A DNA stretch of 41,150 nucleotides from Chlorobiaceae bacterium (GCA_013334925.1 JAAXWP010000021.1:1-41150); one strand, 5' to 3'; positions 1 through 41,150 are shown, counted from the stretch's first letter. The notes: generated by a model not told the origin, from the sequence alone. Translations and numbers: made by a program.

Positions 1-460
1 GGTTCATGACGAGCACTGCCGCCAGTGCAGCGAATCGTTTCTGGCCCTGTGAAAGATGTGATGGCGGTTTGTCCCTGAGTTCCCAGATTCCGAACTCCCT
101 GAGCAGCCGTTCAGCTTCTGCCTCCGCTGTTCCGGGCTCCATGCCGAGATTCACCGGCCCAAAGAGCACGTCGTCGTAAACTCTCGCTGTGAAAAGCTGA
201 TCATCCGCGTTCTGGAACAGCAGGCCCACCTGTTTCCTGATCTCTTCCGAATTGTTTTTGCACGATTCTATTCCCTCGATGGAGATGCTTCCCTGCTGTG
301 GCAGGAACCACCCGTTGAGATGGCTGACGAGTGTCGATTTACCTGCGCCGTTGGAACCGACGATTCCTGCCGATGCCCCTGCCCGGATCTGCATATCGAC
401 GCCGTCGAGAGCCCTGGTGCCGTCCGGGTAGGTGAACGCGAGGTTTCGTATGGTGATCAC
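1..460 (-). CDS. cbiO: ECF nickel/cobalt transporter ATPase CbiO (3' end cut by window edge)
   Basis: This is the N-terminal part of the ATP-binding subunit that powers metal uptake through CbiM and CbiQ at the inner membrane. Translating the minus strand from a GTG at 460 gives a start VITIRNLAFTYPDG, a Walker A motif GSNGAGKST, a Q-loop in LLFQNADDQLF, and the ABC signature LSQGQKRFAALAAVL just before the window ends. The Walker B motif and C-terminus lie outside. The GTG start is supported by a good ribosome site (AGAGGAG) about nine bases upstream. It begins 26 bases after the cbiQ stop, so it is the last gene seen of the operon barrel-cbiM-cbiQ-cbiO. Whether the substrate is Ni or Co cannot be told from this subunit. 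Confidence 0.93.
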   Translation of the reverse strand, partial: MITIRNLAFTYPDGTRALDGVDMQIRAGASAGIVGSNGAGKSTLVSHLNGWFLPQQGSISIEGIESCKNNSEEIRKQVGLLFQNADDQLFTARVYDDVLFGPVNLGMEPGTAEAEAERLLREFGIWELRDKPPSHLSQGQKRFAALAAVLVMN

Positions 461-486
461 GGTCTGGATACTCCTCTTGTCGAAAT

Positions 487-1239
487 TCAGAAAAAGAGAC
501 GGACAGCAAAAAACAGGAGGAGTGCTCCTGCGAGAGTTGCCAGGTCTGGTGAACTGAAGCGGATGGCAGGGCGAGATGTCAGCGCTGTCCTGAATCCCCT
601 TGAGGTCATGGCCATAAAGATCCGTTCAGCCCGAGATGTTGTTCTGATCAGCAGCGATCCGATCAGGCGCGCTGTGACGAGGGGGCCTTTGCCTTTTCCG
701 TTGAAGGATCGCAGATCACGGGCTTTCTGCATCATGGTGGCCTCGTCGGTGAGGAGGAAGCTGTAGCGGTACACCAGGATAAGCTGGGTGACAAATACTT
801 CGGGTACACCGAGACCTCTGAGTGCCAGGCCGAACCGGTGAAACGGCATACAGAACATGACCGAGAGCAGAGCCGTCAGGGTTACGGCCGCTTTCATGGC
901 GATCACCGTCGCTGATACCATGCCCCCGGTTACGTGCACTCCCTGGAAGAGCGTGAACGGAGCGCGGTCGAACAGCAGGTTACCGCCTGCCATGAACAGG
1001 ATAAATGGTGATATCATGCCAAGGCGTTTCAGCATCGGGAGCAACGGGATACCGAAAGCGGTGATGAAGAGCAGCGGGAACGCAGCAAAGGCTATTATTC
1101 CTGCGAGGTCGTATTTCGGGATCGATACGACGAACACTGCGAACAGGGCGAGCAGGACGATTGCCGTGCTGTCGCCAACTGGCAGCTTGCGTGTCAACGA
1201 TGCCGATGATATCGGTCTGCGATCACTCAGCTCAATCAT
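487..1239 (-). CDS. cbiQ: ECF transporter transmembrane (T) component CbiQ
   Basis: CbiQ is the membrane coupling protein that links the ATPase to the metal-binding component CbiM. The 250-residue protein has several hydrophobic segments (for example around residues 24-45, 48-70 and 105-130). It also has two cytoplasmic coupling motifs near the C-terminus, KARDLR and ERIFMAMTSRGF; the latter matches the conserved Ala/Ser-Arg-Gly motif that contacts the ATPase. Its ATG overlaps the cbiM stop by four bases, which suggests translational coupling, and cbiO follows 26 bases later. The family assignment is safe. The metal specificity is not encoded here. Confidence 0.93.
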   Translation of the reverse strand: MIELSDRRPISSASLTRKLPVGDSTAIVLLALFAVFVVSIPKYDLAGIIAFAAFPLLFITAFGIPLLPMLKRLGMISPFILFMAGGNLLFDRAPFTLFQGVHVTGGMVSATVIAMKAAVTLTALLSVMFCMPFHRFGLALRGLGVPEVFVTQLILVYRYSFLLTDEATMMQKARDLRSFNGKGKGPLVTARLIGSLLIRTTSRAERIFMAMTSRGFRTALTSRPAIRFSSPDLATLAGALLLFFAVRLFF

Positions 1240-2264
1240 GAAGTGGCAGATGCTCCGCTACGTTTCCTCAGCAGCACTCCCGCCATACCAGCGACAATCA
1301 GCACAAGAAGGCTGCCGGCGACACCGGAGAGCGACGTGCCGGGATTGACCGGAGTTGCAGATGCCGACGTTGTGGTTTCGGCAGTGTCAGGACGTCTGAA
1401 GTCATAGTCCGGAAGGATGGCGAGCCGCTTCTGGAGACCGGCAAGGTACTGGTGGGCCGTTTCGCCGGGGGATTCCAGCTCCTCTTTTCCGGTCACTTTC
1501 GAGATCGACCATTCGAGTCCATCAGGATTGGATGATGCAAACCAGGAAAGCACCCCGCCAGTGGCAAGGGCTGCGGCCAGGAATCCGATTGCCAGTACGC
1601 CGGATTTGGCTGGTTTCATGTCAATACCGGCTGTGAGCAGGGTAGGTTCCGTACGCATGACGAACGACAGGACGCCCCAGGTCAGGAGCCCCTCGACGAT
1701 TCCGATGGCCGCATGGATGGGCAACATGAAGAGCACGAACGTGCCGAACGGGAGGTCGGAGATACCTGATGTGGCCGTCTGTATCACGACCGAGAACGCT
1801 CCCATCAGCAGTCCGGCTGTTGCGGCGATCATGCTGCCGGATGCCAGTCTGACCGGCGACCGGCCGTCACCCGCGATGGGTCGGTAGATGAAAGGCCATG
1901 CGATGAATGCCGGAAAGAACGCCAGATTGAAGATGTTGCAACCGAGAGCGAGCAGGCCTCCGTCTGCGAAGAACAGGGCCTGAATCACCAGTACCGAGGC
2001 GAGGGTTATGAACGCCCTCCAGGGACCGAGCAGCACGGCAAGCAGCAGGCCTCCTCCGATATGGCCGCTCGAACCTGTTCCGGGAATCGTGAAGTTGATC
2101 ATCTGCGCGGCGAAGATGAATGCCCCAAGTACCCCCATGAACACCGTTTTCGATCCGTTCTCCTCAGCGGCAATTTTTCTGGCGGACAGGCCAATCATAC
2201 CTGCGCTCGCCGCCCAGAACGCTCCTCCGACCACCGGTGAAAGCAAGGCATCCGACATATGCAT
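1236..2264 (-). CDS. cbiM: Nickel/cobalt ECF transporter substrate component CbiM fused to a PDGLE (CbiN/NikN-like) domain
   Basis: This is the metal-capturing membrane subunit. The protein begins MHMSDALLSP; in CbiM/NikM the N-terminal amine and His2 ligate the metal, and a ribosome site GGGAG before this ATG supports it over the next Met. Residues 1 to about 210 are a multi-pass CbiM domain. A further membrane segment follows, then NPDGLEWSISK, the signature of the PDGLE domain that in other bacteria is a separate CbiN or NikN protein. A C-terminal membrane segment ends the protein (342 residues). So one gene does the work of CbiM plus the small accessory subunit. It follows the barrel gene by 22 bases and overlaps cbiQ. 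The nearby nikR favours nickel, but cobalt is also plausible because green sulfur bacteria need B12. Confidence 0.93.
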   Translation of the reverse strand: MHMSDALLSPVVGGAFWAASAGMIGLSARKIAAEENGSKTVFMGVLGAFIFAAQMINFTIPGTGSSGHIGGGLLLAVLLGPWRAFITLASVLVIQALFFADGGLLALGCNIFNLAFFPAFIAWPFIYRPIAGDGRSPVRLASGSMIAATAGLLMGAFSVVIQTATSGISDLPFGTFVLFMLPIHAAIGIVEGLLTWGVLSFVMRTEPTLLTAGIDMKPAKSGVLAIGFLAAALATGGVLSWFASSNPDGLEWSISKVTGKEELESPGETAHQYLAGLQKRLAILPDYDFRRPDTAETTTSASATPVNPGTSLSGVAGSLLVLIVAGMAGVLLRKRSGASATS

Positions 2265-2286
2265 GGTTTTTCTCCCTGACTGTTTT

Positions 2287-3081
2287 TCAGAATCGCATCG
2301 TTACACCGGCGAGCAGTGCCGTATCGGTCTCAGCTTCGTTCAGTCCACCCTTTATGCCGAGATCGAGGTCGAGATTGTCCGTGATGCCGTAAATCAGGCC
2401 GCCAAGCAGATAAGCCGGATGCGTATCACTCTCCTTATCCTGAGAGGTTTCGATGCCGATGTCCGCAACCGTCCTGAGCTTTTCTGTGACGTTGAGCTCG
2501 CCGGCCAGTGATGCGTGCCAGATACTCTTTCTCGAAGCGTTCCGTATCTCGACGAGGCGATACTCGTTGTGGATGTAACCAAGGTTCAGATGCAATGCGC
2601 CGAGTTTGGCGGCATGCGTCGCAATGAACATCACCTCTCCCGAGAGCCGGCCATTCCCCAGATCCTTCTCCTCGTCGCCGGTCGGCAGTGAGATACCCGG
2701 TTTCAGGGCGAGGCTCAGGCGTTCATCCTCCGATTCGAAAAATCGCCATTTCAACTGAAGGGTGAGGTCCTGGATGCCACTATCATCGTAAACGGTAGTG
2801 CCGTTCTCCCTGACCTTTCCCCACGACCAGGGCAATCCCGCCACCAGGTCGATTCGGTCGGAGAGTCCATAAGAGAGCGCCGTGGAGAATTCACCGCCGG
2901 TCTCCTTGACGGAGAGCCCATCGATATCTTCACGGTTCCGGCTGAATTCCGTCCCGAGTTCGATCTGAAGATTGCCTTTTCCCTGGGTTCCGGTGTCGTC
3001 AGTGACGAGAGGCATGGCTGCAAATGCAGGTGCCGCGAAGAGTGACGCGGCGATGGCGAATGGAAGAGTCCTTTTCAGCAT
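2287..3081 (-). CDS. Outer-membrane beta-barrel protein of the metal-uptake operon
   Basis: The 264-residue protein has a typical Sec signal peptide (MLKRTLPFAIAASLFAAPAFA, cleavage near residue 22). It continues with alternating amphipathic strands and ends in the beta-barrel signature aromatic residue (MRF). Its organisation resembles the barrel family annotated as MetA-pathway/phenol-degradation outer-membrane protein, a name that says little about function. It is the first gene of the cbiM-Q-O transcript. I infer a role in passing nickel or cobalt, or a complex of it, across the outer membrane. A promoter with an overlapping palindrome lies 30-66 bases upstream. No TonB box or plug domain is visible, so it is not a TonB-dependent receptor. 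Confidence 0.75.
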   Translation of the reverse strand: MLKRTLPFAIAASLFAAPAFAAMPLVTDDTGTQGKGNLQIELGTEFSRNREDIDGLSVKETGGEFSTALSYGLSDRIDLVAGLPWSWGKVRENGTTVYDDSGIQDLTLQLKWRFFESEDERLSLALKPGISLPTGDEEKDLGNGRLSGEVMFIATHAAKLGALHLNLGYIHNEYRLVEIRNASRKSIWHASLAGELNVTEKLRTVADIGIETSQDKESDTHPAYLLGGLIYGITDNLDLDLGIKGGLNEAETDTALLAGVTMRF

Positions 3082-3113
3082 AAGGCGGTTACGGCTCGGA
3101 TGTTGGTAGCACG

Positions 3114-3147
3114 ATTATAAAAAACGTGTTATTGGGGAATAATAACA
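3114..3147 (-). promoter_or_regulatory. Promoter and candidate metal-responsive operator of the barrel-cbiMQO operon
   Basis: On the minus strand a perfect -10 hexamer TATAAT lies at 3119-3114, 32 bases before the barrel ATG. Around the -35 position sits a perfect inverted repeat, TGTTATT-N7-AATAACA, at 3127-3147. A palindrome in this place is what a repressor that blocks RNA polymerase would use. NikR is encoded immediately next door, so it is the first candidate. The spacing is shorter than that of the E. coli and Desulfovibrio NikR boxes as I recall them, so the assignment is inference. Confidence 0.55.
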
Positions 3148-3191
3148 ATCGTGATACCAAGATGCAACACCAAAAAGGTGGCGGGTGCCGA

Positions 3192-3596
3192 TCACTCGGC
3201 GGCTGAGATGCTCAGGTCGAGGTGTTTGACGCCGACCAGCACCTTCAGGGCGGTCGACAGCTCCAGCACCTGGGAGGCGTTACCTCTGACGGCGATCACT
3301 TCGAGGCAGTTGCCGTGGTCCAGATGCACATGCTGCGTGGAGATGATGATATCGTGAAAATCGTGCTGTATATCGAGCAGTTTGTTGACCAGTTCCCGCT
3401 TGTGGTGGTCGTAGGTCATCACGATCGCTCCTGCGACGATGCCACCCTCGGTCCATTTTTTCGTGACCAGTTCTTCACGAATAAGGTCGCGGATAGCCTC
3501 CGACCGGCTCTGATAACGCTGTTCCGCGATATGCCGGTCGAAGGCCTCGATGAGTTCCCGATCGAGGGAGATGCCAAAACGGTAGAGGTCGCTCAT
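3192..3596 (-). CDS. nikR: Nickel-responsive transcriptional regulator NikR
   Basis: This is a 134-residue ribbon-helix-helix repressor that binds DNA when loaded with nickel. Residues 1-45 form the DNA-binding domain (YRFGISLDRELIEAFD). The C-terminal ACT-like domain carries all four high-affinity nickel ligands: His78, His89, His91 and Cys97, in the motif QHVHLDHGNCLEV. These match E. coli His76, His87, His89 and Cys95 with a constant offset of two. The start at 3596 has an AAGGAG site inside the end of nfnB, and the nfnB stop is four bases upstream, so it is probably co-transcribed with nfnAB. Its likely target is the adjacent metal-uptake operon, which runs in the same direction downstream. 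Confidence 0.95.
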   Translation of the reverse strand: MSDLYRFGISLDRELIEAFDRHIAEQRYQSRSEAIRDLIREELVTKKWTEGGIVAGAIVMTYDHHKRELVNKLLDIQHDFHDIIISTQHVHLDHGNCLEVIAVRGNASQVLELSTALKVLVGVKHLDLSISAAE

Positions 3597-3600
3597 GCCG

Positions 3601-5091
3601 TCACCACTCCTTGAACCCTTTCGTGGTGCCCATGAGCTTTTCGTTGATCGCAGCCGCTGCTTTTCGTCCGGCTCCCATGGCAAGGATGACCGTCGCGCCT
3701 CCCGTGACGATGTCCCCGCCGGCATAGACATTTTCCTTCGATGTCTCCATGGTGTTGATATCCACGACGATGGTCTCTTTTTTGCTCACCTCGATGTCCG
3801 GCGTGGTCTGCTTGATGAGCGGGTTTGAGCCGTTGCCGATGGAGATGACCGCCATGTCGATCGGAATCACGAACTCGGAGCCCTGTACGGGAACCGGTTT
3901 ACGTCGTCCTGACTCATCGGGTTCGCCAAGCTCCATCATCTGACAGCGAACACCGGTCAGCCGGGCCTGTTCGTCGCCGATGAACTCGAGCGGTACGGTG
4001 AGCAGCTGGAACTCGACACCCTCTTTCTGGGCGTGATGGATCTCCTCCTCACGTGCCGGCATTTCTGCTTCCGAACGACGGTAGACGATGTAGGCGTGTT
4101 CGGCGCCAAGGCGTTTGGCCGTACGGACAGCGTCCATGGCCGTGTTGCCGCCACCGAAAACCGCCACGCTCTTTCCTTTGCAGTCGAACACCGGCGTGTC
4201 GCTCCGGGGGAAATCGTACGCTTTCATAAGGTTGACCCTGGTAAGGAACTCGTTGGCCGCCAGAACGCCCACGAGATTTTCGCCGGGAATACCCATGAAC
4301 CAGGGCAGGCCTGCGCCGACCCCGATGAATACGGCATCGAACTCCTCCTCTTCCATCAGTTCGTCGATGGTGATGGTTCGACCAACCACCACGTCGGTCC
4401 TGAACTCGATACCCATTCTCCGAAGACCATCGAGTTCGTCCCTGACGATCTCCTTCGGGAGCCTGAACTCAGGAATTCCATACATGAGCACACCGCCAAG
4501 TTCATGCAGGGCTTCGAATACGACCACTTTGTGGCCGAACTGGGCGAGATCGTTGGCACAGCTCAGGCCTGCCGGACCGCTGCCGACAACGGCCACTTTC
4601 CTGCCGGTCGAAGGTGCGATTGCCGGATCGACGCGCTGGCCGGTGAGGCGCTCATAGTCGCCGACGAAACGTTCGAGGTTGCCGATGGCCACCGGTTCGC
4701 GTTTCTTGCCGATGACGCAGACTTTTTCGCACTGGTCCTCCTGGGGGCACACCCTGCCGCATATCGCGGGGAGCACGTTGTCCTCCTTTACCTTTCTGGC
4801 GGCACCAAGGAAATCACCCTCGGCGATCAGCCTGATGAACTGGTCGATCTTGATATTGACCGGGCAACCCTGGATGCATACCGGATCCTTGCACTGGATG
4901 CAGCGGAGCGCTTCCATCTGCGCCAGTTCAGGAGTCAGGCCGAGATGCACTTCCTGGAAGTTGTTGATGCGGAGCGTCGGGTCCTGGGCTGGCATTACCT
5001 GACGCGGTATGGCAAGGCGTTCTTTGGTCGTTATGGTTCTCGGGTCCATGTTATTGTGGCAGTTTAGCTGTGGTACCTGTTTCGATGACAA
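3601..5091 (-). CDS. nfnB: NfnB/SudA-type FAD and 4Fe-4S NAD(P)H oxidoreductase (GltD-like)
   Basis: This is the large subunit of an NfnAB/SudAB-type complex, often annotated as the small subunit of glutamate synthase. The N-terminal domain has two cysteine clusters for 4Fe-4S centres (CIQCKDPVCIQGCPVNI and CGRVCPQEDQCEKVC). It is followed by an FAD Rossmann motif VVGSGPAGLSCA near residue 168 and a second dinucleotide motif VFGGGNTAMDAVRTA near residue 310. The length (496) fits the family. With NfnA it would exchange electrons between ferredoxin, NADH and NADP+, or act as a sulfide dehydrogenase; sequence alone cannot decide. The start is uncertain: a TTG at 5091 has a purine-rich site GGGGGAAGG close by, while an ATG at 5049 (MDPRTITTKERL) has none. 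nfnA lies just upstream and nikR just downstream. Confidence 0.9.
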   Translation of the reverse strand: MSSKQVPQLNCHNNMDPRTITTKERLAIPRQVMPAQDPTLRINNFQEVHLGLTPELAQMEALRCIQCKDPVCIQGCPVNIKIDQFIRLIAEGDFLGAARKVKEDNVLPAICGRVCPQEDQCEKVCVIGKKREPVAIGNLERFVGDYERLTGQRVDPAIAPSTGRKVAVVGSGPAGLSCANDLAQFGHKVVVFEALHELGGVLMYGIPEFRLPKEIVRDELDGLRRMGIEFRTDVVVGRTITIDELMEEEEFDAVFIGVGAGLPWFMGIPGENLVGVLAANEFLTRVNLMKAYDFPRSDTPVFDCKGKSVAVFGGGNTAMDAVRTAKRLGAEHAYIVYRRSEAEMPAREEEIHHAQKEGVEFQLLTVPLEFIGDEQARLTGVRCQMMELGEPDESGRRKPVPVQGSEFVIPIDMAVISIGNGSNPLIKQTTPDIEVSKKETIVVDINTMETSKENVYAGGDIVTGGATVILAMGAGRKAAAAINEKLMGTTKGFKEW

Positions 5092-5166
5092 TGCCTTCCC
5101 CCGAACTCCCTTGAAGGGGAGTCATGAAGGTAGCTATTTCCCTGAAAATGTGCGAGTGTGCCGGGA

Positions 5167-6012
5167 TTACATCTGCGCGGACAGCCTGCACTGATGTGCG
5201 TGGGCTTCGTCCGACTCCTTTTCCTCTTTCTGATAGATCCTGTTTCTGTCGGCAAGGTTCTTGAAATCGACCTGATGAGCGTCGAATTCCGGACCATCAA
5301 CACAGGCGAACCTGATTTCGTTGCCTACCGTGACCCGGCATCCGCCGCACATGCCCGTACCGTCGATCATGATGGGATTCAGGCTGACCATCGTTTTGAT
5401 GCCGTATGGGCGGGTCACTTCGGCGACGGCCTTCATCATCGGAATCGGACCGATGGCGAGCACGAAATCGATTTTTCTGCCGGAGTCGATCAGCTCCTGG
5501 AGTTTCTGCGTCACGAATCCGTTGAATCCGTAGGATCCGTCGTCAGTCGTGATGTAGGCTTCGTCGCTGACTGCCTTCATCTCCTCTTCGAGAATCACCA
5601 GATCTCTGGTTCGTGCGCCATTGATCGTGATGACATAGTTGCCGGCTGCCTTGAGCGCAGCGGCTGTCGGATAGGCAATGGCCGTGCCGACACCGCCGCC
5701 GATGCTGACGGCTGTTCCGAAATTCTCGATGTGGGAAGGAGTTCCCAGAGGCCCGACGACGTCGGTGATCATGTCTCCGGCTTCCATCCTGTTCAGCGCG
5801 CGGGTCGATTTGCCGGCACCCTGTGCGATGATGGTGATGGTTCCCTTTTCAGGATCGGAATCGGCAATGGTCAGCGGAAATCGCTCTCCGTTTTCCTCGA
5901 GCCGAAGCATGACGAACTGTCCTGCTTTTCGCTTTTTTGCGATCCTCGGGGCCTCTATTTCGAATTTTTTGATATTTTCAGCTAAAAAAATAGCGGACAC
6001 AATCCTGTACAT
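5167..6012 (-). CDS. nfnA: NfnA/SudB-type ferredoxin-NADP reductase subunit
   Basis: This is the partner of NfnB. The 281-residue protein has a ferredoxin-reductase fold. An FAD-binding part comes first (RFPLTIADSD near residue 47), then a nucleotide-binding motif GGGVGTAIAYP near residue 107. A C-terminal 2Fe-2S segment MCGGCRVTVG ... FACVDGPEF is typical of NfnA and of the electron-transfer subunit of dihydroorotate dehydrogenase. The pairing with an NfnB gene 75 bases downstream excludes the pyrimidine role. I chose the ATG at 6012 (MYRIVSAIFLAE) because the family begins there; an in-frame ATG at 6063 would add 17 residues. A 21-bp palindrome lies 65-85 bases upstream. Confidence 0.9.
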   Translation of the reverse strand: MYRIVSAIFLAENIKKFEIEAPRIAKKRKAGQFVMLRLEENGERFPLTIADSDPEKGTITIIAQGAGKSTRALNRMEAGDMITDVVGPLGTPSHIENFGTAVSIGGGVGTAIAYPTAAALKAAGNYVITINGARTRDLVILEEEMKAVSDEAYITTDDGSYGFNGFVTQKLQELIDSGRKIDFVLAIGPIPMMKAVAEVTRPYGIKTMVSLNPIMIDGTGMCGGCRVTVGNEIRFACVDGPEFDAHQVDFKNLADRNRIYQKEEKESDEAHAHQCRLSAQM

Positions 6013-6077
6013 TGTTTCTCGGATTTCTGTGGTATGTGGATTGGAATGACTTTCAGGAAGCAAGGTAGAAGCGAAAG

Positions 6078-6098
6078 CCGTATTCTTTCATAATACGG
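6078..6098. promoter_or_regulatory. Perfect 7-7-7 palindrome between nfnA and hisH
   Basis: CCGTATT, seven bases, then AATACGG form a perfect inverted repeat in the 189-bp divergent region between nfnA (minus) and hisH (plus). On the minus strand the left part reads CCGTATTATG, so a possible -10 (TATTAT) for nfnA would overlap the palindrome. The size and spacing equal those of the palindromes before the metal-uptake operon and before rrf2. It is a candidate operator; the regulator is unknown. Confidence 0.4.
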
Positions 6099-6201
6099 TT
6101 TGAACTTCTTAATTAAAAGAATGGTTGTCGCTTTTTTGAGGACCAGAAACTGAATTTCAGCGTTTTTGGTACGATTCAGGAATGATTTTAATCTGTTTTT
6201 C

Positions 6202-6810
6202 ATGGTATTCATCGCTGACTACGGAGCAGGTAACCTTCGATCGGTTCAGAAAGCTTTCGATTATCTCGGAATAAAAGCGGTCGTCAGCGATCGCGCATCC
6301 GAGGTGAACGGATACGAGAAGGTGCTCATTCCCGGCGTGGGAGCGTTCGGTCCGGCGATGGAAGCTCTTGACCGGCTCGGGTTTTCCGATGCGATCAGAG
6401 AGCATGTAGACAAGGGCCGCCAGGTTCTCGGTATCTGCCTCGGCATGCAGCTGTTCCTGAACGGCAGCGAGGAGATGGGGGCTCATGCAGGTCTCGGCCT
6501 GATTCCGGGCAAGGTTCTGCATTTCAGAAGCGACACCGACAAGATCCCGCAGATCGGCTGGAACTCCGCGGATCACTGCAAGAAGGATTCCGTGCTGTTC
6601 CGTAACATTCCGGACCACTCATGGTTCTACTTCGTGCACTCCTTCTATTGCCATCCCGAAGAGCCCGAAAGCATCGCCGCGACCACCTATTTCGCGGGAA
6701 AAAATTTTTGCTCGGCCATTGAAAAAAATGGTATTTTCGCTGTACAGTTCCACCCCGAAAAGAGCTCCGAAGCGGGCCTTCAGGTCCTCAGAAATTTCGC
6801 GGAGTGCTAA
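6202..6810 (+). CDS. hisH: Imidazole glycerol phosphate synthase glutaminase subunit HisH
   Basis: HisH releases ammonia from glutamine and feeds it to HisF in histidine biosynthesis. The 202-residue protein is a class I glutamine amidotransferase. It starts FIADYGAGNLRSV, has the oxyanion segment IPGVGAFGPAM and the nucleophile Cys79 in LGICLGMQLF, and carries His184 and Glu186 in VQFHPEKSS. All three catalytic residues are present. I chose the ATG at 6202 because it begins the conserved first strand; a longer frame upstream adds only unrelated residues. hisA follows 21 bases after the stop, so the two are probably one operon. HisF is not in the window. Confidence 0.96.
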   Translation: MVFIADYGAGNLRSVQKAFDYLGIKAVVSDRASEVNGYEKVLIPGVGAFGPAMEALDRLGFSDAIREHVDKGRQVLGICLGMQLFLNGSEEMGAHAGLGLIPGKVLHFRSDTDKIPQIGWNSADHCKKDSVLFRNIPDHSWFYFVHSFYCHPEEPESIAATTYFAGKNFCSAIEKNGIFAVQFHPEKSSEAGLQVLRNFAEC

Positions 6811-6831
6811 GTTGTTTACCCGTTTATCCCT

Positions 6832-7620
6832 ATGCTGATCATCCCTGCTATAGATATTAAGGAAGGAAAGTGCGTCAGACTCACTCGTGGTGATTTCGCC
6901 CAGAAGAAGATCTATCTCGACAATCCCAGCGACATGGCGGTCATCTGGCGGAAGCAGAATGCCAAAATGCTGCACGTTGTCGATCTTGACGCTGCGTTGA
7001 CCGGTGAAATGGTCAACTTTGAGAAAATTCGTGAAATCGTCGGCATACTCGACATTCCGATTCAGGTCGGCGGCGGTATCCGCTCGGCAGAGGCGGTCCG
7101 GAAATATCTCGAGATCGGTGTCAGCCGCGTGGTCATTGGATCCGCAGCGGTCACCAATCCCGGCCTTGTCGCCGAACTGCTCAAAAAGTATCGTCCTTCG
7201 CAGATCGTCGTCGGCATCGATGCCGAAAACGGCGTGCCAAAGATCAAAGGCTGGACCGAGAGCAGCGACATGAAGGATTACGAACTTGCCCTCGAGATGA
7301 AAAAGCTCGGTGTCGAGCGGGTCATCTATACCGACATCACCCGCGACGGTATGCTGCAGGGTATCGGTTACGAAACGACCAGGGCCTTCGCTGAAAAGGC
7401 CGGCATGAAGGTGACCGCGTCCGGCGGTGTTTCCAGTTCGGAGGACCTGCACAAACTCAGGTCTCTCGAAAAGTTCGGCGTCGATTCAGTGATTATCGGC
7501 AAGGCGCTCTACGAGTGCAATTTCCCCTGCCAGGAGCTCTGGTACGCTTATGAACAGGGGCTCGGCATCGACGGTGAGTTTTCCACGGCCCGCAAGAAGG
7601 AGTGTTTTCCTCAGGCGTGA
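6832..7620 (+). CDS. hisA: ProFAR isomerase HisA
   Basis: HisA converts ProFAR to PRFAR by an Amadori rearrangement in histidine synthesis. The 262-residue TIM barrel starts MLIIPAIDIKEGKCVRL with catalytic Asp8. It has the phosphate-binding motifs VGGGIRS (near residue 80) and SGGVSS, and the second acidic residue Asp130 in VVGIDAEN. The stretch VIYTDITRDG is typical of HisA rather than HisF, which needs ammonia channelling residues not seen here. The C-terminus is about 15 residues longer than in many homologues. The stop overlaps a likely GTG start of scpB by four bases. Confidence 0.96.
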   Translation: MLIIPAIDIKEGKCVRLTRGDFAQKKIYLDNPSDMAVIWRKQNAKMLHVVDLDAALTGEMVNFEKIREIVGILDIPIQVGGGIRSAEAVRKYLEIGVSRVVIGSAAVTNPGLVAELLKKYRPSQIVVGIDAENGVPKIKGWTESSDMKDYELALEMKKLGVERVIYTDITRDGMLQGIGYETTRAFAEKAGMKVTASGGVSSSEDLHKLRSLEKFGVDSVIIGKALYECNFPCQELWYAYEQGLGIDGEFSTARKKECFPQA

Positions 7621-8300
7621 CCCGAGAGGCCTCCCGGGATCGTGTAACCGCTAAACCGACATCCCTCATCGTGCAGGATCAGGATCGCCACATCCACCAG
7701 TCGATCGAAGCCCTGATTTTCGCTTCAGAAGAGGCTATTTCCTTCCAGACTATCTGCCAGGTCACGGGCTTCGATCTGAAGTACCGTGACCTGGAGGCAA
7801 TCGTCGATACTCTCAACCGGGAATACGAGGATACGGGGCGTACGTTCCGTATCCACAGCATCGCCGGAGGCTTCCGTTTCCTTACGGAACCCGATTTCGG
7901 CGATCTGATCAGGAAGCTGCTCGCTCCGGTCATTCAGCGAAGATTGTCCCGATCGATGATCGAAGTGCTCGCGGTTGTGGCCTGGCACCAGCCCGTGACC
8001 CGTGGCGAGATCCAGCAGATACGGGGAGTCAGCCCCGATTATGCCATCGACAGGCTGATGGAGCGAGGTCTTATCGAGGTTCGCGGGCGAGCGGATTCGC
8101 CGGGCAAACCTCTGCAGTACGGCACGACCAGGGAGTTCCTCGACCTGTTCAATCTGTCGTCCCTGAAGGACCTGCCTAAGTTGCGGGAGATCAGGGAAAT
8201 TCTCCAGGAGCATGAGGAGCAGCAGTATCTATCGTCCGGTTCAGGTGATATGATGACCGAAGCGGACCCAAACAGTGATTTACAGCAGGAAAACGAATGA
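7617..8300 (+). CDS. scpB: Segregation and condensation protein B
   Basis: ScpB is the winged-helix partner of ScpA and Smc in the bacterial condensin complex. The 227-residue protein contains the expected order IEALIFASEEAISF (residues about 30-43), the first winged-helix domain, then MIEVLAVVAWHQPVTRGEIQQIRGVS in the second, and a charged C-terminal tail. The GTG at 7617 overlaps the hisA stop (GTGA), and an AAGGAG lies 14 bases before it. A GTG at 7602 is also in frame but overlaps that AAGGAG, so the start is uncertain. smc itself is at 19.3-22.9 kb in this same window; scpA is not visible. The stop overlaps rluB by four bases. Confidence 0.88.
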   Translation: MTREASRDRVTAKPTSLIVQDQDRHIHQSIEALIFASEEAISFQTICQVTGFDLKYRDLEAIVDTLNREYEDTGRTFRIHSIAGGFRFLTEPDFGDLIRKLLAPVIQRRLSRSMIEVLAVVAWHQPVTRGEIQQIRGVSPDYAIDRLMERGLIEVRGRADSPGKPLQYGTTREFLDLFNLSSLKDLPKLREIREILQEHEEQQYLSSGSGDMMTEADPNSDLQQENE

Positions 8301-9049
8301 AAAAGCAGGTTCTGGAAGACAAAGTAAGGATCAACAAATATCTGGCCATGTGTGGCGTCGCTTCACGACGCGCTGCGGACCAGCTCGTGCTCGATGGAAA
8401 GGTGACCGTGAACGGCCGTATCGCCGATGAACCCGGTCTGAAAGTCGATCCCCGCAACGATGAGGTGATCGTCGATGGGCGGCGGATGGCAAAGATCGAG
8501 GACAAGAAGGTCTATATCCTGTTCAACAAGCCAAAAAATGTCATCACCACCAGCCATGACGAGCGTGACCGCCAGCAGGTGCTCGACTTCATCGACGTGC
8601 GTGAAAGGGTATTTCCGGTGGGTCGTCTCGACCGGAAGACCACCGGGCTTCTCCTGCTGACCAACGACGGTACGCTGGCACACCGGCTGATGCACCCGTC
8701 GTCGCAGGTGCGCAAGGAGTATCTTGCGGGTCTCGACACCAGATTTCCCCCCGCCATGCTGCAGAAACTTACCTGCGGTATGCGGCTGAAGGATACTGGC
8801 GAGAAGGTGAGTCCCTGCCGGGCCAAGATTCTCGATGACGGCATGACTGTCCTGATCAGTATCCATGAAGGCAAAAACCATCAGGTACGCCGGATGTTCA
8901 GCACCCTCGGCTTCGAGGTCAAGCGGCTCGACCGTGTAGCCTATGCCGGTCTGCTCCCCGGCGATCTGCGTCGGGGCGAGTGGCGCTATCTGAGCCGGAA
9001 AGAGGTCGAACAGTTGTATCGCCTCAGTTCGGACGCCGGGAAAGAGTAA
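8297..9049 (+). CDS. rluB: 23S rRNA pseudouridine synthase RluB family
   Basis: This enzyme isomerises a uridine in 23S rRNA to pseudouridine. The 250-residue protein has an N-terminal S4 RNA-binding domain (VRINKYLAMCGVASRRAAD). The catalytic domain carries Asp112 in GRLDRKTTGLLLLTNDG, and the later motifs VRKEYLAG and EGKNHQVRRMF are also present. These are the signatures of the RsuA/RluB/RluE/RluF group. RluB is the most common member with this length, but RluE/F-type specificity cannot be excluded. It overlaps scpB (ATGA), an arrangement seen in many bacteria. Confidence 0.9.
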   Translation: MKKQVLEDKVRINKYLAMCGVASRRAADQLVLDGKVTVNGRIADEPGLKVDPRNDEVIVDGRRMAKIEDKKVYILFNKPKNVITTSHDERDRQQVLDFIDVRERVFPVGRLDRKTTGLLLLTNDGTLAHRLMHPSSQVRKEYLAGLDTRFPPAMLQKLTCGMRLKDTGEKVSPCRAKILDDGMTVLISIHEGKNHQVRRMFSTLGFEVKRLDRVAYAGLLPGDLRRGEWRYLSRKEVEQLYRLSSDAGKE

Positions 9050-9145
9050 GCATCTTTTCGGGGGTTGTCGCACATTCTGCATGTCCGGCGGCAGCTTCCA
9101 GCAAACGGTTAGCGGACATGCATTAATTCATCGATCCCCCCAACG

Positions 9146-11146
9146 ATGAAACCACAACTACCCTCCCACTCGCGGCGGCTGGCATCGACCGCCGCGCTCT
9201 GTGTCGCCCTGGCTTTTCCCAATACCACATACGGACTCGAACCGATCGAAGATCTGCTTGAACGAAGCGAGCAGGAGGGTAATGGAGAAGAGCTTGTCGA
9301 ACTTTTGCAGAAGCTTCGTGAACGACCGCTCTCCGTGAACAAAGCTACCGAAGCCGAGTTGCTCCGTATTCCGATTCTGAGCGCTGGAGACGCCAGACGG
9401 ATCGTCGAGTGGCGGGAAAAGAAGGGTCCGATCGACTCTCCCGAGAAGCTTTCCGCGGTCATCGGAGCTGACAGTGCATCACGCATTCTTCCCTATCTGT
9501 CGTTCGAGCAGCCTCGGGCAAGATCGCTGAAAGGCGGAGGCAAAGGGATCCAGGGCAGCGCGTATGGTCGGGTTTTCTGGGAGACTCCGCCGCGGCAGGG
9601 TATCGAAACCGGAAAGTATGAAGGCGAAAATCGACGCATCTACAGCCGTGTCGAGGCATCCGGTTCGAACTATGGTGCCAGTTTTGTTCAGGAGAGCGAC
9701 ATCGGCGAGCCCGATGCCGGAGATTTTCTCTCGTTCAGCATGCATGCCGACGAGATCGGCATACTCACCAGGGCCGTTGCCGGAAATTACCGCGTGAGTT
9801 TCGGTCAGGGGCTCCTGCTTGGCCAGGGACGTTACTTCTCCAAAGGCACCGATCCCGTCGATGGCGTACTCATCTTTTCATCGTCCGTCCGCCCCTATGC
9901 CTCGGCATCGGAAGAGAGCTTCATGCAGGGCGGTGCCGTGACGCTCAGCCCTGGTCCATTCGAGCTGACCGCATTCACCTCAAGGAACCGGCTCGATGCT
10001 TCGATCACCGCAGGTGTCGTGACGAGCGTCCCTGCAGACGGTTACCACCGGACGGTGAGCGAACAGTCCAAAAAGGATCTGCTTCCGCTCGAAGCACAGG
10101 GTGTGAACCTCCGGTACCAGTATCAGGGCAGCGGATTGAGCGCGGGTATCGGTGGTACGCTCATGCGCTACAGGTATGGCGAACCGGTCAGATGGCTCGA
10201 CGGGAACAGCCAGGAGCGGAGTGCGGCATCGGTCGAGGCAGGTGTTGTCTATGGGCGGGTGCAGGCGTTCGGGGAGGCGGCGTTTTCTCAGCAGCCCGAT
10301 GCCCTGTCATGGATCTGTGGTCTTCAGTCCAGCCTGTCGGATGGCGTCAAGGGTGTCGTGTCCATCCGACACTACGATGTCGATTATTTTTCGCCGTTTG
10401 CCGGAGCCTTTGCCGAACGCGGGGATGACGGTTCGAATGAAGAGGGCTTTTACCTTGGTCTCGATGCCAGAGTCCTCCGGAATCTCGATCTTGGCGTCTC
10501 ATATGACCTGTTCCGGTTTCCGGAGCTGGGAAGCACCTACACGCTGCCCTCAACAGGCCATGATGCGCGCGTGAACTTCACCTGGAAACAGAACCTGCGG
10601 ATGACATGGAGCGGCCTGTACCAGCACAAAGAGAAAGAGGAGACGAAGATACAGACCGAAGACGGTGGCTGGCACGAATATGTCATGCCGGTGCCGAAGA
10701 CCACCAATCGGGTCCAGCTGAATCTCGAAACGAAAGCGTCGTCGCGATTCACTTTCAGGACGAGGGGGGAGTACAAGAGTGTCGAAAGTCGTCTTCAGAC
10801 CGGAAAAGATACCTCGCGGGGGTGGCTCGTCTATGAACAGCTGAAATCGAGTTTCGGGTTGCTGAAGGTGAGTACGCGGTACACCCGTTTCAACACCGAC
10901 GATTACGATGCTGCAATCTATGCCTATGAGGACGATCTGCCGCAGGTCTACGCGCTGAATCCCTATTACGGTCGCGGGCAGGCCATGTTCGTTTTGGTCA
11001 GCTGCGAACCGTTCAGGAACTTCACCATGGCCGCAAAATACGAAACCACCTGGTATGCCGACCGTGAGAGTTACGGCAGCGGCAATGACCTGCGACCGAC
11101 GTCGTCACCGAGTTCGTTTAACCTGGGGGCGATACTGAAATTTTAG
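9146..11146 (+). CDS. Helix-hairpin-helix outer-membrane beta-barrel protein
   Basis: The 666-residue protein has a signal peptide (residues 1 to about 30, ending TTYG), then a ComEA-like helix-hairpin-helix region (LSVNKATEAELLRIP, residues about 58-72). A second HhH-like stretch follows near residues 90-115. After about residue 130 the sequence is a long series of amphipathic strands rich in Gly, Ser, Tyr and Arg, ending in LGAILKF, as expected for an outer-membrane barrel. Such HhH-plus-barrel proteins are known from Bacteroidetes and Chlorobi genomes, where function is unassigned. A periplasmic HhH could bind DNA for uptake, but this is speculation. It stands alone on the plus strand and is followed by a repeat array and the convergent gene sua5. 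Confidence 0.75.
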   Translation: MKPQLPSHSRRLASTAALCVALAFPNTTYGLEPIEDLLERSEQEGNGEELVELLQKLRERPLSVNKATEAELLRIPILSAGDARRIVEWREKKGPIDSPEKLSAVIGADSASRILPYLSFEQPRARSLKGGGKGIQGSAYGRVFWETPPRQGIETGKYEGENRRIYSRVEASGSNYGASFVQESDIGEPDAGDFLSFSMHADEIGILTRAVAGNYRVSFGQGLLLGQGRYFSKGTDPVDGVLIFSSSVRPYASASEESFMQGGAVTLSPGPFELTAFTSRNRLDASITAGVVTSVPADGYHRTVSEQSKKDLLPLEAQGVNLRYQYQGSGLSAGIGGTLMRYRYGEPVRWLDGNSQERSAASVEAGVVYGRVQAFGEAAFSQQPDALSWICGLQSSLSDGVKGVVSIRHYDVDYFSPFAGAFAERGDDGSNEEGFYLGLDARVLRNLDLGVSYDLFRFPELGSTYTLPSTGHDARVNFTWKQNLRMTWSGLYQHKEKEETKIQTEDGGWHEYVMPVPKTTNRVQLNLETKASSRFTFRTRGEYKSVESRLQTGKDTSRGWLVYEQLKSSFGLLKVSTRYTRFNTDDYDAAIYAYEDDLPQVYALNPYYGRGQAMFVLVSCEPFRNFTMAAKYETTWYADRESYGSGNDLRPTSSPSSFNLGAILKF

Positions 11147-11154
11147 TGAAAGCG

Positions 11155-11304
11155 ATGGACGTGATGGACGACATGGACGACATGGACGACATGGACGACA
11201 TGGACGACATGGACGGAATGGACGGAAAAGAGCGGGATGCTGTTTTCTCTTTGCCTTTCGTCCATAAAGTCCATCATGTCCATCATGTCCATTCCGTCCA
11301 TCAT
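11155..11304. repeat. Facing arrays of 9-bp ATGGACGAC / GTCCATCAT repeats between convergent genes
   Basis: Eight tandem 9-mers (ATGGACGTG, then five ATGGACGAC, then two ATGGACGGA) occupy 11155-11226. After 33 bases, five 9-mers of opposite sense (GTCCATNNN) run from 11260 to 11304. The two arrays are complementary and could fold into a long imperfect hairpin. They fill the 186-bp gap between the convergent HhH-barrel gene and sua5. A related pair is at 17238-17378, also between convergent genes. The reading frame through the array (Met-Asp-Asp repeats) is not considered a gene. Confidence 0.9.
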
Positions 11305-11332
11305 CTTCCCTCTTTTCGACCATTCTTCTTTC

Positions 11333-12280
11333 CTACCCGCCGGAGGCTTTGTGGAGGCGGTCGCGGATCGCACGGCCGATTCCCTTTTCGGGCGGAAGTT
11401 CGCACCAGATCGTGTGAATACCTTCGGCATCGCAGGTGCGGAAAAAGCCGAACAGCACTCTCGCATACTCCTCTGCGGTGTGGCATTGCATCGATTTCGC
11501 CGCACCCCGGGGAGGTTCCGAAAGTCCGATCCAGGCCGATGGAGGCACGGGGTCGAGCGTTTCCGGGGGTGATTCGACCAGGATGATCGATGCTTCCGGC
11601 GAATAGTGCCGATACTTCATGCCGGGGCTTTTCGGTGCTTCGCCCGGTTTGCAGGTTGTGGCTACCACAAGTTCCGGCACCACTTCGAGCAGGGATTCGA
11701 GCCCGATGGCGCCGCTTCTGAGCAGCAACGGCGGGTAGACCGAGCAGTCCACGATGGTCGATTCGAGCCCGATCGTACTCGGTGTCCCGCGAAGGAGGCA
11801 GTCGATCCTGCCGCCGAGATCGTGGTAAACGCTTTTCCAGTCGGTCGAACTCGGTCGTCCGGAGACATTGGCTGAAGGTGCGGCCACCGGGTGGTCGCAG
11901 TGCCTCAGGAACGCTGCCGCCATCGGATGGGCAGGGCAGCGCACGCCAACGGTCGGCAGACCGGCAGAGACGATATCCGGTACGGAATCACGTTTTTTCA
12001 GAACGATGGTGAGGGGGCCCGGGAAAAACTGTTCGACAAGTTCTGCAGCCCGGCCGGTCAGGCCGGTTGCCACCTCGCCGATGTGATCCGGGCTTTGCAC
12101 ATGCACGATCAGCGGGTTGTCCGAAGGCCTGCCTTTGGCGGTGAAGATCCGGGCGACCGCCTCGGGCCTGAATACGTCCGCGCCCAGCCCATAGACCGTC
12201 TCGGTCGGAAAAGCGACGATCCCGGCGCGATTGATGAACCCGGCGGCAACTTCAGGTGAATCGGTGACGACAGTCTGCAT
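11333..12280 (-). CDS. L-threonylcarbamoyladenylate synthase, Sua5 type
   Basis: This enzyme makes threonylcarbamoyl-AMP from threonine, bicarbonate and ATP for the t6A modification of tRNA. The 315-residue protein has the YrdC domain (residues 1 to about 190): FPTETVYGLGAD, KGRPSDNPLIVHV, FFPGPLTIVL, the SxN motif in APSANVSGRPSS, and IGLESTIVD. It then has the linker GMKYRHYSPEA and a C-terminal Sua5 domain, which separates it from the shorter TsaC/YrdC. All core motifs are intact. It lies 15 bases downstream of the kinase-like gene on the same strand. The Met at 12280 is the natural start. Confidence 0.94.
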   Translation of the reverse strand: MQTVVTDSPEVAAGFINRAGIVAFPTETVYGLGADVFRPEAVARIFTAKGRPSDNPLIVHVQSPDHIGEVATGLTGRAAELVEQFFPGPLTIVLKKRDSVPDIVSAGLPTVGVRCPAHPMAAAFLRHCDHPVAAPSANVSGRPSSTDWKSVYHDLGGRIDCLLRGTPSTIGLESTIVDCSVYPPLLLRSGAIGLESLLEVVPELVVATTCKPGEAPKSPGMKYRHYSPEASIILVESPPETLDPVPPSAWIGLSEPPRGAAKSMQCHTAEEYARVLFGFFRTCDAEGIHTIWCELPPEKGIGRAIRDRLHKASGG

Positions 12281-12295
12281 GACGGCAGAAGAGTT

Positions 12296-12982
12296 TCAGG
12301 GACAGATTGACAGTGGGACCATCGCACCGGGGAAGTACCAGAGGTAGCAGTAATAACCGGCCAGGGCTGCTCCCAGGGGTACGGTGATGTTGTCGTCGAT
12401 CTTGAAGCCGCCGATACGGATGACGACAGCCTCGGCTATCGTGCCGGCAGCTGCCATGACGATGCCGACCGGCAGGAGCAGGTTCGGCATGACGGTGGAG
12501 ACCGCCACGGCCGAGACGAAGAATGCCAGGCTGCCCTCATAGCTTTTTTCACCGAAACGGTGCTTCCCGAACGATTTGCCGACGAGCGCTGCAACCGTGT
12601 CGGAGATCGATACGATGGCAAATGCCGTAATGGCGATCATTTTCGGGAACGCCGCTATCAGAATGAATGCGGACAGGGTGATCCAGGTTGCTCCGTTCAG
12701 GTGCAGCCGGTCTTTCTGCAGTTCATGATGCCTGAGCATCGGCGCGAAGGTGCCATGATACCAGGTGGCGATGGCGGGAACGAAATTCTTGAGGATGTCG
12801 ACCCCAAGGAAGCCTGCGGTAAGCGGCGTCAGGATAATCAGCGCCAGTTCACGGCTGATCCGGCAGTAGATCAGGGGGATGAGCAGCGACGACAGGTGGA
12901 TCGCCTTGCGCGCGAACTCGTACCTGAAGTCCAGGTGGTTCGGATCCTGATCGATCTTTCCGGTTTTGAAGACTTGACTCAT
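12296..12982 (-). CDS. Dolichol/phytol kinase-like membrane protein
   Basis: The 228-residue protein has several membrane helices. Its C-terminal half has SISDTVAALVGKSFGKHRFGEKSYEGSLAFF in outline, with the key pieces SISDTVAALVG and KSYEGSLAFF. This is the signature of the CTP-dependent polyprenol kinase family (Sec59, VTE5) and of some cytidylyltransferases. In a phototroph a natural substrate would be phytol or farnesol released from chlorophylls, but this is inference. The ATG at 12982 (MSQVFKTGK) is preferred to in-frame starts further upstream, which add 50 residues with no family match. It is transcribed away from ppx and probably with sua5. Confidence 0.75.
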   Translation of the reverse strand: MSQVFKTGKIDQDPNHLDFRYEFARKAIHLSSLLIPLIYCRISRELALIILTPLTAGFLGVDILKNFVPAIATWYHGTFAPMLRHHELQKDRLHLNGATWITLSAFILIAAFPKMIAITAFAIVSISDTVAALVGKSFGKHRFGEKSYEGSLAFFVSAVAVSTVMPNLLLPVGIVMAAAGTIAEAVVIRIGGFKIDDNITVPLGAALAGYYCYLWYFPGAMVPLSICP

Positions 12983-13160
12983 GGCGCAGAGCTTGTTCCT
13001 AAGCTTTTCCGCCTGTAAAATGCAGGAGGATTTTCTTGCAGAATATACGCCGAAAAAGCTGTTAACGGAAAGTCTCCATGGTCGATGATCGGGTATGGAT
13101 TCGTTTTTCAGGGAAATCGCGTATTTTATTCCCGTTCGCAACCAGTCAGCACATCATCAC

Positions 13161-14714
13161 ATGTCATCAGGTAAACTCAGGGTCGCAGCCATCGACCTCG
13201 GCACCAATTCGTTCCATATGGTCATCGTCGAGGAGAGCCAGGGAAAAGGGATCGTCGAAATCGACCGTGTCAAGGATATGATCTGTATCGGACGAGGCAG
13301 TATTCTCTCCAAAATGCTCGACGAACAGGCCATGCAGGCCGGCGTGGCGACACTGAAGAAGTTTCTGGTGCTGGCCACTCAGCGGGGCGTGGCCCCGCAC
13401 AACGTCATCGCCTTCGCGACCAGCGCCATTCGTGAAGCGGCGAACCGTGACGTGTTCATCGACATGGTCAGGCGCGAGACGGGGCTGAAGGTGAAGGTCA
13501 TATCGGGAAAAGAGGAGGCCCAGTTCATCTATTACGGGGTTCGCAATGCCGTGCGACTTGGCGAGCAGCCCGACCTCCTGTTCGACATCGGCGGAGGCTC
13601 GGTCGAGTTCATCATTGCCGGTGCTGACCGTGTTCATCTGCTTGAAAGCCGGAAGATCGGTGTGGCCCGAATGCTGGAACGGTTCGTGACCTCCGATCCG
13701 ATCTCACCGCATGAGCTGAAACTCCTCGAGCAGTTCTGTGCGGCCGAGCTCTACTTTTCGGCCGAGATGGCCCGTCAGCTTGGCGTGACCAGAGGTATCG
13801 CCTCGTCAGGAACCGCGCTCAATATCGCACGCATGATCCGCTCCGGACGGGAGGCTGAAGGTGTCGATTCGATGAACCAGACCGGATTCACCCGACAGGA
13901 GTTCGAGAAGTTCTACAAGTCGGTCATTTCGCTCGACGCAGCATCCCGTCGCAAGCTGACCGGACTCGACGAGAAACGGGTCGACCTGATCGTACCGGGT
14001 CTGATTCTGATCAACACCATTTTCCGGGTATTCGGACTGAAAGAGGTCATCATCTCCGAGTCTGCACTGCGAGAAGGAATGGTGGTGCACTATGTTTCCG
14101 GCATCCGCGACCGTGACGGTGAAGAGCAGCTCGACATCCGTCGGCAGAGTGTCGTGGAGCTTGGCTACCGCTGCAACTGGCACAAGCCTCATTCGGAGCA
14201 GGTGGCGAGGCTTTCTCTGATGCTGTTCGACCAGCTGCAGCCCCTGCACGAACTCAAACCGCAGTACCGCGAGCTGCTCGAGTATGCGGCACTCCTGCAT
14301 AACATCGGCGAGTTCATCTCCATCGCCGCGCATCACAAGCATTCGCAATACATCATCATGAATGGTGATCTCCGGGGATTCGCTCCCGCAGAGATTGACA
14401 TTATCGGCAACGTCGCACGTTACCACCGGAAAAACCCGCCTTCGCTGAAGCATCCGATGTATGCCCAGCTCAAGCCATCGCATCGTCGTGCCGTCGATGT
14501 GCTTTCAGGTATCCTGCGAATCGCCAACGGCCTGGAGCGTGGTCACCGTCAGAATGTCCTGTCTATTTCCGCAGCGATCGGGGAGCAGCGGATTGTGCTG
14601 GAGGCGCTCACCAGGTTTGAACCCGATATCGAACTCTGGGCGGCTGAATCGCTCAAATCGTGGCTGCAGGAGGTGCTTGGCCGGGAAATCGCGATCGAAG
14701 CCCGGATGCAATGA
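13161..14714 (+). CDS. ppx: Ppx/GppA family phosphatase
   Basis: Members hydrolyse inorganic polyphosphate or the alarmone pppGpp. The 517-residue protein begins with the actin-like phosphate loop VAAIDLGTNSFHMVIVE. It has the second loop DIGGGSVEFII near residue 145 and ASSGTALNIARM near residue 215. A C-terminal HD-like domain follows (HSEQVARLSLMLFDQ ... LEYAALLHNIGEFI), with His and Asp positions as in long exopolyphosphatases. The ATG at 13161 directly precedes the conserved strand; an upstream in-frame start would add 22 residues. The length fits the Ppx/GppA long form, but I cannot tell the two activities apart. It overlaps the pabBC start by four bases, so the two genes are translationally coupled. 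Confidence 0.92.
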   Translation: MSSGKLRVAAIDLGTNSFHMVIVEESQGKGIVEIDRVKDMICIGRGSILSKMLDEQAMQAGVATLKKFLVLATQRGVAPHNVIAFATSAIREAANRDVFIDMVRRETGLKVKVISGKEEAQFIYYGVRNAVRLGEQPDLLFDIGGGSVEFIIAGADRVHLLESRKIGVARMLERFVTSDPISPHELKLLEQFCAAELYFSAEMARQLGVTRGIASSGTALNIARMIRSGREAEGVDSMNQTGFTRQEFEKFYKSVISLDAASRRKLTGLDEKRVDLIVPGLILINTIFRVFGLKEVIISESALREGMVVHYVSGIRDRDGEEQLDIRRQSVVELGYRCNWHKPHSEQVARLSLMLFDQLQPLHELKPQYRELLEYAALLHNIGEFISIAAHHKHSQYIIMNGDLRGFAPAEIDIIGNVARYHRKNPPSLKHPMYAQLKPSHRRAVDVLSGILRIANGLERGHRQNVLSISAAIGEQRIVLEALTRFEPDIELWAAESLKSWLQEVLGREIAIEARMQ

Positions 14715-16531
14715 CCGGACTGTACGAACGGCTCTCTTCACCGGGAACTCTCTGGTTCGAGGCAACCGCTTCGCACACCAGATATGCCGATTCCCTTCTG
14801 TTTTCCGATCCGCTCGAAGCATTGCCGCTCTATGCCGGTGACGATATCCATGCCTGGTTCGATCGTCTCGAGTCCCGTCTTGACGAGGGACGCTGCCTGG
14901 CCGGCTGGATCGGTTACGAAGCCGGGGCAGGGCTGGACGCTGCGCTTGCAGGCTGCTCCTGGCCTGAGGATCGGGCCGGGTTGCTCGGCTGGTTCGGCGT
15001 CTACCGCGCTCCCGAGTCGCTGGACCGGGCCGGTATCGAAGCTGCCGATGCTTCAGCCTCATCCGGGCGTTATCTGGTATCGTCACCGGAGTTCGAGCTC
15101 GACGAAACGGCATATACCGGACGCATCGCTGCCCTGAAGGAGGAGATCGCGGCCGGCAACGTTTACCAGGTCAACTTCACGGGGCGTTTCCGGTTCGGAT
15201 TCGAGGGCAGGCCGGAGTCGTTGTATGTCGATATGAAGCGCCTTCAGCCCTCCGCCTGGTCAGCTTTCCTCAACACCGGCGACAGGATCGTGCTGTCGTT
15301 CTCCCCGGAACTCTTCTTCACGCTCGACAGGAAGAGTATCGAGACCATGCCGATGAAGGGGACCGCACCGAGAGGCGGCAACGCCGAGGAGGACACTGCC
15401 GAGCGGGAACGCCTTGCCGCATGTGAAAAGAATCGCGCGGAGAATCTCATGATCGTCGATCTCCTGCGTAACGACCTGGGACGGATCTGCAGGCCGGGAT
15501 CGGTGTCGACCACCGGTCTGTTCGAGACCCAGACCTATCCGACGCTTCATCAGATGGTCTCGACCGTCAGGGGTGAGCTTCGGGAAGAGACTGGACTGTA
15601 TGACCTCTTCAGGGCGATTTTCCCTTCAGGATCGATCACCGGAGCGCCCAAGGTGCGGGCCATGCACCTCATCAGGTCGCTCGAAACGAGCCCTCGCGGG
15701 GTCTATACCGGAGCGATCGGCTTCATGCTGCCGGGAGGGCGAATGGCTTTCAACGTAGCCATACGTACCATCGAGCTGTCGGGAGGCCAGGGGGTATATG
15801 GCACCGGCAGTGGCGTTGTCTGGGATTCGGACCCGCACAACGAGTACCTCGAATGCCTGCTCAAGGCGAAGATTCTGTCGGATCGTGCCCTCGAGGTGCC
15901 GGGCATTTTCGAAACCATCCTCTGGAACGGTGCCTGGTTGCTGCCTGAAGACCATCTTGACCGGATGGAGGATTCGTCATCGAAGCTCGGCCTGACTTTC
16001 GATCGGGACGAGGCACGGAAGATGCTTGAAACTCTTGACAGAGAGCTTGCTGGCATTGGCGGCACCCACCGTGTCAGGCTTGAGCTCGATCGAACCGAGG
16101 GACTTTCCGTTTCATCCCGGCCGTTTATCCCCGATCCTGCCGGTCAGCCGGTCAGGGTCTGCTATGCCGGTGAACGGGTCGATTCGGCCGATCCGCTGCT
16201 CAGGCACAAAGTTACCTGCCGTGACCTTTACGACCGTGCGCTGCATGAAGCAGCCGAGCGGGGATGTGGTGAGACGATTTTCCTGAACGAGCGGGGCGAG
16301 GTGACCGAAGGCGCTATCAGCAATATAGTCGTATGCCTTGACGGGCAGTGGTACACTCCACCGCTATCGTCGGGGCTGCTGCATGGCGTATACCGCCGCT
16401 ATCTGCTACGCACGAGGCCATGGATCATCGAACGGGCGCTCAGACCCGACGACCTCCTCCGGGCCGATGTCGTGCTCCTGTGCAATGCTTTGCGTGGTCA
16501 ACGGGTCGCAGAGATCACGGCACTGCATTGA
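14711..16531 (+). CDS. pabB: Fused aminodeoxychorismate synthase component I and aminodeoxychorismate lyase (PabB-PabC)
   Basis: This bifunctional protein makes 4-aminobenzoate for folate. Residues 1 to about 400 are PabB: the aminase lysine Lys216 lies in TMPMKGTAPRG, followed by KNRAENLMIVDLLRNDLG, IFPSGSITGAPK and FNVAIRT. Residues about 410-606 are PabC, a fold IV PLP enzyme. It has FETILW, the PLP lysine near residue 500 in RHKVTCRDLYDRA, and EVTEGAISNIV and SGLLHGVYRRYLL. Both halves keep their key residues. The glutaminase subunit PabA is not in the window; folP, the next pathway gene group, lies at 23.1 kb. The ATG at 14711 overlaps the ppx stop. Confidence 0.94.
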   Translation: MTGLYERLSSPGTLWFEATASHTRYADSLLFSDPLEALPLYAGDDIHAWFDRLESRLDEGRCLAGWIGYEAGAGLDAALAGCSWPEDRAGLLGWFGVYRAPESLDRAGIEAADASASSGRYLVSSPEFELDETAYTGRIAALKEEIAAGNVYQVNFTGRFRFGFEGRPESLYVDMKRLQPSAWSAFLNTGDRIVLSFSPELFFTLDRKSIETMPMKGTAPRGGNAEEDTAERERLAACEKNRAENLMIVDLLRNDLGRICRPGSVSTTGLFETQTYPTLHQMVSTVRGELREETGLYDLFRAIFPSGSITGAPKVRAMHLIRSLETSPRGVYTGAIGFMLPGGRMAFNVAIRTIELSGGQGVYGTGSGVVWDSDPHNEYLECLLKAKILSDRALEVPGIFETILWNGAWLLPEDHLDRMEDSSSKLGLTFDRDEARKMLETLDRELAGIGGTHRVRLELDRTEGLSVSSRPFIPDPAGQPVRVCYAGERVDSADPLLRHKVTCRDLYDRALHEAAERGCGETIFLNERGEVTEGAISNIVVCLDGQWYTPPLSSGLLHGVYRRYLLRTRPWIIERALRPDDLLRADVVLLCNALRGQRVAEITALH

Positions 16532-16612
16532 CATCCTTTGGTTGAAGGGTAAGGCTGGGAACCGTATATTTATTTGGTGCCTTATTTTAAGCAACCGCCA
16601 ACCAACCCAGCC

Positions 16613-17071
16613 ATGAGAGATCACACGCCAAACTTCAAAATGCTCGAACTCTCCGACGAGAGCAAGCAGCTTGTCAGGGATACGGTCACCCAGTTGCTCG
16701 ATAAGCTTGCGAGTGACGGTCAGCTGACGCCGGAAGCCCGACTTGAATTCTGGGTGGAGGTGCCAGGGGTCAGGCATCCCCGAGGCACTTTCCGTGGCGG
16801 TTGCCTGATGCCGGACAGCTATCTCTGCCTGACCGACTGGTTCAAGGCCGGCAGCCCGGCGCTCGAAGCCTCGGAACATTACTCCAGAACCGCCAATCCT
16901 CTCGATGAGGCATGGGGCGATCTGCTCGACGAGCTCTATTACCAGATCGAGATCTTCACCTCCCAGACGAACCGGAGCCAGGGCGTTACGGTAGAGCTCT
17001 GGGCGGGTACGCGCGGAAGGCCGGAGTGCGAGTGGTTGTATGCCGTGGACAGGAAGATTGAGCTGCCGTGA
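16613..17071 (+). CDS. Conserved-looking hypothetical protein
   Basis: I do not recognise this 152-residue protein. It starts MRDHTPNFKMLELSDESKQ and is acidic, with many Trp and Tyr residues in its second half (CLTDWFKAG, EAWGDLLDELYYQIEIF, CEWLYAVDRKIEL). It has no signal peptide or membrane segment, so it is probably cytoplasmic. GC content and codon use match its neighbours, so it looks like a real gene. A TTG at 16574 would add 13 residues, but ATG 16613 is more natural. It sits 81 bases after pabBC on the same strand, and a 113-bp repeat begins 14 bases after its stop. Confidence 0.6.
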   Translation: MRDHTPNFKMLELSDESKQLVRDTVTQLLDKLASDGQLTPEARLEFWVEVPGVRHPRGTFRGGCLMPDSYLCLTDWFKAGSPALEASEHYSRTANPLDEAWGDLLDELYYQIEIFTSQTNRSQGVTVELWAGTRGRPECEWLYAVDRKIELP

Positions 17072-17085
17072 TGCGTCTTCGCTGA

Positions 17086-17198
17086 TCTGTTGCGCAACCC
17101 GATTTCGGCGTTGGTCGGTGCTCGAAATCCTCATGTACTATCTGTACATTCCGGTTTCTGTGCTCCGTCCGCCTTGAACTCGGATTGCTCACGACGAT
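17086..17198 (+). repeat. 113-bp dispersed intergenic element, copy 1
   Basis: This stretch is closely similar, without length change, to 22873-22985 and 35075-35187. Its centre folds as a hairpin: TGTAC-N5-GTACA (17134-17148) is the conserved inner stem, with loop TATCT here. It extends outward through GAAATCC on the left and GGTTTC on the right. It starts 14 bases after the stop of the hypothetical gene. Together with the repeat array at 17238-17378 it fills the 324-bp gap before the convergent nth gene. Confidence 0.9.
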
Positions 17199-17237
17199 CA
17201 GCAAAGACGCAAGGCCAGATATGAAACAAGGTTAGTG

Positions 17238-17378
17238 ATGGACTGAATGGACGAATGTGGGAGATGGACGGCATGGACAAAAGAAGCAGGACGATAATCG
17301 TGAGGCTTTTCAGTTCCGATGGCCTCATTCACTGTCCATGCCGTCCATTCAGTCCACTATGTCCATCACGTCCATTCC
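17238..17378. repeat. Second pair of facing ATGGAC / GTCCAT repeats
   Basis: Degenerate 9-mers of the ATGGACNNN type at 17238-17279 face five GTCCATNNN or GTCCACNNN units at 17334-17378. The inner ends are perfectly complementary over 16 bases (17264-17279 with 17333-17348). As at 11155-11304, the array lies between convergent genes, here the hypothetical gene and nth. The hairpin could stop transcription from both sides, but there is no classical T-run directly after the stem. Confidence 0.85.
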
Positions 17379-17395
17379 GTTCTTTCCGTCACTCG

Positions 17396-18049
17396 TTACT
17401 TGTCACTCGTTACTTTTTCCGGCCAGTCGCAGGCTTCGCGGATGGGGCAGGCCTGGCATTCCGGCTTTTTTGCCTTGCAGGTGTAGCGGCCGTGGAGCAC
17501 CAGGTAGTGGTGGAAATCGATCAGCCTCGATTCGGGGATGATTTTGAGCAGGGCGGCCTCGGTCTCCTCGGGTTTCGAGGTTTTGCACAACCCTATGCGG
17601 TTCGAGACTCGGTGCACGTGGGTGTCCACCGGCATGGATGGCACTCCGAAGGCGTTGCTGAGCACCACGTTTGCCGTTTTTCTGCCCACTCCGGGAAGGC
17701 TTTCGAGCGCTTCCCTCGATCCCGGTACTTCACCACCGTACTGATCGACGAGGATCTGGCTGACCGACAGGATGTTTTTGGCCTTGTTGTTGTAGTAGTT
17801 GATGGGCCGGATGATGGTCCTGATATCCTCGAGGTCCATGCGGCTCATGCTTTCCGCATCGGGCGCAGCCTTGAACAGCCCGACCGTGAGCTGGTTGACC
17901 TTCTTGTCCGTAGCCTGGGCGGCCATGATGGTGGCCACGAGCAGCTGGAACGGCGTTTCGTAGTTCAGCTCGCTTTTTGGGTTCGGCCAGACGGCTGTTA
18001 GCGCCTCGTCGATGAAGGCGATTTTTCTGCTGATGGACATCTTTTTCAT
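17396..18049 (-). CDS. nth: Endonuclease III
   Basis: This DNA glycosylase and AP-lyase removes oxidised pyrimidines in base-excision repair. The 217-residue protein has AAQATDKKVN near residue 43, the helix-hairpin-helix LPGVGRKTANVV with catalytic Lys124, and Asp142 in VDTHVHRVSNR. It also has the 4Fe-4S cluster cysteines Cys191, Cys198, Cys201 and Cys207 (C-x6-C-x2-C-x5-C). Everything needed for activity is present. It is the last gene of the run smc, HAD phosphatase, nusB, nth on the minus strand, 50 bases after nusB. Confidence 0.97.
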   Translation of the reverse strand: MKKMSISRKIAFIDEALTAVWPNPKSELNYETPFQLLVATIMAAQATDKKVNQLTVGLFKAAPDAESMSRMDLEDIRTIIRPINYYNNKAKNILSVSQILVDQYGGEVPGSREALESLPGVGRKTANVVLSNAFGVPSMPVDTHVHRVSNRIGLCKTSKPEETEAALLKIIPESRLIDFHHYLVLHGRYTCKAKKPECQACPIREACDWPEKVTSDK

Positions 18050-18099
18050 CGGTCAGGATGAGGGTTGATGACGATGCCGGGAGCTCTTCCCGGCCAGGG

Positions 18100-18594
18100 T
18101 CACTGTTCGTTGTCCGATTTCTGCATCTTCGTTTCCGAGTGGTCGATAAGGCCGCGACCGCACTTCTGGATCCTTCCTTCCGCCTTGAGATCGTTGAAGA
18201 TCGCATCGAGGATGCCGTTGACGAACTTGCTGCTCTTCTCGGTGCTGCTGAATTTCTTGGCGATCTCGATGGCTTCGTTGATGGAGACCTTCGGCGGAAT
18301 GTCCTCACAATAGAGGATTTCAGCCAGTGCCATGCGCAGGATGTTCTTGTCGATGATCGCGATACGGCTCATGTCCCAGTTGAAGGTGTGCTTGGCGATG
18401 TAGCCGTCGATCTCTTCGCGGTGGCCGGTGATGCTGGCGAGGAGGTGCTTGAAGAACTTCATGGCATTGGCGTCGTCCATGATCTCCTTGGTCAGGAGCC
18501 AGTGAGAGGCGGTTTCGACATCGACATCCCGGATCTCCAGTGTGTAGAGAGCCTGGAGGATTTTTTCCCTGATCTGTCGTCTGTAGGTCTTCAT
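18100..18594 (-). CDS. nusB: Transcription antitermination factor NusB
   Basis: NusB with NusE (S10) binds boxA RNA and allows full-length rRNA transcription. The 164-residue protein begins [18 protein letters not shown] and has the C-terminal motifs [32 protein letters not shown] and [10 protein letters not shown] in outline ([17 protein letters not shown] near residue 100). These are the hallmark of NusB. A charged tail of about 25 residues follows. It lies eight bases downstream of the HAD phosphatase gene, in the smc operon. Confidence 0.95.
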
Positions 18595-18602
18595 GATGGC
18601 AA

Positions 18603-19301
18603 TTAGGATTGTGGATTCAGGATCTCGGCGATGACTTCGCCGGTCGCAGCAAAATTTTCAAAGAGCGCATCTGGACGGTGCCCGGCAAGGACCTCACTGG
18701 AGAAGTTGCCCGTGGCCACAGCGATCGATCTGGCATCGAGGACGCGTGCGCATCTGATGTCGTGTTCAGTGTCGCCGATGATAACGGTCTCCGATGGGGA
18801 AAAGTTTGTGCCGGTCATGCGTCTGGCGCGTTCGAGGGCGATGGGCGGGAGTTCGGTTCTCTGCAGGGCGTCGTCGGCGAAAGCGCCGAAAGGGAAGTAG
18901 TGGTCGATTCCGGGAAGCTTCAGCTTGTGGCGGCCTGATTTCTCGAAGTTACCGGTCAGGAGGCCGAGACAGATGCCTGGCAGTTCCGACAGCTCGTCGA
19001 GCAGCTGGCGTACCCCTTCGAGCAGCGTGATGTCCGAAGGGCACGTTCGCTCCCGGAACAGGGTGATATAGGTGTCCCTGGCCCGGTCGAACCGTTCGGC
19101 AATTTCACGGCGGTCGAGGCCGGCGTTTTCCAGCACCTCGTAGATGATGGCGCCGTCCATTTTTCCTGAAAAATCATGATGGCCCGTGCTGCCTTCGGTA
19201 CCGTAGACCTCGATGAGGGCATCGGCAAGGACGCGCCGGTTGACGCTCCCGACCTTCAGCAGGGTTCCATCGATGTCAAACAACACAAGTCTGCGATGCA
19301 T
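18603..19301 (-). CDS. HAD-superfamily hydrolase, phosphoglycolate-phosphatase-like
   Basis: The 232-residue protein has motif [12 protein letters not shown] with the two catalytic aspartates Asp9 and Asp11. A helical cap comes next, then motif II ([12 protein letters not shown], Thr), a lysine region around RHKLKLPG, and motif [15 protein letters not shown]. This is a complete C1-capped HAD phosphatase. Phosphoglycolate is the usual guess for this subfamily, but the substrate cannot be read from sequence. It starts two bases after the smc stop and is followed by nusB, so it is co-transcribed. Confidence 0.88.
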
Positions 19302-19303
19302 TT

Positions 19304-22300
19304 TCAGGCTGATACCTCTTCTTCAGAACGTGCTTTTTCTATCTTCACGGGAATGAGTTTGGATACTCCCTCCTCTTCCATCGTGACGCCATAGAGCGCC
19401 TGGCACGAAGCCATGCTCTTCTTGTTGTGCGTAACGATAATAAATTGGGTGTTATTCTCAAATTTTTTCAGGAGCTTCACGAACCTTCCTACGTTTGCGT
19501 CGTCAAGCGGCGCGTCGACTTCGTCGAGGATACAGAAGGGGCTCGGCTTCACCAGGTAGATGGCGAAAAGCAGGGAGAGCGCCGTCAGGGCCTTCTCTCC
19601 GCCGCTCAGCTGTTCGATGGCCAGCGGTTTTTTCCCTCTCGGTTTTGCCACGATTTCGATTCGTGCTTCGAGCGGATCGTCCTCGGTGTGGATCAGGAGG
19701 TCCACCTCGTCTTCCGGGTCGAACAGGTCGTGGAAGATCCGGATGAAGTTTCGCCGGACCTCCGTGAAGGTCTGCCTGAACTTTTCGAGCGCCGTCCGGT
19801 TGATCTCCTCGATCGTCTCCCTGAGCTGCTGCTCGGCGTTGACCAGATCCTCTTTCTGTGTAGTCAGGAAGTCGAGACGTTCCTCTTCGATCTGGTACTC
19901 CTCCATGGCCAGTTCGTTGACCGCGCCGAACTGTTCCCGCTGTTTCTGCAGGTAGGCGAGCCGCTCTTTCGATTTTTCCGTATCGAATCCCTCCGGTGCG
20001 AGTGCCGGCATGGGGTCCAGTTCTATACTATATCGCTCCAGGACCGTGGTTCTGAGGTGATCGATCTCCTGTTCGATTCGTATCCTCTGGTTACCGAGCT
20101 CATGCACCATCTGCATCGAGACCTCATGTTTGCGGCGAAGGTCACGCAGCACCGAGAGCGCTTCATGGTTTTTTGACTGCAGGTCCCGGTAGGACGACTC
20201 GACTTCGTTGAGCGACTGCTGAAGGCGCCCCGACTCGACGAGCTCTTTTTCGTGGATTTCCGAACTCTGGGCGATCGAGGTGCCGAGATTCGCCACCTCC
20301 TGTTCGGCGGCACTCTTATCCCGATGCAGGGCGGCAATCTCTTCGGTCAGGGCGTTGATCGCCTGACGGCAGGCACCGATCCTGAAACCGAGTTTTTCGC
20401 GTTCAAGCTGCGCGTCGCGGTACCTGCCATGCTGTGCCTGCACCTCGACGTTCAGCGTCCGGGCGTTCGTCTCCTCTCCGGCAACCGACTCCTGTATCGA
20501 AGCGATCTGCTCCTGCAGCTCGGCCTCCTCAGCCTGAAGCCGCTCGAACTCCGGGCCTATGCGTTCGAGCTCGGCATCGACTCCCTGCACCGATGCGGCG
20601 AGGGCTGAAGCCTCCTGGACCGTGCGTTTGACCTGATCGGCCCTCGAGTGCTTTTCGGCTTCGAGTCTGGCGAGCTTTTTCTCCAGGTTGCCGATCTCCT
20701 GTTCGACCATCGAGGCTTCGCGCCTGAGTTCATCGATGCGGATGCCATCGATCTCCTTTTTCACGTCCGTGAGCGATGCTTCCGTTTCGCCGATCGATGA
20801 GGCAACCCCTTTCATCTGTTTCTGCAGACGGTCGCGTTCGGCTTTCCGGCCGAGCCTTAGGCTGTCACTGCCTTTGGAGCTTCCTCCAAAGAGCAGGCCG
20901 CTGCCGGAGAACTTCTCTCCTTCAGCCGTGACGAATCTTGCTTCAGGATTACTCGCGGCGAGCTTTTCGGCAGTCTCGAGGTCGGGTACGATGTAGCTGT
21001 CCTGCAGGAGCAGCGAGAGCGCCCTGGAGATCTCCTCAGGAAAACCGATGACGTCCAGCGTCCTTTCAGCACCGTCGATCGGGTGATAATCCCTGATCTG
21101 GCTCGAGTTGACCAGATCGAGCATGAGGAAGTGCACCTTGCCTTTGTCACTTCGTACAAGGCTGGATACGGCGCTTTTAGCTTCATCGAGGTTCCGGCAG
21201 AGATAGTAACCGAGGCTTTCGCCAAGCGCGGCGTTGACCGCTTTCTTGTGTTCCGGCTGCAGCGAAAGCAGGTCGGAGAGGCACCCGAGGCCGGGCTTGC
21301 CGTCACGCTGTTTTTCGAGGAAGGCCACACCTTCAGGCAAGCCTTCGAACTTTTCGAGGATCGAGTTGCAGAGGATGACCTGGTTCTGCAGGCGATCGTG
21401 TTCGCTGCGGAGCGAGCGCTGCCGTTCTTTCAGCTCCTCCGTCCTGTCGAAAAGGGCGCTTTTTCTTATGCCCAGCTCTTTCTGGCGTGCTTTCAGCTCA
21501 TCGACCCGTTTCCGTTTTATGGTGAGCGTCTCTTCGGCTTCGATGCGCTCCGGATCTGCCCTGTCCAGAAGCTCCTCGAGCTCTCTTTTGCGCTGCTCGA
21601 GCCTCGCGACCGATCCGGCGACATGCTCTTTCTTGTTCAGCAGCGACTGGCGTGAAAGGTTCAGGGCGTTGACCGAACGCTGCAGCTCGGAGGATTTCTG
21701 CCGGATCTGCTGCAGTTCGCGACGGCGGTTGTCAAGGCTCGTGTTCACGGTTTCAAGCTGGGCCTTGAGCTCTTCGTACCGTTCATGGAGTTCGGTACAT
21801 CTGCCCTCGACCGGAGCCTGCTGTGCATTGAGTTCAATGACGAGCGCCTGCTCGTCGGCCAGTTTCCGCTGTTTCTCCTCGATGGAGTGACCGAGACGAT
21901 CGATCGAGACGAGAAGGCTGTTCTGTTTTTCACGATGCTGAAGCAGCTGTTTCTCGAGGTCGTGTATGCGGCTGTTGGCGGCATTGAGCTCCCGCTGGGC
22001 ATCGGAAAGGCGCTGTTCGAGGTTGAGCTGCTGCAGTTCCGACTCCTGGTGTGCACTGTCGAGCGTCGCTATTTTCGCTGTCAGTTCATGGCTGAGTCGC
22101 TCTTCGGCGGAAATTGAGTCGATCAGGGGGCGAAGCCTGTCGTGCAGGTCACCCATGGCGATACCCGAAAGGGTCAGGTCGAGCGTCCGGAGCTCTTCGC
22201 GGATCTCCCTCAGCCGTTCAGCTTTTTTGACCTGCTGCTTAAGTGAACGAACCTTTTTTTCAACCTCGGCCAGCACGTCATCGACTCTCGCCAGGTCGCG

Positions 22301-22855
22301 GCTTGCGCTCTCGAGCTGACGGAACGTCTGTTTGCGGCGCTGCTTGTAACGGGTGATGCCGGCAGCTTCCTCGAAGAGCTTCATCCGTTCTTCGCTCTTG
22401 TTGCTGATGATCTCCTCGATCATCTTCAGCTCGATCACCGAATAGGCGTCGCTGCCCATGCCCGTATCGGCGAAGAGGTCCAGGATGTCCTTCAGGCGGC
22501 AGGGAACCTGGTTCAGCAGGTAGTCGCTGTCGCCATTGCGGTAGAGCCGGCGGGTGACCGTCACCTCGGTGTACTCGGTCGGCAGGACGTTGCGCGTGTT
22601 CTGGATGGTGATGGAGACCTCGGTGAAGCTGAGCGGCTTCAGGTTCTTGGTGCCGTTGAAGATGATGTTCTCCATCTTCGGCGATCGCAGGAGCTGCGAT
22701 TTCTGTTCGCCGAGCACCCAGCGGATGGCGTCGACAACGTTGGTTTTGCCACAACCGTTCGGGCCGACGATGGCCGTCAGTCCCTTGTCGAAGGAGATCC
22801 TGACCCGGTGGGCGAAGCTTTTGAAGCCGAACAGCTCGATTTTCGACAGATACAT
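19304..22855 (-). CDS. smc: Chromosome segregation ATPase Smc
   Basis: Smc is the ATPase arm of bacterial condensin. The 1183-residue protein has Walker A IVGPNGCGKTN (residues about 30-40) and a first coiled coil to about residue 500. The hinge follows (FLEKQRDGKPGLGCLSDLL to about 690), then a second coiled coil. The C-terminal head carries the ABC signature LSGGEKALTALSLLFAIY and Walker B FCILDEVDAPLDD. Length and order are typical. ScpB is encoded at 7.6 kb in this window. The start at 22855 (MYLSKIELFGFKSFA) is the family start. Copy 2 of the 113-bp element lies 17 bases upstream and may overlap its promoter. Confidence 0.98.
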   Translation of the reverse strand: MYLSKIELFGFKSFAHRVRISFDKGLTAIVGPNGCGKTNVVDAIRWVLGEQKSQLLRSPKMENIIFNGTKNLKPLSFTEVSITIQNTRNVLPTEYTEVTVTRRLYRNGDSDYLLNQVPCRLKDILDLFADTGMGSDAYSVIELKMIEEIISNKSEERMKLFEEAAGITRYKQRRKQTFRQLESASRDLARVDDVLAEVEKKVRSLKQQVKKAERLREIREELRTLDLTLSGIAMGDLHDRLRPLIDSISAEERLSHELTAKIATLDSAHQESELQQLNLEQRLSDAQRELNAANSRIHDLEKQLLQHREKQNSLLVSIDRLGHSIEEKQRKLADEQALVIELNAQQAPVEGRCTELHERYEELKAQLETVNTSLDNRRRELQQIRQKSSELQRSVNALNLSRQSLLNKKEHVAGSVARLEQRKRELEELLDRADPERIEAEETLTIKRKRVDELKARQKELGIRKSALFDRTEELKERQRSLRSEHDRLQNQVILCNSILEKFEGLPEGVAFLEKQRDGKPGLGCLSDLLSLQPEHKKAVNAALGESLGYYLCRNLDEAKSAVSSLVRSDKGKVHFLMLDLVNSSQIRDYHPIDGAERTLDVIGFPEEISRALSLLLQDSYIVPDLETAEKLAASNPEARFVTAEGEKFSGSGLLFGGSSKGSDSLRLGRKAERDRLQKQMKGVASSIGETEASLTDVKKEIDGIRIDELRREASMVEQEIGNLEKKLARLEAEKHSRADQVKRTVQEASALAASVQGVDAELERIGPEFERLQAEEAELQEQIASIQESVAGEETNARTLNVEVQAQHGRYRDAQLEREKLGFRIGACRQAINALTEEIAALHRDKSAAEQEVANLGTSIAQSSEIHEKELVESGRLQQSLNEVESSYRDLQSKNHEALSVLRDLRRKHEVSMQMVHELGNQRIRIEQEIDHLRTTVLERYSIELDPMPALAPEGFDTEKSKERLAYLQKQREQFGAVNELAMEEYQIEEERLDFLTTQKEDLVNAEQQLRETIEEINRTALEKFRQTFTEVRRNFIRIFHDLFDPEDEVDLLIHTEDDPLEARIEIVAKPRGKKPLAIEQLSGGEKALTALSLLFAIYLVKPSPFCILDEVDAPLDDANVGRFVKLLKKFENNTQFIIVTHNKKSMASCQALYGVTMEEEGVSKLIPVKIEKARSEEEVSA

Positions 22856-22872
22856 GAGGGCAGCGCTATTTA

Positions 22873-22985
22873 TCTGTTACGCAACACGATTACTGTGTTG
22901 GTCGGTGCTCGAAATCCTCATGTACCTGGTGTACACTCCGGTTTCTGTGCTCCGTCCGCCTTGTACTCGGGTTGCTCACGACGAT
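22873..22985 (+). repeat. 113-bp dispersed intergenic element, copy 2
   Basis: This is the same length and largely the same sequence as copies at 17086 and 35075. The inner stem TGTAC-N5-GTACA has loop CTGGT here. A second inverted repeat, CAACAC-N7-GTGTTG, is perfect in this copy (22882-22900). It lies upstream of smc, pointing away from it, in the 257-bp gap between smc and folP. Nothing else was recognised in that gap. Confidence 0.9.
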
Positions 22986-23112
22986 ACATAGCGATGCCCA
23001 AGAGAACAGGGAGTAATCGGTCATTATTCAAGCCGCAGGCGACCCGGCCGGTTATCTGTTGTGAACTGAATTTAACAAAAAAAGAGTCACTCGGGAAAAG
23101 CGAAAGGTCTCA

Positions 23113-24030
23113 TCAATATCCATTGCATGCCCGGCGCATGGCCAGCACCACCGAGCGGGTCTGGACGGCCGATTCGACGTCATGCACCCTCAGGATGTCT
23201 GCACCGTTCAGGAGCGCGAGGGTATTTGCGCAGGTGGTAGCGTCATGCCGTGCTGCCGGCGGAGGGATCTCCTGACCATCTTTTCTTATGGCGTGGCCGA
23301 GGAACGATTTTCTTGACAAGCCAGCCAGAACGGGACAACCCAGTCCGTGGAGTTCGTCCAGACGACCGAGAAGCCGGAAGTTCTCATCCACGCTTTTGCC
23401 GAAGCCGAGTCCTGGGTCCGTGACAATTGCGTCGATCCCGTGGCTGCGGGCGATTTCGATCGAGCGTTTCAGGAAATCGAGGACCCTGGTAACGATATCC
23501 AGGTCGCTGGTGCCGGTATCGTGGCTCCACTGCATACTGCCCGGCCTGACCGGGGTGTGCATGAGCACGACGCCGCATTTTCTTCGCCCGCAGAGTTCAG
23601 GCATCCTGGGGTCGAAAGTGAACCCTGAAATGTCATTGACCATGTTTGCGCCTGCCGCGAGGGCCGCTTCCGCCACCCCTGATTTCCAGGTATCGATCGA
23701 AATCAGCACGTCGGAGCGGCTGCGGAGCAGTTCGATGAACGGGGCGGTTCGGCGGATCTCCTCTTCTTCACTGACGGCATCTGCCCCGGGACGGGTGGAT
23801 TCACCCCCGACGTCGATGATGTCCGCGCCCGCAGCGATCATGCCAAGGGCGCTGACGAGCGCTTTGTCGAGGTCGATCGAACCGCCTCTTCCACCGAAAC
23901 GGCCACCATCGGAGAACGAATCTGGTGTGAGGTTCACGATGCCCATGATGGACGGACCTTTCGTGAGATCAAGGATTTTTCCTGCACAGTCGAGCCGCCA
24001 TGCATGGTTGTCGGGCAAATGTCTGGTCAT
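23113..24030 (-). CDS. folP: Dihydropteroate synthase
   Basis: FolP joins 4-aminobenzoate to the pterin diphosphate in folate synthesis. The 305-residue TIM barrel has IMGIVNLTPDSFSDGG, then DIIDVGGESTRPGA and SIDTWKSGVAEAAL. ANMVNDISG, TDPGLGFGKSVDENF and LAGLSRKSFLG follow. All substrate loops are intact. ATG 24030 (MTRHLPDNHAW) is chosen because it lies 13 bases after the M50 protease stop; an in-frame ATG at 24093 would overlap that gene. It is downstream of the M50 protease and may share its transcript. Confidence 0.95.
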   Translation of the reverse strand: MTRHLPDNHAWRLDCAGKILDLTKGPSIMGIVNLTPDSFSDGGRFGGRGGSIDLDKALVSALGMIAAGADIIDVGGESTRPGADAVSEEEEIRRTAPFIELLRSRSDVLISIDTWKSGVAEAALAAGANMVNDISGFTFDPRMPELCGRRKCGVVLMHTPVRPGSMQWSHDTGTSDLDIVTRVLDFLKRSIEIARSHGIDAIVTDPGLGFGKSVDENFRLLGRLDELHGLGCPVLAGLSRKSFLGHAIRKDGQEIPPPAARHDATTCANTLALLNGADILRVHDVESAVQTRSVVLAMRRACNGY

Positions 24031-24043
24031 GAGGGATGAACGG

Positions 24044-25078
24044 TCAGATAATTCCAAAGGGTACCGGAGTAAAGGTAAGCACGAAGATGACAATACAGAG
24101 CCATCCTGCGATACGTCTTTTTGGGGTGAGCTTCATCGGCATCATGACCTGAGGGTGACTGAGCCCGATCAGTTTCGTGAGGATGAAAGACCACAGGATC
24201 CACCCTGGCCAGGACCACTCGATCAGTCGATGCGGCACCAGATTGACGAGCTCGGGTGCTGCAAGCTCGAGGATCGAGGCGGAAAATGCGGGCAGACCCG
24301 CCATCGTGATCAGGAACAGGAAGGTCCGGGCGATCAGTGCGTGACCCCGGTCGCCGAACATGGCGTACACGACGTGCCCTCCGTCGAGCTGTCCGACAGG
24401 CAAAAGGTTCAGGGCCGTCACGAAACAGGCAAGCCAGCCGGTAAAGAGGAACGGGTAGTGGTACAATTCGGTCATCGGCGGAAGCTCTTTCGGCGCAATG
24501 ACGGTTTCAAGGAGAACGAACAGCAGGTTTTTGCCGAGATAGAGCGTGCCGGGAGGCGGTATTGCCGGGACACCGCCGGTTTTGAGATACTCCGGATGGA
24601 TGCCGTACAGGTACTCTGTCGGGGGAACGTTCAGAAATCCGTAGAGCAGGATGAAAAAAGCGATGACGAATCCTGCGATCGGTCCGGAAGCGCCGGTGTC
24701 GAGCAGGCTTTCGGTATCCGGGATCGGTTCCTGGATCCTTATGACGGCGCCCATGGTGCCGATGCTCAGAAGAAACGGCAGCGGAGGCACGGGTATGTAG
24801 TAGGGAAGTGTCGCCCTGATCCTGTGGATGACGGTAGCGAAGTAGTGCCCGAACTCGTGCACCGACAGAAAGGCGAGCAGCGGCAGGGAAAACGGGAGTC
24901 CATCCTTCAGATTTTCAAGGAATTCCGCAGGGCTGGTCATTTCGGCGGGAGTTCCTATCCAGTAGGTGCCTGCCCAGGTCGTGCAGAAAAGCGTGGCCAG
25001 AAACAACAGGATATGCAGAGCGTAACGGTGGCCCTGGCCGGCATGACGGGGGTCATGGATAGATCGGAAACTTCCCAT
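24044..25078 (-). CDS. M50 family site-2-protease-like membrane metalloprotease
   Basis: The 344-residue protein has multiple membrane segments. The zinc motif HEFGH is at residues 74-78, and the second metal ligand Asp232 lies in LLPVGQLDGGH, as in site-2 proteases that cut within membranes. The segment GTMGAVIRIQEPIPDTESLL resembles the EGY1/S2P-like group known from plastids and cyanobacteria, so the subfamily is that of photosynthesis-associated M50 enzymes. No PDZ domain is visible. It lies upstream of folP with a 13-base gap. Its substrate is unknown. Confidence 0.88.
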   Translation of the reverse strand: MGSFRSIHDPRHAGQGHRYALHILLFLATLFCTTWAGTYWIGTPAEMTSPAEFLENLKDGLPFSLPLLAFLSVHEFGHYFATVIHRIRATLPYYIPVPPLPFLLSIGTMGAVIRIQEPIPDTESLLDTGASGPIAGFVIAFFILLYGFLNVPPTEYLYGIHPEYLKTGGVPAIPPPGTLYLGKNLLFVLLETVIAPKELPPMTELYHYPFLFTGWLACFVTALNLLPVGQLDGGHVVYAMFGDRGHALIARTFLFLITMAGLPAFSASILELAAPELVNLVPHRLIEWSWPGWILWSFILTKLIGLSHPQVMMPMKLTPKRRIAGWLCIVIFVLTFTPVPFGII

Positions 25079-25130
25079 AATCAGGTTGGACAGAAGGTCA
25101 ATGCCGGCAAGCCATCGGAGGGGGAAGGTG

Positions 25131-25180
25131 GCAAACCTGCCGGTCCTGGGATTGTTGGTGATGCGGAACGGCAGGTTTGC
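25131..25180. repeat. Perfect 12-bp inverted repeat (hairpin)
   Basis: GCAAACCTGCCG at 25131-25142 is the exact reverse complement of CGGCAGGTTTGC at 25169-25180, with 26 bases between. It lies in the 111-bp gap between the haem-binding gene and the M50 gene, both on the minus strand. No T-run follows on either strand, so a simple terminator is not supported. It could be an mRNA processing or pausing structure or a mobile repeat. Confidence 0.7.
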
Positions 25181-25189
25181 AGGAACAGG

Positions 25190-25645
25190 TTAACGACTCT
25201 CTTTTTTCTCTTCGTGTTTCTCTTCGCCAAAGGTGGCTGCGAGACCTTTTACCAGCTCATCCTTTTCAGCCGGGGTCAGCTTCGCTTCGGGATGCGCCGG
25301 CAGGTAGAACCATGGTGGCATCTTGCCTTTCCGGGTCTCTTCGGCAGCTTCATCTCCATCGTTTTTGCCTTCACGTCCCCATTCCGAGACGTTGAATTTC
25401 GAGCGACCGATATTCACGTCGAGGCTCAGCAGCCATGATACGGGTGCCACATTGCTGTACCACGGCCAGACGGTTTCATTTGAGTGGCAGTCTTTGCAGG
25501 CCCGGTTGAAGAGCTCTTCGGTGCGCGGACTGTCCCACTGCGGTGTGCCGGTTACCGGCGGGTTCTTGTGATCCTTTCCGAACGGGATGAACTGAATCAG
25601 CACGAGAACGACGACGAGCGTGACAAGTGCTTTGCCGATTTTCAT
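25190..25645 (-). CDS. Haem-binding domain protein (periplasmic, CxxCH)
   Basis: The 151-residue protein starts with an uncleaved or cleaved signal anchor (residues 5-20, [18 protein letters not shown]). It then has one haem c attachment site, CKDCH at residues 50-54, in the context [23 protein letters not shown]. The later [16 protein letters not shown] segment is typical of the short haem-binding family often annotated only by that name, and probably supplies the distal Met ligand. The C-terminus is a charged, Lys/Glu-rich tail. I chose ATG 25645 (MKIGKALV) because the extra upstream residues of the longer frame are unlike a protein. It may act as a small periplasmic cytochrome; the partner is unknown. 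Confidence 0.85.
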
Positions 25646-25740
25646 GAACGTGATCCCTTTGATTGGTTTCAGGAAATATTGCGAGTATGTGACAAAAGAT
25701 AAACGTAAAACACCAAAACACCCAAAACTCCCCGTGGAGG

Positions 25741-26655
25741 TCAGGATACAGGGCTGTCGTGGTTGACCAGAAGCATGCTCATCGGCCATGATTCACTGAC
25801 CGCATACCGATCATGGCCAGTGGCGATCCGGGCAATGATGCCGAGTTCCAGTTCGCTGTAGAATTTTCTTGCCGAGGTGAACCCGTCGCCCGTGAAGGAC
25901 GCGATGCCCTGCAGGCTGGCGACGAGCGGCACTCCGGCGAGCAGCAGCATGCTTCTGAGGCCATCGAGACCGATGAAGGCCGTGGCGCCGTGTTCTGCGG
26001 ACCTTGCGATCATCAGGGCGAGCTGTCCGGGAGTGAAATGGTGCAGGCTTTGGGAGATGATCACCAGGTCGATCGAGTTTTTTTCGATTGAGGCGAAATC
26101 GAAGGCGTTCATGACCCTGAACCGAACCGGAAGTTTGCGTTCGGAGGCTGCCCGGTTTCCTTCGTCGATGGTCTCTGGAACAATGTCCGTAGCCGTGATG
26201 TCGATATCGATGCCATGGTGAAGGGCATGTCCGGCAAGGGCGAACGAAAGGCCTCCGGAACCGGCAGCCAGTTCGAGAATCCTGACCGGGCCCTCTCTTC
26301 GTGACGAAGTTTCCCTGATCAGAGGTTCGAGCAGGTCGATCTGGTGGCGGTAGGCGAGCGTCATGTCATTCATCCGGTCCAGTGCCCGGATCAGCGCAAG
26401 TTTTTCCTTGCCGCTGGTCGAGGCTTCATCCATGTGTTCCTGTTCCCGGCTCCGTACCGTCCTGTCGAGGAGTTCATAGAGCAGGAACCCCGGGCCAAGC
26501 TCATTTGATGCCCTGAAGCGCTCTTCCATGAAGCGCTGCATGAAACGGTCGGTGACGGCATCGATTTCCTCGATGCCGGAAACGTGCGGAGGAAATTCAC
26601 CGCTCTTTCGGAGACGGTCGAGCGCGAGATAACCGGCTGTTCTGAGCTGGAGCAT
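25741..26655 (-). CDS. Class I SAM-dependent methyltransferase
   Basis: The 304-residue protein has the SAM-binding motif [17 protein letters not shown] near residue 125, an acidic residue after strand 2 ([10 protein letters not shown]), and the later motif [15 protein letters not shown]. This is the pattern of class I methyltransferases. The first 110 residues are helical and not recognised. The substrate cannot be read from the sequence. A related pattern occurs in ubiquinone/menaquinone-type enzymes, but no substrate evidence supports that. It lies 95 bases upstream of the haem-binding gene on the same strand. Confidence 0.82.
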
Positions 26656-26749
26656 GATCGTTACAGTTTTGATGGAGCAGGGTGGGGGTTGAAAGTGGTT
26701 ATCAATCCGACCAAAGAAATTCGAAAAGAAATTTCGGAGACTGGCCTGT

Positions 26750-26860
26750 AATTCTGAATGAAGCGAAGCGGAGTGAAGCGGAGTGAAGAATCCATCTTAT
26801 TGAAATAGAGAGAGTTCTGGATTTTTCTCCCGGCAAGTCGGAATCAGAATGACATCAGTA
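26750..26860. repeat. Decayed intergenic repeat in the 402-bp gap before rrf2
   Basis: The gap 26656-27057 holds no gene I can support. It contains a short tandem duplication (GCGGAGTGAA repeated at 26768-26787). This sits within a segment beginning ATTCTGAATGAAGCGAAGCGG and, after about 70 bases, ending CGGAATCAGAATGACATC. Sequences of this kind, where an AGAATGACA motif faces its complement, are common intergenic repeats in bacteria. Further right are AT-rich DNA and the rrf2 promoter. Confidence 0.45.
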
Positions 26861-27009
26861 TCAACCATTATTCCGCCAATGATTGATCCCTTTGGTGGCC
26901 GCACAAACAACAACAACAATATAGCGTCTGCGGTTTTCCTGACGAAAAATCGAAGCCGGCGAGAAGATCCGTATTTTTTTGTGGTACAGGGGAATTTTAT
27001 CGAATCATT

Positions 27010-27045
27010 TTGAATTTTAACTAACTGATACTAAATTGGTATCAG
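27010..27045 (+). promoter_or_regulatory. Promoter and palindromic operator of the rrf2-hcp cluster
   Basis: A perfect inverted repeat CTGATAC-N7-GTATCAG lies at 27025-27045, just 12 bases before the rrf2 ATG. A possible -35 TTGAAT at 27010-27015 and a weak -10 TAAATT at 27032-27037 are 16 bases apart, so the palindrome would straddle the -10 region. The position fits autorepression by the Rrf2 protein encoded immediately downstream, as is usual for IscR/NsrR-type regulators. Confidence 0.6.
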
Positions 27046-27057
27046 AAATTGACAACC

Positions 27058-27504
27058 ATGAAAGTTCTGAACAAACATACCGACTACGCCGTGCGGGCCC
27101 TGATCGCCCTTGGCATGAAACCCGGAAGCAGGATCTCGGCCAAGACCCTGTCCGAGGAGCAGGGAATTCCTTACCAGTTCCTGCGCAGGATCCTGCAGGA
27201 GCTTATCAGGAACGGCCTGGTCTCCTCGAAAGAGGGCGCTGGCGGCGGCGTTGCGCTGGCCAGGGACCCCGATGAGATCAGGGTTCGCGATGTGATCGAA
27301 ATCTTCCAGGGGAGTGTGCAGGTCTCCGAGTGCATGTTCCGCAAACAGCTGTGTTCGAATCGGGCAAACTGTGTGCTGCGTCACGAAATCATGCGTATCG
27401 AGCGCATGGTGAACGACGAGTTCGCAAAGGTGACCGTCGGCAAGCTGATCGCGGACCTGAAGCGGGTGGAAGAGGCGAGGGCCGGAGTGCAGGTTCAGGA
27501 GTAA
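27058..27504 (+). CDS. Rrf2-family iron-sulfur transcriptional regulator
   Basis: The 148-residue protein has an N-terminal winged helix (NKHTDYAVRALIALG ... QGIPYQFLRRILQELIRNGLV ... GAGGGVALARDP) typical of the Rrf2 family. It has three cysteines, Cys92, Cys99 and Cys105, placed like the cluster ligands of IscR and NsrR (C-x6-C-x5-C here). It therefore probably binds a Fe-S cluster and senses NO, oxygen or iron-sulfur status. It heads the cluster rrf2, ferredoxin, TPR, hcp, which makes nitrosative stress the leading idea. ATG 27058 is used; a TTG nine bases upstream is less likely. Confidence 0.9.
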   Translation: MKVLNKHTDYAVRALIALGMKPGSRISAKTLSEEQGIPYQFLRRILQELIRNGLVSSKEGAGGGVALARDPDEIRVRDVIEIFQGSVQVSECMFRKQLCSNRANCVLRHEIMRIERMVNDEFAKVTVGKLIADLKRVEEARAGVQVQE

Positions 27505-27521
27505 CCATAAGGAAACCAGAC

Positions 27522-28397
27522 ATGAAACGGCAGATCATTACCATAGAAGAACGACTTTGTACCGGTTGCGGTGATTGTATACCGGCGTGTCCCGAAGGGG
27601 CGCTTCAGGTGATCGACGCCAAGGCGAGGCTCATCAGCGACCTTTTCTGTGACGGTCTCGGCGCCTGTGTGGGTAAATGCCCGACCGGAGCGATGAGGGT
27701 CGAAACCCGTGAAGCCGAGCCCTACGACGAACGCAGGGTGATGCACGAAAGCATCGTCAAGGCCGGCCCCAATGTGATCGCCGCACACCTTCGCCACCTC
27801 ATGGAGCATGGTGAAAACGGCTATCTGCAGACAGCGCTGGAGTATCTCGAAGAACAGGGAATTCCCAACCCTCTCGAAGCCGACAAGACGAAAGAGCCTC
27901 AGGCACACGCCCATGCCCACCAGCATGGTGGAGGATGCCCGGGCAGCCGCATGATGGACCTCAGGGGGAACGGAAACGCCCAGGCAGCTGTTTCCGCAAC
28001 AACGGCGCCTCCCCAGGGCGAGTTGCGTCAGTGGCCGATCCAGCTGCATCTCGTCACCCCTATCGCGCCTTATTACCAGGGTTCTGATCTGCTTCTTGCC
28101 GCCGACTGCACAGCGTTCGCAGCCGGTGATTTCCACGGGCGGCTGCTCCGTGGCAGAAGCCTGGCTATTGCCTGCCCTAAGCTCGATGTCGAAATGGAAC
28201 GTTACGTCGAAAAACTCACCGCCATGATCGATATGGCAAAAGTCAACACCATCACCGTAGCCATCATGGAGGTGCCCTGCTGTGGCGGTCTGATGGGACT
28301 GGTCTCGAAGGCGCTCGAACGGGCCCATCGCAAGGTGCCGGTCAAGCAGGTGGTCATGAGCGTCAGCGGAGAGATTCTCTCCGAGGAGTGGGTCTGA
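27522..28397 (+). CDS. 4Fe-4S ferredoxin-domain protein next to Hcp
   Basis: The 291-residue protein has a ferredoxin domain at residues 1-60. The first motif is CTGCGDCIPACPEGAL (Cys13, 16, 19, 23); the second is CDGLGACVGKCPTGAM (Cys43, 49, 53). A linker with a His-rich patch, HAHAHQHGGGCPG, follows near residue 127. The C-terminal domain contains two more cysteine sites, IACPKLD and VPCCGGLMG. Proteins of this kind are often encoded next to hybrid-cluster protein and may pass electrons to it. The start has an AAGGA site. The gene begins 17 bases after rrf2, and its stop overlaps the TPR gene. Confidence 0.85.
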   Translation: MKRQIITIEERLCTGCGDCIPACPEGALQVIDAKARLISDLFCDGLGACVGKCPTGAMRVETREAEPYDERRVMHESIVKAGPNVIAAHLRHLMEHGENGYLQTALEYLEEQGIPNPLEADKTKEPQAHAHAHQHGGGCPGSRMMDLRGNGNAQAAVSATTAPPQGELRQWPIQLHLVTPIAPYYQGSDLLLAADCTAFAAGDFHGRLLRGRSLAIACPKLDVEMERYVEKLTAMIDMAKVNTITVAIMEVPCCGGLMGLVSKALERAHRKVPVKQVVMSVSGEILSEEWV

Positions 28398-28828
28398 TGC
28401 TGAAGGATGCGTTAGGTGCCTACAGGGGCTCTGTGAGGGAGATTTCGAAGCTCATCGAGTCGGAACCCGGCAACGCCGATGCCTACTACAGCAGGGCGGG
28501 AGTCCGGGCTGCCGAAGGCGATCAGGAGGGCGCTCTCGGGGATTTCACCATGGCGCTCAAACTGGGCCTGCGTTACCGTGAGAGCATCGTCGCCTACGGT
28601 AACCGGGGACTGATCCGTTTCGAGACCGGCGATTACCAGGGAGCTGCGGACGATTTCAGTGCGGTGATCGACCGCAAGCCCCGCCAGAAGACATTGATGA
28701 GGGCGGCGCTGATGCAGCGTGCTGCCGCTAAAGAGAAACTTGGAGACTGTAACGGGGCTGCTGCCGACCGGCGGTTAGCCGCGCTGCTGTCTCCAGATCG
28801 TGAACAACAAACAAAACAGGGAGAATAA
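28397..28828 (+). CDS. Tetratricopeptide-repeat protein
   Basis: The 143-residue protein has three TPR-like units: residues about 20-52 ([22 protein letters not shown]), 58-90 ([20 protein letters not shown]) and 93-125. This is a scaffold for protein contacts, without any enzymatic motif. The ATG overlaps the stop of the ferredoxin gene (TGATG) and has a GGAG site, which shows coupling. hcp starts five bases after its stop. It may help assemble or partner the Hcp-ferredoxin pair; that is inference from position. Confidence 0.8.
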
Positions 28829-28832
28829 TATC

Positions 28833-30461
28833 ATGTCTATGCATTGTGACCAGTGCCAGGAGAGCATCAGGGGAACCGGATGCAACGTCCGTGGCGTTTG
28901 CGGCAAGGATGAGATGACAGCCAAACTTCAGGATACCCTTGTCTATGCCGTCGAGGGAGTAGCGCTCTGCGCAGCCGAGTTTTCGGGCACGCTCGACAGG
29001 AAATACGGCCAGTTCATCAGCGAGTCGCTCTTCGTGACCGTGACCAACACCAACTTCGACGACGACGCCATCGTCGAACGCATCCGCAGGACTCTTGCCC
29101 TTCGCGATGAGATCAAGGCGCTTACCGGAAAAATCCCTGCTCACGATGCGGCGACCTGGACCGGCAACACGAGAGACGAGTTTGTCGTCAAGGCGATGAC
29201 CACCGGTATCGACAGTTTCAGCGAAAATCCGGATCTTCGCTCGCTCAAGAGCCTGATCCTCTATGGTCTCAAGGGTATCGCCGCCTATACGGATCATGCC
29301 GCCGTGCTTGGCTATCATGACGACGATGTCTATGCGTTCTATATCAAGGCTCTTGCCGCCATCACCAGCGACCTGACGGCTGACGAGCTGCTCGCCATCG
29401 TCATGGAGACCGGTGCCGCAGCCGTCAAAGCCATGGCACTGCTCGACAAGGCCAACACGACGACCTACGGCAACCCGGAGATCACCACGGTCAAAACCGG
29501 CGTCGGTACCCGTCCCGGCATCCTGATCTCGGGTCACGATCTTCGCGACATGGAGGACCTGCTCAAGCAGACCGAAGGCACCGGCGTCGATGTCTATACC
29601 CATTGCGAGATGCTGCCGGCACACTACTACCCGGCCTTCAAGAAATACAGCCATTTCGTGGGCAACTACGGCAGCTCCTGGTGGGCACAGGATCGTGAGT
29701 TCGACACCTTCAACGGCCCGATCATCATGACCACCAACTGCATCGTGCCGGTCAGGGAGTCGTATCGCCAGCGCATGTTCACCACCGGCATGGCCGGCTA
29801 CCCTGGCCTGAAACACATACCGGCACGTGAAGAGGGCAAGGAGAAGGATTTCTCGTCGATCATCGAACTGGCCAAAACCTGCCAGCCTCCGATTGAAATC
29901 GAGAATGGCCAGATCGTCGGCGGTTTCGCCCACAGCCAGGTGATCGCCCTTGCCGACAAGGTGGTCGACGCGGTCAAGACCGGTGCGATCAAGCGCTTCG
30001 TGGTCATGGCCGGCTGTGACGGACGCCATGCGACCAGGCAGTATTACACGGATGTCGCCGAGGCACTGCCGAAGGATACGGTCATCCTGACCGCGGGTTG
30101 CGCCAAGTACCGCTACAACAAGCTTCCACTTGGTGATATCGGTGGCATTCCGAGAGTGCTGGATGCCGGTCAGTGCAACGACTCCTACTCGCTGGCCGTG
30201 ATCGCCCTCAAGCTGAAAGAGGTGTTCGGACTCGAAGATATCAACGACCTGCCGATCTCTTTCGATATCGCCTGGTACGAACAGAAGGCGGTTACCGTGC
30301 TGCTCGCCCTGCTGTACCTCGGTGTCAAGGGCATCAGGCTCGGGCCAACACTTCCCGAGTTCCTTACCCCGAACGTCGCGGCGGCTATCGTCGAGAAGTT
30401 CAATCTCAAGCCGATCGGAACGGTCGACGCCGACATCGAGGCGATGATGGCCGGTAACTGA
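28833..30461 (+). CDS. hcp: Hydroxylamine reductase / hybrid-cluster protein
   Basis: Hcp reduces hydroxylamine in vitro and in vivo is linked to NO reduction and protein S-nitrosylation. The 542-residue protein begins with the cubane-cluster cysteines Cys5, Cys8, Cys17 and Cys23 in [22 protein letters not shown], written here in two parts: MHCDQCQE and [12 protein letters not shown]. The hybrid-cluster region has [29 protein letters not shown] and [12 protein letters not shown]. The C-terminus contains [11 protein letters not shown]. All ligand motifs of the strict-anaerobe type are present. The gene has a GGGAG site and is followed by a strong terminator, so it ends the rrf2 cluster. Confidence 0.96.
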
Positions 30462-30484
30462 TTTTCACTTCCGGACCTTTGTTA

Positions 30485-30528
30485 AAAAGGCTGTCTCAGG
30501 AACAAACCCGAGGCAGCCTTTTCTTTTG
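30485..30528 (+). terminator. Rho-independent terminator after hcp
   Basis: AAAAGGCTGTCTC (30485-30497) pairs with GAGGCAGCCTTTT (30510-30522), apart from one mismatch, around a 12-base loop. It is followed by CTTTTG. It lies 23 bases after the hcp stop and ends that operon. Confidence 0.85.
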
Positions 30529-30570
30529 TGTTCCCGTTTTTCGCCGATAACTCCGCTGTCAATTTTTCCC

Positions 30571-30873
30571 CCTGGGAGCGCCGAGCGCCGAGCGTCATGT
30601 CGCCATACTTGAAGGAGCTTGGCTGGGTTTATTCCCTGGGAGTGCCGAGCGCCTGCTGACGAGCGGCGGCGTCTGTTGTCAGGTATGGTTTATTCTCTGG
30701 GAGCGCCGAGCGCCTGCTCGGCATCTTCACCTTATCGACAGTGCGTTGCGATGCAACTGATGCATTCGTTCTCGTACCGTCAAAAAGGTGCCTTTGAAAA
30801 AGAGATCAGGATAACGTATTGGCACCTCTTCAGTGCCATTGCCGAGCAGGCGCTCGGCACTCCCGGCTCCCAG
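30571..30873. repeat. REP-like palindromic repeats between hcp and the radical SAM gene
   Basis: A motif containing CTGGGAG(C/T)GCCGAGCGCC occurs at 30571-30594, 30634-30667 and 30695-30722, and inverted at 30841-30873. In the third copy it is itself a palindrome, GCCGAGC-GCCT-GCTCGGC (30705-30722). The third and fourth copies face each other across 118 bases, inside which AGGTGCC (30786) and GGCACCT (30821) form a second nested pair. The block fills much of the 698-bp gap 30462-31159. The rest of that gap (30874-31159) holds nothing recognisable apart from a GGAGG ribosome site for the next gene. Confidence 0.8.
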
Positions 30874-31159
30874 CAACCTTACATCAATCTGCTGTTTCCG
30901 AGACACTCTCTGTATTGTTTTCCCGTGACTTAAAGCTCACAACCAACATGGCTGCCAAAGTCTCTGGAAGTTGCCGGTTATTGACGTATATTGCACCCGG
31001 CAACACACCTCTGCATGTGTACGGATTATTGGTGAAGCCGGTTTCCCTCTTTGTCGTCAACGCTCTCTGCAGCCCATTTTCTTTTTTCCCCAGGGCTTGC
31101 TGTTTTTAAGTAGTACCTGTTCAGTAACCATACGTAATTTCAGCCGGAGGCTATCCTTC

Positions 31160-32980
31160 ATGGCTTTCTTCAGGAATATCTGCCTTGTCGAGGCTCCCCA
31201 GGCAGTAATCACACCCTTCCCACGATATATCACAGACTGCATCGGAATCTGCTACCTTGCGGCAGCCGTGGAAGATATAGCCGAGAGTCTGGTCATTCCG
31301 GACAATTATTACAACGACAAGCTGTTTGAAAGCTTTTCGAGCCAGCTGAAAAAGAGACCTGCGGACCTGGTTGCCATCTCCTCGATGACCGGCGGTTTCA
31401 ATCAGGCGGTGAAGCTTGCTGAAATCGCAAAGTCCCATGGCGCATTCGTGGTGATGGGCGGGTTTCACCCGACGGCTTTGCCCGAAGAGGTGCTCGGGCT
31501 CGGCTGCGTCGATCTCATTGCCATCGGCGAAGGCGAGGCGACCTTCAGAGAGCTGGTGCAGAAAGGACCGTCGCGCGATGTGGCCGGACTGGCCTGGCGC
31601 GAAGGGGGCGGCATTGTCTATACCGGCCAGCGGGAGCTGATTTCGGACATCGATTCCATCCGCTTTCCGCTACGCTCGCTCCGGCCTGAACGTTACGGTG
31701 AAAAAGGGACGGACTACACCATCGACACCATCTATACCTCCAGGGGCTGCCCATGGTCCTGCTCGTTCTGTGCCAACGACAAGATGCACCGGCACTGGCG
31801 CGGTCGCAGTCCGGCAAACGTGGTCGATGAGATCGCGACGCTGCACGACCCGAAAAAGAAGAAACTCATCAAGATCTGGGATGCCAATTTCCTGACCAAC
31901 ATCAGCCGGGCCGAGGCCATCTGCGACATGATGATCGAACGGGGACTCACCAATTTCAGGATCGTGACCGAGACCAGGGCAAAGGATATCGTCAGGGCCG
32001 AACGCATTCTGCCGAAGCTGAAGCGAGTCGGACTGAACAAGGTCGGGCTCGGTATCGAAAGCCCGAACCGGAAGACGCTCGAGCTGATGAACAAGAAGAA
32101 CTCGCTCGACGACGTCACCAAAGCCATCGGGCTGCTCGAAAAGTATGGTATCGGTTCCGAGGGGTACTTCGTCATCGGCCACCATTCGGAATCGATCGAA
32201 GATACCATGGCCTATCCGGAGTTCGCCAAATCCCTCGGCCTGAAGCAGTCGCTCTTCATGGCGATGACGCCCTACCCCGGCACGAAGATCTACGAAGAGT
32301 ATCGCAGCGAAGACAACATCACGTCGACGGACTGGGATCTGTACAACAACTTCTCGCCAGTCGTGAAAACCTCCGCGATGGAGACGATCGATCTGGTTCG
32401 CATGATGGCGTACTGCAACGTTGCCTTCTGCAACTACCGCTCCGCCCTGAAAAGGAACAGCGAGCGCTCGATTCTGCTCGTATTCCTCAAGGATATGTTC
32501 CAGTTGCTGTTCCTGTTCCGGGTCAACAAGACGATCGACCGCGCCACGGCGGCCACGCTCGTGTTCGAAGCGTTCGAACGGTACCTCGAAACCAACCCGC
32601 GGATCGAATACACTCCCAAATCCTCTTCACCCGTCCTGAAGCAGCCACTGGTGCTGAGTATCGAACATGCATCGGGAAAACGCATCGACTTTCTCATCCG
32701 GCAGACGGGGGCGCTCCGTTCGATGACGATGAGCAGGGGAAACGGCGACCAGCCGGTTCCCGGTCCGGTGATCCGTATCGACGAAGTCGTCGAGGCGGCA
32801 TGGTCGATCTCGATGGACAGCCTCATGCGACTGCTCTACCGGAACGAACTGATGCGCAACAATCCGGGCCTTACCCGCCGGCAGGCGGTCGCGCTGCTCT
32901 CCGACCGTGACGTCAGGCAGGCAGCAATGAAGGTCGCCAGGCTCTACCGCAGCTGTTTCAGGGAACGGAAAGGCGTTTGA
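31160..32980 (+). CDS. B12-binding domain radical SAM protein
   Basis: The 606-residue protein has an N-terminal cobalamin-binding-like domain (residues 1 to about 145, with [16 protein letters not shown] and IGEGEATF). A radical SAM domain follows, with the 4Fe-4S motif [14 protein letters not shown] near residue 195. The later motifs [18 protein letters not shown] and [15 protein letters not shown] complete the core. The same architecture is used by BchE, by the chlorin methylases BchQ and BchR, and by hopanoid methylases, all relevant to green sulfur bacteria; I cannot assign it to one of them. About 200 C-terminal residues after residue 410 are not part of the usual core. The ATG has a GGAGG site. 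A HAD phosphatase gene and an MFS gene follow on the same strand. Confidence 0.85.
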
Positions 32981-33014
32981 ATGACTATATTTGCCTTCAT
33001 TCAAGGCTTTACCA

Positions 33015-33683
33015 ATGGTTTTTCCGTTCTCTCCGATGATCAAAGCGGTGCTTTGGGACAATGATGGCCTCCTGCTCGACAGCGAAGCGCTGTTTTTCGA
33101 CATGACCAGATCCTTTTTTGCAGAGGCTGGACTGCTTCTCGACGAGGAGTACTGGGGCATCGAATATCTGGGCAACGCAAAACACAGCTGGCAGATCGCC
33201 ACTGAGCTGGGCATGTCGGCAGAGCTTGTCGGGCCGTTGCTCGATCGCCGCAACGCCGCCTTTGTCGAACGCATACGTCAGTCGGTGCCGCTTATGCCCA
33301 AGGTTCGTGAAACCATCGAATCACTTGCTGGCAAGGTGCGCCTGGGCCTGGTGACCGGCAGCCCCCGCGACAAGGTCGAACTGATGCATGGTTCCAACGG
33401 CCTGCTCGAACGCTTCGAAGTGATCGTGACGGATGACGAGGTAACTAACGCCAAGCCCCATCCCGAGCCATACCTCAAGGCGCTCGATCTGCTTGGCCTC
33501 CAGCCGGAGCAGTGCATCGCGGTCGAAGACTCACGGCGCGGGCTCACTTCGGCACATGCTGCCGGCATCAACTGCATCGTCGTGCCGAACAGGCTCACGA
33601 GGATACAGGATTTCGATCTCGCCTACGCCATCGAAGAGGATGTTTCGGGCGTGTTCAAACATCTCGGAGCGGGCAAGGCGTAA
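33015..33683 (+). CDS. HAD-superfamily phosphatase, beta-phosphoglucomutase-like
   Basis: The 222-residue protein has motif I VLWDNDGLLLDSE with nucleophile Asp15 and acid/base Asp17, and an alpha-helical cap. Motif II is LGLVTGSPRDKVE, the lysine is in NAKPHPEPYLKAL, and motif IV is CIAVEDSRRGLTSAHAAG. These are the features of the subfamily that includes beta-phosphoglucomutase and several sugar-phosphate phosphatases. The start is not certain: ATG 33015 follows a weak AAGG, while ATG 33036 (MIKAVLWDNDG) would give the common family start. It lies 34 bases after the radical SAM gene. Confidence 0.85.
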   Translation: MVFPFSPMIKAVLWDNDGLLLDSEALFFDMTRSFFAEAGLLLDEEYWGIEYLGNAKHSWQIATELGMSAELVGPLLDRRNAAFVERIRQSVPLMPKVRETIESLAGKVRLGLVTGSPRDKVELMHGSNGLLERFEVIVTDDEVTNAKPHPEPYLKALDLLGLQPEQCIAVEDSRRGLTSAHAAGINCIVVPNRLTRIQDFDLAYAIEEDVSGVFKHLGAGKA

Positions 33684-33818
33684 CCATAGCCTGCCGGGTG
33701 ACGAGGGGCCGGAAGGAAGTTGCTTGTTTTCAATGCCCGGCAAATCCTATCTTCAGTCAAACAATCTTGTTGCAAAAACTTCCCGGTGGCTGAACCCCGG
33801 GCGTAACCGGAGGAATCT

Positions 33819-35060
33819 GTGCAGGAAAAATCCCACGCAAACATTCGCGACGTCATCAGCCTGCCAGTCATCGTGGCCGCATTGGGCTATTTCGTCGATA
33901 TCTACGACCTCGTTCTCTTCAGCATCGTGCGCGTTCCGAGCCTCAAATCGTTCGGCCTCGACGGCAAGGCGCTGATCGATTACGGCGTTTACCTGCTGAA
34001 CATGCAGATGATCGGCATGCTCTTCGGCGGCATCCTCTGGGGATGGCTCGGCGACAAGAAAGGGCGCCTGAAGATCATGTTCGGCTCTATCCTGATGTAC
34101 TCCCTGGCCAATATCGCCAACGGCATGGTGACCTCGCTGCCGGCCTATGCGCTGTTCCGTTTCATCGCGGGTGTCGGGCTTGCCGGTGAACTCGGTGCCG
34201 GCATCACGCTCGTCTCCGAAGTGCTGCATACCCGCCTGAGGGGATACGGCACCATGCTTGTAGCCTCCATCGGCGTGTCGGGTGCGATCCTGGCCAATTT
34301 CGTGGCTAAAACCTACGACTGGCGCATCTCCTTTTTCATCGGCGGCGCGCTCGGGCTGCTGCTTCTCATCACGCGGATCAGGGTGTCCGAATCGGGCATG
34401 TTCGCCGCGATGGAGTCCAAAGCCTCGATCAGCCGGGGCAACATGCTGGCACTCTTCACCAGCCGCGACAGGTTTTTCCGCTACTTCAACTCGATCATGA
34501 TCGGCGTGCCCATCTGGTTCGTGGTCGGTGTGCTTATCACCTTCTCACCGGAATTCGCCTCATCCTTCCGCATTTCAGGAGAGGTCTCCGCCGGTAACGC
34601 CGTCATGTACTGCTATCTGGGCCTCGTGTTCGGCGACCTGTCGAGCGGCCTTCTCAGCCAGCTGTTCAAAAGCCGCAAGAAGGCGGTGCTGCTGTTCATG
34701 GTGATGACGATCGCGTCGGTTGCCGTCTATTTCAACATGGTCGGGCGAACTCCCGGATTCTTCTACGCAGTCTGTGCGGCGCTCGGATTTTCAGGCGGCT
34801 ACTGGGCCATCTTTGTGACGGTCGCAGCCGAACAGTTCGGCACGAACCTGCGCGCAACCGTCGCCACGACGGTGCCCAATCTGGTCAGGGGCATGGTCGT
34901 TCCGATCACCATGCTGTTCCAGTATACACGTGGCAGGATGGGCCTCGAAGCCGGTGCGCTCGTCGTCGGTACCATCTGCATGGTGCTGGCGCTCATCTCG
35001 CTCTTCGCACTCGAGGAGACGTTTCATAAGGATCTTGACTACTTCGAGGAGTTCCTGTGA
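33819..35060 (+). CDS. Major facilitator superfamily transporter
   Basis: The 413-residue protein has about twelve hydrophobic segments and the MFS loop motif GWLGDKKGRLK between helices 2 and 3, with RFIAGVGLAGELGAG in helix 4. This is close to the sugar/metabolite proton-symporter group. The start is a GTG at 33819 with a strong GGAGG six bases upstream. The preceding 135 bases contain nothing recognisable. The substrate is unknown; the position after the radical SAM and HAD genes may be coincidental. Copy 3 of the 113-bp element begins 14 bases after the stop. Confidence 0.88.
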   Translation: MQEKSHANIRDVISLPVIVAALGYFVDIYDLVLFSIVRVPSLKSFGLDGKALIDYGVYLLNMQMIGMLFGGILWGWLGDKKGRLKIMFGSILMYSLANIANGMVTSLPAYALFRFIAGVGLAGELGAGITLVSEVLHTRLRGYGTMLVASIGVSGAILANFVAKTYDWRISFFIGGALGLLLLITRIRVSESGMFAAMESKASISRGNMLALFTSRDRFFRYFNSIMIGVPIWFVVGVLITFSPEFASSFRISGEVSAGNAVMYCYLGLVFGDLSSGLLSQLFKSRKKAVLLFMVMTIASVAVYFNMVGRTPGFFYAVCAALGFSGGYWAIFVTVAAEQFGTNLRATVATTVPNLVRGMVVPITMLFQYTRGRMGLEAGALVVGTICMVLALISLFALEETFHKDLDYFEEFL

Positions 35061-35074
35061 GGACATCCTGAAAA

Positions 35075-35187
35075 GCTGTTCCGCGACCCGATTGCTGCGT
35101 TGGGCGGTGCTCAAAATCCTCATGTACTCCGTGTACACTCCGGTTTTTCCGCTCCGTCCGCCTTGCACTCGGGCCGCTCACGACGCT
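35075..35187 (+). repeat. 113-bp dispersed intergenic element, copy 3, ending in a T-run
   Basis: This is the third full copy. The inner stem TGTAC-N5-GTACA has loop TCCGT. Relative to copies 1 and 2, a G in the left arm is A and the matching C in the right arm is T, which keeps the pair. After GCTCACGACGC comes TTTTTT, so this copy may end transcription of the MFS gene. The remaining DNA to the DCC gene (35188-35487) shows only a short GGGCT-TC-AGCCC palindrome at 35319-35330 and no gene. Confidence 0.9.
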
Positions 35188-35487
35188 TTTTTAATACGCC
35201 TGTAATCAGGTAAGGGTAAGTCGTATAATTTCAATAGATGGGTCGTATGTGCTGGATCGAGATTTTATTGCCCCGACATTCAGGCCGAGGGAAGGCATAA
35301 CAAACAATTATAAAGGGCTTCAGCCCAATACTCTTTCGTGATCGGATATTGAAACCTATAGTCTCCGAAGTCATAAGGGCTTCACAGGACCCATGCCTCT
35401 ATTTCTGAATTCGAAATTGCGCTTACCGTACAACGTACCCGAGTTACCTTCCATTGGCTTTGCTCCTGAACGATACCTGGATACCAG

Positions 35488-35919
35488 ATGAACAAGACCT
35501 TAGCCACCCTTCCGGAAAACATCGTCATATTCGACGGTGTCTGCAACCTCTGTGAATTCTCGGTCAATTTCATTTTTGACCATGATACCGCCGGGCAGTT
35601 CTATTTCACTCCGGCCCAGTCTCCTCTCGGTTCATCCTTACTCAGGCGCTTCGGCATCAACACGACGCGCCTTGACACCGTTGTGCTGGTCAGGAATGGC
35701 CAAGCCTTTACCCTAAGTTCCGCTGCCATTGAAATCGCCGCCAAGCTCGACCTGCCGTGGAATCTGCTCACGGTATTCCAGGTTGTTCCTGAACCATTGC
35801 GAGATATGATGTATGACTGGATAGCCCAGAACCGGTATCAGCTGTTCGGGAAAAAAGAGGTGTGCATGCTCCCCTCCGAAGCGCTGCGCAAACGCTTTCT
35901 CGAAGAAATCCCGGAGTAA
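35488..35919 (+). CDS. DCC-family thiol-disulfide oxidoreductase
   Basis: The 143-residue protein begins with [18 protein letters not shown]. Its Asp16, Cys19 and Cys22 form the DxxCxxC signature that names the DCC (YuxK) family, related to thioredoxin folds. The later part has the family stretch [25 protein letters not shown] in outline ([19 protein letters not shown]). The length is normal. No signal peptide is present. It stands alone on the plus strand, and its redox partner is unknown. A fragment of the 113-bp element follows 21 bases after its stop. Confidence 0.92.
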
Positions 35920-35940
35920 CGCGCAACTAGGGATGTTTTT

Positions 35941-36340
35941 CCGTGTACACCGCGGTTTCTTGGCTCCATCCACCTTCCGCTCGGGCCGCTTACGACACTT
36001 TTTCAGGACGCCAGTAATTGGAGTGCGCGTGGGATTAATTTGGTTTTATGGGTCCAATGGGTCGAATAGGTCCAGTAGGTCGAATGGACAACTAAAAGAG
36101 GCCTGTCGCCATCGAAATCGATCCTTCCTCTCGAGCAGCTCACGACGCTTTTTCAGGGTGCCTGCGCTATGGCGTATGGGTCGAATAGGTCCAATAGGAC
36201 GAATGGACAGCCTAAAGACGCCTGCATTATCGAAATCGCTATCGCTATCGAAATCGATTTCTTCTTCTTGGGCCGCTTACGACGCTTTTTAACGGCGTCC
36301 GCGCTATGGCGCATGGGTCGAATAAGACGAATCTCGTCAT
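35941..36340 (+). repeat. Fragment of the 113-bp element followed by three degenerate tandem repeats
   Basis: 35941-36000 matches the right half of the 113-bp element. From there a unit beginning (T/C)ACGAC(A/G)CTTTTT recurs at 35991, 36141 and 36278, about 137-150 bases apart. Each unit carries GGGTCGAATAGGTCC-like runs, and the first two end in ATGGAC before a short spacer. The DNA between is simple-sequence-like (ATCGCTATCG). No gene is supported in 35920-36340. Confidence 0.8.
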
Positions 36341-36704
36341 CGAGATCTTAAAGCCTTCATAAGCCCTATTTTCCCCTGATTTTTATCCCTGCTGTGACGC
36401 CGAAATGATGCCTGGCGTTGTAAAATGACGGTAAATTAAGTACCTATCAATCATGAGTGGTACCGCCCCCCTCATGAATTCCTCCCTAGGCGGCACTTGG
36501 AGCAGTAAAGACATGATACCCCAAGATCGAAGGACTAGCAAACATGCTCAGACCTCATACCCGATTTATAGGGCAGACCCTATCAACATTCCATCTGGCT
36601 TGTTTCCTCTCAGATCAATTGTATTGCGCTTACAGTACAATGTTCCTTAGTTTTCCCGTGCAATAGCCCCAAATATTTTAATAGACACAATAAATTTTAA
36701 AGGA
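36341..36704. other. Non-coding left border of the AT-rich defence island
   Basis: No gene is supported here. Composition changes from mixed to AT-rich toward gajA. A segment at 36624-36655 (ATTGCGCTTACAGTACAATG and the bases after it) is a diverged copy of 35417-35450 (ATTGCGCTTACCGTACAACG and the bases after it). The promoter of gajA should lie in the last 100 bases (TAAATTTTAAAGGAATG), where the ribosome site is very close to the start. Confidence 0.5.
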
Positions 36705-38471
36705 ATGAAATTAGCAAAGGTGAAATTAAAAGGATTTAGAAACTTCAAAGATGCAATAGTAAACTTTGAAATGAAATCACTGGTCATTGGGGCAAATGAT
36801 GTTGGTAAAACAAATCTATTGTGGGCAGTAAGATTGCTTTTGGATAGAAATCTAAATGATTTTGATGTTGAACCAAAGGATTCTGATTTTTATGCGTATG
36901 AAGAGACTAATAATTTTGAGATATATTTATTTTTTGATGATGTTGTGGAGGATTGCGTTGTGTCAAAATTAAAAGGGAAAGTTGGTGATGATGATAAGTT
37001 GTGTTTAGCATATAAAGCATTTCGTGATAAAGATACTAAAGCGAAGTCATATAAGCTTTACGCTGGTGTTTCTGAGTCTGGTTTGGAGGAAATTGAAGAT
37101 AGATATTATCGGAAGGTTATAAATATTCAATATATAAGCAGTAGGAGAGATTTTCAAAGTTATATAAACCGAGAGAAGAACTATTTGTTCCAATTTGCAA
37201 AACAAAATCGAGATGAAAAAGAGGTGCAGGATGATGATGTATTGTTTGGTGAGATTCAGAGGGATTTAAAAGAAATAGATGAGAAAATACCTAAATTAAA
37301 CTTTATTGCAAGTGCCACAAAATCATTAAATGAGGAGCTGGTTAACCTGTCGTTACATCATAAAAAACAATCAATTGTATTTGATACAAATGCATCAAAT
37401 ATTGATAATTTTATAAATAGTGTGACAATAGCATCAAGAAGTAATGGGGAAAATGTAAGGATCGGTGGGGATGGTAGATTAAATCAAATATATCTTGCGC
37501 TTTGGGCTTCAAAAAATGAATTGAAAGAGGAAAAGATTGAGGAAGTAACGATTGTTGGTATTGAAGAGCCTGAAGCCCATCTTCATCCACATCAGCAGAG
37601 AAAACTTGCGGAATACTTAAATAAGACAATTAAAGGGCAGGTAATACTGACATCTCATTCTCCACAAATTACTTGTGAGTTTAATCCAAATTCAATTATA
37701 AGATTGTATTCTAAAAAGGGAGCCACAAATGCTGCATCAAATGGTTGTTCTAAAATTATAGATGATGCGTTTGATGATTTTGGCTATAGATTAAGTATAA
37801 TCCCTTCTGAAGCTTTTTTTTCTGATGTTGTCTTTTTAGTTGAAGGGCCTTCAGAAGAGATGTTTTATAAGACACTGGCAAAGCAAATTAATGTTGATTT
37901 AGATCGTCTTAATATAAGCGTACTAATGGTTGATGGTATAGGGTTTAAGGTGTTTATTAAGATATTAAATAGTCTCAATATCGCTTGGGTGTTAAGAACC
38001 GATAATGATATTTTTAAAATTCCTGAAAAAATAGGGTATCGCTATGCAGGTGTTCAACGGTGCGTCAATTACTATCGGGATTATTGTACATATGATCAGG
38101 ATACTGACGATATTATAACGAGGTTTGAGTTGCAGTTATCAAATATTCCTTTAAAACAACCGCTCGCGGTTAATGTTGAGGCCTCTGAGAAAATTATTAA
38201 AGTGCTGCAAAAACATGGTATGTATATATCGAAAATTGATTTAGAAAATGATTTGTATCAGAGTCCTATTAAAGAAGATTTGATGAATTTTTTCCCCAAA
38301 AAGAGTCAAGAGGAGATTGTGGGAGCTATGCAGGATCGAAAAGCTATTTTTATGTATGATTTCTTAAAGAAAGAGAAAACGAAATTGCATAATCTGAAAA
38401 ATGATGATATCGCATTGCCATTAATGCGCTGCGTGAATATTATTGAAAGGTTGCATGATGAAAATAACTGA
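36705..38471 (+). CDS. gajA: Gabija defence protein GajA (ATPase-TOPRIM endonuclease)
   Basis: GajA is the nuclease of the Gabija anti-phage system. The 588-residue protein begins MKLAKVKLKGFRNFKDA and has Walker A GANDVGKT at residues 29-36, and Walker B VGIEEPEAHLHPHQQ near residue 284. The switch histidine is in VILTSHSPQI. The C-terminal TOPRIM domain has its acidic site in VEGPSEEMFYKTLA (near 379-392) and RTDND (431-435). This order defines OLD-family nucleases. The adjoining UvrD-type gene makes it Gabija rather than a solitary OLD protein. Base composition is far more AT-rich than upstream genes, a sign of transfer. The gene overlaps gajB. Confidence 0.93.
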   Translation: MKLAKVKLKGFRNFKDAIVNFEMKSLVIGANDVGKTNLLWAVRLLLDRNLNDFDVEPKDSDFYAYEETNNFEIYLFFDDVVEDCVVSKLKGKVGDDDKLCLAYKAFRDKDTKAKSYKLYAGVSESGLEEIEDRYYRKVINIQYISSRRDFQSYINREKNYLFQFAKQNRDEKEVQDDDVLFGEIQRDLKEIDEKIPKLNFIASATKSLNEELVNLSLHHKKQSIVFDTNASNIDNFINSVTIASRSNGENVRIGGDGRLNQIYLALWASKNELKEEKIEEVTIVGIEEPEAHLHPHQQRKLAEYLNKTIKGQVILTSHSPQITCEFNPNSIIRLYSKKGATNAASNGCSKIIDDAFDDFGYRLSIIPSEAFFSDVVFLVEGPSEEMFYKTLAKQINVDLDRLNISVLMVDGIGFKVFIKILNSLNIAWVLRTDNDIFKIPEKIGYRYAGVQRCVNYYRDYCTYDQDTDDIITRFELQLSNIPLKQPLAVNVEASEKIIKVLQKHGMYISKIDLENDLYQSPIKEDLMNFFPKKSQEEIVGAMQDRKAIFMYDFLKKEKTKLHNLKNDDIALPLMRCVNIIERLHDENN

Positions 38472-40116
38472 ACAACAAGACTTGATTCTTTCGTATGAGG
38501 GGTGTGCTGTGGTTATCGCTTCCCCTGGTAGTGGAAAAACTTTTGTTTTATCAAAAAAAATAAAACAAAACCTAAAGGCTCTTAAGGCGCATGAGGGAGT
38601 TATAGCTATATCGTATACGAATAAGGCGAGTGATGAATTAAGAAACAGAAGTTTGTCGGAAGGTGAGAATCCTATGAGTTCTTTTTTTGGTACCATTGAT
38701 AAGTTTTATATTTCTGAAATTATTGTGCCTTTCGGAAAGCATATATGGGGAATCCCGGAGAATGAGATTGAAATTAAAAAGATTGATAGTTTGCCTGAAG
38801 ATGAAAAATCATTGTTTGATTGGTTCACTAGGGACGTGTCTCTAGATGCGATTCAATACTATCAAATTGATGTTTTTAAGGAGTATTTTAAAAAAGGCCT
38901 TGTTTTCATTGAGGCGATTGGTGTTATGGCTAACTATATATATTCCAATTCCTGTGCATGTAGAAAGTATATAAAAGCGCGGTATAAGTATCTATATATA
39001 GATGAATATCAGGATTCTGGACTATCGCAACATGAACTTTTTTTAAAAATAAAGAATTTGGGCGTGGTTTCTGTGGCTGTAGGGGATTTGAATCAATCTA
39101 TTTATGCGTTTTCTGGAAAAGATTCTAGGTATCTTGATGAGCTGACAAGGAATGCGGAATTTAAGTATTTTGTATTAGATAAAAACCATCGATGTCATTC
39201 GTCAATAATAAATTATTCAAACTATTTGCTTAATCATAAAACAGAATTATTGAGATCTGAAAAAAGTACTGTTTATTTTAGGCGAATAGACGGTTGGGAA
39301 TTAAATGTTTCTGTATGGATTGACCGTAATGTTCCCGAAATATTAAAGGTCTTTAACGTAGAACGCCATAATCAAATAGCGATTTTGACTAGAGGGAACC
39401 GCACGGCTGACTTGATTAATAGAAATTTAAAAACAAGCCATAAGTTGTTTATAGGTAACGATCTTGATAACAACCTTAATGTGTGGTCGGGCATATTTTC
39501 GAATTTATTGTCATATCAAATGGATCCTAAGCGTCGTTTTGTTGATGTGGTAGAGGAGTTTATTTCGTTCGAGAAACTGAGTAGGAGGAAAAAGAATGAA
39601 TTAAATGCATTAAAAAATAGGCTGGGTAGAGATACTGTATATGACAATGAAGTCAAAGGTGAGATGCGTGAAATATTTAAAGAGATCGCAAAAATAATAT
39701 CGCCAAACTCTGAGAATAATGACTCTGTTATATTGCTGGATAAAGTATTACAAAATAGGCAAGAGTTTGAGTCATATAGGCCAGCTGATGATAATGAATT
39801 GAATATAATGACATTACATAAATCAAAGGGACTTGAGTATGATGTGGTAATACATCTTGATTTGCATGAGTGGATTTTGCCAAATAAAAGACCGGGCGTT
39901 AATAATGATTTTAATAATCCTGTTTATGGTGATTATAACCAAGATATTAATCTGCATTATGTTGGTATAACTAGGGCGAGAAAGGCTTGTATTCTAATAT
40001 CTAGCACAAAAAGAACAAATTCTAATAATGAAGTCAGGGTTGGCAGGGATTCGGAATTTTTATGGGTTAATCAGATTGAAAATTTAAGAAATAAACGTTC
40101 TGATGGACGAAATTAA
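38458..40116 (+). CDS. gajB: Gabija defence protein GajB (UvrD-like helicase)
   Basis: GajB is the SF1A helicase-like partner of GajA. The 552-residue protein has Walker A ASPGSGKTFVL (residues 21-31), motif Ia IAISYTNKASDEL and motif II YLYIDEYQDSG. It continues with motif III VAVGDLNQSIYAFSG, motif IV FVLDKNHRC, motif V MTLHKSKGLEYDVV and motif VI HYVGITRARKACI. All are intact. ATG 38458 is chosen because AAAGG lies seven bases upstream; ATG 38455 is also possible. It overlaps gajA by 14 bases, so the two are coupled. The gene is AT-rich like gajA. Confidence 0.93.
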   Translation: MKITEQQDLILSYEGCAVVIASPGSGKTFVLSKKIKQNLKALKAHEGVIAISYTNKASDELRNRSLSEGENPMSSFFGTIDKFYISEIIVPFGKHIWGIPENEIEIKKIDSLPEDEKSLFDWFTRDVSLDAIQYYQIDVFKEYFKKGLVFIEAIGVMANYIYSNSCACRKYIKARYKYLYIDEYQDSGLSQHELFLKIKNLGVVSVAVGDLNQSIYAFSGKDSRYLDELTRNAEFKYFVLDKNHRCHSSIINYSNYLLNHKTELLRSEKSTVYFRRIDGWELNVSVWIDRNVPEILKVFNVERHNQIAILTRGNRTADLINRNLKTSHKLFIGNDLDNNLNVWSGIFSNLLSYQMDPKRRFVDVVEEFISFEKLSRRKKNELNALKNRLGRDTVYDNEVKGEMREIFKEIAKIISPNSENNDSVILLDKVLQNRQEFESYRPADDNELNIMTLHKSKGLEYDVVIHLDLHEWILPNKRPGVNNDFNNPVYGDYNQDINLHYVGITRARKACILISSTKRTNSNNEVRVGRDSEFLWVNQIENLRNKRSDGRN

Positions 40117-40153
40117 ATGTATTCTAAAGCACCTCACTGAACAGATTTTTTGA
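40103..40153 (+). pseudogene. Possible remnant of a third gene cut off after gajB
   Basis: An ATG inside the last codons of gajB opens another frame that reads MDEIKCILKHLTEQIF and then stops at TGA. It shares the ATG overlap style of gajA/gajB, and its AT-rich composition ends within a few bases of the left end of the transposase unit (about 40160). This suggests the start of a gene whose remainder was lost when the unit inserted. It may also be a chance frame; 16 codons are too few to decide. Confidence 0.3.
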
Positions 40154-40279
40154 AATCAAGAAAGGAGCAGAGGGACGGTATTTACTTCATGCACTTGATA
40201 GGGCAGATGTCCAGAATTCATCTGAAAATGTTATTCTGTTGAAAGAGCGAAAAACCACAAGCCTCAACTGCAGCCCCCA

Positions 40280-40957
40280 ATGCCCAGAGGCCCCCGACTT
40301 GACGCACCCGGAACCCTGCATCATGTAATTGTCAGGGGAATAGAGAAAGGCCTTGTTGTCCAGGACGATGAGGATCGATCGGAATTTCTGTTACGAATGG
40401 GCCGATTGAGCAAGACGTGCCCGACGTCGATCTATGCCTGGGCAATCATGTCGAATCATATCCATATCCTGCTGAAAAGCGGCCCTGAGGGACTGAGTCG
40501 TTTTATGCGAAAACTCCTCACCGGCTACGCCATACGTTACAATCGACGTCACCGGCGATGCGGCCACCTGTTTCAGAATCGTTATAAGTCCATAATCTGT
40601 CAGGAGTCGGCCTATTTTCACCGGCTGGTGAGTTACATCCACCTCAATCCGTTACGAGCCGGTCTTGTATCGAGTCTCGAAGAGCTGGACCACTACGCGT
40701 GGAGTGGTCATTCAGTACTCATGAACCATCAGCATAACGAATGGCAGGAACGCGATTTTGTGCTGTCACAATTCGGTCGTACAGAGAAAACAGCTGTTCA
40801 GCAATACCGGGAATTCATAGAATCGGAAAGCTGTAAGGGGCATCAACCGGATTTGGTTGGTGGTGGTTTGATTCGCTCCCTGGGCGGCTGGTTTGAAGTC
40901 AGGACCCATTACCGAAAAGATGAAAAACAGGCATTTGATGAAAGGGGCGCAGAGTGA
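40280..40957 (+). CDS. REP-associated tyrosine transposase (RAYT, IS200/Y1 type), probably C-terminally shortened
   Basis: Y1 transposases nick DNA through a tyrosine and move or spread hairpin-flanked sequences. The 225-residue protein begins MPRGPRLDAPGTLHHVIVRG. It has the HUH pair His60 and His62 in MSNHIHILLKSGPEGL, then GHLFQNRYKSI and the catalytic Tyr region SAYFHRLVSYIHLNPLRAGL. The tail LVGGGLIRSLGGWFEVR is typical of the longer members of this group, which as I recall continue about 80-100 residues further. Here the frame ends DERGAE exactly where the second unit begins, so the duplication probably trimmed it. GC content matches the chromosome rather than the Gabija island. Confidence 0.88.
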   Translation: MPRGPRLDAPGTLHHVIVRGIEKGLVVQDDEDRSEFLLRMGRLSKTCPTSIYAWAIMSNHIHILLKSGPEGLSRFMRKLLTGYAIRYNRRHRRCGHLFQNRYKSIICQESAYFHRLVSYIHLNPLRAGLVSSLEELDHYAWSGHSVLMNHQHNEWQERDFVLSQFGRTEKTAVQQYREFIESESCKGHQPDLVGGGLIRSLGGWFEVRTHYRKDEKQAFDERGAE

Positions 40958-41061
40958 CGCTATTTACTTCATGCACATGATAGGGCAGTTGTCCAGAATT
41001 CATCTGAAAATGTTATTCTGTTGAAAGAGCGAAAAACCACAAGCCTCAACTGCAGCCCCCC

Positions 41062-41150
41062 ATGCCCAGAGGCCCTCGACTTGACGCACCCGGAACCCTG
41101 CATCATGTAATTGTCAGGGGAATAGAGAAAGGCCTTGTTGTCCAGGACGA
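41062..41150 (+). CDS. Second RAYT transposase copy (partial, cut by window edge)
   Basis: This is the start of a second open frame, MPRGPRLDAPGTLHHVIVRG and nine further residues, identical in protein to the first copy over the visible length. It begins 782 bases after the first start. Whether it is full length cannot be seen. It may be the original intact copy from which the shortened one derives. Confidence 0.85.
   Translation, partial: MPRGPRLDAPGTLHHVIVRGIEKGLVVQD

Follow-up and report, generated by a model that had tools for sequence, protein, structure and literature searches.

The type system of Gabija, that of Bacillus cereus VD045 (PDB 8tk0, 8j4t, 8sm3 and others), consists of adjacent genes for an OLD ATPase-TOPRIM nuclease (GajA, 578 aa) and a UvrD-like helicase (GajB, about 494 aa). 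GajA introduces nicks into DNA, and nucleotides restrain it; the B. cereus GajA mutants K35A, H320A, E379A, D511A and K541A were tested, and the last three abolished cleavage (PMC8136825). The D432/D434 pair of the same protein was added by a later structure paper (PMC10781630), and two reports describe GajA and GajB as forming one large complex (PMC10822852; PMC10781630). According to a proposal in a 2025 preprint, the attack is licensed by phage DNA ends from which RecBCD is kept away, and genome circularisation is blocked (PMC12407980). Among green sulfur bacteria, a chromosomal defence hotspot at which different systems take each other's place was described in Prosthecochloris; it is bounded by acetyltransferase and methyltransferase genes, and the paper makes no mention of Gabija (PMC10158934). 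Our literature search returned no paper naming both Chlorobaculum and Gabija.

The DNA analysed here, called the window below, is a stretch of 41,150 nt from a Chlorobiaceae bacterium (GCA_013334925.1, JAAXWP010000021.1:1-41150). The host genome encodes the FMO bacteriochlorophyll a protein (PF02327), which scored 767 bits against the FMO chain of PDB 3bsd, presumably the Chlorobaculum tepidum protein. The host was thus taken to be a Chlorobaculum-type green sulfur bacterium, in agreement with the original prediction, which had named a probable green sulfur bacterium from the DNA alone. There is little doubt that the window carries an intact Gabija operon, which was gained horizontally, most likely from Bacteroidota, and which lies in a recurrent landing spot of Gabija.

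Both genes had been predicted to be complete, and both were found as intact ORFs on the plus strand within 36705-40116. The gajA gene (36705-38471) encodes a protein of 588 aa with an OLD-family ABC ATPase domain followed by an OLD-like TOPRIM nuclease (AAA_15, then OLD-like_TOPRIM in Pfam), which is the domain order of Gabija. Adjacent to it, as in other Gabija systems, gajB (38458-40116) encodes a UvrD/Rep-like SF1 helicase of 552 aa with the Pfam domains UvrD-helicase and UvrD_C. The mechanical ORF of gajB comprises 557 aa with a TTG start at 38443. Judging from the sequence, translation more likely starts at one of the two ATGs at 38455/38458, which lie behind GAAAGG. With the ATG at 38458 the overlap between gajA and gajB is 14 bp (14–17 bp depending on the ATG chosen), so the genes do overlap as predicted.

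GajA matched the PADLOC profile PDLC00066 with an E-value of 1.1e-223 (residues 1-581, profile positions 1-564 of 567), and GajB matched PDLC00123 with an E-value of 5.4e-188 (residues 5-551, profile positions 2-538 of 540). The top PDB sequence matches, obtained with phmmer, were B. cereus VD045 GajA (127 bits) and B. cereus VD045 GajB (112 bits), respectively. The overall similarity to the type system is low; the window pair belongs to the PDLC00066/PDLC00123 subfamily, and its GajB is about 60 aa longer. The catalytic residues of the type system are all conserved. K35, H320, E379, D511 and K541 of B. cereus GajA correspond to K35, H318, E380, D512 and K546 of the window protein, and the DxD pair D432/D434 corresponds to D433/D435. 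In an alignment of 11 homologues all of these residues were invariant, indicating that the nuclease active site (E380, D433/D435, D512 and K546) is intact. GajB has kept the Walker A motif PGSGKT (GSGKT) and the motifs DEYQD, GDLNQSIY, HKSKGLEYD and VGITRAR.

The class of OLD nucleases that have UvrD/Rep partners is broad, and the window pair also matched AriA, Old and PtuA, though weakly. It was therefore considered whether the pair might be a class 2 OLD nuclease with a Rep-like helicase outside Gabija, serving as a DNA-repair pair or in another OLD-based defence and merely resembling Gabija. Such an assignment is highly improbable, because GajA scored 742 bits over its full length against its Gabija profile compared with 98 bits for AriA and 87 bits for Old, GajB scored 624 bits over its full length compared with 137 bits for RTasHel, and the B. 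cereus proteins ranked first for both partners. PADLOC, the PDB sequence matches and the catalytic residues all agree with the predicted Gabija identity. By its sequence, gajAB is a correctly named member of the already known Gabija system, and the system itself is not new.

All domains and residues needed for the Gabija mechanism are present in the sequence of the window pair. By analogy with characterised Gabija systems, the two genes would be expressed in this host, and GajA, as an ATPase-regulated TOPRIM nuclease, would assemble with GajB, as a UvrD-like helicase, into one complex with anti-phage activity. The GajA-GajB complex would remain inactive as long as nucleotide levels are normal or DNA ends are occupied by end-processing enzymes of the host, and it would nick or cut the DNA that a phage injects.

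As predicted, the pair was far more AT-rich than the other genes of the window. The GC contents of gajA and gajB were 0.324 and 0.334, with GC3 values of 0.267 and 0.293, whereas GC contents of 0.54–0.62 and GC3 values of 0.50–0.81 were obtained for the window's other long ORFs (n = 29). This amounts to ∼33% GC for the pair versus about 58% for the remaining genes of the window. In codon usage, gajA and gajB were at a distance of 0.28–0.29 from the pool of native genes, compared with a mean of 0.077 and a maximum of 0.097 for native genes longer than 900 bp. GC, GC3 and codon usage of the pair were thus all outside the native range, and the compositional check proposed with the original prediction ended in a strong difference between the pair and the remainder of the window. 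On the left side, the GC content changed abruptly at about 36.62–36.70 kb. Mild GC dips to 0.50–0.54 were also observed at 5501-7500 and 26001-27500 of the window, which elsewhere has 56–60% GC.

When genome contigs were scanned with GajA as a single protein, no match was obtained; an alignment-based scan of the contigs gave its relatives. The closest among named genomes were those of Nonlabens xiamenensis (66% identity), Mesonia algae (64%), Flavobacterium zhairuonense (58%) and Chitinophaga costaii (58%), followed by Halanaerobium (53%) and Mucilaginibacter (51%). The Gabija loci of N. xiamenensis and M. algae, which are of the PDLC00066/PDLC00123 type, were the closest systems found. Their GajB proteins are 56% and 59% identical to that of the window, and their gene order and overlap are the same; unlike the window host, both species have natively AT-rich genomes. 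The closest Bacteroidota Gabija loci are themselves mostly AT-rich (26–41% GC). In maximum-likelihood trees, the window proteins nested inside the Flavobacteriaceae/Chitinophaga clade with support of 99/94 for GajA and 97/93 for GajB. Keeping the Bacteroidota together without the window cost 19.0 log-likelihood units for GajA (p-AU of 0.029) and 10.8 log-likelihood units for GajB (p-AU of 0.076, which is above 0.05). GajB of the window type was present in only one of 86 family genomes and absent from the 85 others.

Chlorobiota is the sister phylum to Bacteroidota, so an affinity to Bacteroidota by itself does not prove transfer. The pair could have been inherited vertically within Chlorobiota and lost elsewhere, its low GC being a peculiarity of the locus; the other Gabija lineage of the family is likewise AT-richer (48% GC) than its flanks. 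This is extremely unlikely in view of the single family genome with GajB of this type, the position of the pair inside the Bacteroidota clade and not as a sister to it (by the AU tests above), and the GC content of 33% with an abrupt step at the border. The GajA and GajB trees do not follow the species tree, and the predicted horizontal acquisition was borne out by foreign composition, discordant phylogeny and the restricted occurrence in the family. Horizontal transfer from a Bacteroidota (Flavobacteriia-like) lineage is most likely the source of gajAB, as the sequence comparisons suggest; the nearest sequenced relatives reach only 66% identity. Relatives on plasmids were at most 43% identical. 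The plasmid nucleotide search gave only partial matches (67–79%), so that no recent plasmid donor was visible. There was no evidence of a prophage, and the phage collection gave one full-length GajA match with 40% identity (MT836637.1). This entry (L107) is an unverified gut "bacteriophage" scaffold and is perhaps a plasmid or mobile element that was labelled wrongly.

The original prediction had also described repeats and a transposase as the borders of the acquired segment. On the left side, the neighbouring gene encodes a native DCC1-like thiol-disulfide oxidoreductase (35488-35919, plus strand; PF04134), whose orthologues in four congeners are 79–84% identical. It is followed by a native repeat-rich intergenic stretch (35917-36422) with GGGTCGAATAGGTCC-type and CTCACGACGCTTTTT-type repeats at 35940-36332; related copies were found in the window at 35128-35206 and 22929-22982. 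Between this stretch and gajA lies a native green-sulfur leader (36423-36690, plus strand), which belongs to the ancestral intergenic DNA of the spot. Its segment 36471-36568 showed 76% identity over 98 nt to the leader of an unrelated gajA in a relative (G032), with a local score of 72 compared with a shuffle maximum of 30. A second resemblance of the leader, with 78% identity over 63 nt and a local score of 56 compared with a shuffle maximum of 25, was to the leader of the exonuclease gene in another relative (G031). These resemblances indicate that native sequence extends almost to the gajA start codon and that the foreign DNA sets in immediately ahead of that codon.

It was also considered that the gajA leader could be a recent duplicate of the host's own exonuclease leader, but this was weakened by the observation that the two share only 75% identity over 44 nt. 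The host's own exonuclease leader is 87–93% identical over shared stretches to the exonuclease leaders of congeners. A simple sigma-70 scan of the gajA leader gave one promoter-like site only, which was on the minus strand and at chance level; the terminator scan was likewise at chance level, with no terminator-like site in the leader. No tRNA or Rfam family was detected in the window and no tRNA on contig C100, which argues against integration at a tRNA site.

On the right side, a RAYT gene (REP-associated tyrosine transposase/Y1_Tnp; PF01797) was found at 40280-40957 on the plus strand. This IS200-like copy is 3'-truncated at residue 222, compared with RAYT frames of about 330 aa in relatives, and scored 65.9 bits against NF047646, under the cut-off of 80. 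A second copy begins in 40946-41150 (plus strand, first codon at about 41062) and is cut by the contig end, with its remainder on contig C100. The stretches 40164-40368 and 40946-41150 form a 205-bp direct repeat with 97% identity. A 25-nt REP-like end of the RAYT unit is located at 40172-40196 on the minus strand; it is 96% identical to, and inverted relative to, positions 435-459 of C100, and more copies of it occur on host contigs C4 and C83. Elsewhere in the host genome (G000), at least four further RAYT genes are clustered on contig C59 (20420-43043), and the REP-like 25-nt ends are scattered.

The first 127 bp of C100 (L058) are identical to 40819-40945 of the window and continue the transposase C-terminus. 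Behind RAYT, C100 carries a gene for a PolB-type 3'-5' exonuclease of 275 aa (PF10108), a DUF1003 gene and uvrA. Beyond the window's own copies, no identical transposase stretch was found in the host genome, which supports C66-C100 as the true order. The order is very probably true judging from these sequences, and the join passes through a collapsed RAYT repeat that is split between the two contigs.

The transposase starts 163 bp past gajB and the left repeats lie at least 370 bp ahead of gajA, an arrangement in which gajAB might be cargo of the IS200/RAYT-like transposase with the repeats as its other end. This is very unlikely, and it was rejected on three observations. The ends of the RAYT unit (40172-40196 and C100 435-459) leave gajAB outside; the sequence directly before gajA is the native leader and not a transposon end; and a RAYT relative adjoins the same exonuclease gene in G010, as does a RAYT C-terminal remnant in G017, with no Gabija seen in either. 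The sequence context thus points to RAYT as an older or independent resident and not as the vehicle of gajAB. Of the predicted borders, both the repeats and the transposase are present, but their role as element ends did not hold. The left repeats are native with copies elsewhere in the window, the leader is matched in relatives, and the transposase occupies the equivalent spot in genomes without Gabija.

The comparison of the DCC gene region between strains, which had been proposed as a way to find the empty site, revealed in G007 an equivalent site that has no Gabija, with the gene order MFS, DCC, one small ORF, exonuclease, methyltransferase, two short ORFs and uvrA. In G032, G034 and G002, a Gabija of the PDLC00092/PDLC00130 type is located directly upstream of the PF10108 exonuclease gene. 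It has this position and part of the leader in common with the window pair, but it is only 25–27% identical to the latter, has 48% GC and represents a separate lineage. In G034, which is of another genus, gajA, gajB and the exonuclease gene form an aligned block with 91% nucleotide identity over 4.4 kb that stops at the end of the exonuclease gene. In G002 (L075, reverse complement 4158-5980), gajA of this lineage is divided between two ORFs, and the gajB frame is open; the split gene is apparently a pseudogene, or the result of an assembly error. In G003 (L078, reverse complement about 5876-6010) and G011 (L084, about 5816-5960), ∼140 bp of a gajB 3' end were found upstream of the exonuclease gene, implying that Gabija of the other lineage was deleted there.

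The spot between the MFS/DCC genes and the PolB-type exonuclease gene thus appears to be a recurrent landing spot of Gabija, which two lineages probably reached independently. Arrival was perhaps by recombination through the conserved flanks of the spot. The term "hotspot" is used for the exonuclease neighbourhood in a purely descriptive sense. The spot offers a compact and testable turnover site, since the same gap is occupied, depending on the genome, by either of the two lineages, by a broken copy, by the scars of a deletion or by no Gabija at all. How one defence system is gained and lost can thus be followed inside one bacterial family. What is new here is the mapping of such gains and losses, for two Gabija lineages, to one chromosomal spot of green sulfur bacteria. 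The general idea of a defence hotspot in green sulfur bacteria is not new, having been put forward for another genus (PMC10158934), and the general interest is modest as Gabija is well known. A methyltransferase gene, one of the boundary genes in Prosthecochloris, also adjoins the exonuclease gene in several of the Chlorobaculum genomes compared here.

The PF10108 exonuclease is patchy, being present in 16 of the 86 family genomes. Two unrelated Gabija lineages and two gajB scars lie next to its gene, with which the conserved block in G034 also ends, so the exonuclease might be a functional partner of Gabija in green sulfur bacteria beyond marking the landing spot. An end-processing partner would be conceivable because the specificity of Gabija reportedly depends on enzymes occupying DNA ends (PMC12407980). 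On the other hand, the exonuclease occurs in several genomes that have no Gabija, and at least one other Gabija that looks intact, that of G032 at about 2.277 Mb, is distant from the exonuclease gene. On balance, such a partnership is considered unlikely.

Gabija of other subfamilies was also observed away from the exonuclease spot, at L020 (G032, near 2.277 Mb) and at L023 (G001, contig C39), where gajA is split. HEC-09, another candidate defence gene, was found near the same exonuclease gene in G010. In another genus, genes of 29–31% GC were located directly downstream of the exonuclease gene at L083 8298-10568 (G033) and L198 9170-11937 (G056). These AT-rich genes include one for an HD-CE protein in G033 and one for an OLD-like ATPase in G056, and they are possible candidates for undescribed defence genes.
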